NCBI GenBank assembly: GCA_902586495.1
Contig: CACIHQ010000009.1
Span: 1-50,363 of the forward strand
Source: an uncultured Pelagibacteraceae bacterium
Lineage (GTDB): Bacteria; Pseudomonadota; Alphaproteobacteria; Pelagibacterales; Pelagibacteraceae
Reading direction: 5' to 3'
DNA: 50,363 nt
Part shown: positions 1 to 50,363 of the stretch, piece after piece
Layout of the letters: each line of letters begins with the position of its first letter
Numbering within the stretch: the stretch's first letter is position 1
The notes under the pieces: generated by a model
The model's database searches: none
What the model was told of the DNA's origin: nothing
The model's input: only the letters and a program-made list of their open reading frames with translations
Program-made: the position numbers and the translations under genes

Positions 1-567
1 AAAACCGGAAATACAAATAGTTATATTCTTTTTTTTTGTATAAGTTGCATAAAGTAAAAAAAAAGTTGAAATTAAATAAAATGTAAGACTTTCAAAATCA
101 AATCTATACCTTTGTATGTTATCTAAGTATTGATTAGAGATTATTAACAATAATGATAAAGAAAGAGCTATTTTGCTCTCTAAATTTAAGTATGTGAGTA
201 TTTTGTAAAAACATGTCAAAGCAATTAAAGAGTAAAATAGTTGAAGAAATTTTAGGTATTTATAAATTGTGTTAAAATTTTTGACAGGATCAGAACTTAG
301 AACTATATCTTCTAAATTTATTATTATTGTTTTATCAAAAATAGAAATAATTTTTAAGTATAATGAATTAATTGAAAAACTAGAGTTTCCCGGATAATCC
401 ATTACATCTGGTGTAATAGAATTGGCAGTTAACAATGTATTATAAATAAAATAAATATTTTCAAAATCGCCCTCTAGCCAATTAACTAATGGATTTTTTA
501 AAAAAAAAATAATTATGGATAAAACTAAGATAATAGAAATATTAAAACTAATTTTACTTTTTAACAT
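1..567 (-). CDS. Partial multi-spanning membrane protein, possible GT-C glycosyltransferase
   Basis: An open frame runs without a stop from an ATG at 565-567 to the left edge, so the C-terminal part is missing. The N-terminus begins MLKSKISFNISIILVLSIII, a basic start followed by a membrane helix. A polar loop (about residues 27-75, with EGDFENIYF and MDYPGNSS) and further hydrophobic helices follow. An N-terminal helix followed by an acidic extracytoplasmic loop is typical of GT-C polyprenyl-phosphate-sugar-dependent glycosyltransferases, but I cannot match a specific family. It lies 9 bp downstream of the next minus-strand membrane gene, so the two are probably co-transcribed. It is too short for the six-frame list only because of the window edge. 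The frame is credible; the function is an inference. Confidence 0.6.
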   Translation of the reverse strand, partial: MLKSKISFNISIILVLSIIIFFLKNPLVNWLEGDFENIYFIYNTLLTANSITPDVMDYPGNSSFSINSLYLKIISIFDKTIIINLEDIVLSSDPVKNFNTIYKYLKFLQLFYSLIALTCFYKILTYLNLESKIALSLSLLLIISNQYLDNIQRYRFDFESLTFYLISTFFLLYATYTKKKNITICISGF

Positions 568-576
568 TGTAAGATT

Positions 577-1917
577 TTAATTTTGTTTAAATTTAAGCTT
601 TACGAATAAATATATGTGAGAAATTAAAAATAGATAAACTAAATGCCTATTTAGAGCCCACCCAAGTAAATACGGAGGTAATGAAGAAAATAAAATGATA
701 AAAAAAAATATTTCAGTTTTGATATTTGAAATGTTTAATTTTTTTTTTATAATATTTATAAATGCAGCAATGATTGAAATTATTAGAACTAGTTTATTTA
801 TAAAAATAAATATATCAAAATTTTTTTCAGGTAATTTATTCATCTCATATGATTGACCATCTTCATAGAAGTTAAAAAAAATAGTTTTAATCTTCAAAAT
901 CATATCTTTAAAGATTATATCTTTATTTTTTTTAAAATATTCTTTATTTTGTTTTTTGTAAAAATCATAGAATTCCCACTCATTATTTATTTTGTCAGGG
1001 GCATTTTTGCAGAATTTGATCTTATCTTTTACAGCTAAATCACAACCATTAATGTAGTCTACGGATATTAAGGGGTAAAATTTATGAAAATCTTTATTAA
1101 ACGATATAGATAATGCATGCGAGTTAGTTGACAAAACAGATGGTCCTATGGGAAATTTGTTTGTTTTAACATATCCAAAAAACCCCCAACCAACTACAGC
1201 TATTAATGTAAAAAATATAGGTACTTTTTTTTTTTCAAAAATTAAAAAATAAAAACTTAGAACAATACATAATAGAAACATATTTGCCTTAGATAAATAT
1301 AAAATTGAAATTACAGAACCAATATAAAAATATTTAAATTTAAAATTCGATATTGAAATTATGAATAGTATAGGTAACAAAACTCCTGTTATATAGTCAG
1401 CATAAACAAAGTTGTAAATAATTTTTAAATTATAAAAATTATAATAAAAAATTAAGTTTAAAATTAAAAAAGATAAAAAATCATAATTTTTTTGTTTTGA
1501 AAAATGCAATAAAACAAAAAATAATATTGAAAAAAAAATAACATTTTTTGAAATTATTAAAAAATATAACTTTGATGAAAATAAGCTCGTCAAAAAAAAA
1601 ATAAATGGGACTATTGGAAGCCTGTTTAAATGAAACTCTACATCACCAGTTGGTGCTTCAATTATTGATGAATATTGCTTATTGACTATTAAATTTTCGA
1701 CAACTTGCCCGTATTCAAAAGGAATATTTTTATAAATAATATCTAACTTATCATCAATAATTTCTGGGTATAAAAAAATAAAACTATTATAAAAAAAAAA
1801 AGAAGAAATTAATATTGAAATTAAAAAAATTATGTAAAGACTAATTATATTTACTTGACTTAATCTGTTAACGCTTTTTAAAAGCACTTTATTATATAAA
1901 TTTTTTAGTAAAATCAC
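577..1917 (-). CDS. Multi-spanning membrane protein, possible GT-C glycosyltransferase
   Basis: About 446 residues with around ten hydrophobic helices, strongly enriched in Ile, Phe, Leu, Lys and Asn. After the first helix there is an extracytoplasmic loop with acidic residues (PEIIDDKLDII, then EAPTGDVEFHLNRLP), a layout seen in ArnT/PMT-like GT-C enzymes that move a sugar from a polyprenyl phosphate. The frame is open further upstream to a TTG at 1957-1959, but that start would overlap the divergent cytidylyltransferase gene. I prefer the GTG at 1915-1917, which leaves a basic N-terminus before the first helix and a 36-bp divergent gap. It sits 9 bp upstream of another membrane protein gene on the same strand. 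The specific substrate is unknown; an O-antigen flippase or polymerase is less likely but not excluded. Confidence 0.6.
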   Translation of the reverse strand: MILLKNLYNKVLLKSVNRLSQVNIISLYIIFLISILISSFFFYNSFIFLYPEIIDDKLDIIYKNIPFEYGQVVENLIVNKQYSSIIEAPTGDVEFHLNRLPIVPFIFFLTSLFSSKLYFLIISKNVIFFSILFFVLLHFSKQKNYDFLSFLILNLIFYYNFYNLKIIYNFVYADYITGVLLPILFIISISNFKFKYFYIGSVISILYLSKANMFLLCIVLSFYFLIFEKKKVPIFFTLIAVVGWGFFGYVKTNKFPIGPSVLSTNSHALSISFNKDFHKFYPLISVDYINGCDLAVKDKIKFCKNAPDKINNEWEFYDFYKKQNKEYFKKNKDIIFKDMILKIKTIFFNFYEDGQSYEMNKLPEKNFDIFIFINKLVLIISIIAAFINIIKKKLNISNIKTEIFFFIILFSSLPPYLLGWALNRHLVYLFLISHIYLFVKLKFKQN

Positions 1918-1953
1918 TATATTTAGTATATACAAATAAATTATAATTTTAAT

Positions 1954-2727
1954 ATGCAATTAGTTATTTTAGCTGGTGGAAAGGGTAGTAGAATTTCGGA
2001 GGAAACAATTTCAAAACCTAAGCCATTAATAGAAATAGGTGGAATGCCAATTATTTGGCATATTATGAAATACTATTCATGTTATGGAGTTAGAGAATTT
2101 ATTATTTGTTGTGGTTACAAAGGATATTTGCTCAAAGAGTTCTTTGCCAATTATTTATTACATTCCTCAGATGTAATTATAAATACTTCTAATAGAAAAA
2201 TTAAAGTTTTAAAAAAATCGACTGAAAGCTGGAAAATTTCCTTCATAGACACTGGGGAAGATACGAATACTGCAGGAAGAATTCTGAAAATCAAAAAATA
2301 CGTAAATGAAAACTTCTTACTTACTTATGGGGATGGTCTTAGTAATGTGAATATTAAAAATCTTATTAAGTTTCATGGAAAAGGAAAAAAAATAGTTAGT
2401 TTGACAGGAATACAGCCCACTGGAAGATTTGGAGCTTTAAAAATTTTGCGAAAATCTGATCTAGTAGAAAATTTTGTTGAAAAACCTGATGGAGACGGTG
2501 GTTGGGTTAATGGAGGTTTTTTTGTTTTTAATAAAAAAATATTCAATTATATAAAAAATGATCAATCAATTTTAGAGACAGATGTTCTACCTAAATTAGC
2601 AAAAAATAAACAAGTATCAGTTTATAAACATAAAAGTTTTTGGTATGCGATGGATACTTTAAGGGATAAAAATTATTTACTACATCTTTGGAATTCAAAT
2701 AAAGCTCCATGGAAAATATGGAAATAA
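1954..2727 (+). CDS. rfbF: Glucose-1-phosphate cytidylyltransferase
   Basis: Makes CDP-glucose from CTP and glucose 1-phosphate, the first step of CDP-linked 6-deoxy and 3,6-dideoxy sugar pathways, in the cytoplasm. The 257-residue length matches RfbF/DdhA. The nucleotidyltransferase signature LAGGKGSR is at residues 6-13, followed by SKPKPLIEIGGMPI (20-33) with the family lysines. The metal-binding aspartate is D127 in TYGDGLS, and VEKPDGDGGWVNGGFFV lies further on, typical of RfbF rather than RmlA or GalU. It is the first gene of a five-gene plus-strand operon; the CDP-glucose dehydratase starts 3 bp after its stop. A TATAAT lies only 6 bp before the ATG, so the transcript may have little or no leader. 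The identification is firm. Confidence 0.93.
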   Translation: MQLVILAGGKGSRISEETISKPKPLIEIGGMPIIWHIMKYYSCYGVREFIICCGYKGYLLKEFFANYLLHSSDVIINTSNRKIKVLKKSTESWKISFIDTGEDTNTAGRILKIKKYVNENFLLTYGDGLSNVNIKNLIKFHGKGKKIVSLTGIQPTGRFGALKILRKSDLVENFVEKPDGDGGWVNGGFFVFNKKIFNYIKNDQSILETDVLPKLAKNKQVSVYKHKSFWYAMDTLRDKNYLLHLWNSNKAPWKIWK

Positions 2728-2730
2728 TTA

Positions 2731-3789
2731 GTGAGAAAAAATTTTTGGAAAAATAAAAGAGTTTTGATAACCGGGCATACAGGATTCAAAGGCGCATGGC
2801 TTTCAATTTGGTTAAAAATGCTTGGAGCAAAAGTTACTGGTATTGCATTACCTCCTTCAAATAAAAGAAATATCTTTACAATTACAAATTTAAAAAAGAA
2901 AATATATAAAAGTATTTTTTTAAATATAAAAAACAAAAAAAAACTTGAAAAAGCAGTTGTTTCATCAAAACCGCAAATACTTTTTCATTTAGCTGCACAA
3001 CCATTAGTAATTGAATCTTATAAAGATCCAATAAATACAGTAGAAACAAATATTTTGGGGACAGCCAACTTACTGGAAATATGTAAAAATATTAAATCCT
3101 TAAAATCAATCTTAATAGTGACTACCGACAAAGTTTATTCAAATCAAAATAAAAAAAAATTTTTTAAAGAAAATGATAAACTCGGTGGAGATGATATTTA
3201 TAGCTATTCAAAAGTTTCAGTAGAGATGTTAGTTAAATCTTATAGGAAATTATTTTTTAGAAATAACAAAAACATTTTGACCTTGAGAGCAGGAAATGTC
3301 ATTGGTGGAGGTGATTGGTCTAAAAATAGATTAATTCCAGATTTTATTAGATCTTATGAAAAAAAAATTAACTTTATAATTAGAAATCCTAAACATGTGC
3401 GACCTTGGCAACATGTTATTGATTGTCTATATGGATATATATTAGCTGTTGAAAAAACCTATTTTAAAAAAATTAAAAATTTGGAAACAATAAATTTTGG
3501 TCCAGCTAGCAAAAATAATCGTACAGTCAAAAATGTTACTGATATAATGGTTAAAAGATATAACTTTGAATCAAAAATAAAATTTAATATTAAAGATTCA
3601 AAATTTTTTGAAAAAAGATTTTTGAGACTAAATAGTTCACTAGCAAAAAATTTAATTGGATGGTCATCAAAAATAGATCTAAATGAGTCTGTATTATTAA
3701 CATTAAAATGGTATGAAGAATTTTTTAAAAAAAATAATATGTATAAATACACTTGTCATCAAATTAAAAATTATATATCAAAAAATTAA
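2731..3789 (+). CDS. rfbG: CDP-glucose 4,6-dehydratase
   Basis: Converts CDP-glucose to CDP-4-keto-6-deoxyglucose with bound NAD. It is a short-chain dehydrogenase/epimerase-family enzyme of 352 residues, the normal RfbG/DdhB length. The Rossmann motif is ITGHTGFKGAWL (G15xxG18xxG21). The catalytic Tyr-x3-Lys is Y157...K161 in DIYSYSKVS, with the preceding TTDKVYS (131-137) in place of the usual TSDKVY. RAGNVIGGGDW and RPWQHVIDCL in the C-terminal half are typical of this family. The start is a GTG 3 bp after the rfbF stop, and the stop codon overlaps the next ATG by one base (TAATG), suggesting translational coupling. Confidence 0.93.
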   Translation: MRKNFWKNKRVLITGHTGFKGAWLSIWLKMLGAKVTGIALPPSNKRNIFTITNLKKKIYKSIFLNIKNKKKLEKAVVSSKPQILFHLAAQPLVIESYKDPINTVETNILGTANLLEICKNIKSLKSILIVTTDKVYSNQNKKKFFKENDKLGGDDIYSYSKVSVEMLVKSYRKLFFRNNKNILTLRAGNVIGGGDWSKNRLIPDFIRSYEKKINFIIRNPKHVRPWQHVIDCLYGYILAVEKTYFKKIKNLETINFGPASKNNRTVKNVTDIMVKRYNFESKIKFNIKDSKFFEKRFLRLNSSLAKNLIGWSSKIDLNESVLLTLKWYEEFFKKNNMYKYTCHQIKNYISKN

Positions 3790-4982
3790 TGAAGATAAAT
3801 TATGGTAAAAATATATACGACAAAAACGAGATTCATGCTGTTTTGAATACTTTAAAGAGTGGAACTCAAATGGGCCACTCGGTTAAAAAATTTGAAAAAA
3901 ATATATCTGACATTTTTTCAAAAAAGTATGGATTAATGGTTAACTCTGGATCATCAGCGCTAATACTTGCTTTGAAAGTTTTGAACTTGAAAAGAGGTTC
4001 TGAGGTAATCACACCGTGTTTAAATTTTGGTACAGCGGTCTCATCTATAATATTATCAAATTTAAAACCTGTATTTGTTGATTGTAGATTTGAAACTCTT
4101 CAAGTAGATCCTGATAAAATATTAAATAAAATTTCAAATAAAACAAAAGTTCTTTTAATTCCAAATTTAATTGGGAATATTCCAGACTGGATTAGAATAA
4201 AAAAAATTGCAAATAAGTATAATTTAAAAATAATAGAAGACTCTGCTGATACCTTAGGAGCAAAAATAAAAAATAATTCTACTGGTAAATTTAGCGACAT
4301 ATCAATAACAAGTTTTTATGGTTCTCATGTTATTAGTTGTGCTGGTAATGGTGGAATGTTTCTCACTAACAATCTCAAATATTATGAAAAAGCTAAGGTT
4401 CTTAGAAGTTGGGGCCGAATGTCTAGCTTAATAGAGGATTCAGAAAATATAAAAAAAAGACTTGGTATTAGACTAAAAGGTTTTGATTATGATCGAAAAT
4501 TCGTATTTTCTGAAATTGGGTATAATTTTGAACCCTCAGAAATAGGCGCTTCTTTTGGTTTAGAACAGCTTAAAAAACTTAAAAAATTTTCAAAAATTAG
4601 AATTAGAAATTTTAACTGTCATTTCAATTTTTTCAAAAAATTGAGTAAATATTTTATTGTTCCAAAAATAAATAAATATGTTAAGACAAATTTTTTAGCA
4701 TATCCAATAATTCTTAATAAAAATATAAATTTTAACAGAAAAGAATTTCAAATATATTTGGAAGAAAAAGGAATTCAAACTAGACCAATTTTTTCTGGAA
4801 ACATATTAAGACATCCAGCTTTCCATTCATTAATATCAAGAAAAAATAAATTAAATGAATTTAAAAATTCTGATTTTATTATGAAAAATGGTCTACTTAT
4901 TGGATGTCATCAAGGACTTACCCTCAAAGATATTTCATATATACACTCCACTATTATAAAATTTAAAAAAATAAAAGCATGA
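3789..4982 (+). CDS. PLP-dependent sugar 3-dehydratase (ColD/RfbH-like)
   Basis: A DegT/DnrJ/EryC1-fold enzyme of 397 residues, expected to remove the C3 hydroxyl of the 4-keto-6-deoxy sugar. The PLP aspartate is D151 in IIEDSADTLGA. Where aminotransferases carry the Schiff-base lysine, this protein has a histidine, H180, in SFYGSHVISCAGNGG. That substitution marks the 3-dehydratases (RfbH/E1 and ColD). RfbH/DdhC enzymes also hold a [2Fe-2S] cluster through a Cys-rich segment after RxWGR; here RSWGRMSSLIEDSENIKKRL has no cysteine. In this respect, and in FVFSEIGYNFEPSEIGASFG and GIQTRPIFSGN, it resembles ColD, which needs no reductase partner. No DdhD-like reductase is present in the window. 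Product: probably CDP-4-keto-3,6-dideoxyglucose (inferred). It overlaps the next gene by 4 bp (ATGA). Confidence 0.82.
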   Translation: MKINYGKNIYDKNEIHAVLNTLKSGTQMGHSVKKFEKNISDIFSKKYGLMVNSGSSALILALKVLNLKRGSEVITPCLNFGTAVSSIILSNLKPVFVDCRFETLQVDPDKILNKISNKTKVLLIPNLIGNIPDWIRIKKIANKYNLKIIEDSADTLGAKIKNNSTGKFSDISITSFYGSHVISCAGNGGMFLTNNLKYYEKAKVLRSWGRMSSLIEDSENIKKRLGIRLKGFDYDRKFVFSEIGYNFEPSEIGASFGLEQLKKLKKFSKIRIRNFNCHFNFFKKLSKYFIVPKINKYVKTNFLAYPIILNKNINFNRKEFQIYLEEKGIQTRPIFSGNILRHPAFHSLISRKNKLNEFKNSDFIMKNGLLIGCHQGLTLKDISYIHSTIIKFKKIKA

Positions 4983-6775
4983 ATCTTTCAGATTACGTTT
5001 TAAAATTTCTTAAGCAAAGAAAGGTCAAAGAAGTTTTCTTGATTACTGGTGGAGCAATTTCTTTTATGATTGATAGTTTTTCAAGAACAAGAGGTATCAA
5101 ATATGTTTGTGTTGGACATGAACAAGCAGCGGCAATGATGGCAGACTCTTATTCAAGAATAGGACCAAATTTATCTTGCACTATGGTTACGTCTGGTCCA
5201 GGAGCAACAAATTTGATTACTGGAATTGCATGCTCTTGGTTTGACTCTATACCTGCTTTGCATATTACAGGACAAGTAAATAGTTATGAAAAACAAGGTG
5301 CACAAAAAGGTACAAAAAATACAAGACAGATAGGATTTCAAGAAACAGATATTGTATCCATATCTAAACCAATTACAAAATTTTCTTATCAATTAAAGAA
5401 CCCAAATGAAATCAGATATGTTTTAGAAAAGGCTTGCTATCTTGCAAAAAGCGGAAGACCTGGTCCAGTTCTCATTGATATACCTATGAATTTTCAGAAA
5501 GTGAAAATTAAAGAAAAAAAATTGAAGAGATTTAAAATTCCAAAAAAAAATTTTGATAATTCAATATTAAAACAAAATATAAAAAAGATTATTAATATAC
5601 TTAAAAATTCATCTCGCCCTATAGTTTTGTTAGGCGGCGGAATTAAAATTTCTAGAACTCAGAGTAAAATTCGCAATTTTCTTAATAAGTTAAATATACC
5701 TGTAGTAACTACATGGAGTGGAGTAGATTTAATTGACCACGACAATTTTAATTATGTTGGAAACATTGGAGTCTATGGCTCAAGAGCTGCTAATTTCGCA
5801 GTTCAAAATTCTGATTTTCTTTTAACTCTAGGAAGTCGTCTAGATACAAGAATTACTGGCGGAGCACCAAATACTTTTGCAAGAGATGCAAAGGTTATTT
5901 CGGTAGATATTGATAAAAATGAATTATCAAAAAAAAGAGGTTTAAATCTACATTTAAAGATTAACTCTAACCTTGTGGAATTTTTTGAAATTTTTGATAA
6001 GGAAAATTTTACTTATAAAAATGAAAGTTGGTTAATTAAATGTTCAAATTGGAAAAAAAAATACCCAATTGTTAAAAAAGAATATTATTTACAAAAAAAA
6101 TATGTAAATCCTTACGTATTTATTAATGAACTTTCAAAAATTTTAAATAATAAATCTATTATAATAGCAGATGATGGAGGCCATTTAACATGGACAATTC
6201 AAGCTTTTAAAGTAAAAAATGGTCAAAAATTATTTTCTGCATTTGGAAATTCTCCGATGGGTTATGCATTTCCAGCTAGCATAGGTGCATCAATTGCAAA
6301 CAACAAAAGCAAAGTGATTTGTATTGACGGAGATGGCAGTATTCAGATGAATATTCAGGAATTACAAACCGTAGTTAATAATAAACTTCCTATTAAGATA
6401 ATAGTGATGAACAATAATGGTTATGGAATTATTAAACAATTTCAAGAGCTATATTTGAATAAAAGATATGAGGCCACAACTCCAAAAACTGGAGTTGTGA
6501 ATCCCAATTTTAAAGCTGTATCTAGAGCATACGGTGTCAATTACACTTTAATATCTAATCATAAAAATTTGAAAAAAAAATTAATAAAATCTATAAAAAG
6601 TAGAAATCCTGAATTCATTGAGGTTTTATTAAAACCTGATCAGAAAATAGTTCCTAAGCTTCAATTTGGAAATCCTATTGAAGATCTTTCACCATTATTA
6701 TCTAGAAAAGAGTTTAATAAGAATATGATAATCAAAACTGTAAATAAAAATAGAAAAATTTTAGAGGCTAACTAG
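4979..6775 (+). CDS. Thiamine-diphosphate enzyme, acetolactate-synthase-like, candidate YerE-type sugar acyl-transferring enzyme
   Basis: A 598-residue three-domain ThDP enzyme. The N-terminal domain has the catalytic glutamate E48 in VGHEQAAAMMADSYSR and VTSGPGATNLITGIACSW. The central domain (about 190-345) has LLGGGIKIS. The C-terminal domain has the ThDP/Mg motif IDGDGSIQMNIQEL (449-462) ending in MNNNGYGI (477-484). The overall pattern is like the large subunit of acetolactate synthase. No regulatory subunit or ilvC gene is nearby; instead it overlaps the sugar 3-dehydratase gene by 4 bp. In Yersinia the related enzyme YerE uses pyruvate to put a two-carbon acetyl branch on C4 of CDP-4-keto-3,6-dideoxyglucose (yersiniose pathway). 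A similar role is inferred from operon context; a true acetolactate synthase or another C-C ligase cannot be excluded from sequence alone. Confidence 0.75.
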   Translation: MNLSDYVLKFLKQRKVKEVFLITGGAISFMIDSFSRTRGIKYVCVGHEQAAAMMADSYSRIGPNLSCTMVTSGPGATNLITGIACSWFDSIPALHITGQVNSYEKQGAQKGTKNTRQIGFQETDIVSISKPITKFSYQLKNPNEIRYVLEKACYLAKSGRPGPVLIDIPMNFQKVKIKEKKLKRFKIPKKNFDNSILKQNIKKIINILKNSSRPIVLLGGGIKISRTQSKIRNFLNKLNIPVVTTWSGVDLIDHDNFNYVGNIGVYGSRAANFAVQNSDFLLTLGSRLDTRITGGAPNTFARDAKVISVDIDKNELSKKRGLNLHLKINSNLVEFFEIFDKENFTYKNESWLIKCSNWKKKYPIVKKEYYLQKKYVNPYVFINELSKILNNKSIIIADDGGHLTWTIQAFKVKNGQKLFSAFGNSPMGYAFPASIGASIANNKSKVICIDGDGSIQMNIQELQTVVNNKLPIKIIVMNNNGYGIIKQFQELYLNKRYEATTPKTGVVNPNFKAVSRAYGVNYTLISNHKNLKKKLIKSIKSRNPEFIEVLLKPDQKIVPKLQFGNPIEDLSPLLSRKEFNKNMIIKTVNKNRKILEAN

Positions 6776-6778
6776 AAG

Positions 6779-8512
6779 ATGACGCATAACATTTCATATA
6801 ATGATTACTCTAAAAGTGTAACAAGTTTCTTTAAATTTTTGAAAAATAGCAAGAATTATAAAGAACTAACACTAAGATCAATTAAAGTTAAAAATAAAGA
6901 TGATTTCTTATTAGTTCCAATCAGTAAAATTCATTTAAATGACACTAATGTTATAAAAAAACTCTGTGAGTGGAGAAATAAAAACTCAAATTTTTTCGTT
7001 CAAAAAAATAAAACAAATTTTAACAGAACTAAAAAGTGGATGAAAAATAATTTGATAGATGTTGAGGATAAAATTCTTTTTTTAGTAGTAAGAGATGGAG
7101 GACACCCAATAGGTCATATAGGGCTAGCTAATTGTTTAAACAAAAAAATGCAATTTGAAATTGATAATGTAATCAAAGGTGAAAAAGATGAAAACAAAGA
7201 GGTATTTTCAGTAGTAATACAAGAGCTAATTAGATGGGCAAGTCAAATATTTTATGTAAATAGTTTCTTCTTAAGAGTGTTAAATACTAATGATAGAGCA
7301 ATTAATTTTTACAAAAAAAATAATTTTAAAATCATTAAGAGCAAAAACAATAATAAGAATATTAAAGAGCCATATTTAATAATGAGTTACAAAGAAAGAC
7401 AAAATGGAAATAAATTTATATTAACCGCTGGACCTTCTATTTCTCAAAAAGAAGTTTCTTATGTTAATGATGCTGTCAGCAAAGGATGGAATAACAATGC
7501 TAATGATTATTTAAAAAAGTTAGAAAAAAAATTTTGCAGATATTTAAATTGTAAATATGCAATACCTACATCTAGTTGTACTGGCGCAATGCACATTGCA
7601 TTGATGGCACTAGGTATAAAAAAAGGTGATGAAGTTATCCTTCCAAACATAACTTGGGTTGCAACAGCTAATGCAATAGCTTATGTAAATGCAACACCAA
7701 TATTCGCAGATATAGATTTAAAAGATTGGGGAATTGATGTTGGTAAAATTGAAAAACTGATTACGAAAAAAACAAAAGCAATTATGCCAGTACATTTATA
7801 TGGTCAACCATGTAATATGGAAAATATTATTAAAATTGCAAAAAAATATAATTTATATGTTATTGAGGACGCTGCGCCAGCAATTGGTGCCAAATTTAAA
7901 AATAAAAAATGCGGTACATTTGGTGATTTTGGAGCATTTAGCTTTCAGGGAGCAAAATTACTCGTCTCTGGTGAGGGAGGCATGTTGGTTACAAATAATA
8001 AAAAATTATATTTAAAGGCATTAAAAATTTCTAATCAAGGACGAAATTATAAAAAAACTTTTTTTATCGATAACTTGGGTGTCAAATATAAAATGTCGAA
8101 TATTCAAGCTGCACTAGCTTTAGGTCAGTTAGAAAGAATAGATGCACTGATAGCTTTAAAAAGAAGAATTTTTGGATGGTATAATAAATATTTAAGTAAT
8201 TTAAAGTGTGTATCTCTTAATCATGAAGTACAAAATACAAAAAGTATCTATTGGATGTCTAGTATAATTCTAAATAAAAAAGCAAAAATAAAAAGAGACA
8301 AACTTATGAAGATTTTATTAAAAAATAAGATAGATAGTAGACCTGTTTTTCCAGAGTTAAGTAGTTTTAAATATTGGAATAAAAAAAATGTAAGTTCTCT
8401 AAAAAATTCTAAATATTTATCTTCAAATGCAATTAATCTTCCGAGCGGTGTTTGTCTGAAAGAGGATCAAATTAAAAAAGTTTGTAAAATAATAAAAGCT
8501 AATTTGACCTAA
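6779..8512 (+). CDS. GNAT acetyltransferase fused to PLP-dependent sugar aminotransferase
   Basis: One 577-residue chain with two enzymes. Residues about 42-205 are a GNAT domain of the PseH/RimJ-like type: CEWRNKNSNFFVQ, KWMKNNL, LFLVVRDGGHPIGHIGL and the C-terminal NDRAINFYKKNNFKII. Residues about 213-575 are a DegT/DnrJ/EryC1 aminotransferase close to perosamine synthase: PTSSCTGAMHIALMALGI, D364 in VIEDAAPAIGA and the Schiff-base lysine K393 in SFQGAKLLVSGEGGM. The first 40 residues are not assigned. Expected chemistry: transfer an amino group to a sugar ketone, then N-acylate it. It lies 3 bp after the ThDP enzyme gene and ends the operon. The two activities are more usually on separate genes. 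Which ketone (C4 or the branch carbonyl) is used is not shown. Confidence 0.8.
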   Translation: MTHNISYNDYSKSVTSFFKFLKNSKNYKELTLRSIKVKNKDDFLLVPISKIHLNDTNVIKKLCEWRNKNSNFFVQKNKTNFNRTKKWMKNNLIDVEDKILFLVVRDGGHPIGHIGLANCLNKKMQFEIDNVIKGEKDENKEVFSVVIQELIRWASQIFYVNSFFLRVLNTNDRAINFYKKNNFKIIKSKNNNKNIKEPYLIMSYKERQNGNKFILTAGPSISQKEVSYVNDAVSKGWNNNANDYLKKLEKKFCRYLNCKYAIPTSSCTGAMHIALMALGIKKGDEVILPNITWVATANAIAYVNATPIFADIDLKDWGIDVGKIEKLITKKTKAIMPVHLYGQPCNMENIIKIAKKYNLYVIEDAAPAIGAKFKNKKCGTFGDFGAFSFQGAKLLVSGEGGMLVTNNKKLYLKALKISNQGRNYKKTFFIDNLGVKYKMSNIQAALALGQLERIDALIALKRRIFGWYNKYLSNLKCVSLNHEVQNTKSIYWMSSIILNKKAKIKRDKLMKILLKNKIDSRPVFPELSSFKYWNKKNVSSLKNSKYLSSNAINLPSGVCLKEDQIKKVCKIIKANLT

Positions 8513-8519
8513 TCATTAT

Positions 8520-9455
8520 TTAAAAATTAATTTTTTCCTTAACATTTACCTCAATATCTTTTTTTAATTGATTATGAATAGAAGAAATATACTCACCCAT
8601 AAAACCTAATACCAGAAGTTGTAAACCAGAAAATATTAAAACTGATATTAATAGTGTGGGCATGCCTTTTTCTAAATCATTTTGGAAAAATAAATTATAA
8701 AAAAATGAATAAAAACCATAAATTATTGAAAATATTGATACAAACATCCCAGTGTATAATATAAATCGAAATGGTGTATCACTGGCTGATATTAAACCTT
8801 TCATTGCTGAACTTATGTAATCTTTTATAAATTCTTTTGATTTACCTATTTCTCTTTTTTTCCATTTATAATTAATGGATTTATAATTGTCACTGAATTC
8901 GAATGCTAGGGTTCTAATAAATGGAAAATTATCTTTTATAGATATCATCTTATTGATAATTTTTCGATCAACCAGTTGAAAATCTGAGACATTTAATGGA
9001 ATATTATTTTTTGAAAACTTCTTGAGCAGAATGTAAAAAAAATTTCTTACAGATTTCATCAGAAAAAATTCATCACGCTCCATCCTACAACCTACCACAA
9101 AATCAGCACCCTCATTCCACTTCTTAACTAATTCAGGAATCTTTTCAGGTGGATCTTGCATATCAACAGGATAAAATAATAAAACGGCATCTCCAGAACT
9201 ATTTTTAATACCATTAAATGTTGATCTAACTGAACCGTAATTTTTTGCATTTAAAATAATTTTTATTTTTTTATTATTTTGAGCAATTTCTCTTAAGATT
9301 TTAATAGTATTTTCGTTTGAGTTGTTGTCACAAATTATATGCTCATAATCATAATCACTTAATTCATTATCAAATAGTTTTTTGATTTCTTTAGTACAGT
9401 TATATAACGCCGTTTCTTCATTATAGCATGGTGTTATAATTGATATTTTTTTCAT
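8520..9455 (-). CDS. GT2 polyprenyl-phosphate glycosyltransferase (GtrB/ArnC-like)
   Basis: A 311-residue inner-membrane enzyme expected to load a sugar onto polyprenyl phosphate. The N-terminal GT-A domain starts MKKISIITPCYNEETALYN and has HIICDNNSNENT and the DxD-like PVDMQDPPEKIPEL, then GADFVVGCRMERDE. The C-terminal third has two membrane helices (around 228-255 and 265-290), as in GtrB, ArnC and DPM1-like proteins, and ends in a short basic tail. It converges with the sugar operon, leaving 7 bp between stops. If the two membrane proteins at the left end are GT-C enzymes, this protein could supply their polyprenyl-linked donor. The sugar it uses cannot be told from the sequence. Confidence 0.85.
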   Translation of the reverse strand: MKKISIITPCYNEETALYNCTKEIKKLFDNELSDYDYEHIICDNNSNENTIKILREIAQNNKKIKIILNAKNYGSVRSTFNGIKNSSGDAVLLFYPVDMQDPPEKIPELVKKWNEGADFVVGCRMERDEFFLMKSVRNFFYILLKKFSKNNIPLNVSDFQLVDRKIINKMISIKDNFPFIRTLAFEFSDNYKSINYKWKKREIGKSKEFIKDYISSAMKGLISASDTPFRFILYTGMFVSIFSIIYGFYSFFYNLFFQNDLEKGMPTLLISVLIFSGLQLLVLGFMGEYISSIHNQLKKDIEVNVKEKINF

Positions 9456-9584
9456 GGGCTAATATTCTAACTTATTTTAAATTGAAAAGCCTTAAGAAAA
9501 ATTCTTTAGTATATTGTTTTAATCATTAATTTGAGAAAAGGTATTTGCGGATCAAAATTTAAATCTAGTTATTTTATTTTACAG

Positions 9585-9660
9585 TGGTGCCCCCGCACGG
9601 ATTCGAACCGCGGACCTATTGATTACAAATCAATTGCTCTACCAGCTGAGCTACAAGGGC
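9585..9660 (-). tRNA. tRNA-Thr (anticodon UGU)
   Basis: The minus strand folds as a full cloverleaf. The acceptor GCCCTTG pairs with CGGGGGC with two G-U pairs; the D arm contains GCTCAGCTGGTAGAGC; the anticodon loop TTTGTAA holds TGT; the T arm has CGCGGTTCGAATCCGTG. The 3' CCA is encoded (complement of 9585-9587), with discriminator A. Residues 1-44 are repeated with two differences at 12223-12266, so this gene marks one edge of a probable islet. Confidence 0.96.
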
Positions 9661-9662
9661 AT

Positions 9663-9928
9663 TCGTATCAACGAAGTTTTTAATGTTAAAAGTCAATTAA
9701 ATCAACACTTAAAAGATTTGATTATTAAAAGGTAATCTTATTGTTTGTTATTTTATAGCTTGTTGTAGACCATTTGTGACTAATCTATCGGTTCGGCTAT
9801 CGGTTCGAGAGTTTGATAAGCTAATATCAAAAAGTAATTCGTAAATATTAAAAAAAAACTTTTATAATCCATTAAAATGAGGAAATTAATAGATTTAATT
9901 TATGTTATTTGTTTATTATACAAAGAAA
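9663..9928. other. Non-coding stretch between tRNA-Thr and the autotransporter gene
   Basis: No credible reading frame is seen here. It must hold promoters for tRNA-Thr (minus) and the autotransporter (plus). At 9785-9808 the 11-mer CTATCGGTTCG occurs twice in tandem, one base apart. AATCTATCGGTT at 9782-9793 recurs downstream of the autotransporter at 12124-12135. I see no recognised RNA, and no integrase or transposase fragment. Confidence 0.5.
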
Positions 9929-12076
9929 ATGTTAAATTATTTTAAGAAAATACTTTCAATATTTCTAATTTTAAATCTAACTTTTGTTAGCTCAGCACAA
10001 GCTGCTGCAACCTTTGTAGATAGTTTTGATGTTAGTACTCAAGATACTCAACCTAGAGGTATTGCTTTTAATAATAATGGAACCAAGATGTTTATAGTAG
10101 GTGATCAAGGAAATGATATAAATTCATATACATTATCAACAGGTTTTGATTTATCAACTGCAACTTTTGATGACATAAATGGAGATGGATCAGGTTTTGA
10201 TATTAGTGGCCAAGATCTTACTCCTCTATATATTAAATTTAATAATGATGGAACCAAGATGTTTGTCTCAGGTAATACTGGTAAAGATATAAATTCATAT
10301 ACCTTATCTACAGGCTTTGATTTATCAACAGCAACTTTTGATGACATAAATGGAAATGGAACAGGTTTTGATATTAGTGATCAAGATGTGCAAACTAGAG
10401 GTATTGCTTTCAACAATGACGGAACGATAATGTTTTACTTAGGTAATTCTGCTTATGATATAAATGTATATACATTATCAACAGGTTTTGATTTATCAAC
10501 TGCAACTTTCAATGACATAAATGGAGATGGATCAGGTTTTGATATTAGTGGTCAAGTAACTGTTCCTAGGGGTATTACTTTTAATAATGATGGAACTAAA
10601 ATGTTTATAGTAAGTGATTTAGGTAATGATATAAGTGAGTATACATTATCAGTAGGCTTTGATTTGACATCAACTGTAACTCATGTAGGAAAGTTTGTTG
10701 TTACTGATCAAGAGACCAATCCTCAAGGTATAGCTTTTAATACAACTGGAACTAAAATGTTTATAGTAGGTAATGCTGGTGATGATATAAATATATATAC
10801 TTTAAGCTGTGCTTTTAAAGTTACTAGCTCAGGAAAATGTGAAGACCCACCAAAAATTAAAGATGTAAGAGGTATAAATGATGCACAAATCAATACTACT
10901 AAAAAGTTTGCTGAAGATACAAGAGTGGCTACTTTTAAAAGACTTGATATTTTGAGAGCAAATAAATACCAAACGAGCGCTCAAAGAATAGAGTTGCTCT
11001 TTCAAAATGAATTATTTAAGAAAATATCGAATAATGTTGCAAGTTCTTCTCAAGCTAAATTCAATCCAATTCAAAAGTTAGATCAGATTTTACCTAATGA
11101 CTGGGAAGCATGGACTGAAGGTAGTATTAGTTTTGGAAAAATTGGTGAGACTTCCTTAAGCTCTGCACAAGATATAGATGGATTTGGTATAACTGTAGGT
11201 GCCGATAAAAAAATGGATGAAGACCAAATATCAGGAGTAGCTTTAAGAGTGGGTAACACTGATGTTGATGTTGGAACCTTTGGTTCTGCAGTTGACACTA
11301 ATGCTTTAAGTTTATCTGTTTATGGGATTAATAGTTTAGAAGACAAGAATTTTTTAAAACATGTTTTTGGAGTTAGTTATTTAGATAGTGATATCGTAAG
11401 GAAAGACGAAGGAAACACTAACACTCATACTGGTGACCGCCAAGGTAAGCAAGTTTTTGGTTCACTTGATATTGGTAGAGAATATGAAGACGGTGACTTA
11501 ACTATTAGTTCAATAGGTAGTATTGATGGAAGTTATACAGCGCTTCATAGCTATACCGAAAGTGGCACTAATCCTATTAGCTATAATGATCAAGATATTA
11601 AATCTTTAATGGCTTCTTTAGGTGTACTAATTGATAGAGATTTTAATTTAGAAAACTCAAATATAAAATCTAGAGTTAATCTTGAATATGGTAAAGAGTT
11701 TACCTCAAACTCTAAAGTAGTAACAAGTTATGTATCAGATAGCGAAAGTTTTGAGTATCAAGCTGATAATGAAAATAGAGATATATACACAGCAGGACTT
11801 GGTTTAGATTTTAAGCATGATCAAGGGTTAACAATTAGTGCAGATTACGAAAGACAGCAAATCAAAGGACACGGCTATATAAATAAATTTACATTATCAA
11901 CCGGCTTTTTATATAGAAAAGAAACAGAGTTAGCATTTGATGTTAGAGAAGATATGACTTCAAATTTTAAAATTTCTAGAACGTTAAATGGTTTTGATCT
12001 GGAGTTTAATTTAGAAAATGATTTTTCTAATCAAGAAAATCATAATGCCAATTTATCTCTGACCAATAATTTTTAA
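9929..12076 (+). CDS. Autotransporter with propeller-like repeat passenger
   Basis: A predicted outer-membrane/surface protein of 715 residues from the ATG at 9929. That start gives a clean signal peptide (MLNYFKKILSIFLILNLTFV, cleavage near SAQA-A); an in-frame ATG at 9902 would add nine residues. The passenger (about 28-295) is built from five or six repeats of about 57 residues with the core GIAFNNDGTKMFIVG and INSYTLSTGFDLSTATF, resembling a beta-propeller of short four-strand units. A cysteine pair and a charged helical linker follow. From about residue 390 to the C-terminus (EAWTEGSISFGKIGE to the final F) alternating beta strands fit an autotransporter beta-barrel. The gene stands alone between the two tRNA-Thr segments. 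The ligand or function is unknown; adhesion or phage/predator interaction would be guesses. Confidence 0.82.
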   Translation: MLNYFKKILSIFLILNLTFVSSAQAAATFVDSFDVSTQDTQPRGIAFNNNGTKMFIVGDQGNDINSYTLSTGFDLSTATFDDINGDGSGFDISGQDLTPLYIKFNNDGTKMFVSGNTGKDINSYTLSTGFDLSTATFDDINGNGTGFDISDQDVQTRGIAFNNDGTIMFYLGNSAYDINVYTLSTGFDLSTATFNDINGDGSGFDISGQVTVPRGITFNNDGTKMFIVSDLGNDISEYTLSVGFDLTSTVTHVGKFVVTDQETNPQGIAFNTTGTKMFIVGNAGDDINIYTLSCAFKVTSSGKCEDPPKIKDVRGINDAQINTTKKFAEDTRVATFKRLDILRANKYQTSAQRIELLFQNELFKKISNNVASSSQAKFNPIQKLDQILPNDWEAWTEGSISFGKIGETSLSSAQDIDGFGITVGADKKMDEDQISGVALRVGNTDVDVGTFGSAVDTNALSLSVYGINSLEDKNFLKHVFGVSYLDSDIVRKDEGNTNTHTGDRQGKQVFGSLDIGREYEDGDLTISSIGSIDGSYTALHSYTESGTNPISYNDQDIKSLMASLGVLIDRDFNLENSNIKSRVNLEYGKEFTSNSKVVTSYVSDSESFEYQADNENRDIYTAGLGLDFKHDQGLTISADYERQQIKGHGYINKFTLSTGFLYRKETELAFDVREDMTSNFKISRTLNGFDLEFNLENDFSNQENHNANLSLTNNF
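10022..10812 (+). repeat. Tandem coding repeats, 171-bp period
   Basis: The segment GATATAAATTC or its close variants begins at 10115, 10286, 10457, 10628 and 10784, so the spacing is 171, 171, 171 and 156 bp (57, 57, 57 and 52 codons). The first three copies are nearly identical at DNA level over about 100 bp, including the stretch encoding DLSTATFDDINGDGSGFDIS; the last two have diverged. High DNA identity points to recent duplication or gene conversion within the passenger. Confidence 0.9.
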
Positions 12077-12222
12077 CAAAAATTTTTATAATGTTTACAA
12101 TAGGTTTGTAGTTCAGAAATAACAATCTATCGGTTTTTAATAGGTATGAAAAAAAAATAATCTTTTTAATGTTAAATATGTTAGAGTTTACTTGATGTTA
12201 AATGCTTTGAAGATTAAGTTTT
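12077..12222. other. Short non-coding stretch after the autotransporter
   Basis: AT-rich and without a reading frame. It contains TTGTAG at 12106-12111 and AATCTATCGGTT at 12124-12135, a pair that also occurs upstream of the autotransporter (9763-9768 and 9782-9793) with nearly the same spacing. No strong terminator hairpin is visible. Confidence 0.4.
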
Positions 12223-12266
12223 TTGATTACAAATCAATTTCTCTACCAACTGAGCTACAAGGGCAT
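12223..12266 (-). pseudogene. tRNA-Thr 5'-half fragment
   Basis: Read on the minus strand, this matches tRNA-Thr residues 1 to about 42 plus two bases upstream: acceptor 5' strand GCCCTTG, D arm and the whole anticodon arm with TGT. The D-arm region now reads CAGTTGGTAGAGAAATT, and the two substitutions weaken its stems. The variable loop, T arm and acceptor 3' strand are absent, so it cannot form a tRNA. It is probably the original or donated attachment copy left when the islet formed. Confidence 0.85.
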
Positions 12267-12293
12267 GCGCAATAACTATTAATAATTCTTAAA

Positions 12294-13040
12294 TTAATCA
12301 ACTCTTTTTTTTAAATAACTTAAATGATGAAACACAATAGCAGCGCTATTAGAGATATTTAGACTTTCTACTTTACTATCGATCTCTATTTTTACTAAAA
12401 AGTCAGCATATTTAGATGTGTGTTTGTGCATACCAAAGCCTTCAGACCCAAATAAAAGTATATTATTCCCTTTCCACTCTATGTTTGTAAAATCTTTACT
12501 GCCGTTACTATCAAAGCCATAAACCCAAAAATTTTTATCTTTAAGATTTTTCAAGGTAGAATTTATATTAGATACTTCAAAAATATTCATATACTCTATT
12601 GCTCCACTTGATGCTTTGTACATTAGTTTACTTTCACTTGGATAATGTCTCTCTTTAATAATAATTCCGTCTATTTTAAACGATGTAGCACTTCTAATTA
12701 AAGCACCAATATTTCTAGGATCTGTTACCCCATCTAAACAAACTAAAGTAATATTATTTTTTTTTTTAATAAATTCTTTAAGAATAGGTTTTTCTAAGTG
12801 TTCTATTTCAGCAACATATCCTTGATGTAACAAATTCTCTTTAGTGGTATATTTATCTAGTTCTTTTTTAGTTTTAAAATAAACCTTTACTTCGTTTAGT
12901 AGGTTTTTATTTGGACTAAGTCTATGAATATTTTTTTTACTTTCCTCTGTTAAAAAAACTCTTAGCACATTCCTTCTTGGATTTTTGAGAGCCTCTATAA
13001 CAGTGTGTTGGCCAACAATGAAAAATGATGATTTATTCAT
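12294..13040 (-). CDS. rlmB: 23S rRNA (guanosine-2'-O-)-methyltransferase, SpoU/TrmH family
   Basis: A SAM-dependent RNA ribose methyltransferase; RlmB methylates G2251 of the 23S P-loop (E. coli numbering). The 248 residues hold an N-terminal substrate-binding domain (FFIVGQHTVIEALKN, 6-20) and the C-terminal SPOUT knot. Motif 1 is LDGVTDPRNIGALIRSA (102-118), motif 2 LLFGSEGFGM (195-204) and motif 3 ESLNISNSAAIVFHHL (225-240). The order and spacing fit RlmB better than TrmH. It ends just beyond the tRNA-Thr fragment and is divergent from the tRNA-Tyr/tuf operon. Confidence 0.88.
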   Translation of the reverse strand: MNKSSFFIVGQHTVIEALKNPRRNVLRVFLTEESKKNIHRLSPNKNLLNEVKVYFKTKKELDKYTTKENLLHQGYVAEIEHLEKPILKEFIKKKNNITLVCLDGVTDPRNIGALIRSATSFKIDGIIIKERHYPSESKLMYKASSGAIEYMNIFEVSNINSTLKNLKDKNFWVYGFDSNGSKDFTNIEWKGNNILLFGSEGFGMHKHTSKYADFLVKIEIDSKVESLNISNSAAIVFHHLSYLKKRVD

Positions 13041-13094
13041 AAATAATCCTATGTTTTACACGTTTTTTTTAATATTTTCTTATTAAATCACGTA

Positions 13095-13122
13095 TTGCAA
13101 TTGATTAAATAAAATATATAAA
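13095..13122 (+). promoter_or_regulatory. Candidate promoter of the tRNA-Tyr/tuf/nusG operon
   Basis: TTGCAA (13095-13100), a 16-bp spacer and TATAAA (13117-13122) form a reasonable sigma-70 promoter, the first upstream of tRNA-Tyr on the plus strand. In DNA this AT-rich, chance matches are common. Confidence 0.45.
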
Positions 13123-13151
13123 ACGCATGTTGTTTAAAGCTTTATTGAACA

Positions 13152-13167
13152 AGGGGACACTTCCCCT
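13152..13167 (+). other. Small GC-rich hairpin directly before tRNA-Tyr
   Basis: AGGGG (13152-13156) pairs with CCCCT (13163-13167) around a six-base loop, three bases before tRNA-Tyr. The CCCCT could also pair with AGGGG of the tRNA acceptor (13173-13177), so the hairpin may keep the leader from competing with tRNA folding, or help 5' processing. The role is inferred. Confidence 0.35.
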
Positions 13168-13170
13168 AAG

Positions 13171-13256
13171 GGAGGGGTTCCAGAGCGGTCAAATGGGGCG
13201 GGCTGTAAACCCGTTGACTTCGGTCTTCGAAAGTTCGAATCTTTCCCCCTCCACCA
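13171..13256 (+). tRNA. tRNA-Tyr (anticodon GUA)
   Basis: An 86-base cloverleaf with a long variable arm (GACTTCGGTC region), as expected for bacterial tRNA-Tyr. The acceptor GGAGGGG pairs with CCCCTCC; the anticodon loop CTGTAAA holds GTA; the T arm has AAAGTTCGAATCTTT; discriminator A and CCA are encoded. It is the first of two tRNAs before tuf, the classic proteobacterial order. Confidence 0.96.
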
Positions 13257-13302
13257 TTCAATGAATTTTTAAATAATACTGGAGTGTTACTCTTGGGGTT
13301 GT

Positions 13303-13376
13303 GCGGGTGTAGTTCAATGGTAGAACGCTAGCCTTCCAAGCTGGATGTAAGGGTTCGATTCCCTTTACCCGCTCCA
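13303..13376 (+). tRNA. tRNA-Gly (anticodon UCC)
   Basis: The acceptor GCGGGTG pairs with TACCCGC, the anticodon loop CTTCCAA holds TCC, and the T arm is AGGGTTCGATTCCCT. Discriminator T (U) and CCA are encoded. It lies 46 bp after tRNA-Tyr and 44 bp before tuf, and is probably released from the tuf transcript by processing. Confidence 0.96.
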
Positions 13377-13420
13377 AGAAAAGAAATTATAAATAAAAAG
13401 AAATGTGAGGAATATAAGTA

Positions 13421-14611
13421 ATGTCAAAAGAAAAATTTGTAAGAAATAAACCACATTGTAATATTGGTACAATAGGTCATGTCGACCATGGTAAAACAAC
13501 TTTAACTGCTGCTATCACTAAAGTTTTATCTGAAACTGGCGGTGCCCAAGCAGTTGCGTATGATCAAATTGATAAAGCTCCAGAAGAAAAAGAGAGAGGT
13601 ATAACAATTTCAACTGCGCACGTTGAGTATGAAACAGAAAAAAGGCACTATGCCCACGTAGACTGTCCAGGGCACGCTGATTATGTAAAGAACATGATTA
13701 CTGGTGCAGCACAAATGGATGGAGCAATTTTGGTTGTTAATGCTGCAGATGGACCTATGCCACAAACTAGAGAACATATACTTTTAGCAAGACAAGTTGG
13801 AGTTCCAGCAATAGTAGTTTATTTGAATAAGGTTGATCAAGTGGATGACAAAGAAATGATTGATCTTGTTGAAGAGGAAATTAGAGAATTATTAACTTCT
13901 TATAAATTTCCAGGAGATAAAACTCCAATTACTAAAGGTTCTGCTCTTGCTGCAGTGGAGGGAAGAGATGAAGAAATTGGAAAAAAATCAATTATGGAAC
14001 TAATGAAAAATGTTGATGAGTTTATTCCACAACCTGACAGACCAAAAGACAAAGACTTTTTGATGCCTGTTGAAGATGTTTTCTCGATTTCAGGACGAGG
14101 CACAGTCGCTACCGGAAGGGTAGAGTCAGGAGTACTTAAAACAGGTGATGAAATAGAGATCGTTGGAATTAGAGAAACTAAAAAATCAGTTTGCACTGGT
14201 GTTGAGATGTTTAGAAAGCTTTTAGACTCTGGTGAGGCAGGTGATAATGTTGGTGTTCTTTTAAGAGGTGTTGAAAGAACTGATATTGAAAGAGGTCAAG
14301 TTCTTTGTAAGCCAGGATCAGTTACACCACATACTAAATTTGAAGCTCAGGCTTATGTTTTAAAAAAAGAGGAAGGGGGCAGACATACTCCATTCTTTAC
14401 AAAATATAGACCACAGTTTTATTTTAGAACAACAGATGTAACTGGAGAGGTTGAGTTACCTGCAGGTACTGAAATGGTCATGCCAGGTGATGATGCTAAG
14501 TTTACAGTAAAATTAATAACTCCAATCGCAATGTCAGAGAAACTTAACTTTGCTATTCGAGAGGGAGGAAGAACTGTAGGAGCTGGAGTAGTAACAAAAA
14601 TTATAGAGTAA
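13421..14611 (+). CDS. tuf: Elongation factor Tu
   Basis: GTPase that brings aminoacyl-tRNA to the ribosome. It has 396 residues, the usual length. The P-loop GHVDHGKT is at 19-26, followed by the switch region RGITIS, then [20 protein letters not shown] and NKVDQVDD; domains II and III follow, ending [11 protein letters not shown]. It lies between tRNA-Gly and tRNA-Trp. A GAGG lies about 12 bases before the ATG. It is the only tuf in the window: the second copy often found after fusA is absent. Confidence 0.98.
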
Positions 14612-14620
14612 GCTCTATAT

Positions 14621-14696
14621 AGGAGTGTAGCTCAATTGGTAGAGCGCCGGTCTCCAAAACCGGAGGCTGAGGGTTCGAGTCCCTCCGCTCCTGCCA
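14621..14696 (+). tRNA. tRNA-Trp (anticodon CCA)
   Basis: The acceptor AGGAGTG pairs with CGCTCCT, the anticodon loop CTCCAAA holds CCA, the T arm is GAGGGTTCGAGTCCCTC, discriminator G and 3' CCA are encoded. It starts 9 bp after the tuf stop and ends 22 bp before secE, so its excision would separate tuf and secE-nusG messages. Confidence 0.96.
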
Positions 14697-14718
14697 ACAT
14701 TTATAATATTTAAAAGAA

Positions 14719-14910
14719 ATGAAAAACCCAATAAAGTTCATACAGGAAGTTAAACAAGAGGCCTTTAAAGTTACCTGGCCAACTGGAAAAGAAACTTTGC
14801 AAGGCGCATTAATGGTATCTTTGATGGCAATAGCTATGTCTTTATTTTTCCTTTTATTAGATCAGTTTCTAAAATTTTTGTTAGATCTGTTATTGAAGGT
14901 AAGTATATAA
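14719..14910 (+). CDS. secE: Preprotein translocase subunit SecE
   Basis: A 63-residue Sec channel subunit that clamps the SecY halves. It is the short one-helix form: an amphipathic N-terminal part (FIQEVKQEAFKVTWPTGKET, with the family's VxWP) and one membrane helix at about 32-55. The stop overlaps the nusG ATG by one base (TAATG). The position between tRNA-Trp and nusG is the standard one. Confidence 0.95.
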   Translation: MKNPIKFIQEVKQEAFKVTWPTGKETLQGALMVSLMAIAMSLFFLLLDQFLKFLLDLLLKVSI

Positions 14911-15440
14911 TGAAAAATTGGTACATAGTTCAGTCTCACTCAAGTTTTGAAAATAAGGTAGCTGGTTTAATAAAAGAAGAGGCGGATAAAGCGAAAATTT
15001 CTGAAAAATTTGAGGAAATAATAGTCCCAACTCATGATGTTACCGAGGTAAAAAGAGGTAAAAGAATTCAAAGAAAGAAAAAATATTTTCCAGGATATGT
15101 TTTGATAAAAAGTGAAATGGACAATAATATTTACCATATGATAAAAAACATTAAAAGAGTAAGTGGTTTTTTAGGGACCAAAGGTATGCCGGTTCCAGTT
15201 TCAGATAAAGAAATTGAAAAGATATTAGGACAAATTAAAGATGGTGTAGCACAACCAAAATCTGGTATAGAGTACACCGTAGGTGAAAAAGTACAAGTTG
15301 TTGACGGACCCTTTGCCTCTTTTAATGGCATGGTTGAAGAAATTGATGAGGAAAAATCAAGATTAAAAGTCTCTGTCTCAATTTTTGGACGACCAACACC
15401 TGTAGAATTAGAGTACAATCAAGTGGAGAAAGTTAGTTAA
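14910..15440 (+). CDS. nusG: Transcription termination/antitermination protein NusG
   Basis: Binds RNA polymerase and links it with Rho or ribosomal S10. The 176 residues have the NGN domain ([19 protein letters not shown] at the start, then [14 protein letters not shown]) and a C-terminal KOW domain ([20 protein letters not shown], about 124-143). The length is normal. It is coupled to secE upstream and to rplK downstream by one-base overlaps. Confidence 0.97.
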
Positions 15441-15868
15441 TGGCAAAAAAAGAAATTAGTGGATTTATAAAACTTCAAATAAAAGGTGGTCAAGCCAATC
15501 CAGCACCACCTGTTGGTCCTGCTTTGGGGCAACGTGGTGTAAATATAATGGAATTTTGTAAGGCATTCAATGATAAGACTAAATCCTTAGCAGGCAAACC
15601 AGTTCCTGTTGAAATCACTGTTTATAAAGATAAAAAGTTTGATTTTAAAATTAAATCTCCTCCAGCTTCCTTCTTTATAAGAGAAGCAGCTAAATTAAAA
15701 AGTGGATCACAAGAACCTGGTAGAAATATAGTAGCTTCCATAACAAAAAAACAGGCCGAAGAGATTGCAAAACAAAAAATGAATGACTTGAATGCAATAG
15801 ACTTAGATCAAGCTGTCAAAATTATTTCTGGATCAGCTAGATCCATGGGAATAGAGGTTAAAGATTGA
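15440..15868 (+). CDS. rplK: 50S ribosomal protein L11
   Basis: Part of the GTPase-associated centre on 23S rRNA. It has 142 residues with [20 protein letters not shown] at about 9-28 and the rRNA-binding C-terminal domain ([14 protein letters not shown]). It ends in TGA, one base before rplA. It is one of the rplKAJL block that in other bacteria is repressed by L1 on its own message; no L1 target structure was found in the one-base-overlap leader. Confidence 0.98.
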
Positions 15869-15869
15869 A

Positions 15870-16559
15870 ATGTCATCAAAAAGATTTAAAAAATTACCAG
15901 AAAAAACCAATGAGCTTCCTTTAGAGACAGTGGAAAAATTATTGATAGTTATAAAAAAAAATTGTACAGCAAAGTTTGATGAGTCTATTGATCTAAGTTT
16001 TCAAATAAACAACAAACAAAAAAAAAGTGAAGTTAACATTAGAACAGTTGTAAACTTACCAGGAGGAACTGGAAAAACTGTAAAAGTTGCTGTCGTTTGT
16101 GAAGATACAAAATTATCAGAGGCAAAATCAGCTGGTGCAGATATTGTGGGTGGTGATGAATTTATTGAAAAAATCAAAGATGGAGAAATGAATTTTGAAA
16201 AATTAATTTGTACACCAGCCATGATGATTAAACTTTCTAAACTTGGAAAAGTTTTAGGTCCAAAAGGTTTGATGCCTAACCCAAAATTGGGTTCTGTAAC
16301 TGATGATTTAAAAAAAGCTGTTATGGATGCTAAATCAGGTCAAGCAGAAATTAGAAATGATAAGGATGGAAATATAGGAGTAAGTATAGGAAAAAAATCA
16401 TTTTCTGATGAAAAATTAATTAAAAACTTTAAAGCAATTTTAGAAACACTAGAGAAAGAAAAATCTAATAATACTATTAAAGGTGATTTAATTCGTTCTG
16501 CCTTTATTACATCTACTATGGGTGTTTCTTATAAACTTAAACTGGGAAAGAGTATTTAA
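15870..16559 (+). CDS. rplA: 50S ribosomal protein L1
   Basis: Forms the mobile L1 stalk at the ribosomal exit site and in many bacteria represses its own operon. It has 229 residues. Family motifs: NLPGGTGKTVKVAV, SAGADIVGGDEFIEKI, KLGKVLGPKGLMPNPKLGS and ITSTMGVSYKL near the C-terminus. The N-terminal 15 residues are slightly variable. It starts one base after rplK. Confidence 0.98.
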   Translation: MSSKRFKKLPEKTNELPLETVEKLLIVIKKNCTAKFDESIDLSFQINNKQKKSEVNIRTVVNLPGGTGKTVKVAVVCEDTKLSEAKSAGADIVGGDEFIEKIKDGEMNFEKLICTPAMMIKLSKLGKVLGPKGLMPNPKLGSVTDDLKKAVMDAKSGQAEIRNDKDGNIGVSIGKKSFSDEKLIKNFKAILETLEKEKSNNTIKGDLIRSAFITSTMGVSYKLKLGKSI

Positions 16560-16564
16560 TTGTT

Positions 16565-17086
16565 ATGATGAATAAAGAGCAAAAAAAAAACTACATATCT
16601 GAGATGACGACTCAATTTGAAAATAGTAAGGCAATTTTAGTTACCCATTATCAAGGCTTAACTATGACACAGCTTGATGAATTAAGATCAAAAATGAGAG
16701 AGCACGGCATTACTTTTAAGATTACTAAAAATAGAATTACAAAATTGGCATTAGAAAAAACAAAGTGTAAGGATTTATCAAATTTATTCACCGGTCCAAC
16801 AGCAGTAGCATTTGGTGAGGACGCTATTATGTCCGCAAGAATTCTATCAAAATTTGCAAAAGATAATGAGAATCTTAAATTAATTGGAGGAATGATGGAG
16901 AATGAGGTTCTTGATCAGACCGGAGTATTGAATGTCGCAAATTTACCCACTTTAGATGAAGCAAGAGCGAATATAGTGGGTATTTTGAATGCTTCTGCCT
17001 CAAAATTAGTAAGTATTTTACTTGCACGATCAGAAAAAATGAGTAATTTACCTCCAGAAAATTCTGTAACAAAACCTAAAGAGTAA
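16565..17086 (+). CDS. rplJ: 50S ribosomal protein L10
   Basis: The base of the L7/L12 stalk. It has 173 residues; MREHGITFKITKNRITKLA and LFTGPTAVAFGED are typical, with a helical C-terminus that binds L12 dimers. Two ATGs are adjacent (16565 and 16568); either may be the start. Only 5 bp separate it from rplA, so the long L10-L12 autoregulatory leader known from E. coli is not present here. Confidence 0.97.
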   Translation: MMNKEQKKNYISEMTTQFENSKAILVTHYQGLTMTQLDELRSKMREHGITFKITKNRITKLALEKTKCKDLSNLFTGPTAVAFGEDAIMSARILSKFAKDNENLKLIGGMMENEVLDQTGVLNVANLPTLDEARANIVGILNASASKLVSILLARSEKMSNLPPENSVTKPKE

Positions 17087-17089
17087 TAT

Positions 17090-17455
17090 ATGCCAGACTT
17101 AAATAAAATTATTGAAGATTTATCAAGCTTAACTGTTGCCGAAGCAGCTGAGCTTTCAAAACAATTAGAAGAAAAATGGGGTGTTACCCCGATTGCTGCG
17201 GCAGCACCAGCAGCAGCTGGAGGTGCAGCACCAGCGGAAGATAAAGACGATTTTACAATTATGCTTGTTTCTGCAGGTGATAAAAAAATTAATGTCATTA
17301 AAGAAGTGAGAGCAGCAACTTCTCTTGGATTAAAAGAAGCTAAAGATCTTGTCGAAGGAGCACCAAAGGAAGTTAAAACTGGTGTACCCAAAAAAGAAGC
17401 TGAAGAGATTAAAGCTAAGTTAGAAGCTGCAGGCGCAAAAGTAGAACTTAAGTAA
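17090..17455 (+). CDS. rplL: 50S ribosomal protein L7/L12
   Basis: The flexible stalk protein that recruits translation factors, present in several copies per ribosome. It has 121 residues: an N-terminal dimerisation domain ([20 protein letters not shown]), an Ala-rich hinge (about 38-52) and the C-terminal domain with [20 protein letters not shown] and [14 protein letters not shown]. It starts 3 bp after rplJ. A hairpin in the 52-bp gap to rpoB may adjust the ratio of stalk protein to polymerase. Confidence 0.98.
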
Positions 17456-17471
17456 TTTAATAAGGAATTTT

Positions 17472-17480
17472 TGATATACT
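17472..17480 (+). promoter_or_regulatory. Candidate extended -10 element before rpoB
   Basis: TGATATACT fits an extended -10 (TG, one base, TATACT). It could start an rpoB message near 17487. It overlaps the hairpin at 17476-17499, so only one of the two readings may be meaningful. Confidence 0.35.
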
Positions 17481-17499
17481 GGTTATTTTTAATCAGTAT
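17476..17499 (+). promoter_or_regulatory. rplL-rpoB intergenic hairpin
   Basis: ATACTGGTT (17476-17484) pairs with AATCAGTAT (17491-17499): nine base pairs, one of them G-U, with loop ATTTTT. No U-run follows, so it is not a full terminator. It lies eight bases before the rpoB ATG. AAGGA at 17462-17466 is too far from the ATG unless the hairpin forms. It could be an attenuator, an RNase III-type processing site or a ribosome-entry structure. Confidence 0.5.
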
Positions 17500-17507
17500 T
17501 GAACATA

Positions 17508-20500
17508 ATGCAGATATCTTTTACAGAAAAAAAAAATATTAGAAAAAGTTTTGGTAAATTAAAAGAAAGTTTATCAATACCAAACTTGATAGAAGTCCAG
17601 AAGAATTCTTATAATGAACTAACTTACTTTGATTCAGAAGCTGGAGATTTAGCAAAAGGATTTGATAGAGTTTTTAAAAGCATTTTCCCAATTGAGGATT
17701 TGAATGATAAAGCAACTTTAGAATATGTTTCTTATAGATTAGAAAAACCTAAATTTGATGTTGAAGAGTGCATAGCTAGAGGTTTAACATATTCATCTGC
17801 ATTAAAATGCACATTAAGATTAGTTGTATATGACATAAATCAAGAGAATAATACTAAAGATATTTTGTCCGCTAAAGAGCAGGAGGTCTATATGGGCGAA
17901 GTTCCAATGATGACTAACAGCGGAACATTTATAACTAATGGAGTTCAAAGAGTTGTTGTAAATCAAATGCACAGAAGTCCAGGTGTATTTTTTGATCACG
18001 ATAAAGGAAAAACTCATGCTAGTGGAAAACTTTTATTTAACTGCAGAGTTATACCAAACAGAGGCTCATGGCTTGACTTTGAATATGATGTTAAAGATTT
18101 TTTATATTTCAAAATAGATAGAAAAAAGAAAATTTTAGCATCCACATTATTACTTGCACTTGGTTTTACAAAATCAGAGATTGCAAATGAGTTTTATCAA
18201 AAAGAAAAATTTTCTTATGACTCAAAAACAGAAAAATGGAAAACAAAATTTGATCCTGAGAATTATAAATCTAAAAATTTATCTGAAGAGGTTGTGGATG
18301 CAAAATCAGGTAAAATAGTAATCAAACTTGGAGATAAAATTAATTTTCTAAATGCAAAAAAATTATTCAACGATGGTTTGAAAGATATATTAGTATCGAA
18401 AGAATCTTTATACGGAAAGTTTTTGCATGACGATATTAAAATTGGAACAGAGGAAAATGATGTTTTTAGAATTGGCACAGAATTGAACGAGACTATTGTC
18501 GAAAAAATTATAGAAGCTAAAATTCATTCAATTAATGTATCAAAAACAAATTCAATAAATAAAGGTCCATACTTACTTAATACAATACTTAACGATAAGA
18601 ATAATACTAAAGATGAAGCTATAACTGAAATTTATAAAATGTTGAGACCTGGCGAGCCCCCAACAATTGAAATAGCAACCCAGATATTTAACAATCTTTT
18701 TTTTAGTTCAGACAGATACGATCTCTCTGATGTTGGTAGAGTAAAAATGAATTCAAGACTAGATTTGGAATGTTCAGACAAAATAACAATTTTAAGAAAC
18801 GACGACATAATTGCAATAATTCATAAAATGTTAGATCTAAGAGATGGTAAGGACGAAGTAGATGATATTGATCATTTAGGAAACAGAAGAGTTAGATCAG
18901 TTGGTGAATTAGTTGAGAACCAAGCTAGAATTGGTGTTTATAGAATGGAAAGAGCGATAAAAGAAAAAATGACAACATTAGATGTTGAATCAGCTATGCC
19001 CCAAGATTTGATTAACGCTAAACCATTAACCGTATCTTTAAAAGATTTTTTTGCAAGTTCTCAGCTCTCACAATTTATGGATCAAACAAATCCTCTTTCT
19101 GAAATAACGCACAAAAGAAGAGTTTCAGCTTTAGGTCCAGGTGGTTTAACGAGAGAACGAGCAGGTTTTGAGGTAAGAGATGTTCATCCAACTCATTATG
19201 GGCGAATATGTCCAATAGAAACACCAGAAGGACCAAATATTGGGTTGATAAATAGTTTATCAACTTATGCTAAAATAAATAAATACGGTTTTATCGAAAG
19301 TCCATATAAAAGAGTAAAAAATGGAGTTGTCCAAGATAATGTGGAGTATCTTTCTGCAATGGAAGAAACAAAGTTTACAATTGCTCAAGCTAATACAAAA
19401 ATTGATAAAGATGGCAAAATTATTGAGGAATTAGTTTCATGCAGACAAAATTTAAATTTTTTGTTAGCAAAACCGGATACGATAGATTATATCGATGTCT
19501 CTCCTAAACAATTAGTCTCAGTTGCTGCATCACTAATACCTTTTTTAGAAAATGATGATGCTAACAGAGCTCTAATGGGTTCTAATATGATGAGACAAGC
19601 AGTTCCACTTTTAAAACCTGAAGCTCCTTTAGTAGGTACAGGTATTGAGAGCGATGTTGCTCTTGACTCTGGAGTAACTATAGTTGCAAAGAGAAATGGG
19701 ATTGTTGATAAAATAGATGGTAAAAGAATAGTTATAAAGGTCACAGAGGAAACTGATTTTTCAAAGTCGGGAGTTGATATTTATAATTTACAAAAGTTTA
19801 AGAGATCAAATCAAAATACTTGTATAAACCAAAGGCCATTAGTCAGAGTGGGTGATAAAGTTAAAATTGGTGATATTATTGCTGATGGTCCATCAACAAA
19901 ATTAGGTGAATTAGCTTTAGGAAAAAATGTTACCGTAGCTTTTATGCCATGGCAGGGCTACAATTTTGAGGACTCTATTTTAATTTCTGAAAGATGTGTA
20001 ACTGATGATGTTTTTACATCTGTTCATATTGTTGAATATGAAATAATGGCTAGAGACACTAAGCTTGGCGAGGAAGAAATAACTAGAGATATTCCGAATG
20101 TTAATGAAGAAGCTTTAAAAAATTTGGATGAGTCGGGTATAGTTTATATTGGAGCGGAAGTAAACGCGGGAGATATATTGGTTGGTAAAGTAACTCCTAA
20201 AGGAGATTCCGCATCTGGACCAGAGGAGAAATTATTAAGATCTATTTTTGGTGAAAAAGCAATTGATGTAACAGATACATCATTAAAAATGTCAAGGGGA
20301 AGCAGTGGAACGGTTGTGGATGTAAGAGTATTTAACAGACATGGAATTGAAAAAGATGAAAGATCAATTACAATTGAACGTGCAGAAATTGACCAAGTGC
20401 AACAGGATAAAATAGTCGAAGAGGAAATCTTAGAAAGAAGTATTAAACAAAGAGCCTCACAAATATTATCTGGTTTAACTTTGGCAAAAAAGATTAAAGA

Positions 20501-21596
20501 TGTTGAGTCTGGCACTAAATTAGATTTTGAGACAATTAATAAATTTTCAATCAATGATGTTTTTAAGATTTCTTCAAGCGACACAAAAGTTGAGGCGGCG
20601 CTTGTTCAATTAAAAGATCAATACACTAAAGCCAAACAAGATATAATTGATAGATTTGAGGACAAAGTTTTAAAAATTAGAAGTGGTGATGATTTATTAC
20701 CAAGCGTGATGAAAATGGTTAAAGTTTTTGTTGCTATTAAAAGAAGATTAAGACCAGGTGATAAAATGTCAGGTAGGCACGGCAACAAAGGTGTTGTTAG
20801 TAAGATTGTGCCTGTAGAAGATATGCCATATAGAGAGGATGGAAGACCAGTTGATATAGTTTTAAATCCTCTCGGTGTTCCAAGTAGAATGAATGTTGGT
20901 CAAATTTTAGAAACTCATTTAGGTTGGGCTTGCAAGGAATTTGGTGAAGAAGTCAAAAGATTAGTTAATGAAAATAATAAAAGAATTGAAAAAACTGAAA
21001 AAATTTCAAATTTTCTAAAAACAGTTTATGGTGAGGAAATTTTTGAGAATAAAGTTGATAAATTAAGCAAGACTGAATTTAGGGATTTGTGTGAAAACTT
21101 ACAGAACGGTGTAGCGATATCAACACCAGTTTTTGACGGCGCCAAAGAGAAAAATGTAACTGAGATGCTCGAATTAGCAAAATTACCAGGCTCTGGACAA
21201 ACATACTTATGGGATGGCAGAACAGGAGAAATGTTTGATAGGCCAGTAACTGTAGGAATTATTTATATGTTGAAACTTCACCATTTGGTTGAAGATAAGA
21301 TTCACGCAAGATCAACAGGACCTTATAGTTTAGTGACACAACAGCCACTTGGAGGTAAAGCTCAACTTGGAGGACAAAGGTTTGGTGAAATGGAAGTATG
21401 GGCTTTAGAGGCTTATGGTGCGTCTTATACCCTACAAGAAATTTTGACAGTAAAATCAGACGATGTTGCCGGACGAGTAAAAGTTTATGAGACAATTGTT
21501 AAGGGTGAGGAGAATTTTGAGTCAGGAATACCAGAGTCGTTCAATGTTTTGGTCAAAGAAATTAAATCTTTGGCATTAAATGTGGAGTTAAATTAA
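17508..21596 (+). CDS. rpoB: DNA-directed RNA polymerase beta subunit
   Basis: Catalytic core subunit of RNA polymerase, 1362 residues from the ATG at 17508. An in-frame TTG nine bases upstream lies in the intergenic hairpin and is less likely. The rifampicin region [20 protein letters not shown] starts at about residue 517 with the sensitive-type residues. [17 protein letters not shown] and [20 protein letters not shown] surround the active site, and the C-terminal clamp has [20 protein letters not shown]. The rpoC ATG follows after 6 bp. The gene is complete. Confidence 0.98.
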
Positions 21597-21602
21597 CTAT
21601 TT

Positions 21603-24600
21603 ATGAAAAAAGAACTTACAGATCTATTTAAAAACTCAGAGATCTCAGAAGCACAAAATTTTAATAGTATTAAGATCTCATTAGCTAGTCCAGAAAAGAT
21701 TAAATCATGGACGTACGGTGAAATAAAAAAACCTGAAACAATTAATTATAGAACTTTTAGACCTGAAAAAGATGGTCTTTTCTGTGCAAGAATTTTTGGC
21801 CCAATCAAAGATTATGAATGTCTATGTGGTAAATATAAGAGAATGAAATTTAGAGGGATCATTTGTGAAAAATGTGGAGTTGAGGTTACAAAGTCAAATG
21901 TCAGAAGAGAAAGGATGGGTCATATTAACCTAGCAACACCAGTTGCACACATTTGGTTTTTAAAGTCTTTACCAAGTAGAATTGCTTTAGCGGTTGATAT
22001 GAAGCTTAAAGAGATAGAGAGAGTTTTGTATTTTGAAAATTTTATTGTTATTGAACCCGGTTTAACTGGTTTACAAAAAAATCAACTACTGAATGAGGAA
22101 GAACTAGCAAAATATCAAGATGAATACGGTGAAGAAGCTTTTACAGCAGGTATAGGAGCGGAAGCTGTTCTTGAAATGTTGAAAAATTTAGATCTAGAGA
22201 CTGAAAGAAAAAATTTAGCATCTTACATTAAAGAGACTAAATCAAAGGTCAATGAAGAGAGAGCAATTAAAAGATTAAAATTAATTGAGTCTTTTATTGA
22301 AACAGGTCAGAAACCCGAGTGGATGATTATGACAGTTGTGCCTGTTATACCACCTGAGCTGAGACCTCTAGTTCCTTTAGATGGTGGGAGATTTGCTACA
22401 TCTGATTTAAACGATTTATATAGACGAGTAATTAATAGAAACAATCGTCTAAAAAGATTAATGGACCTTAAAGCACCTGACATAATCGTAAGGAATGAGA
22501 AAAGGATGCTTCAAGAGTCTGTAGATGCATTATTTGACAATGGTAGACGAGGAAGAGTCATAACTGGGACAGGAAAAAGACCCTTAAAATCTTTAGCTGA
22601 GATGCTCAAAGGTAAACAAGGTAGATTTAGACAAAATTTATTAGGTAAAAGAGTTGATTATTCTGGTCGATCTGTAATTGTTGTTGGTCCTGATTTAAAA
22701 CTACATGAGTGTGGTCTTCCAAAAAAAATGGCATTGGAATTATTTAAACCATTTCTATATGCAAGATTGAATAAGCTTGGTTTGGCTTCCACAATTAAGC
22801 AAGCTAAAAAATTAGTCGAGAAAGAAACTAATGCTGTCTGGGATGCATTAGAACTTATAGTTAGAGAACATCCTGTACTGCTGAATAGAGCACCTACCCT
22901 TCATAGACTTGGTGTTCAAGCTTTTGAGCCAAAGTTAATCGAAGGTGATGCGATTGAATTACACCCTCTGACTTGCGCAGCGTTTAACGCTGATTTTGAT
23001 GGTGATCAAATGGCAGTGCATGTCCCTTTGAGTTTAGAGTCTCAATTAGAAGCCAGAATTTTAATGTTATCAACAAACAATATTCTTTCACCTTCAAACG
23101 GCAAACCAATAATTGTACCTAGTCAGGATATGATACTAGGTATTTATTACTTATCTCAAGAACCACTAACTGATAAACCAGCAGGTTATTTTTTAGATGC
23201 CGATCAAATTGATTTTGCATTGTCCTCTGGTCAAATTAAAGTTCATAGCACGATAATATCTAGGTTTGAAACTATTGATGAAAATGGGAAAACAAAATTT
23301 GAAAAATATACTTCAACGGCGGGAAGATTTTTACTAGCAAATTTATTACCAAAGAACAAAGATATTAAATTTTCTCTCATTGACAGATTACTTCCTAAAA
23401 AAACTGTTTCTGAAATTATTGATATTGTTTTCAGATTTTGTGGTCAAAAAACCACTGTAATATTCTGTGATAAGCTTAAAGATCTTGGTTTTAAACACGC
23501 GTTTAAAGCTGGAATATCTTTTGGCAAAGATGATCTAATTATTCCAAAAAACAAAACTCAATTAATTGAAGATACAAAAAAACTCATTTCTGATTACGAG
23601 ACTCAATATGCAGAAGGCCTAATAACTAGAGGAGAAAAATACAATAAAGTTGTAGATGCATGGTCAAAATGTACAGACAAAGTTGCCGGTGAAATGATGA
23701 AAGGTATTTCTGCAACCGAAAAAACATCAGAGGGCTTAAAGATTAATTCTGTTTTCATGATGGCTGATAGTGGGGCGAGAGGTTCCGCAGCACAAATGAA
23801 ACAATTAGCCGGGATGAGAGGCCTAATCGCCAAGCCGTCTGGAGAAATTATTGAGAGTCCTATTACATCTAATTTTAAAGAGGGTTTGACAGCATTAGAG
23901 TATTTTAACTCAACTCATGGTGCTAGAAAAGGATTGGCAGATACTGCACTTAAAACAGCAAGCTCTGGTTATTTAACTAGAAGATTGTGCGATGTGGCAC
24001 AAGATTTAACAATAACTAAAAAAGAGTGTGATTGTAAAAAACCTGGTTTTATAGAACTTTCCGAAATCTTAGAAGGTGGTAATGTAGTTGTAAGTATATC
24101 CGAGAGAGCGCTAGGTCGAATAGCATTTGATGATGTTAAACATCCTTTAACTGGTGAAATTATAATTAAAAAATCATCAATGATAGATGAAGCTGCATGT
24201 GATCTAATTGACTCTGCAGGTATTAAATCCATAAAAGTGTATTCGGTTATGACTTGTGGTTCAAAAGAAGGTGTTTGTGCAATCTCTTATGGAAGAGACT
24301 TATCAAGAGGTAAAATGGTTCATGTTGGAGAAGCAATTGGAATGATTTCAGCTCAATCAATTGGTGAGCCGGGTACGCAGTTAACAATGAGAACATTCCA
24401 TGTTGGTGGTACAGCTTCTGTAAAACAAGACTCTCAAATAGTAACTAAAACAGATGGTATTTTGAAAATAATTAATTCAAATATTTTAGAGGACTCTAAA
24501 AAGAATTTAATTGTTATGGGCAGAAATACCCAATTATCTATTGAAGATGATAATGGTGTTCAAACAGCAATTTATAAAGTTGCATATGGTTCTAAATTGT

Positions 24601-25772
24601 TTTTTAAGAATGGAGATAAAATTAAAGCTAATACTAAGATTTGCGAGTGGGATCCTTATACAACACCAGTCATTGCTGAAAAATCAGGTATAGCCAGCTA
24701 TGTTGACTTAATTGATGGAGTTTCAATTCAAGAAACAACAGACGATGCAACTGGTATTTCTTCAAAATCAGTAGTTGATTGGAGATCTCAATCTAAAAGT
24801 TCAGACTTAAAGCCTAGAATAACTTTAAGAGATGAAAAAGGCAATGTTATTAAAAAAGCTGATGATAATGAAGCGAGATATTATCTTGTTCCTGACTCAA
24901 TTTTATCTGTAAAAGATGGACAAAATGTTTCAGCTGGAGATGTAATCGCTAGATTACCGAAAGAAACAACAAAGACTAAAGATATAACTGGAGGACTTCC
25001 ACGTGTCGCTGAGCTATTTGAGGCAAGAAAAGCAAAAGATAGTGCAATTATAGCTGAAAACGACGGTCAGGTAATTTTTGGAAAAGAAGTAAGAGGTAAA
25101 CAGAGAGTCTCAATAGTTCCCGAGGATGGCACTGAGGCATCCAATTACCTTATACCAAAAGGAAAGCATATTAATTTTAATCAGGGTGAAAAAATTAGTA
25201 AAGGTGAGTATTTATTAGACGGCCAGCCTCTACCACACGATATATTAAGAATAATGGGCATAAAAGATTTAACAGAATATTTCGTAAATCAGGTACAAGA
25301 AGTTTATAGATTACAAGGTGTTGTAATTAACGATAAACATATAGAAACAATTTTAAGACAGATGCTAAAAAAAGTAGAGGTAAAAATTTCAGGTGACTCA
25401 ACTTATTTACCTGGTGAAATAGTTGATAGAATAAAATTTGAGAATATGAATGAACAATTAAAAAAAGATGGAAAAACACCCGCAACTGGTGAAAGAGTAT
25501 TGATGGGTATCACCAAAGCTTCTTTGCAGACGGAGTCATTTATATCGGCTGCCTCTTTTCAGGAGACAACAAGAGTTTTGACTGATGCAGCAATTAAAGG
25601 AAAAATTGATCCTTTAAATGGGCTTAAAGAAAATGTGATTGTTGGTAGATTAGTTCCTGCCGGCACTGGTAATATAAAAAATAAATGGAATAAAAAGGCT
25701 CTTGAAGATGACAATAAGTTCTTATCCGAACAAGAAAAAATTGAGGCTTCTGAAACTCAAGTAAATCAATAG
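21603..25772 (+). CDS. rpoC: DNA-directed RNA polymerase beta' subunit
   Basis: Catalytic core subunit of 1389 residues. The N-terminal zinc site is C73, C75, C88, C91 ([19 protein letters not shown]). The Mg-binding loop [12 protein letters not shown] begins at N462, with aspartates 464, 466 and 468. The trigger-loop region has [20 protein letters not shown], and the second zinc site has CDCKKPG and [16 protein letters not shown]. There is no large lineage-specific insertion. It ends 158 bp before rpsL, the longest gap within this block. Confidence 0.98.
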
Positions 25773-25930
25773 AAATAACACCTCTTACTAATAGTTTTAG
25801 TTTGACAAAATCTAATTAATAAGTAATTTGGCGATATTTTTTGGTTGGAATGTAGTGCTTTAATTGCACTAAACGCTGCCATGAATAACCTGTCAGTTAT
25901 TTCATCAAAAAACTTAATTATAAAATTTAT
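25773..25930 (+). promoter_or_regulatory. rpsL leader: promoter and structured 5' UTR
   Basis: The only long gap in the ribosomal block. TTGACA at 25802-25807 with TAATTT at 25824-25829 (16-bp spacer) could be the promoter. Two hairpins follow. TAGTGC (25853-25858) pairs with GCACTA (25866-25871). AATAAC (25884-25889) pairs with GTTATT (25896-25901), 30 bases before the ATG. The GC content is higher than in nearby gaps. A conserved cis-regulatory RNA before the S12 gene has been described in 'Ca. Pelagibacter ubique' and marine metagenomes; the position here fits it, but I could not compare against its consensus. Confidence 0.5.
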
Positions 25931-26302
25931 ATGCCGACGATAAACCAGTTGTTAAGAAAAAAAAGAATTAAACCTATGGCAAGGAACAAAGTTCCTGCAT
26001 TGCAAAAACAACCTCTTAAAAGAGGTGTTTGTGTTAAAGTGTATACAACTACACCAAAAAAACCAAACTCAGCCTTAAGAAAAGTTGCAAGAGTAAGATT
26101 ATCTAATGGATTTGAAGTCACCGCATACATTCCAGGTGAAGGTCATAATCTTCAAGAGCACTCAGTAGTTTTAATAAGAGGTGGTAGGGTCAAAGATTTA
26201 CCAGGTGTCAGATATCATATATTAAGAGGTAATTTAGATACTCAAGGAGTAGCTAATAGAAAGCAAAGACGATCTCTATACGGAACGAAAAAAGGTAAAT
26301 AA
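25931..26302 (+). CDS. rpsL: 30S ribosomal protein S12
   Basis: Decoding-centre protein, 123 residues. The loop [17 protein letters not shown] is intact with the lysines usually linked to streptomycin sensitivity. [20 protein letters not shown] and [12 protein letters not shown] are family hallmarks. It starts [10 protein letters not shown], the conserved N-terminus. It is first in a long operon behind a structured leader and is followed after 2 bp by rpsG. Confidence 0.98.
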
Positions 26303-26304
26303 AG

Positions 26305-26775
26305 ATGTCTAGAAAAAAAACTCAGCCAAAAAAAAATATTACACCAGATCCAAAATTTAACTCTACAATAATTCCAAAATTAATAAATAACATTATGTTT
26401 GATGGAAAAAGAGGTGTTGCAGCAAAAATAGTTTATGATGCAATAGAAAAAATAAAAACTAAATCAAAAGACGAACCAATAAATATATTTAATGAAGCAA
26501 TCAATAATATAAAACCAACTGTTGAAGTGCGTTCGAGAAGAGTAGGTGGAGCAACTTATCAAGTCCCAGTTGAAGTAAAAAGTAAAAGAGCACAAGCTTT
26601 AGCTATAAGATGGTTAGTAGAGTCCGCTAGAAAAAGAAAAGATAAACATATGTCCGATAAAATTTTCAATGAACTTTATGATGCTTATGAGAAAAAAGGT
26701 GCAGCAGTTAAAAAAAGAGAGGATGTTCATAAAATGGCAGAGTCAAATAAAGCCTTTGCACATTTTAGGTGGTAA
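26305..26775 (+). CDS. rpsG: 30S ribosomal protein S7
   Basis: Organises the 30S head near the tRNA exit site. It has 156 residues, the typical bacterial length. VRSRRVGGATYQVPVEV and the ALAIRWLVESARKRK segment identify it. The N-terminus is richer in Lys than usual (SRKKTQPKKNITPD). It is packed between rpsL and fusA with gaps of 2 and 3 bp. Confidence 0.97.
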   Translation: MSRKKTQPKKNITPDPKFNSTIIPKLINNIMFDGKRGVAAKIVYDAIEKIKTKSKDEPINIFNEAINNIKPTVEVRSRRVGGATYQVPVEVKSKRAQALAIRWLVESARKRKDKHMSDKIFNELYDAYEKKGAAVKKREDVHKMAESNKAFAHFRW

Positions 26776-26778
26776 ATA

Positions 26779-28857
26779 ATGGTAAGAACACATAATTTAA
26801 TCAAATACAGAAATATAGGTATCATGGCACATATTGATGCTGGTAAAACAACCACGACAGAAAGAATTTTGTATTACACAGGTAAAAGCCACAAAATTGG
26901 CGAGGTACATGACGGCGCTGCAACCATGGATTGGATGGAGCAAGAGCAAGAAAGAGGTATTACAATTACATCAGCAGCCACAACTTGTTTTTGGCAAGAT
27001 CATAGAATAAATATAATTGATACCCCTGGTCATGTTGATTTTACAATTGAAGTTGAAAGGTCATTAAAAGTTTTAGATGGTGCGGTTGCAGTTTTTGACG
27101 GTGTTGCTGGAGTAGAACCACAATCAGAAACAGTATGGAGACAAGCAGATAAATATAAAGTTCCAAGAATTTGTTTTGTAAATAAGTTAGATAGAACAGG
27201 TGCAGATTTTTTTAGATGTGTTGAAATGATAAAAGATAGATTAGGAGCTAAACCTTTGGTTCTTCAAGTCCCCGTTGGAATTGAGTCTTCATTAACTGGT
27301 GTAATTGATTTAGTTAAAATGAAGGCTCAGATTTGGAAAAATGAAGCACTTGGAGCAGAGTGGGAATATAAAGATATTCCGGAAGATTTAATAGAAATTT
27401 CAAATAAATATAGAACTGAATTAGTAGAGTTGGCTGTAGAACAAGATGAAAAATTAATGGAAAGTTATTTAAATGGTGATGAGATAAAAGAGGAAGATTT
27501 AATCAAATGTATAAGAAAAGGGACATTAAGTTTCGATTTTGTGCCTGTTTTGACTGGGTCAGCTTTTAAAAACAAAGGTGTTCAACCACTATTAGACGCT
27601 GTTGTAAATTATTTACCAAGTCCTGAAGACATAAGTTCAATCAAAGGAACAAAAGTAGGATCTGATGAGGAAGTTGAAATGAAATTTGAGGACAATTCAC
27701 CATTTTCGGCTCTAGCATTTAAAGTCGCAAATGACCCTTTTGTAGGTTCTTTAACCTTTATTAGAGTTTATTCCGGAACAATTAAGTCTGGAACTTCTAT
27801 TTACAATTCATCTACAGATAAAGAGGAAAGGGTTGGAAGAATGTTGTTAATGCATGCTAACTCTAGAGAGGATATAAAAGAGGCTAATGCAGGTGATATT
27901 GTATCTCTAGCTGGATTAAAAAATACAATGACTGGTCATACTTTGTGTAATAAAGATAATCCAGTTTTATTAGAACCAATGGAATTTCCTGATCCTGTTA
28001 TCGAAATAGCTGTTGAGCCCAAAACAAAAGGCGACCAAGAAAAAATGGGTGAAGCTTTAGCTCGTTTAGCTAAAGAAGATCCATCATTTAGAGTTTCATC
28101 GGACGAGGAGTCTGGTCAAACTATAATTAAAGGGATGGGTGAGCTTCATTTAGATATTATTGTTGATAGAATGAAAAGAGAATTTAAGGTTGAGGCAAAT
28201 GTTGGTGCACCGCAAGTCGCATACAGGGAAACAATAGAAAAATCTGCAGAATTTGAATATATACACAAAAAACAAAGTGGTGGAGCTGGTCAGTTCGCAA
28301 AAGTTAAGCTATTAATTGAACCTCAAGAGCCAGGTAAAGGTAGATTGGTTGAGAGTGCAATCAAGGGAGGTGCGATACCAAAAGAATTTATCCCTGGTGT
28401 TGAAAAAGGAATTGAAACAGTTTCAGATAGTGGAATTTTAGCAGGATTTCCAATGATTGATTATAAGGTTACGATTGTTGATGGTCTACATCATGATGTA
28501 GACTCAAGTGTTTTAGCTTTTGAATTAGCTAGTAGAGCTTGTTTTAAAGAAGCTTGCACACAAGGTGGTTTAAAACTCTTAGAACCTATTATGAGAGTTG
28601 AGGTTGTAACTCCTGAGGATTACATGGGGGATGTAATCGGTGATTTAAATAGTAGAAGGGGTCAAATAAGTACTCAAGAGCAAAGAGGGAATGCAACTGT
28701 CATTACCGCGATGGTGCCATTAGCAAACATGTTTGGATATATAAATAGTTTGAGATCTATGTCTCAGGGTAGAGCTCAATATTCAATGTTTTTTGATCAT
28801 TATTCAAAAGTTCCTCAAAATGTTCAAGATGAAGTAACAAAAAAAGTAGCTGGTTAA
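26779..28857 (+). CDS. fusA: Elongation factor G
   Basis: Translocation GTPase, 692 residues. The P-loop is [16 protein letters not shown] (from about residue 15), followed by [28 protein letters not shown] and [10 protein letters not shown]. Domains II-V follow ([31 protein letters not shown]-terminal [20 protein letters not shown]). It is the EF-G1 type. The rpsJ ATG follows one base after the stop, with no tuf between. Confidence 0.98.
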
Positions 28858-28858
28858 A

Positions 28859-29167
28859 ATGGAAAAACAAAATATTAGAATAAAACTAAGAGCCTACGAT
28901 AATAAGATTCTGGATGCGTCAACCGAGGAAATAGTTAACACTGTTAAAAGAACAGGAGCTACTATAAAAGGGCCAATACCTTTACCGACAAGAATAGAGA
29001 GATACACAGTGTTAAGGTCACCGCATATTGATAAAAAGAGTAGAGAACAATTTGAGTCGAGAACACACAAAAGATTAATTGATATAATTGAACCAACACC
29101 ACAAACTGTTGAAGCTTTAATGAAACTTGATTTGGCCTCAGGTGTCGATGTGGAGATAAAAATTTAG
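28859..29167 (+). CDS. rpsJ: 30S ribosomal protein S10
   Basis: 30S head protein that also serves as NusE in antitermination with NusG. It has 102 residues: [19 protein letters not shown] near the start, [19 protein letters not shown] in the middle and [19 protein letters not shown]. It opens the S10 gene set here without its own promoter gap. Confidence 0.98.
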
Positions 29168-29169
29168 TT

Positions 29170-29880
29170 ATGAGTGAAATTGCTTTAATCGGAAAAAAAA
29201 TAGGAATGACAAGAGAGTTTTATAAAACTGGTCAATTAGTTCCTGTTACAGTTTTAAAGATGGAAAAAGCTCGGGTAATTCAAGTAATTGATAAAGAAAA
29301 AAGAGGATATAATGCCGTCCAACTTGGCTTCGGCAAAATCAAAAACTCAAAGATTTCTAAACCTTTGAAAGGGTATTATGCAAAAAAAAATACTGAGGCT
29401 AAAAAAAAATTAAAGGAATTCAGAGTAGTTGAAACTAGTAAGTATAAAGAGGGAAATGAATTTGGTTTAGAAATTTTTAATGATGTCAAATTTGTTGATA
29501 CAAAGTCAAAAACTATTGGTAAAGGTTTTGCTGGAGCAATGAAAAGACATAATTTTGGTGGATTAAGAGCATCTCATGGTGTTTCAATATCACATAGGTC
29601 ACATGGCTCGACAGGTCAAAGACAGGACCCAGGAAAAGTTTTTAAGGGAAAAAAAATGGCTGGTCATATGGGTGACAAACTAAGAACAATGCAAAATATT
29701 GAAATTATTAAAACAGATCTCGAAAATGAACTTCTTTATCTAAAGGGTTCAATTCCAGGTTCTAAAAATTCAGAGGTTTTAGTAAAAAAATCAGTTAAAA
29801 ACATTGCCAAAAAAACTATAGATGAAAAAATTAAAGTTGCCGAACATGCAAAGAAAACTCCTGATAAGAAGAAAAAATAA
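29170..29880 (+). CDS. rplC: 50S ribosomal protein L3
   Basis: Early assembly protein near the peptidyl transferase centre. It has 236 residues, about 25 more than the E. coli protein, because of a Lys-rich tail (after LVKKSVKNIAKK) that is likely disordered and rRNA-binding. The start is MSEIALIGKKIGMTREF; SHRSHGSTGQRQDPGKVFKG carries the conserved loop with a modifiable Gln. Its stop overlaps the rplD ATG. Confidence 0.97.
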   Translation: MSEIALIGKKIGMTREFYKTGQLVPVTVLKMEKARVIQVIDKEKRGYNAVQLGFGKIKNSKISKPLKGYYAKKNTEAKKKLKEFRVVETSKYKEGNEFGLEIFNDVKFVDTKSKTIGKGFAGAMKRHNFGGLRASHGVSISHRSHGSTGQRQDPGKVFKGKKMAGHMGDKLRTMQNIEIIKTDLENELLYLKGSIPGSKNSEVLVKKSVKNIAKKTIDEKIKVAEHAKKTPDKKKK

Positions 29881-30503
29881 TGAAAATAGAAAAATTAAAT
29901 ATTAATGGAAAAAAAGAGTCTATTGAAGTTTTGGACAAAATATTTTCAGCTAAAATAAACAAGAGACTTATCAATAGTGTTTTGTACAAAACTAATGCTA
30001 ATTATAAAGGCCGTCATGCAAAAACTAAGCAACAAAATGAGGTCTCTGGACCAACTTCAAAAATATATGCACAAAAAGGAACAGGAAATGCAAGACATGC
30101 AAGTAGAAAGGCACCTATATTTGTTGGTGGAGGTGTTGCTCATGGTCCAAAAGGAGAGTTAGCGTACAAAAAACGAAAGTTGAATAAAAGTGAAAAAAAA
30201 TTAAGTATTGCTTCCTTAATTAGTGAAAAAACAAAAAATAAAAATTTAGTTGTACTAAATGATTTTAATTCCGAGATAAAAAAAACAAAAGAAATGTTTA
30301 ACATTCTACAAAAACTTGAAATTTCAAACTCACTTATAATTTTAGACAAATCTTCAAAAGATAAAGTTGAAAAATCAATCAGAAATATTCCAAATATTAA
30401 AGTAACTGATATAAATCATTTTAGCGCATTTGATATTGTAAAATTTAAAAAAACTGTTTTTACAGAAAGTTCAATTAAAGAATTAGAAAAAAGGTATACA
30501 TAA
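29880..30503 (+). CDS. rplD: 50S ribosomal protein L4
   Basis: Lines the exit tunnel; in some proteobacteria it also represses the S10 operon. It has 207 residues. RHAKTKQQNEVSG, QKGTGNARHASRKAPIFVGG and HGPKGELAYKKRKLNKSEKK form the conserved tunnel loop. The C-terminal half (LNDFNSEIKKTKEMF onwards) is more diverged. One-base overlaps link it to rplC and rplW. Confidence 0.97.
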   Translation: MKIEKLNINGKKESIEVLDKIFSAKINKRLINSVLYKTNANYKGRHAKTKQQNEVSGPTSKIYAQKGTGNARHASRKAPIFVGGGVAHGPKGELAYKKRKLNKSEKKLSIASLISEKTKNKNLVVLNDFNSEIKKTKEMFNILQKLEISNSLIILDKSSKDKVEKSIRNIPNIKVTDINHFSAFDIVKFKKTVFTESSIKELEKRYT

Positions 30504-30796
30504 TGAATAAAATTCATTTATATGACAAAATTTTATCTCCTGTGGTTACTGAAAAGTCTACAAATCTCTCTGAGCAAAATAAAATTGTTTTTAAGGTCCC
30601 TATGGGTGCTAATAAGTTAAATTTAAAAAAGAATATAGAAAAAATTTTTAAAGTTAATGTTGTAAAAATAAATATTATAAATAAGCAAAATAGATCTAAA
30701 ATGGTAAGAGGTAAAAAAGTTAAAATCTCTGGATTAAAAAAAGCCATAATAACACTAAAAAAAGGTCAAAGTATTGATCTTACAGCAGGAATTTAG
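30503..30796 (+). CDS. rplW: 50S ribosomal protein L23
   Basis: Lies at the tunnel exit, docking trigger factor, SRP and the Sec channel. It has 97 residues: YDKILSPVVTEKSTNLSEQN at 7-26, then KLNLKKNIEKIFKVNVVKIN, and a C-terminal strand with LKKGQSIDL. The length is typical. Start overlaps the rplD stop by one base. Confidence 0.96.
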   Translation: MNKIHLYDKILSPVVTEKSTNLSEQNKIVFKVPMGANKLNLKKNIEKIFKVNVVKINIINKQNRSKMVRGKKVKISGLKKAIITLKKGQSIDLTAGI

Positions 30797-30798
30797 TT

Positions 30799-31638
30799 AT
30801 GGGATTAAAAACGTTTAAACCTTATACAAAATCTACTAGGGGAACAATTCTAGTTGATAGATCTGGATTATGGAAAGGTAAGCCTTTTAAATCTCTTGTT
30901 TCACCTAAAAATTCTATGAAAGGTAGAAATAATAATGGACATATAACATCCTCAAATAGAGCTGGTGGTCATAAAAAAATGTACAGACATGTCGATTTTT
31001 ATCGTAAAAAATTTGATGTACCAGCAACAGTTGAAAGGATAGAATATGATCCTAATAGGTCGTGTTATATAATGTTGGTAAAATTTGAAGATGGCGTCCA
31101 TGCATATTATTTAGCACCACAAAAAATCAAAGTTGGAGATAAAATTGAAAATGGCTCTAAAAAAGAAATAAAAGTTGGAAATTGCATGCCTTTGCAAGAT
31201 ATTCCTGTAGGTATTAATATTCACAATGTAGAAATTCAACCTGGTGCAGGTGGTAAGTTAGCAAGATCAGCCGGCACGTCAGTAATAATAAGCGGTATTG
31301 ATGGTAACTATAGCTTAATCAAATTGACCTCGGGAGAGGTTAGAAAAATAGACTCAAGATCTTTAGCTACCATAGGGGTCTTAAGCAATCCTGATCAAAA
31401 AAATATTAAAATAGGAAAAGCAGGAAGATCAAGATGGTTAGGTAGAAGACCTCATACCAGAGGAGTTGTGAAAAACCCTGTAGATCATCCTCATGGTGGT
31501 GGTGAAGGTAAATCAGCTGGAGGAAGACACCCTGTTTCACCTACTGGTCAATCTGCCAAAGGTTTAAAGACCAGAGACAATAAAAGAACAGATAAGTTTA
31601 TAGTAAAAAGAAGAAATAAAAGAAAGGATACTAAGTAA
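30799..31638 (+). CDS. rplB: 50S ribosomal protein L2
   Basis: Essential for subunit joining and peptidyl transfer. It has 279 residues. Motifs include [36 protein letters not shown] and the C-terminal [20 protein letters not shown] with the conserved histidine of the PVDHPHGGG loop. It ends in a Lys/Arg-rich tail and overlaps rpsS by one base. Confidence 0.98.
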
Positions 31639-31937
31639 TGGCTAGGGCTGTATGGAAAGGACCTTTTGTCGAGGAAAGTTTAATGAAAAAGGTAGACAAG
31701 TATAAGTCAGATCCAAAAAAAATACCCATTAAAACTTGGTCAAGAAAATCAACTATCATACCTGACTTTGTGGGTGTAAGTTTTTTAATTTATAATGGTA
31801 AAAAGTTTATACCAATTACAGTATCTGAAGATATGGTAGGACACAAATTAGGTGAATTTGCTCCAACAAGAACTTTTTTTGGTCATACACCAGCTGATAA
31901 AAAAGCAAAACCGGCTGAAGCAGAGGCAAAAAAATAA
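31638..31937 (+). CDS. rpsS: 30S ribosomal protein S19
   Basis: 30S head protein contacting S13 and the A-site finger. It has 99 residues. [37 protein letters not shown] and [20 protein letters not shown] are characteristic. The last dozen residues (KPAEAEAKK) are an Ala/Glu/Lys extension compared with many homologues. It is followed by rplV after 6 bp. Confidence 0.97.
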
Positions 31938-31943
31938 AATATT

Positions 31944-32342
31944 ATGAGCAAGAATAAGAAAAATATAAAAAAAAACAACAAAAGTGTAAGATCAGTAAAC
32001 AATAATATTAGATCTAGCGTTAGAAAACTAAATCCTATTTTAAGAAGCATAGTTGGAAAAAAAGTTGATATAGCAATTAGAGATTTACAGTTTTCAGGAA
32101 AAAGAATCACAAAAGATATTAGAAAAACAATTAGTTCAGCAGTTGCAAATGCTGAGAACAATTTTCAATACGATATTGATAAGCTATTCGTAAAAGAAGC
32201 CTATTGTGGAAAAAAAATTACAATGAAGAGATTTAGACCTAGAGCAAAAGGAAGAGCTGCACCGATTCTTAAGCCTTATTCTAGCGTAACTATTATTTTA
32301 ACAGAAACAAAGAAAGTGGAAAGTCATGGGTCAAAAAGTTAA
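31944..32342 (+). CDS. rplV: 50S ribosomal protein L22
   Basis: Its long hairpin lines the nascent-chain tunnel. It has 132 residues, with an Asn/Lys-rich N-terminal extension of about 20 residues ([14 protein letters not shown]). The conserved part includes [35 protein letters not shown] and [20 protein letters not shown] (hairpin tip and tail). Its 3' end overlaps rpsC by 17 bp. Confidence 0.96.
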
Positions 32343-33003
32343 TCCAGTTGGTTTTAGATTAGGTATTAATAGAGGTTGGGACTCAGTTTGGTACGCCAAA
32401 AAGAAAGATTTTGGAAATTATTTAATCGAAGATTTTAAGATAAGAGATTATATAAAAAAAAATGTTATTAATTCTGGCGTCTCTAAAGTAATGATAGAGA
32501 GAACTGCAAATAAATGTTATGTAACTATTTATACATCTAGACCTGGATTTGTAATAGGTAAGAAAGGCAGTGATATCGATAAAATTAAAAATAATTTATC
32601 TAAACTTACAACAAATGAAGTAACTCTAAATATCAAAGAAGTAAAAAAACCAGAGACAAACGCTTACCTAGTCGCAGAAAATATTGCTCAGCAATTAGTA
32701 AAAAGAATATCTTACAGAAGAGCAATGAAAAGAGCAATGCAGTCATGTTTAAGACTGGGTGCGAAAGGGATTAAGGTTTCAGTGAGCGGCAGATTAGGTG
32801 GAAATGAGATTGCAAGAACTGAGTGGTTAAGAGACGGAAGTATACCATCGCATACTTTAAGAGCCGATATTGATTATGCTGAAGCAGAGGCATTAACTAC
32901 TTATGGAATTATTGGAATTAAAGTGTGGATATATAAAGGTGAAGTATTTGCAAAAGAATTTAGTCAGGAAACAAACAAAGTAAAAGGGAAAGATAATAAA
33001 TAA
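32326..33003 (+). CDS. rpsC: 30S ribosomal protein S3
   Basis: Lies at the mRNA entry and helps unwind mRNA. It has 225 residues: [20 protein letters not shown] at the start, a KH domain ([20 protein letters not shown]) and the C-terminal [20 protein letters not shown]. The conserved MGQKVNP start shows that the 17-bp overlap with rplV is real and not a start error. Confidence 0.97.
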
Positions 33004-33005
33004 CG

Positions 33006-33416
33006 ATGCTACAGCCAGTCAGAACAAAATGGAGAAAAGCTCATAAAGGCAGAATTCATGGAACCGCATCAAGAGCTAATTTTATAAATTATGGTGCGTA
33101 CGCACTAAAAGCTTTATCACCTGACAGAGTAACTGGAAAACAAATAGAGGCAGCTAGAGTTGCTTTGACAAGACACATGAAAAGGCAAGGTAGAGTGTGG
33201 ACAAGAGTTTTTCCTAATATACCAGTTTCAAAAAAACCGATTGAGGTGAGAATGGGTAAAGGAAAAGGTTCTCCTGAATTCTATGCGTGTAGAGTTAAAC
33301 CTGGGAGAATATTATTTGAGGTAGATGGTGTTTCGGAGCAAATAGCCAAAGAAGCCCTTTACAAGGCTTCTGCAAAGCTACCTATAAAAACAAAAACAAT
33401 AAAAAGATTTAGTTAA
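33006..33416 (+). CDS. rplP: 50S ribosomal protein L16
   Basis: Positions A-site tRNA in the large subunit. It has 136 residues. [19 protein letters not shown] starts it; [20 protein letters not shown] and [20 protein letters not shown] follow. The length is typical, with nothing unusual. It lies 2 bp after rpsC and 2 bp before rpmC. Confidence 0.97.
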
Positions 33417-33418
33417 AT

Positions 33419-33610
33419 ATGAAAAAGCAAGAGATTAAAAAACTTACAAAAGATCAAATTTTTAAAAATATTGATAAACTAAAGAAAGACTTATTTAATT
33501 TAAGATTTCAAAAAGTTAATTCTCAGATTACTAATCCTGCCAAAATAAGTGAAACAAAAAAAACGATTGCAAGATTAAAAACAGTTTTAAAAGGAAAACT
33601 AAATGCCTAA
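33419..33610 (+). CDS. rpmC: 50S ribosomal protein L29
   Basis: Small helical-hairpin protein near the tunnel exit. It has 63 residues: [20 protein letters not shown] then the family's Q-x-x-NP signature in [24 protein letters not shown] (residues about 39 onward). The 3' end overlaps rpsQ by 8 bp. Confidence 0.95.
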
Positions 33611-33839
33611 AAAAATTTTAAAAGGTATCGTTGTTAGTGATAAGCCAAATAAAACTATAACTGTTTTAGTTGAAAGAAAATATTCTCATCCTATTCTTAA
33701 AAAGGTAATAAAAGTGCAAAAAAAATATAATGCGCATGATGAAAATAACAAATATAAAAATGGTGATAAAGTTTCAATAATTGAAAGTAGACCTTTTTCA
33801 AAAAATAAAAAATTTCAAGTAGTGGAGAATTTAAAATAA
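33603..33839 (+). CDS. rpsQ: 30S ribosomal protein S17
   Basis: Primary 16S-binding protein with an OB fold. It has 78 residues: [40 protein letters not shown] and [20 protein letters not shown], with the conserved SRP(F/L)SK motif. It overlaps rpmC by 8 bp and rplN by one base. Confidence 0.96.
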
Positions 33840-34207
33840 TGATACAGGTCCAAACAGAGCTACAAGTTGCTGACAATACAGGAGCAAAAAAAATTGAGTG
33901 TATTAAAGTTTTAGGTGGCTCGAAGAGAAGGTATGCTAGCATTGGTGATATGATTGTGATTGCAGTTAAAGAAGCTATACCAAAAGGAAAAGTTAAAAAA
34001 GGATCAGTTCACAAAGCTGTAGTTGTCAGAGTAAAAAAAGGAATTCATAGAGATGATGGTTCTAAAGTAAAATTTGATAATAATGCTGCAGTATTAGTTG
34101 ATGATAAAGGTGAACCAGTAGGTACAAGAATATTTGGACCAGTAACAAGAGAATTGAGAAACAGAGGTCAAATGAAAATAATCTCATTAGCTCCAGAGGT
34201 ACTTTAA
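33839..34207 (+). CDS. rplN: 50S ribosomal protein L14
   Basis: Interface protein contacting the small subunit. It has 122 residues, the universal length. [40 protein letters not shown] and [20 protein letters not shown] are diagnostic. It is linked to rpsQ and rplX by one-base overlaps. Confidence 0.98.
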
Positions 34208-34455
34208 TGATAAAAAAAGGTTTAAAAGTAAAAGTTTTATCTGGAAGAGACAAAAATAAGGAAGGTGAGGTGATTGAAATTAATAGATCTAAAAATAGAG
34301 CCAAAGTTAAAGACATCAATATTGTTAAAAAACATGTCAAAACAACAAAAGAAAAAAAAGGTGGAATTTTTTCAAAAGAGAGCTTTATTCATATTTCAAA
34401 TCTAAAATTAATTGATGATAATTTAAAAACTAAGAAAAAAGAGGCGAAAAAATAA
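34207..34455 (+). CDS. rplX: 50S ribosomal protein L24
   Basis: Starts 50S assembly. It has 82 residues, somewhat shorter than the usual about 103. The KOW motif [20 protein letters not shown] is at the start, and [19 protein letters not shown] corresponds to the family's GGxxxKExPIHxSNVxL. The C-terminus is a short Lys-rich tail in place of the longer domain of E. coli L24. Confidence 0.95.
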
Positions 34456-35009
34456 TGGTACCAAGGTTAAAAGATTTATTTTTTAAGGAAATTCAACCAT
34501 CTTTAAAAACACAATTTGGTTTCAAAAACATTTATATGGGGCCAAAGATAGAGAAAATAGTCCTTAATATGGGATTAGGATTAGATGGTAATGATAATAA
34601 AATCCTTAAATCATGTGAGGAAGACTTAGCAAAAATCACAGGCCAAAAGCCAGTAGTAACAAAATTTAAAAAATCTGTGGCAAATTTTAAAACTCGAAAA
34701 GGTTCAAATGCTGGTCTAAAGGTAACACTTAGAAAAAATAAAATGTATGAATTTTTGGATAGACTAGTAAATATTGCCTTGCCTAGGATAAAAGATTTCA
34801 GAGGGTTATCAGCAAATGGTTTTGACAAGTTTGGTAATTACACATTTGGGGTTAAAGAACATATTATTTTTCCAGAGGTCAGTTTTGATAGAGCTGATAA
34901 AGTAAGAGGTATAGATATTGTAATAGTTATATCATCTAAGAGTAAGGAGCACAGTTATGCTTTATTAGAAAAATTAAATTTTCCATTTATAAAAAAAGGA
35001 GATAATTAA
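34455..35009 (+). CDS. rplE: 50S ribosomal protein L5
   Basis: Binds 5S rRNA in the central protuberance. It has 184 residues. PKIEKIVLNMGLGLDGNDNK, ITGQKPVVTKFKKSVANFKT and RGLSANGFDKFGNYTFGVKE are conserved. Start overlaps the rplX stop by one base; rpsN begins one base after the stop. Confidence 0.98.
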   Translation: MVPRLKDLFFKEIQPSLKTQFGFKNIYMGPKIEKIVLNMGLGLDGNDNKILKSCEEDLAKITGQKPVVTKFKKSVANFKTRKGSNAGLKVTLRKNKMYEFLDRLVNIALPRIKDFRGLSANGFDKFGNYTFGVKEHIIFPEVSFDRADKVRGIDIVIVISSKSKEHSYALLEKLNFPFIKKGDN

Positions 35010-35010
35010 A

Positions 35011-35316
35011 ATGGCAAAACTAAGTTCAGTTAATAAAAATAATAAAAGAATAAAACTTTCAAATAAATTCTTTAAAAAAAGAGAAAAATTAAAAAAAATT
35101 ATAATGAATAAAAAACTTTCACTAGAGGAGAGATTTAAGGCTCAGCAAAAATTATCAAAATTACCCAGAAATTCTGCAAAAATAAGAGTAATGAACAGGT
35201 GTCAAATAACTGGAAGACCACATGGTGTTTATCGAAAATTAAAGATATCTAGAATTGCATTAAGACAATTAGGTTTACAAGGAAAGATACCTGGATTAGT
35301 TAAATCAAGTTGGTAG
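35011..35316 (+). CDS. rpsN: 30S ribosomal protein S14 (zinc-free form)
   Basis: 30S head protein. It has 101 residues, the long zinc-free type: only one cysteine is present (NRCQITGRPHGVYRKLKISR) instead of the CxxC pairs of the short form. The C-terminus has ALRQLGLQGKIPGLVKSSW, the usual ending. AAAGGAA in the 10-bp gap gives the next gene a good ribosome-binding site. Confidence 0.97.
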   Translation: MAKLSSVNKNNKRIKLSNKFFKKREKLKKIIMNKKLSLEERFKAQQKLSKLPRNSAKIRVMNRCQITGRPHGVYRKLKISRIALRQLGLQGKIPGLVKSSW

Positions 35317-35326
35317 AAAGGAATAT

Positions 35327-35722
35327 ATGAGTTTAAGTGACCCAATCGGAGATATGATAGCTAGAATAAAAAATGCCCAATCAAGAAATCATAAAAAAGT
35401 CAATTTACCATCATCAAATTTTAAAACAAAGATTGCTGGAATTTTAAAAAATGAGGGATTTATTAAAGATTTCAAAGTGGATACTGAAAATAATAAATCA
35501 ATTTTAACACTAGAGTTAAAATATCACTCAGGAAATCCTGTAATAAGCGCATTTGAAAGAGTATCTAAGCCAGGAAGAAGAATATTTTCAAGTGCTGATA
35601 GTTTGCCGAAAATAAATAATGGTTTAGGTATCGCAATTGTGTCAACACCAAAAGGTGTGATGACAGACATCGATGCACGAAAAAAACGAGTTGGTGGAGA
35701 AATAATTTGTAAGGTATTTTAA
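35327..35722 (+). CDS. rpsH: 30S ribosomal protein S8
   Basis: Binds the central domain of 16S rRNA; in E. coli it also represses the spc operon. It has 131 residues: SDPIGDMIARIKNAQSRNHK at the start, SKPGRRIFSSADSLPKINNG and GIAIVSTPKGVMTDIDARKK at the end. A one-base overlap joins it to rplF. Confidence 0.98.
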   Translation: MSLSDPIGDMIARIKNAQSRNHKKVNLPSSNFKTKIAGILKNEGFIKDFKVDTENNKSILTLELKYHSGNPVISAFERVSKPGRRIFSSADSLPKINNGLGIAIVSTPKGVMTDIDARKKRVGGEIICKVF

Positions 35723-36261
35723 TGTCTAAGATAGGTAAAATAAATATTTCAATTCCAGAAAAAGTTAAAGTTGCTTTAGCAGGCAGCATTTTAAACATTG
35801 AGGGTCCATTAGGAAAATCTTCTCTTAATATTGATTTGGATATTTTCTCTTTAGATATTAAAGAGGGTAAAGAAATTTCTATTAAACCAAAAAAAATAGA
35901 TCAAAATATTAAAAGGTTGTGGGGAATGAATAGAAGTTTGATAAATAATGCTGTTATTGGATCAAGCAAAGGATATGAGAAAGTTCTAGAATTAGTGGGA
36001 GTTGGTTATAGAGCAGCATTAAAAGGTAATCAATTAAATTTACAACTTGGTTACAGTCATGACATAAATTTTGATATTCCTGAAGGAATTAAAATATCTG
36101 TTGAAAAGCAAACAACTTTAAAAATAGTTGGAGCTGACAAACAACAAGTTGGTTCTGTAGCCTCAAAACTAAAAACATTGCGTAAAATTGAGCCTTATAA
36201 AGGAAAAGGAGTTAGGGAAAAAGGCCAATATGTTCTTAAAAAAGAGGGTAAAAAGAAATAA
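35722..36261 (+). CDS. rplF: 50S ribosomal protein L6
   Basis: Near the factor-binding site. It has 179 residues with two similar domains: [20 protein letters not shown] at the start, [20 protein letters not shown] in the second domain, and the C-terminal [20 protein letters not shown]. The length is typical. A one-base overlap joins it to rplR. Confidence 0.98.
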
Positions 36262-36617
36262 TGAAACTTACAAAAAATATCAGAAGGAAATTTAGAGTAG
36301 GCAATAAGTTGAAACAGGTTGCAAAAAAAGATAGGTATAGACTAAGTATATCAAGATCATCAAAAAATATATCCGCACAGATAATTGATGATAGTAAAAA
36401 TATAACTCTTTTATCTGCATCATCTGTAGAGAAAGATTTTAGATTAGAAAAAAAAATTTCTAAAACGGAGCTTTCTAAGATAGTTGCTGAAAAATTAGCT
36501 AAAAAAGCTTTAGGAAAACAGATTTCAAAAATTTATTTTGATAGAGGTTTATATAAATATCATGGAAGAGTCAAGATTTTTGCAGAAACTCTTCGAAAAA
36601 ATGGAATGGAGTTTTAA
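36261..36617 (+). CDS. rplR: 50S ribosomal protein L18
   Basis: Works with L5 to bind 5S rRNA. It has 118 residues: an N-terminal basic tail ([20 protein letters not shown]), [20 protein letters not shown] and the C-terminal [20 protein letters not shown]. No 5S rRNA gene is in the window. It lies 2 bp before rpsE. Confidence 0.96.
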
Positions 36618-36619
36618 TA

Positions 36620-37135
36620 ATGGAAAATATAAGAGATAAAAAAACTGATGATATTTTAGAAAAATTAGTTCATATAAATAGAATAACAAAAGTTGTTAAA
36701 GGTGGAAGAAGATTTGGATTTTCAGCTTTAGTTGTTGTGGGCAATCAATCAGGTAAAATTGGTATAGCTCATGCTAAAGCTAAACAAGTTCCTGATGCAA
36801 TTAAAAAAGCTAATGAAATGGCAAGAAGAAAGCTAGTACAAATCCCTTTAAGAGAGGGAAGAACTATTCATCATGATGTTAAAGCTAAAGATGGATCAGG
36901 AAGAATAGTTTTAAGAGCTGCATCTAAAGGCACAGGTATCATAGCGGGTGGACCTGTTAGAGCAGTTTGCGAGGTTTTAGGTGTTAAAGATATAGTTGCG
37001 AAATCGATGGGAACTTCTAACGCTCATAATGTGATAAGAGCTACAATGAAAGCTTTATTAAAACAAAATTCTCCAAAGCAAATATCTAATATAAGAAATA
37101 AAAAAATCTCTGAAATTATTGAGAAAAGAGGATAA
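36620..37135 (+). CDS. rpsE: 30S ribosomal protein S5
   Basis: Contributes to decoding accuracy. It has 171 residues. The N-terminal dsRNA-binding-like domain has LVHINRITKVVKGGRRFGFS, followed by the VVVGNQSGKIGIAHAKAKQV loop and GIIAGGPVRAVCEVLGVKDI. The stop overlaps the rplO ATG by one base, so rpmD, usually found here, has no room. Confidence 0.98.
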   Translation: MENIRDKKTDDILEKLVHINRITKVVKGGRRFGFSALVVVGNQSGKIGIAHAKAKQVPDAIKKANEMARRKLVQIPLREGRTIHHDVKAKDGSGRIVLRAASKGTGIIAGGPVRAVCEVLGVKDIVAKSMGTSNAHNVIRATMKALLKQNSPKQISNIRNKKISEIIEKRG

Positions 37136-37587
37136 TGATAAGTTTAAATAGTAGAAACAAAATTAATAAGAAGAAAATTAGAGTTGGTAGAGGAATAGGA
37201 TCTGGCAAAGGAAAAACATCAGGCCGAGGTGTGAAGGGCCAAAAATCAAGATCTGGAGTATCAATAAAAAGTTTTGAGGGTGGTCAAATGCCTTTATATA
37301 GAAGATTACCCAAGAGAGGTTTCAATCCAATTAGAAAGAAAAATATTGCAGTATTAAATTTGGAAAAAATTCAATCTTTTATAGACAAAAAGAGTATCAA
37401 GACCTCAGAAGTTTTAAATTCTAATTTACTAAAAAAATTAAGTTTAATTGATAAAAAATCTGCCAGATTAAAAATTTTGGGTTCTGGTCAAATAAAAGAC
37501 AAGATAAACATTGAAGCAGATTTAGCCTCTAAATCAGCAATTGATAAGCTTGAGAAAATTGGTGGATCTATTCAAATTAAAAAATAG
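37135..37587 (+). CDS. rplO: 50S ribosomal protein L15
   Basis: Late-assembly 50S protein. It has 150 residues: a glycine-rich N-terminus (RVGRGIGSGKGKTSGRGVKG, about 17-36) and FEGGQMPLYRRLPKRGFNPI. The C-terminal domain is short but typical. It directly follows rpsE, with L30 missing between them. secY starts 8 bp later. Confidence 0.97.
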   Translation: MISLNSRNKINKKKIRVGRGIGSGKGKTSGRGVKGQKSRSGVSIKSFEGGQMPLYRRLPKRGFNPIRKKNIAVLNLEKIQSFIDKKSIKTSEVLNSNLLKKLSLIDKKSARLKILGSGQIKDKINIEADLASKSAIDKLEKIGGSIQIKK

Positions 37588-37595
37588 TAAAATCC

Positions 37596-38876
37596 ATGAG
37601 TGTCTCATCTTCTAGTAACGATTTAAGAAACAGAATATTTTTTACTTTAGCCTTACTTTCTGTCTATAGGTTTGGAACTTTTGTTCCATTGCCAGGTATA
37701 GATCCTGAACAATTAAAAATATTGATGGAAGGCAATCAAAAAGGCTTACTTGGAATGTTTAATGTATTTGCAGGTGGTGCTGTTAGTAGAATGGCAATTT
37801 TTGCTTTAGGTATTATGCCTTATATCTCTTCATCTATTATTGTTCAATTGTTAACAGGTGTGTCTGATTATTTCAAAAATTTAAAATCCCAAGGAGAAAT
37901 TGGAAGGTCTAAAATAACACAAATTACTCGCTATGGTACGGTGTTGTTGGCAACATTACAAGGTTATGGTCTCTCCGTTGGTTTGGAGTCGTCAGCGAAT
38001 TTAGTTATTAATCCAGGTGTTTTTTTTAAGATCTCAACAGTTACAACTATAGTTGCAGGTACAATCTTCCTGATGTGGTTAGGTGAGCAGATTACACAAA
38101 GGGGTATAGGAAATGGGATTTCTTTAATAATTTTTGCTGGTATCGTGGCAGAAATTCCAAGAGCATTGGTAACTACGTTTGAACTTGGTAGAACAGGAGC
38201 TATCTCAACATTTATGATTTTAGCAATATTCATACTTCTTATTATAACAATTCTTTTTATTGTTTTTATGGAAAGAGCTTTGAGAAAAATACTTATAAAT
38301 TATCCTAAGCGTCAAATGGGTAATAAAATGTATGGCGGAGAGTCATCACATTTACCTTTAAAGATTAACCAAGCGGGTGTTATTCCTGCAATTTTTGCAT
38401 CGGCTTTATTATTATTGCCTGTAACATTTTCAAATTTTAATTTTTCTGAAAGCGATACGTTTTTAAATATAAGTTCGTATTTTACTCAAGGTCAACCTTT
38501 ATACATGTTGTTATATGCCTCAGGAATAATATTTTTTACTTTTTTTTACACATCTATTACGTTTAATCCAAATGAAACTGCGGATAATTTAAGAAAATAC
38601 GGAGGATTTATTCCAGGAATTAGACCTGGTGAAAGTACTGCTTTATATATAGAAAATATACTTACGAAATTAACTACTATTGGTGCTTTGTATTTAACTT
38701 TAGTCTGCTTAATGCCAGAATTTTTAATTGCAAAATATCCAATACCATTTTATCTAGGTGGTACCTCAATTTTGATTGTTGTAGTTGTTGCCATAGACAC
38801 TGTAACACAAATTCAAACTAGATTAATGAGTTCTCAGTACGAGCAACTTATTAAAAAAACTAAACTTGGTAAGTAA
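37596..38876 (+). CDS. secY: Preprotein translocase subunit SecY
   Basis: The protein-conducting channel of the inner membrane, working with SecE. It has 426 residues and ten predicted membrane helices. RFGTFVPLPGIDPEQLKILM opens the first periplasmic region; MPYISSSIIVQLLTGVSDYF, GEQITQRGIGNGISLIIFAG and the cytosolic loop YPKRQMGNKMYGGESSHLPL are conserved. The N-terminus is about ten residues shorter than in E. coli. The stop is followed immediately by the adk GTG. Confidence 0.98.
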   Translation: MSVSSSSNDLRNRIFFTLALLSVYRFGTFVPLPGIDPEQLKILMEGNQKGLLGMFNVFAGGAVSRMAIFALGIMPYISSSIIVQLLTGVSDYFKNLKSQGEIGRSKITQITRYGTVLLATLQGYGLSVGLESSANLVINPGVFFKISTVTTIVAGTIFLMWLGEQITQRGIGNGISLIIFAGIVAEIPRALVTTFELGRTGAISTFMILAIFILLIITILFIVFMERALRKILINYPKRQMGNKMYGGESSHLPLKINQAGVIPAIFASALLLLPVTFSNFNFSESDTFLNISSYFTQGQPLYMLLYASGIIFFTFFYTSITFNPNETADNLRKYGGFIPGIRPGESTALYIENILTKLTTIGALYLTLVCLMPEFLIAKYPIPFYLGGTSILIVVVVAIDTVTQIQTRLMSSQYEQLIKKTKLGK

Positions 38877-39440
38877 GTGAATATCATTTTGTTTGGCCCA
38901 CCTGGTGCTGGAAAAGGAACACAAGCAAAACATTTAGTTAAAAAATTAAATGGTTTTCAGATATCAACTGGAGATATTTTGAGGGATGAAATTAAAAAAG
39001 ATACTGAGATTGGAAAAAAAATAATTGATAATATGAATGAAGGAAAATTTGTGAGTGATGAAATTGTTAATAATCTTATAAAAGATATTATTTATGATCC
39101 TCAAAAAAAAAATCGACTTATTTTTGATGGATATCCTCGCTCTTTAACTCAAGCAAAAAACCTTAAATTATTATTGGAAAACTCTAATCAAGAAATTGGT
39201 TTAATTTTTTTCCTTAATGTAAATAAAGAGATTATTATAAGAAGAATTAAAAAAAGAAAAATTGAGGAAGAAAGATCAGATGATGATTTGGAAACCATAA
39301 TTAAAAGATATGATACATACATGAAAACAACAAAACCTGTTTTAGATTTTTACTCAAAAAATTCAAATTTTCATGAAATTGACGGTGCTTTAGAAATTGA
39401 TCAAATAACCAATAAAATCAACAATTTTATTAATGTTTAA
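38877..39440 (+). CDS. adk: Adenylate kinase
   Basis: Interconverts ATP + AMP and 2 ADP. It has 187 residues, the short form without the zinc-type LID insert. The P-loop is GPPGAGKGTQ (7-16), followed by STGDILRDEI and FDGYPRSLTQAKNL (AMP site), and the arginine-containing RRIKKRKIEEERSDDD lid segment. It starts with GTG directly after the secY TAA, so coupling is likely. It is the usual neighbour of secY. Confidence 0.97.
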   Translation: MNIILFGPPGAGKGTQAKHLVKKLNGFQISTGDILRDEIKKDTEIGKKIIDNMNEGKFVSDEIVNNLIKDIIYDPQKKNRLIFDGYPRSLTQAKNLKLLLENSNQEIGLIFFLNVNKEIIIRRIKKRKIEEERSDDDLETIIKRYDTYMKTTKPVLDFYSKNSNFHEIDGALEIDQITNKINNFINV

Positions 39441-39444
39441 GTCG

Positions 39445-39472
39445 TTGACTTTAAAAGATCTTCTTATATAAA
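39445..39472 (+). promoter_or_regulatory. Promoter of rpsM-rpsK-rpoA-rplQ
   Basis: TTGACT (39445-39450), a 16-bp spacer and TATAAA (39467-39472) make one of the best sigma-70 matches in the window. It lies in the only sizeable gap between rplO and rplQ, 22 bp before the rpsM ATG. Confidence 0.7.
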
Positions 39473-39494
39473 GGCTACAATTTATCTCGAAATT

Positions 39495-39878
39495 ATGGCT
39501 CGTATAGCAGGTATTAATATTCCGCAAAATAAACTAGTTCATATAGGACTTACCTACATATATGGAATTGGCGACAAACATTCAAAACAAATTTGTGATG
39601 CTCTTAAATTTCCTAAAGAAAAAAGAGTCAATCAACTCACTGATGATGAGATTTTGAGAATAAGAGAATATATAGATCAAAATTTTAAAGTAGAAGGAGA
39701 TTTAAGAAGAGATTATTCTTTAAGTATTAAAAGATTAATTGATTTAGCTTGTTATAGAGGCTCAAGACACAGGAAAAAATTACCAGTTAGAGGTCAAAGG
39801 ACAAGATGTAATTCTAGAACAAGAAAAGGTAAAGCAATTGCAATTGCTGGAAAAAAATTAACGCCACTGAAGAAATAG
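39495..39878 (+). CDS. rpsM: 30S ribosomal protein S13
   Basis: 30S head protein bridging to the 50S subunit. It has 127 residues: [20 protein letters not shown] at the start, the middle [20 protein letters not shown] and the basic [20 protein letters not shown] tail with NSRTRKGK. It follows a strong promoter and starts the alpha-operon part. Confidence 0.98.
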
Positions 39879-39880
39879 TT

Positions 39881-40330
39881 ATGGTTAAATTAGATAAAGT
39901 TGATAACAAAAAAAAAGATAACGACAAACCCATAAAAAAAGTTTTAAAGAGTTCTTATTCGAAAAAGAAAAAAATTAAGAAAAGTATTTTAAATGGAATT
40001 GCTTATGTTCAATCCACATTTAATAACACAATAATTTCTATCGCAGATACTAATGGTAATGTTGTATCTTGGGCTTCAGCTGGCCAAAAAGGTTTCAAAG
40101 GTTCTAGAAAATCTACACCTTATGCTGCACAAGTAGCTGCTGATGCTGCAGCTTCCAAAGCTTTGGAGTATGGAATGAAAACATTAAATGTTGAAATTAA
40201 AGGACCGGGTTCTGGTAGAGAAACTGCGTTAAGAGCATTACAAGCTAGAGGTTTCAAAATATTATCAATAAAAGACACAACACCAATGCCTCATAATGGA
40301 ACAAGGCCACCAAAAAAAAGGAGAGTTTAA
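39881..40330 (+). CDS. rpsK: 30S ribosomal protein S11 with N-terminal extension
   Basis: 30S platform protein near the mRNA exit. The conserved part starts at about residue 37 ([20 protein letters not shown]) and includes [20 protein letters not shown] and the C-terminal [18 protein letters not shown]. At 149 residues it is about 20 longer than usual because of a Lys/Asp-rich N-terminus. The ATG at 39881 lies 2 bp after rpsM; no later in-frame ATG is seen before the conserved part, so the extension looks real. Confidence 0.96.
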
Positions 40331-41358
40331 TGGAGACTGAAAATGTAAATATAAAAAATTGGAAATCATTAATAAAGCCCTCAAAATTAGATGTTAAGTT
40401 AAGCGAAGACCTTACTCATGCAAAGATCGTTGCTGAACCTTTAGAGAAAGGTTATGGATTGACACTAGGAAATTCTTTAAGAAGAATTCTACTATCATCT
40501 ATAAGAGGTGCAGCGGTTACCTCTATACAAATAGATGGTGTTTTACATGAATTCACATCAATTAAAGGAGTTAGGGAGGATGTGACAGACATAGTTTTAA
40601 ATATTAAGTCTCTAGCTTTAAAGTGTAATTCTGAAGGTACAAAAAAATTAATACTTGATGCAAAAGGACCTGGTGAAATAAAAGCTTCCGATATAACACC
40701 AGTTGCAGATGTTGAAATTCTAAATCCCGACTTAGTTATATGTAATCTAGATGAAAACACAAACTTTCACATGGAAATGAATGTAAACACTGGCAAAGGG
40801 TATGTACCCGCCGAACTTAATAAACCAGATGAACCACCATTGGGACTGATTGCTATTGACTCCCTTTATAGCCCAGTAAAAAAAGTTTCTTACTCTGTGA
40901 GCACTGCAAGAGAGGGAAAAGCGCTTGATTACGATAAACTGACAATGGAAGTTGAAACTAATGGATCTATTTCTGCAGAAGATGCTGTTGCTTATTCTGC
41001 TAGAATATTTCAAGACCAACTAAAAATGTTTGTTAATTTTGATGAACCTGTTGAAGCACCTGTCAAAGAGGTATCCTCAGAACCAGAATTTAATAAAAAC
41101 TTGTTAAGAAAAGTTGACGAACTTGAATTATCAGTGAGATCGATGAACTGCTTGAAAAATGATAATATCATCTATATAGGTGATCTTGTCCAAAAATCAG
41201 AGGGAGAAATGTTAAGAACACCTAATTTTGGAAGAAAATCTTTAAATGAAATTAAAGAAGTTTTAACTGGAATGTCTTTATATTTAGGTATGGAAATTCC
41301 AAATTGGCCCCCAGACAATATAGCAGAAATGTCAAAAAAATTGGAGGAAGCTATCTAA
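40330..41358 (+). CDS. rpoA: DNA-directed RNA polymerase alpha subunit
   Basis: Nucleates polymerase assembly and contacts promoters and activators. It has 342 residues. The N-terminal domain has [20 protein letters not shown] and [20 protein letters not shown]; the linker is about 240-255; the C-terminal domain has [20 protein letters not shown] and [18 protein letters not shown] with the conserved DNA-binding residues. The stop overlaps the rplQ ATG by one base. Confidence 0.98.
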
Positions 41359-41804
41359 TGAGACATGGCTTTGCTAATAAAAAATTAAATAGAACATCAG
41401 AACATAGAAAAGCATTATTAAAGAATATGCTCAATTCTTTAATAAAGTATGAGCAAATTAAAACTACTTTACCTAAGGCTAAATTTTTAAAACCTCAAGC
41501 AGACAAAATTATATCTCTAGGAAAGAAAAACAACTTAACATCTACTAAAAACTTAATTTCACAACTTCAAGATAAAAAATCTGCTAGCAAAGTCACTAAA
41601 ATGTTATCAAAAAGATATGAAAAAAGAAGCGGTGGTTACACAAGAATAATTAAAGCTGGGTTTAGATATGGTGATAATGCTCCAATGGCTATAATTGAGT
41701 TTGTAGATAGAGATGTTGAAGCTAAAAGAGTTGACAAAAAGAAAAATGATCAATCTGAAATTACAGAGAATAAAAGTATTAAAAAAGAATCTGTAAGTAA
41801 ATAA
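41358..41804 (+). CDS. rplQ: 50S ribosomal protein L17
   Basis: Lies near the tunnel exit. It has 148 residues from the ATG at 41358; [20 protein letters not shown] is the conserved start, so the longer upstream reading into rpoA is rejected. ANSLIKYEQIKTTLPKAK-like text (NSLIKYEQIKTTLPKAK) and RSGGYTRIIKAGFRYGDNAP identify it. A 30-residue charged tail extends the usual core. It ends the alpha-operon part. Confidence 0.97.
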   Translation: MRHGFANKKLNRTSEHRKALLKNMLNSLIKYEQIKTTLPKAKFLKPQADKIISLGKKNNLTSTKNLISQLQDKKSASKVTKMLSKRYEKRSGGYTRIIKAGFRYGDNAPMAIIEFVDRDVEAKRVDKKKNDQSEITENKSIKKESVSK

Positions 41805-41812
41805 ATTTTAAA

Positions 41813-42721
41813 ATGATAAAAAGTTTTGTTGTAGACGCAACATTTAACAATATGCGTCTGGATAGATTTTTAAGAAACAAATTAGGAAAAATACCTCAAG
41901 GTTTAATTGAAAAAAAATTAAGAACTGGAAAAATTAAACTTAATAAAAAAAAAGTAAAAAGTTCCACCAAAGTCACTTTAAATGACAAAGTTGAATTATT
42001 TAATTTAGATTTTAGAGAAAAACTTCATGAAAAAAAAATAAATTTCAAACCTTCTAATACAATTATCAAATCTAATGAAAAGTCTATAATTGAAAATAAC
42101 AAGGATTTTATAGTAATTAACAAAGATTCCGGAATTTCAGTACAAGGTGGAACTAAATCAAAAAAAAATTTAATAGATATTTTTAAAAAAAGTAAGATAT
42201 TTGAAAATTCAAAACCTTACTCTGTGCACAGACTGGATAAGGATACATCAGGCGTTTTTATAATTGCCAAAAAGAGAGAAATGGCTCAACTTTTAACTTC
42301 GCTATTCAGGCTAAGAAAGATACATAAAACGTATTTAGCAATATGTCACGGTGAATTAGAAAAAAATTCTGGAGAATTAAATGATAATTTAATTAGATAC
42401 GATAATGGAAAAAAAATAGTTGAAAAAGCTAAAACAATTTTTAAAGTAATAGATAAAAATTCAGAAGCTAGCTTACTTGAGCTTAAACCGATCACTGGCA
42501 GAAAACATCAATTAAGAAAACAATTGTATAATATTGGTCACTCGATTTATGGTGATGAAAAATATAAACACATCACTCTCAAAGGTATAAATAAAAAGCT
42601 AATGCTTCATTCGTATCAAATCAAATTTTTAATCAATGATCAAAAACATACCTATAAGGCTTTGTTACCAGATTACTTTAAAAATTTACTTAAATCAAAA
42701 AGACTTAACTTTTTAAATTAA
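41813..42721 (+). CDS. RluC/RluD-family 23S rRNA pseudouridine synthase
   Basis: Isomerises uridine in rRNA. It has 302 residues. An N-terminal S4 domain ([20 protein letters not shown], about 14-33) binds RNA. The catalytic domain has [18 protein letters not shown] and the active-site motif [17 protein letters not shown], whose first aspartate is catalytic, then [15 protein letters not shown]. Length and S4 domain suit RluC, which acts on sites 955, 2504 and 2580 in E. coli, but RluD cannot be excluded. It lies 8 bp after rplQ and overlaps lipB by 17 bp at the converging 3' ends. Confidence 0.9.
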
Positions 42722-43325
42722 TCAAAAAATTCTCTATTAGTTTATTTTCTAATTCATCGTAATTTTGATCAACGATTGTTTTTAAGTTAGTTACTCCTCT
42801 ATCACTTATACCACAAGGAATTATAGCATCGTATTTATCAAGTTTATTGTCTATATTTATTGAAAAACCATGGTAAGCAATCCATTTACTAACTCTTACT
42901 CCGATAGCTGCAACTTTTTTAATTTCATTATTGTCATCGTACCAAATACCAATATTTTTTTTGTCCGCAAAAGTCTCAATTTTAAAAAATTTTATTGTTT
43001 CAATAATCGTTTTTTCAATTATGGATATAAACCTTCTTATATCTTTGCCTCTTTTTTTTAGATCAATAATAAAATAACAAATTAGTTGTCCTGGCCCATG
43101 ATAGGTAATTTTACCCCCTCTATTTGTTCGAATAATTTTTATTGATTTATCTAAAATTTCATTTTCTTTAAAACTTGTACCGGCTGTAAAAATTTCATTA
43201 TGTTCTAAAGTCCAAATTAGCTCATTAGCTGTATTTTCATTTACCTTATGAATTTTTGATTCCATAAAATTGATAGCTTCTTCGTATTTTATTGGTTTTT
43301 TTGATTTTTTGACCTCAATATTCAT
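42705..43325 (-). CDS. lipB: Octanoyltransferase
   Basis: Moves octanoyl groups from acyl carrier protein to lipoyl domains, the first step of lipoate synthesis in the cytoplasm. It has 206 residues. [20 protein letters not shown] (from about 67) is the substrate-pocket signature. The catalytic pair is K137 in [14 protein letters not shown] and C171 in [14 protein letters not shown]. No lipA is in the window. Its start is 60 bp from the divergent mgtE start. Confidence 0.95.
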
Positions 43326-43385
43326 TTAAAAATTGTAATCTTTTCATTTTGTATTAAAAGAGCCGACATAATAATAGGTTAATTT

Positions 43386-44759
43386 ATGACTTTAGTTAAA
43401 AAAATTAAAGATAAAAAAGTAAATTTTGAGTTTAATAAAGAATTTATAAAAGTTGTCACAGATAAAATAGCTAATAATGATGCATTATTCATTATCAATT
43501 CATTCAAAGAAATGCATCCTGCAGATGCAGCTGATATTATTGAACATTTAAGTGAAAATGATAGAGAAAGTTTAATTAAATTAAACAGTTTTAAAATTGA
43601 TCCAGAAGTATTTGTGGAGCTAAATGAGTCTGTTCAAACGGAGATAATTAAATTTTTATCTTCAGAGTCTATTGTTAGAATTCTGAAAAATCTTGAGTCT
43701 GACGATGCAATAGCAATTTTAGAAAATGTTGAAGAAAAGAATAAAAATTCTATCCTAAGTGCTTTACCCCCTAAAGATCGTTTTGCTTTACTAGAGGGGC
43801 TTAGTTATCCAGAGGATAGTGCTGCTAGAATAATGCAAAGAGAATTTACAGCAATACCAAGTAATTGGTCAGTTGGTCAGACTATTGATTATTTAAGAGA
43901 AAACAAAGATTTACCAGAACAATTTTTGGAAATATTCATTGTTGATGAAAATTTTAAACCAATTGGCACTGTACCTTCATCTAAAGTTTTACGAACACCA
44001 AGAGAAACAAAAATGTCTAATATTATGGAGGAGACAATTTTTTTAGTACCTGTAGATATGGATAAAGAAGAGGTAGGTAACTCATTTGAAAATTATGGAT
44101 TAAATTCAGCATGTGTGGTTGATAAGAACAATAAACTTGTTGGAATGATAACTTCTGATGATATTTTGACAGTTTTAAAAGAAGAAGCTGAAGAAGATAC
44201 GTTAAGACTTGCTGGTGTAGGTGATGAAGAAATTACAGATGGTGTATTTACTAAAACAAAAAGAAGATTTAATTGGTTATTATTGAATTTATTTACTGCT
44301 TTCCTAGCTACTTGGTGCATAAGTTTATTTGGAGCAACTATTGAACAAATGGTAGTACTTGCTTTTTTAATGCCGATCGTAGCTTCGATGGGTGGCAATG
44401 CTGGAATGCAAACATTAGCCGTAACAGTAAGATCTTTAGCTACAAATGATTTAACAAAAAATAATTTTAGTCAAAATATATTAAAAGAATTTAATATTGG
44501 AGTTTTGAATGGAATAATTTTTGCTATTATTAGTTCATTAATAGTCCAATTATGGTTTCAGGATAGTCAACTTTCTCTAATAATTTCTATTTCAATGATT
44601 TTAACAATGGTAATAGCTGGTCTTTTTGGAATTCTAGTTCCTGTTTCATTAAAAAAAATGAATATTGATCCAGCCATAGCATCTAGTGTATTTGTAACAA
44701 CAATTACTGATGTGATTGGGTTTGTATCCTTTTTAGGTGTTGGCGCATATTACTTTTAG
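43386..44759 (+). CDS. mgtE: Magnesium transporter MgtE
   Basis: A Mg2+-gated Mg2+ channel in the inner membrane. It has 457 residues: an N-domain of helical repeats (about 1-135; EMHPADAADIIEHLSENDRE), two CBS motifs (about 145-275) and five membrane helices. Pore motifs are LMPIVASMGGNAGMQTLAVT and the C-terminal IDPAIASSVFVTTITDVIGF. The N-domain and CBS would sense cytosolic Mg2+. It converges with panC with a 4-bp overlap. No Mg riboswitch fits in the 60-bp upstream gap. Confidence 0.95.
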   Translation: MTLVKKIKDKKVNFEFNKEFIKVVTDKIANNDALFIINSFKEMHPADAADIIEHLSENDRESLIKLNSFKIDPEVFVELNESVQTEIIKFLSSESIVRILKNLESDDAIAILENVEEKNKNSILSALPPKDRFALLEGLSYPEDSAARIMQREFTAIPSNWSVGQTIDYLRENKDLPEQFLEIFIVDENFKPIGTVPSSKVLRTPRETKMSNIMEETIFLVPVDMDKEEVGNSFENYGLNSACVVDKNNKLVGMITSDDILTVLKEEAEEDTLRLAGVGDEEITDGVFTKTKRRFNWLLLNLFTAFLATWCISLFGATIEQMVVLAFLMPIVASMGGNAGMQTLAVTVRSLATNDLTKNNFSQNILKEFNIGVLNGIIFAIISSLIVQLWFQDSQLSLIISISMILTMVIAGLFGILVPVSLKKMNIDPAIASSVFVTTITDVIGFVSFLGVGAYYF

Positions 44760-45568
44760 AAATTATCTATTAATCTTACATTATCAATAAAATAAGCAAT
44801 AAAAATTTTTGAATTTTTTATATTTAAAGAAGTTTTAAGATTATTTTTTTTTCTAATCTCTAAGTAATCAATCTTAATGTCAAAATTTTTTTTTAATAAT
44901 TCTATTTTTTTTTGTAATAGATTTTTTGTTTTTTTATTATTTCTAAGAAACATTTTAAAATAGAATAATTCTCTGGCTATTTTACCTGCTTTGATCAGAT
45001 CACTTTTACTGAGTAATTGATTTCTTGAAGATAAAGCAAGTTTATTTTTATTTCTTACTGTTTTGCATGATACAATTTTTGTTTCATATTTATTTTCAAT
45101 AAACTTTTTAACTAAGAGTAGCTGTTGATAGTCTTTTTCACCCATAAATATTTTCTTTGGTTTAATAATATTCGTTAACCTATCCATTACGTCAATTACA
45201 CCCTCAAAATGACCTTTTCTAAATTTTGCACAAAGCACCTTGTTTTCTTTTTTTAGAACTATTGCCTCTTTTCTTTTGAATGAATAAATATCCTTTTTAT
45301 TTGGGATATAAACAAAATTAACTTTTAATTTTTTTAAGATATTAAGATCTTTCCTTAAATTTTTTGGATATGATAAATAATCTTTCTTGTTATTAAACTG
45401 AGTTGGATTTATGAAAATACTTACAAGTGTTTGTTTGCATTTTTTCTTTGACTGTTTTATTAAATATTCATGCCCCTTATGAAGACTCCCCATTGTTGGA
45501 ACAAAGCCTAAATTTGAAACTTTTTTGAGTGCCTCATTTATATCTTTATTCTTAATTAAAATTTTCAT
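44756..45568 (-). CDS. panC: Pantothenate synthetase
   Basis: Condenses pantoate and beta-alanine with ATP to give pantothenate, the coenzyme A precursor. It has 270 residues. The HIGH-like motif is VPTMGSLHKGHEYLI (23-37). SIFINPTQFNNKKDYLSYP, FRKGHFEGVIDVMDRL, FMGEKDYQQLLLV and LALSSRNQLLSK follow, covering the pantoate and ATP sites. panB is not in the window. The gene starts 35 bp from the divergent galU. Confidence 0.94.
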   Translation of the reverse strand: MKILIKNKDINEALKKVSNLGFVPTMGSLHKGHEYLIKQSKKKCKQTLVSIFINPTQFNNKKDYLSYPKNLRKDLNILKKLKVNFVYIPNKKDIYSFKRKEAIVLKKENKVLCAKFRKGHFEGVIDVMDRLTNIIKPKKIFMGEKDYQQLLLVKKFIENKYETKIVSCKTVRNKNKLALSSRNQLLSKSDLIKAGKIARELFYFKMFLRNNKKTKNLLQKKIELLKKNFDIKIDYLEIRKKNNLKTSLNIKNSKIFIAYFIDNVRLIDNF

Positions 45569-45603
45569 TTGTATAAAATAATTTTTATAAGTAAAACATT
45601 CAA

Positions 45604-46419
45604 ATGATTAAACAAGCAATTATTCCTTTAGCTGGTTTAGGGACTCGATTACTACCATTAACTAGTGTTTTCGCCAAAGAGCTTTTACCTATAAATGGTA
45701 AACCTGGGATTGAATATATTTTAGATGAGTGTATTGAGGCTGGAATTAAAGAAGTTGTTTTTATAATTTCAAAAAAAAAGAAGATGATCAAGAAATATTT
45801 TTATAATGACAATTTTTATAAAAAAATAATAAAAAAAAAGAAAGATCCAAGAATATTAAAAGAGTATAAAAAAATTTTAAAATATAAAAAAATTATAAAA
45901 TTTGTTTATCAAAATAAGCCTTTAGGAACAGGTGATGCAGTTTTAAGAACTAAAAATATTATTAAAGATAAATTTTTTTTAATGTTACTACCAGATGATC
46001 TTATAATAAAAAAAAACTGTTCTAAATCTATGATCCAAATCCATAAAAAATATAAATCATCAGTTATGGCAAGTATGAATGTTAGTAAAAAAACAGTATC
46101 TAGGTGGGGTATATATAAATTAAAAAAAAAAATTGATAAAAATAATTTTTTAATTGAAGATGTAATTGAAAAGCCCACGATAAAAGAGGCGCCGTCCAAT
46201 AAAGCTGTAATCGGAAGATATATTTTACCAAAGAAAATATTTGCAAAATTATTATCACAAAAACCAGGTAAAGGCGGTGAAATACATATTACTGATTCTA
46301 TTCAAACTCTAATTAAAGAAAATCAAAAATTTATAGCACATAACTTTTCCGGTAAATACTTGGATTGTGGAAGTATGAATGGATACATTAAATCCGCAAT
46401 TGAGATTTCAAAATTATGA
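45604..46419 (+). CDS. galU: UTP-glucose-1-phosphate uridylyltransferase
   Basis: Makes UDP-glucose. It has 271 residues; IIPLAGLGTRLLPLTSVFAK contains the nucleotide-binding GLGTR (11-15) and lysine 25, and ELLPINGKPGIEYILDECIE follows. PDDLIIKK is the metal/sugar site, and PGKGGEIHITDSIQTLIKEN with LDCGSMNGYIKSAIEI are typical of GalU. The 4-bp overlap with the UDP-glucose dehydrogenase gene shows the two act in sequence to give UDP-glucuronate. Confidence 0.95.
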   Translation: MIKQAIIPLAGLGTRLLPLTSVFAKELLPINGKPGIEYILDECIEAGIKEVVFIISKKKKMIKKYFYNDNFYKKIIKKKKDPRILKEYKKILKYKKIIKFVYQNKPLGTGDAVLRTKNIIKDKFFLMLLPDDLIIKKNCSKSMIQIHKKYKSSVMASMNVSKKTVSRWGIYKLKKKIDKNNFLIEDVIEKPTIKEAPSNKAVIGRYILPKKIFAKLLSQKPGKGGEIHITDSIQTLIKENQKFIAHNFSGKYLDCGSMNGYIKSAIEISKL

Positions 46420-47714
46420 AATTATGCATGATAGGAACTGGCTATGTTGGACTTGTTAGTGGCGTTTGTTTTTCTGATGTAGGGAATGTTGTTTATTGCG
46501 TTGATAAAGATAAAAAAAAAATTGATTCACTAAATAATGGTATAGTGCCCATTTATGAACCAGGATTAGAGGAAATACTAAAAAGAAACCGTAAAGCTAA
46601 AAGGTTATTTTTTACCTCAGATTTAAATGAAGCAGTTAAGAAATCTGATATTATATTTATTTGTGTGGGAACGCCTACCAAAAAAAAAAGTAATTCAGCT
46701 GATTTAAAACACGTATTTACAGTTGCAAAACAATTAAAGAAAAATATTTTTAAATATAAAATCATCATAACAAAATCCACAGTTCCTGTGACAACCGGAG
46801 ATAAAATTGAAAAAATTTTAAGAAATTTAAAGAAAAAAAAACTAATAGATGTAGTTTCAAATCCTGAATTTTTAAGAGAGGGAGAAGCTATTAGAGATTT
46901 TATTTATCCTGATAGAGTTGTTATTGGGACTGATAGTAACAAAGCTAATAAAATTTTAAAATCTTTGTATTTACCTATAATTAAAAAATCTAGCAGATAT
47001 TTTAAAACCTCAAGGAGAGGTGCTGAAATGATAAAATATGCGTCCAATGCTTTTTTAGCTACAAAAATTTCATATATAAACGAATTAGCAAATTTATGTG
47101 AAAAAATTGGTGTTAACATTCAAGATATTTCTATTGGTATGGGTTTGGATCAAAGAATTGGCGATAGATTTTTAAGGGCAGGGCCTGCCTACGGAGGATC
47201 ATGCTTTCCAAAAGACACAAGAGCTTTAATTGATGTTGCAGACAAATATGAAACTGATCTTTCAATAATAAAAAGTGTTATTAAATCTAATAATCAAAGA
47301 AAAATAACTCTTACAAAAAGAATTGATAAAATTTTAAACAATAGACTTAAGAATAAAAATATTACTTTTTTAGGTGTAACTTTTAAACCCAATACTGATG
47401 ATATGAGGGAAGCATCAAGTATCCCAATGATAAATTATTTAAACAAGAAAGGAAGTAAAATTAGATATTACGACCCTTCTGGAAGAAAAAAGGAACTTGA
47501 TAAATTAAGGAATGTTAAATTCTACAGTAGTATTTCTTCAGCTTGTTTCAAAAGTGATCTTATAATTATTCATACTGAATGGAACGCTTTTAAGTTACTA
47601 GACTTTAAAAAACTTGTAAAAAAAAAGAACTTTAAAGTTTTTGATATGAGAAATATTTATTCTCATGATAAAATGAGAGATTTAAAAATAGATTACACCA
47701 GTATTGGAAGGTAA
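46416..47714 (+). CDS. ugd: UDP-glucose 6-dehydrogenase
   Basis: Oxidises UDP-glucose to UDP-glucuronate with two NAD+. It has 432 residues. The NAD-binding motif is MIGTGYVGLVSGVCF (G7, G9, G12); ITKSTVPVTTG and NPEFLREGEAIRDFIYPDRV bind substrate. The catalytic cysteine is C263 in AYGGSCFPKDTRAL. The C-terminal domain has FLGVTFKPNTDDMREASSIP. It overlaps galU by 4 bp. It provides an acidic sugar for surface glycans or further epimerisation. Confidence 0.96.
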   Translation: MKLCMIGTGYVGLVSGVCFSDVGNVVYCVDKDKKKIDSLNNGIVPIYEPGLEEILKRNRKAKRLFFTSDLNEAVKKSDIIFICVGTPTKKKSNSADLKHVFTVAKQLKKNIFKYKIIITKSTVPVTTGDKIEKILRNLKKKKLIDVVSNPEFLREGEAIRDFIYPDRVVIGTDSNKANKILKSLYLPIIKKSSRYFKTSRRGAEMIKYASNAFLATKISYINELANLCEKIGVNIQDISIGMGLDQRIGDRFLRAGPAYGGSCFPKDTRALIDVADKYETDLSIIKSVIKSNNQRKITLTKRIDKILNNRLKNKNITFLGVTFKPNTDDMREASSIPMINYLNKKGSKIRYYDPSGRKKELDKLRNVKFYSSISSACFKSDLIIIHTEWNAFKLLDFKKLVKKKNFKVFDMRNIYSHDKMRDLKIDYTSIGR

Positions 47715-47715
47715 T

Positions 47716-48177
47716 TTAATTTAATTCAAATATTGCATCTACTTCAACTGAAACACCTAATGGCAAACTATTTGCACCAATAGCTGCTCTTGTATGCATT
47801 CCAGCTTTATCAAATATTGATGCAATTAAATCTGAAGCTCCATTAATTACTTTAGGTTGATCTGTAAAATCATCTGTTGAATTAACAAATCCAGTGAGTT
47901 TGATACATGATTTGATTTTGGATAAATCTCCATCACAAGCCTCTTTTGCTTGTGAAACAATGCTTAAACCACATCTTTTTGCAGCGTTATAACCATCATC
48001 CACTGAGAGATCTTTTCCTACTTTACCCTTGATTAATTTACCATTTTCATCGATCGATATTTGACCTGATATGAACAATAAGTTACCTGTAATTTTAGTA
48101 GCAACATAGGATCCAACTGGTGGTTTCGCCTGTGGTAATATAATATCTAATTTTTTAATTCTATCATTAATTGTCAT
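47716..48177 (-). CDS. RidA/YjgF family protein
   Basis: A 153-residue trimeric-fold protein. RidA members hydrolyse reactive imine or enamine intermediates of PLP enzymes. Seen: LLFISGQISIDENGKLIKGK (33-52), CIKLTGFVNSTDDFTDQPKV, and the C-terminal HTRAAIGANSLPLGVSVEVD, with R130 matching the family arginine. It is longer than archetypal RidA (about 128) and closer to the YjgF-like subgroup with an extended N-terminus. It ends 1 bp from the converging ugd stop, and its start overlaps the small gene upstream by 11 bp. Substrate unknown. Confidence 0.88.
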   Translation of the reverse strand: MTINDRIKKLDIILPQAKPPVGSYVATKITGNLLFISGQISIDENGKLIKGKVGKDLSVDDGYNAAKRCGLSIVSQAKEACDGDLSKIKSCIKLTGFVNSTDDFTDQPKVINGASDLIASIFDKAGMHTRAAIGANSLPLGVSVEVDAIFELN

Positions 48178-48433
48178 TTTTTAATTTTTCGATAAATTCT
48201 TTACCGTTTTTACTGCTTTTAAATTTCGTCCAAGTATCTTTTAATGAAGATTTATCAAGTTTTTTTTTACCTGCACTTAATTTTTCACTTGTACTTGTTT
48301 TAAGTTTTTTTGCGGTACACTCAATATATTTTGCACTTAGTTTATCAAATTGATTACAATCAGTCTCATTTGCAAATAAAGAAGTTGAAATCAATAAAAT
48401 AAAAAAGGATTTAAATAATAATTTTATTTTCAT
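48167..48433 (-). CDS. Small secreted protein of unknown function
   Basis: An 88-residue protein with a good signal peptide: MKIKLLFKSFFILLISTSLF, with cleavage likely after A21 (FA-NETDC). The mature part is about 67 residues, very rich in Lys and Ser, with two cysteines (CNQFDKLSAKYIEC) that could form a disulfide in the periplasm. I do not recognise the family. The gene is 8 bp after topA on the same strand and its 3' end overlaps the RidA-family gene by 11 bp, so topA, this gene and ridA may be one transcript. Confidence 0.72.
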   Translation of the reverse strand: MKIKLLFKSFFILLISTSLFANETDCNQFDKLSAKYIECTAKKLKTSTSEKLSAGKKKLDKSSLKDTWTKFKSSKNGKEFIEKLKNDN

Positions 48434-48441
48434 TTTTTTTC

Positions 48442-50363
48442 CTATTTTTTTTTCTTTTTTTTATCTTTATCGTATTTTTTTCTTTTCTCAATTAAAATTA
48501 ATGCCTCCTCCATAGTTAACTCATTCGGATCCTTTTCCTCTGGTATTGTGGCATTAAGAGATTTGTATTTAATGTATGGACCATATTGTCCCTTCATAAT
48601 TCTAACTGGTTTGCCATCCTCAGGATGTGTGCCCAAGTCTTTTATAATAGATGAAGACATTCGACCTGGTTTAGCCTCAGCAATTAAAGTTATTGCTCTG
48701 TTTAGACCAATAGAAAAAATTTCTTCGATATTTTCAATTCTTGCTGATTTATTTTCGCATTTTAGATAGGGACCGAATCTTCCAGTGTTTAATGTTATTT
48801 CTTTTTGATTTTCTGGATTGAGACCTAAAGATTTTGGTAGAGAGCATAAGAATTGAGCTTTTTCTAAATCAATATCTTTTAAATTTAAACCCTTAGGAAT
48901 TGATACATTTTTTAAGAATTCGTTAACTTCAGTTTTAGATTTTTTTTTCTTTTTCTTTTTTTTTGTGTTTTCTTCTAATTCTTGTTCACTTAAAATTTTT
49001 TCATATTGAAGATAGGGTCCAAATCTTCCATTTTTTAAATATATATCATTACCATTTTCATGCTTTCCAATAAATTTTGGTTCTGCTAGTTGAGCTTGAG
49101 CTGCAGCTTTTGCTTTAGATAACGGCCTTGTAAATTTACAATCAGGATAATTTGAACATCCTATAAAAGCTCCTCCTCTAAAACTATTTTTTAAACTGAG
49201 TGTTCCATTGCTACATAATTGACATTTTCTGACTATATTTCCCTCATTATCCTTATCAAAAATGAGTTCACCCAAACTATCATTAAGTAAATCTAAAACC
49301 TCTCTAGTTCTTTTTTCCTTTACCTCAGAAACATTGTTATTAAAGTCTTTCCAAAATAATTCTAAAACTTTAATCCAACTTTCTTTACCAGAGGTAATCT
49401 CATCTAATTGATCTTCTAATCCTGCAGTAAAATTATAATCTACATATCTCGAGAACAATTTTTCTAAGAAAGCAGAAATTAATTTTCCTCTATCTGTAGG
49501 AAAAAACCTTTTATTTAGTATTTCTGTGTATCCTCTGTTAGCTATGGTAGAGATGATGCTTGCATACGTTGATGGTCTACCAATTCCAAGCTCTTCGAGT
49601 TTTTTTACTAAACTTGCTTCGGAGTATCTTGGTGGGGGTTGTGTAAAATGTTGTTCATCTATTAAAGACTCAATATTTACTAAACCTTTTGTCATGGCTG
49701 GCAATATATTTTCATCATCATCTTTTATTTGATTGTTATAGATTTTTAAAAAACCATCAAATTTGAGAACAGAGCCACTAGCTTTACAAACTGTATCATT
49801 ATTATCAGAAGTGACAGTAATTGTATTTCTGTCAAATTTTGCAGATGACATTTGAGAAGACAAAGCTCGACTCCAAATTAAGTCATATAATTTATTTTGA
49901 TCGGTGCTTAAATATTTTTTAACACTCTGTGGAGTTCTAATTATATCTGTAGGCCTTATTGCTTCATGAGCCTCTTGTGCATTTTTAGCTTTTTTTCCTG
50001 AATAATTTAGAGAGCTCTCAGGCAAATATTCATTACCAATTTCTTTTTTAATATAGTCTCTAAAAGCTGAGACTGCATCTTTTGACAAATTTGTTCCATC
50101 AGTTCTTATATATGTAATTAAACCTATAGTTTCTCCGTCTATTTCTATCCCTTGGTAAAGTTTTTGCGCAATTTGCATTGTTCTTGATGCACCAAAACCT
50201 AGTCTACTTGAGGCTGTTTGTTGCAGTGTAGATGTTGTGAAAGGCCCTGAGGGATTTCGATTTATAATTTTACTTGAAATATCAGTAATACTAAATTTTT
50301 TTTTATTAATAATTGATATAGCTTTATTTATTTCTTCTTTATTTCTAAAAGAAAATTTTTCTA
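48442..50363 (-). CDS. topA: DNA topoisomerase I, 3' part
   Basis: Relaxes negative supercoils by a single-strand break. The frame continues upstream of an internal Met at 50178 to the window edge, with PSGPFTTSTLQQTASSRLGF, so the N-terminal Toprim domain lies outside. The active-site tyrosine is in LITYIRTDGTNLS (codon near 50112). QPPPRYSEASLVKKLEELGIG and GRPSTYASIISTI follow, then one four-cysteine zinc motif (CQLCSNG...CSNYPDC). Three GPYLxY/GPYIKY repeats replace further zinc fingers, as in many alphaproteobacterial TopA. There are Lys runs in the middle and at the very end. At least 640 residues are in view. Confidence 0.96.
   Translation of the reverse strand, partial: EKFSFRNKEEINKAISIINKKKFSITDISSKIINRNPSGPFTTSTLQQTASSRLGFGASRTMQIAQKLYQGIEIDGETIGLITYIRTDGTNLSKDAVSAFRDYIKKEIGNEYLPESSLNYSGKKAKNAQEAHEAIRPTDIIRTPQSVKKYLSTDQNKLYDLIWSRALSSQMSSAKFDRNTITVTSDNNDTVCKASGSVLKFDGFLKIYNNQIKDDDENILPAMTKGLVNIESLIDEQHFTQPPPRYSEASLVKKLEELGIGRPSTYASIISTIANRGYTEILNKRFFPTDRGKLISAFLEKLFSRYVDYNFTAGLEDQLDEITSGKESWIKVLELFWKDFNNNVSEVKEKRTREVLDLLNDSLGELIFDKDNEGNIVRKCQLCSNGTLSLKNSFRGGAFIGCSNYPDCKFTRPLSKAKAAAQAQLAEPKFIGKHENGNDIYLKNGRFGPYLQYEKILSEQELEENTKKKKKKKKSKTEVNEFLKNVSIPKGLNLKDIDLEKAQFLCSLPKSLGLNPENQKEITLNTGRFGPYLKCENKSARIENIEEIFSIGLNRAITLIAEAKPGRMSSSIIKDLGTHPEDGKPVRIMKGQYGPYIKYKSLNATIPEEKDPNELTMEEALILIEKRKKYDKDKKKKKK

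Follow-up and report, generated by a model that had tools for sequence, protein, structure and literature searches.

A GNAT-DegT fusion closing a SAR11 CDP-sugar operon, and the branched amino sugar that it may finish

The window analysed here is the whole stretch of 50,363 nucleotides from an uncultured Pelagibacteraceae bacterium (contig CACIHQ010000009.1, assembly GCA_902586495.1). It carries an open reading frame in which an acetyltransferase appears joined to a sugar aminotransferase. The locus raises the question of whether such a protein is genuine and, if so, which sugar would receive its two activities. In the reading that we consider probable, if with some reserve, the fusion completes a CDP-linked amino sugar, branched at C4 and destined for the cell surface, by transaminating the ketone of a branch and then N-acylating the product.

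The fusion gene and its operon

The open reading frame (nt 6779..8512, + strand) runs uninterrupted from an ATG and encodes a protein of 577 amino acids. Profile searches (Pfam, NCBIfam) and AlphaFold2 folds agree on its nature, confirming it as a genuine GNAT-DegT fusion and upholding a sequence-only reading of the window, according to which a GNAT domain is joined in frame to a complete DegT/DnrJ aminotransferase. Residues 1–205 (nt 6779..7393, +) comprise the GNAT N-acyltransferase domain with an N-terminal helical extension, the GNAT itself spanning about residues 34–209; this part was assigned from Pfam, AlphaFold2, a fold match to PseH, and homology to the C-terminus of an alphaproteobacterial protein (L180) and to a separate gene of Candidatus Levybacteria (L159), both described below. 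The DegT/DnrJ/EryC1 sugar aminotransferase domain is complete (about residues 213–577; nt 7415..8512, +) and was assigned from Pfam, AlphaFold2 and a fold match to GDP-perosamine synthase. The Pfam profile DegT_DnrJ_EryC1 (PF01041) matched residues 220–572 with 370.1 bits (E 1.6e-110, cut-off 19.8, profile positions 2–359 of 360), and Acetyltransf_1 (PF00583) matched residues 82–183 with 26.1 bits (E 1.1e-5, cut-off 20.7). Three NCBIfam models scored under their cut-offs: the PseH equivalog TIGR03585 against residues 59–191 (31.8 bits, cut-off 93.1) and, against the fusion, PseC (240.6 bits, far under 423.5) and the LegC aminotransferase TIGR04181 (326.7 bits, cut-off 420). The PLP lysine K393 (codon at nt 7955–7957, +, within the DegT domain), in FSFQGAK, and D364, in IEDAA, are both intact and located as the sequence-only reading had them, and are kept in all 13 aligned DegTs.

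In the full-length AlphaFold2 model the DegT part mostly has pLDDT values above 90, while residues 1–210 are mostly below 50 because the alignment contained no GNAT rows. The DegT model (residues 211–577) matched GDP-perosamine synthase with Z 53.1 and an rmsd of 1.6 over 366 residues. With the A1 alignment (see below), the GNAT part (residues 1–212) reached a mean pLDDT of 74.6, and its model has a GNAT fold (best Z 15.9; PseH 4ri1, Z 15.5). The domains meet just C-terminal of Met202, a residue common to all 14 aligned GNATs, and the linker is therefore only about 10 residues long.

The fusion is the last gene of a tight five-gene operon (nt 1954–8512; spacings of 3, -1, -4 and 3 nt). The first two genes, both scoring above curated cut-offs, specify a glucose-1-phosphate cytidylyltransferase, which makes CDP-glucose (nt 1954..2727, +; TIGR02623, 367.3 bits, cut-off 300.25), and a CDP-glucose 4,6-dehydratase (nt 2731..3789, +; TIGR02622, 422.1 bits, cut-off 278.45). 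They are followed by an RfbH-like PLP/PMP 3-dehydrase (nt 3789..4982, +; NF011936, 283.7 bits, under the cut-off of 423), the nearest solved relatives of which are E1 (3bcx/3bb8) and then ColD entries, and which has a histidine (H180, in SFYGSH) in place of the catalytic PLP lysine and no Fe-S cysteine motif. The fourth gene (nt 4979..6775, +) specifies a YerE-like, C2-branching thiamine-diphosphate (ThDP) carboligase, assigned by phmmer against solved structures. Its best match (355.5 bits) is 5ahk, deposited as an acetolactate synthase, which we take to be PpYerE. Next come 8rph (314.7 bits), named as JanthE in an excerpt of PMC12188165, and acetolactate synthase isozyme 1 (6lpi, 273.2 bits). 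As 5ahk and 8rph outscore every other chain listed, the gene is closer to YerE-like enzymes than to AHAS, and carboligation onto a ketone acceptor is its putative, YerE-like function.

The yersiniose A pathway consists of CDP-glucose genes, RfbH, YerE and a ketoreduction. The window operon shares with it a CDP-glucose synthase and dehydratase, an RfbH-like dehydrase and a YerE-like ThDP enzyme, and so resembles a yersiniose operon in which the last gene has been replaced. It differs in that its dehydrase lacks the Fe-S cysteine motif, in that Pfam revealed no reductase for a branch ketone among the five operon genes, and in that it ends with an aminotransferase-acyltransferase fusion.

Adjoining the fusion on the opposite strand is a GtrB/ArnC-type polyprenyl-phosphate glycosyltransferase (nt 8520..9455, −; PDB 5eke (sll0501), E 1.2e-38; ArnC 9hwj, E 2.7e-26), the probable user of the CDP-sugar. 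Relatives of this gene occur at 7 of the 11 other GNAT-clade loci and at none of the 14 control loci introduced below. An excerpt of PMC2217521 describes a SAR11 hypervariable region rich in surface-polysaccharide genes. Two neighbours of the operon were also inspected. A hydrophobic protein of 460 amino acids (nt 577–1959, −), adjoining the operon, had no Pfam, NCBIfam or PDB sequence match and is possibly a membrane glycosyltransferase. Further to the right, nt 9902–12,076 (+) encode an autotransporter (PF03797) with internal repeats, a relative of which lies beside DegT genes at another locus (L039).

The segment of the dehydrase that carries three to five cysteines in 83 of 85 aligned RfbH-type sequences has none, a trait that it shares with the rest of a Cys-less RfbH-like subgroup in which the active-site histidine is kept in 18 of 18 members (the window, L150, L154, L180, L036, L250–L253, L157, L160, L161 and the viral loci L061, L067, L115, L124, L128 and L132). 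Such dehydrases may function as ColD does, with no Fe-S cluster. Cysteines are also absent from the dehydrases of L156 and L164, which are of the other RfbH type. The viral members come from a set of IMG/VR loci (L060–L139, the best 80 of 82) that encode YerE-like ThDP enzymes. Among these best 80 loci, an RfbH homologue (E 1e-60 or better) is present in 66 and a cytidylyltransferase in only one; portions of the pathways to branched sugars seem to be carried by phages.

Recurrence of the aminotransferase-acyltransferase pair

When the fusion, or its GNAT half, was used as a single query sequence, no full relative was found among viral contigs (0), in the order (1 of 197 genomes, its own) or in the class (1 of 385, its own). 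A whole-protein search matched 162 of these 197 order-level genomes, the rows examined owing their match to the DegT half, and phage and plasmid records covered the fusion query only in part, none reaching 80%. The pair was nevertheless present at two of the best 80 loci of a genome scan made with the ThDP protein. In L180, from an alphaproteobacterial MAG, DegT and GNAT are fused in the order opposite to that of the window (589 aa), and in L159, from a Candidatus Levybacteria MAG, they are separate genes that overlap by 4 nt. The three pairs share 50–56% identity in the DegT and 30–47% in the GNAT. A profile built from their GNATs (A1) reached relatives that the single-sequence GNAT and fusion searches had not. 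Its matches, with the centre genomes included in each count, numbered 6 among the 281 genomes of L159's class, 5 among the 174 of L180's order, 3 among the 398 of the window's phylum and 2 among the 161 of the window's genus. Nine further pairs were obtained: a fusion of 593 amino acids with the domains arranged as in the window, GNAT before DegT (L245), DegT-GNAT fusions in L250, L251, L252 and L253, and separate DegT and GNAT genes in L246, L247, L248 and L249.

A tree of 60 DegT proteins was reconstructed, comprising 13 partnered by a GNAT and 47 other matches from the study loci (E 1e-40, 85% coverage). Twelve of the 13 GNAT-partnered DegTs, including that of the window, form one group, with an SH-aLRT value of 88 that lies under the tool's threshold of 95. 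The thirteenth, L254, falls outside it, beside a Brachyspira protein. Three loci, L254, L255 and L264, carry a related GNAT outside this context and were excluded from the twelve; in L255 no DegT adjoins the GNAT, in L264 the GNAT lies beside an RmlD-DegT fusion, and both are absent from the DegT tree. A Brachyspira plasmid DegT (about 47% identical) was considered as a relative and rejected, its neighbour being a hexapeptide acetyltransferase and not a GNAT.

Seven of the twelve group members are fused, two with the GNAT first and five with the DegT first, and five are unfused. The opposite orders imply at least two fusion events. Fusion is thus not universal among the homologues. The suggestion of the sequence-only reading that the fusion could mark the pathway elsewhere was borne out, the GNAT profile having recovered the pair mostly in the company of CDP-sugar genes and a ThDP carboligase.

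Carboligases beside the pair and the site of amination

A ThDP carboligase is present in the clusters of 10 of the 12 group members, and is of two types. Five are YerE-type (the window, L159, L180, L253 and L245, in the last case at a distance of about 8 kb, in L256), and five are split transketolase pairs (L246, L247, L248, L250 and L251, which reaches the contig end). No ThDP gene was found in the stretches read around L252 (about 17–26 kb on each side) and L249 (about 22 kb). For comparison, 14 SAR11 DegT loci (L034–L047), hand-picked from the whole-protein matches, served as controls, and the count was limited to the nine loci found with the GNAT profile, since the window, L159 and L180 were either the start of the search or finds of the ThDP scan. 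A carboligase occurs at seven of these nine and at one of the 14 controls (Fisher p 0.001), or at six of nine (p 0.005) without L245, the carboligase of which was seen only on a wider reading that was given likewise to L252 and L249 but not to the controls; these p values should be read as no more than indicative, since every control is SAR11 whereas 11 of the 12 loci in the GNAT clade belong to other organisms. The single control with a carboligase, L046, has a long transketolase-like open reading frame.

Each of the three DegT subgroups with more than one member includes both carboligase types (YerE-type in L253 and L180 versus split transketolase in L250 and L251; L159 versus L246 and L247; L245 versus L248), from which it appears that the carboligase has been exchanged while the pair stayed. 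The simplest reading of two types beside the same pair is that the aminotransferase takes the branch ketone left by either, and the exchange also suggests that the split transketolase-type enzymes do what the YerE-type enzymes do. An excerpt of PMC12247030 notes that the split transketolases put forward for branched-sugar formation have not been characterised in vitro, and mentions 13 more putative ones, every one from Streptomycetes. L250 and L251 are small clusters, both cut by contig ends, and neither showed an identifiable sugar reductase, one L251 open reading frame of 345 amino acids being left unassigned.

The slot occupied by the fusion is filled differently in three related SAR11 operons, where an Epimerase-fold SDR directly follows the ThDP gene. 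L154 encodes CDPct, CDPdh, an RfbH-like dehydrase (71%), a ThDP enzyme (59%), the SDR and a GT2; L140/L152 encode CDPct, CDPdh, RfbH, a ThDP enzyme (63%) and the SDR; and L141 encodes RfbH, a ThDP enzyme (49%), the SDR and a GT2. Among the best 80 loci of the ThDP scan, six genome loci have a ThDP enzyme 59–72% identical to that of the window, and only L152 and L154 show the SDR in this slot. In L150, where the dehydrase (75%) and ThDP enzyme (72%) are closest to those of the window, the ThDP gene is not directly followed by a gene on its own strand, and an SDR comes next on the opposite strand; in L151, L153 and L158 (ThDP enzyme 63–65%) the remaining operon genes are not alongside. The neighbours vary at eight further SAR11 loci (L142–L149; ThDP 37–45%). 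An SDR is the type of gene expected to act on the product of the carboligase; according to PMC4753412, the acetyl branch at C4 of yersiniose undergoes ketoreduction, an enzyme step that was then uncharacterised.

The sequences themselves show the domains and the operon, the repeated association of the pair with such genes elsewhere, and an SDR occupying the slot in three related operons. A route can be proposed from them, in which we infer every substrate, the order of reactions, the donor of the acyl group and the glycan finally made. Glucose 1-phosphate would be converted to CDP-glucose (nt 1954–2727) and this to CDP-4-keto-6-deoxyglucose (nt 2731–3789), after which C3 would be deoxygenated by the RfbH-like enzyme without Fe-S cysteines (nt 3789–4982). 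The YerE-like ThDP enzyme (nt 4979–6775) would then transfer an acyl group to the C4 ketone from an alpha-keto acid, the simplest case being acetyl supplied by pyruvate, giving a tertiary alcohol at C4 and a ketone in the branch. Transamination of the branch ketone would fall to the DegT half of the fusion and acylation of the resulting amine to the GNAT half, producing a CDP-3,6-dideoxy-4-C-(1-acylaminoethyl)hexose, which the adjoining GtrB/ArnC-like enzyme may pass to polyprenyl phosphate for export. Excerpts of PMC12247030 assign YerE-like enzymes to the subclass of decarboxylases whose members join an acyl donor to an isolated ketone, describe the addition of acetyl to CDP-3,6-dideoxy-4-ketoglucose by YerE, and state that a ThDP-derived branch ketone can be either reduced or transaminated, the latter in the case of kibdelomycin. 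Successive amination and N-acylation, as put forward in the sequence-only reading, is the best-supported reading of a pair that is fused in opposite orders or encoded by overlapping or nearby genes. The substrate is likely to be the side-chain ketone left by the upstream ThDP enzyme and not an ordinary 4-keto sugar.

An alternative that we hold to be unlikely, but deserving of attention, places the amination on the ring. The DegT half would act in the manner of a perosamine synthase on C4 of CDP-4-keto-3,6-dideoxyglucose, the GNAT half would complete a 4-acylamino-3,4,6-trideoxyhexose, and the ThDP enzyme would use that pool as well, to make a separate, branched sugar. The solved structures nearest to the DegT half are GDP-perosamine synthases (Z 52.8 to 53.1, one entry with GDP-3-deoxyperosamine), which install their amine at ring C4, and this likeness of fold keeps ring amination alive. 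The two group members with the pair and no ThDP gene in the stretch read (L252 and L249) fit it as well, as does control L036, where CDPct, CDPdh, an RfbH-like gene and a DegT (45%) occur with no carboligase. Set against these, C4 amination would remove the very 4-ketone that the carboligase needs, carboligases of two unrelated types accompany the pair in ten of the twelve clusters, and the slot of the fusion holds an SDR in the three related SAR11 operons.

Amination of the branch ketone, if general to the group, would mean that undescribed surface sugars, CDP-3,6-dideoxy-4-C-(1-acylaminoalkyl)hexoses ('amino-yersinioses'), occur in SAR11, other Alphaproteobacteria and CPR bacteria, and that they are made by a dedicated pair, fused at least twice in opposite orders, which accepts branches from two unrelated families of ThDP carboligases; the case for this wider proposal is evenly balanced. 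The finding provides a genetic signature, open to testing, for N-acylated sugars with aminoalkyl branches in the glycans of uncultured bacteria, and the two fusion orders make a bifunctional enzyme available for in vitro study.

The GNAT half and comparable enzymes

Acylation by the window copy is less certain than amination. Its motif A reads KEVFSVV, where most relatives have a GIMTSA-like sequence, and the motif-A glycine, part of the acyl-CoA loop of GNATs, is missing from the window and from L254 while being present in 12 of the 13 GNATs other than the window's. The C-terminal segment is also shorter than in most relatives, and the branch in the GNAT tree, which is poorly resolved, is long (3.02). 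From these features the catalytic competence of the domain is not assured, the loss of the glycine weakening the claim of activity but leaving that of a GNAT fold unaffected. That the half is degenerate or structural, so that the fusion acts only as an aminotransferase, is nonetheless doubtful: the predicted fold matches many acetyltransferases at Z ~15, W87, A174 and Y178 are among the residues common to all 14 aligned GNATs, and the domain is still fused, in frame, in a small genome. Most improbable of all is an assembly or sequencing error merging two genes, for although the genome is a draft (1.05 Mb, 79.5% complete, 30 contigs) and no second copy of the fusion was seen in the genomes searched at the order, class, phylum and genus levels, the assembled open reading frame has no stop or frameshift between the domains, the junction directly follows the final GNAT strand, and six other assemblies contain a homologous pair in fused form, with the same order in L245 and the opposite order in five.

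The closest parallel to the proposed chemistry is amycolose, the sole comparable sugar encountered. As described in excerpts of PMC12247030 and PMC10055692, this alpha-aminoethyl branched sugar of kibdelomycin and amycolamicin has a ThDP-installed C2 branch, the ketone of which is transaminated and the amine N-acylated, as is proposed for the window. Amycolose differs in having its branch at C3, attributed to an alphaKADH2 enzyme, and in belonging to an actinomycete antibiotic, whereas the window sugar would be CDP-linked, branched at C4, made with a GNAT and specified by bacterial surface-sugar clusters. Amination of C4 followed by N-acetylation by PseC/PseH and PglE/PglD likewise pairs an aminotransferase with an N-acetyltransferase, as the window pairs a DegT with one, and PseH is itself a GNAT; those pairs, however, are separate proteins that act on UDP-sugars, and the window protein scores far under the PseC and PseH cut-offs (see above). 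Among open-licence PMC papers, nothing on point was found for a DegT-GNAT fusion, and only amycolose for a 1-aminoethyl or acetamidoethyl branched sugar. PMC9614988 describes a giant-virus aminotransferase and an acetyltransferase that are each fused to other partners and not to one another.

Other SAR11 DegT fusions were considered as relatives and rejected because of their partners, which are a formyltransferase (L037), CBS domains (L038, L041) or RmlD-type domains (L045, L264). L037 (nt 6601–8502), from another family of the SAR11 order, carries N-formyltransferase domains N-terminal to the DegT, and represents a parallel joining of amination with N-acyl transfer; it differs from the window in having a formyltransferase and not a GNAT, and no YerE or transketolase-pair match was found in the 16 kb read. 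The CBS fusions lie at L038:1591–3057 and L041:6009–7460, and the RmlD-type domains, found on either side of the DegT, at L045:1840–3885 and L264:5181–7061. A further fusion, at L161:2654–4531, joins a DegT to a hexapeptide acetyltransferase.
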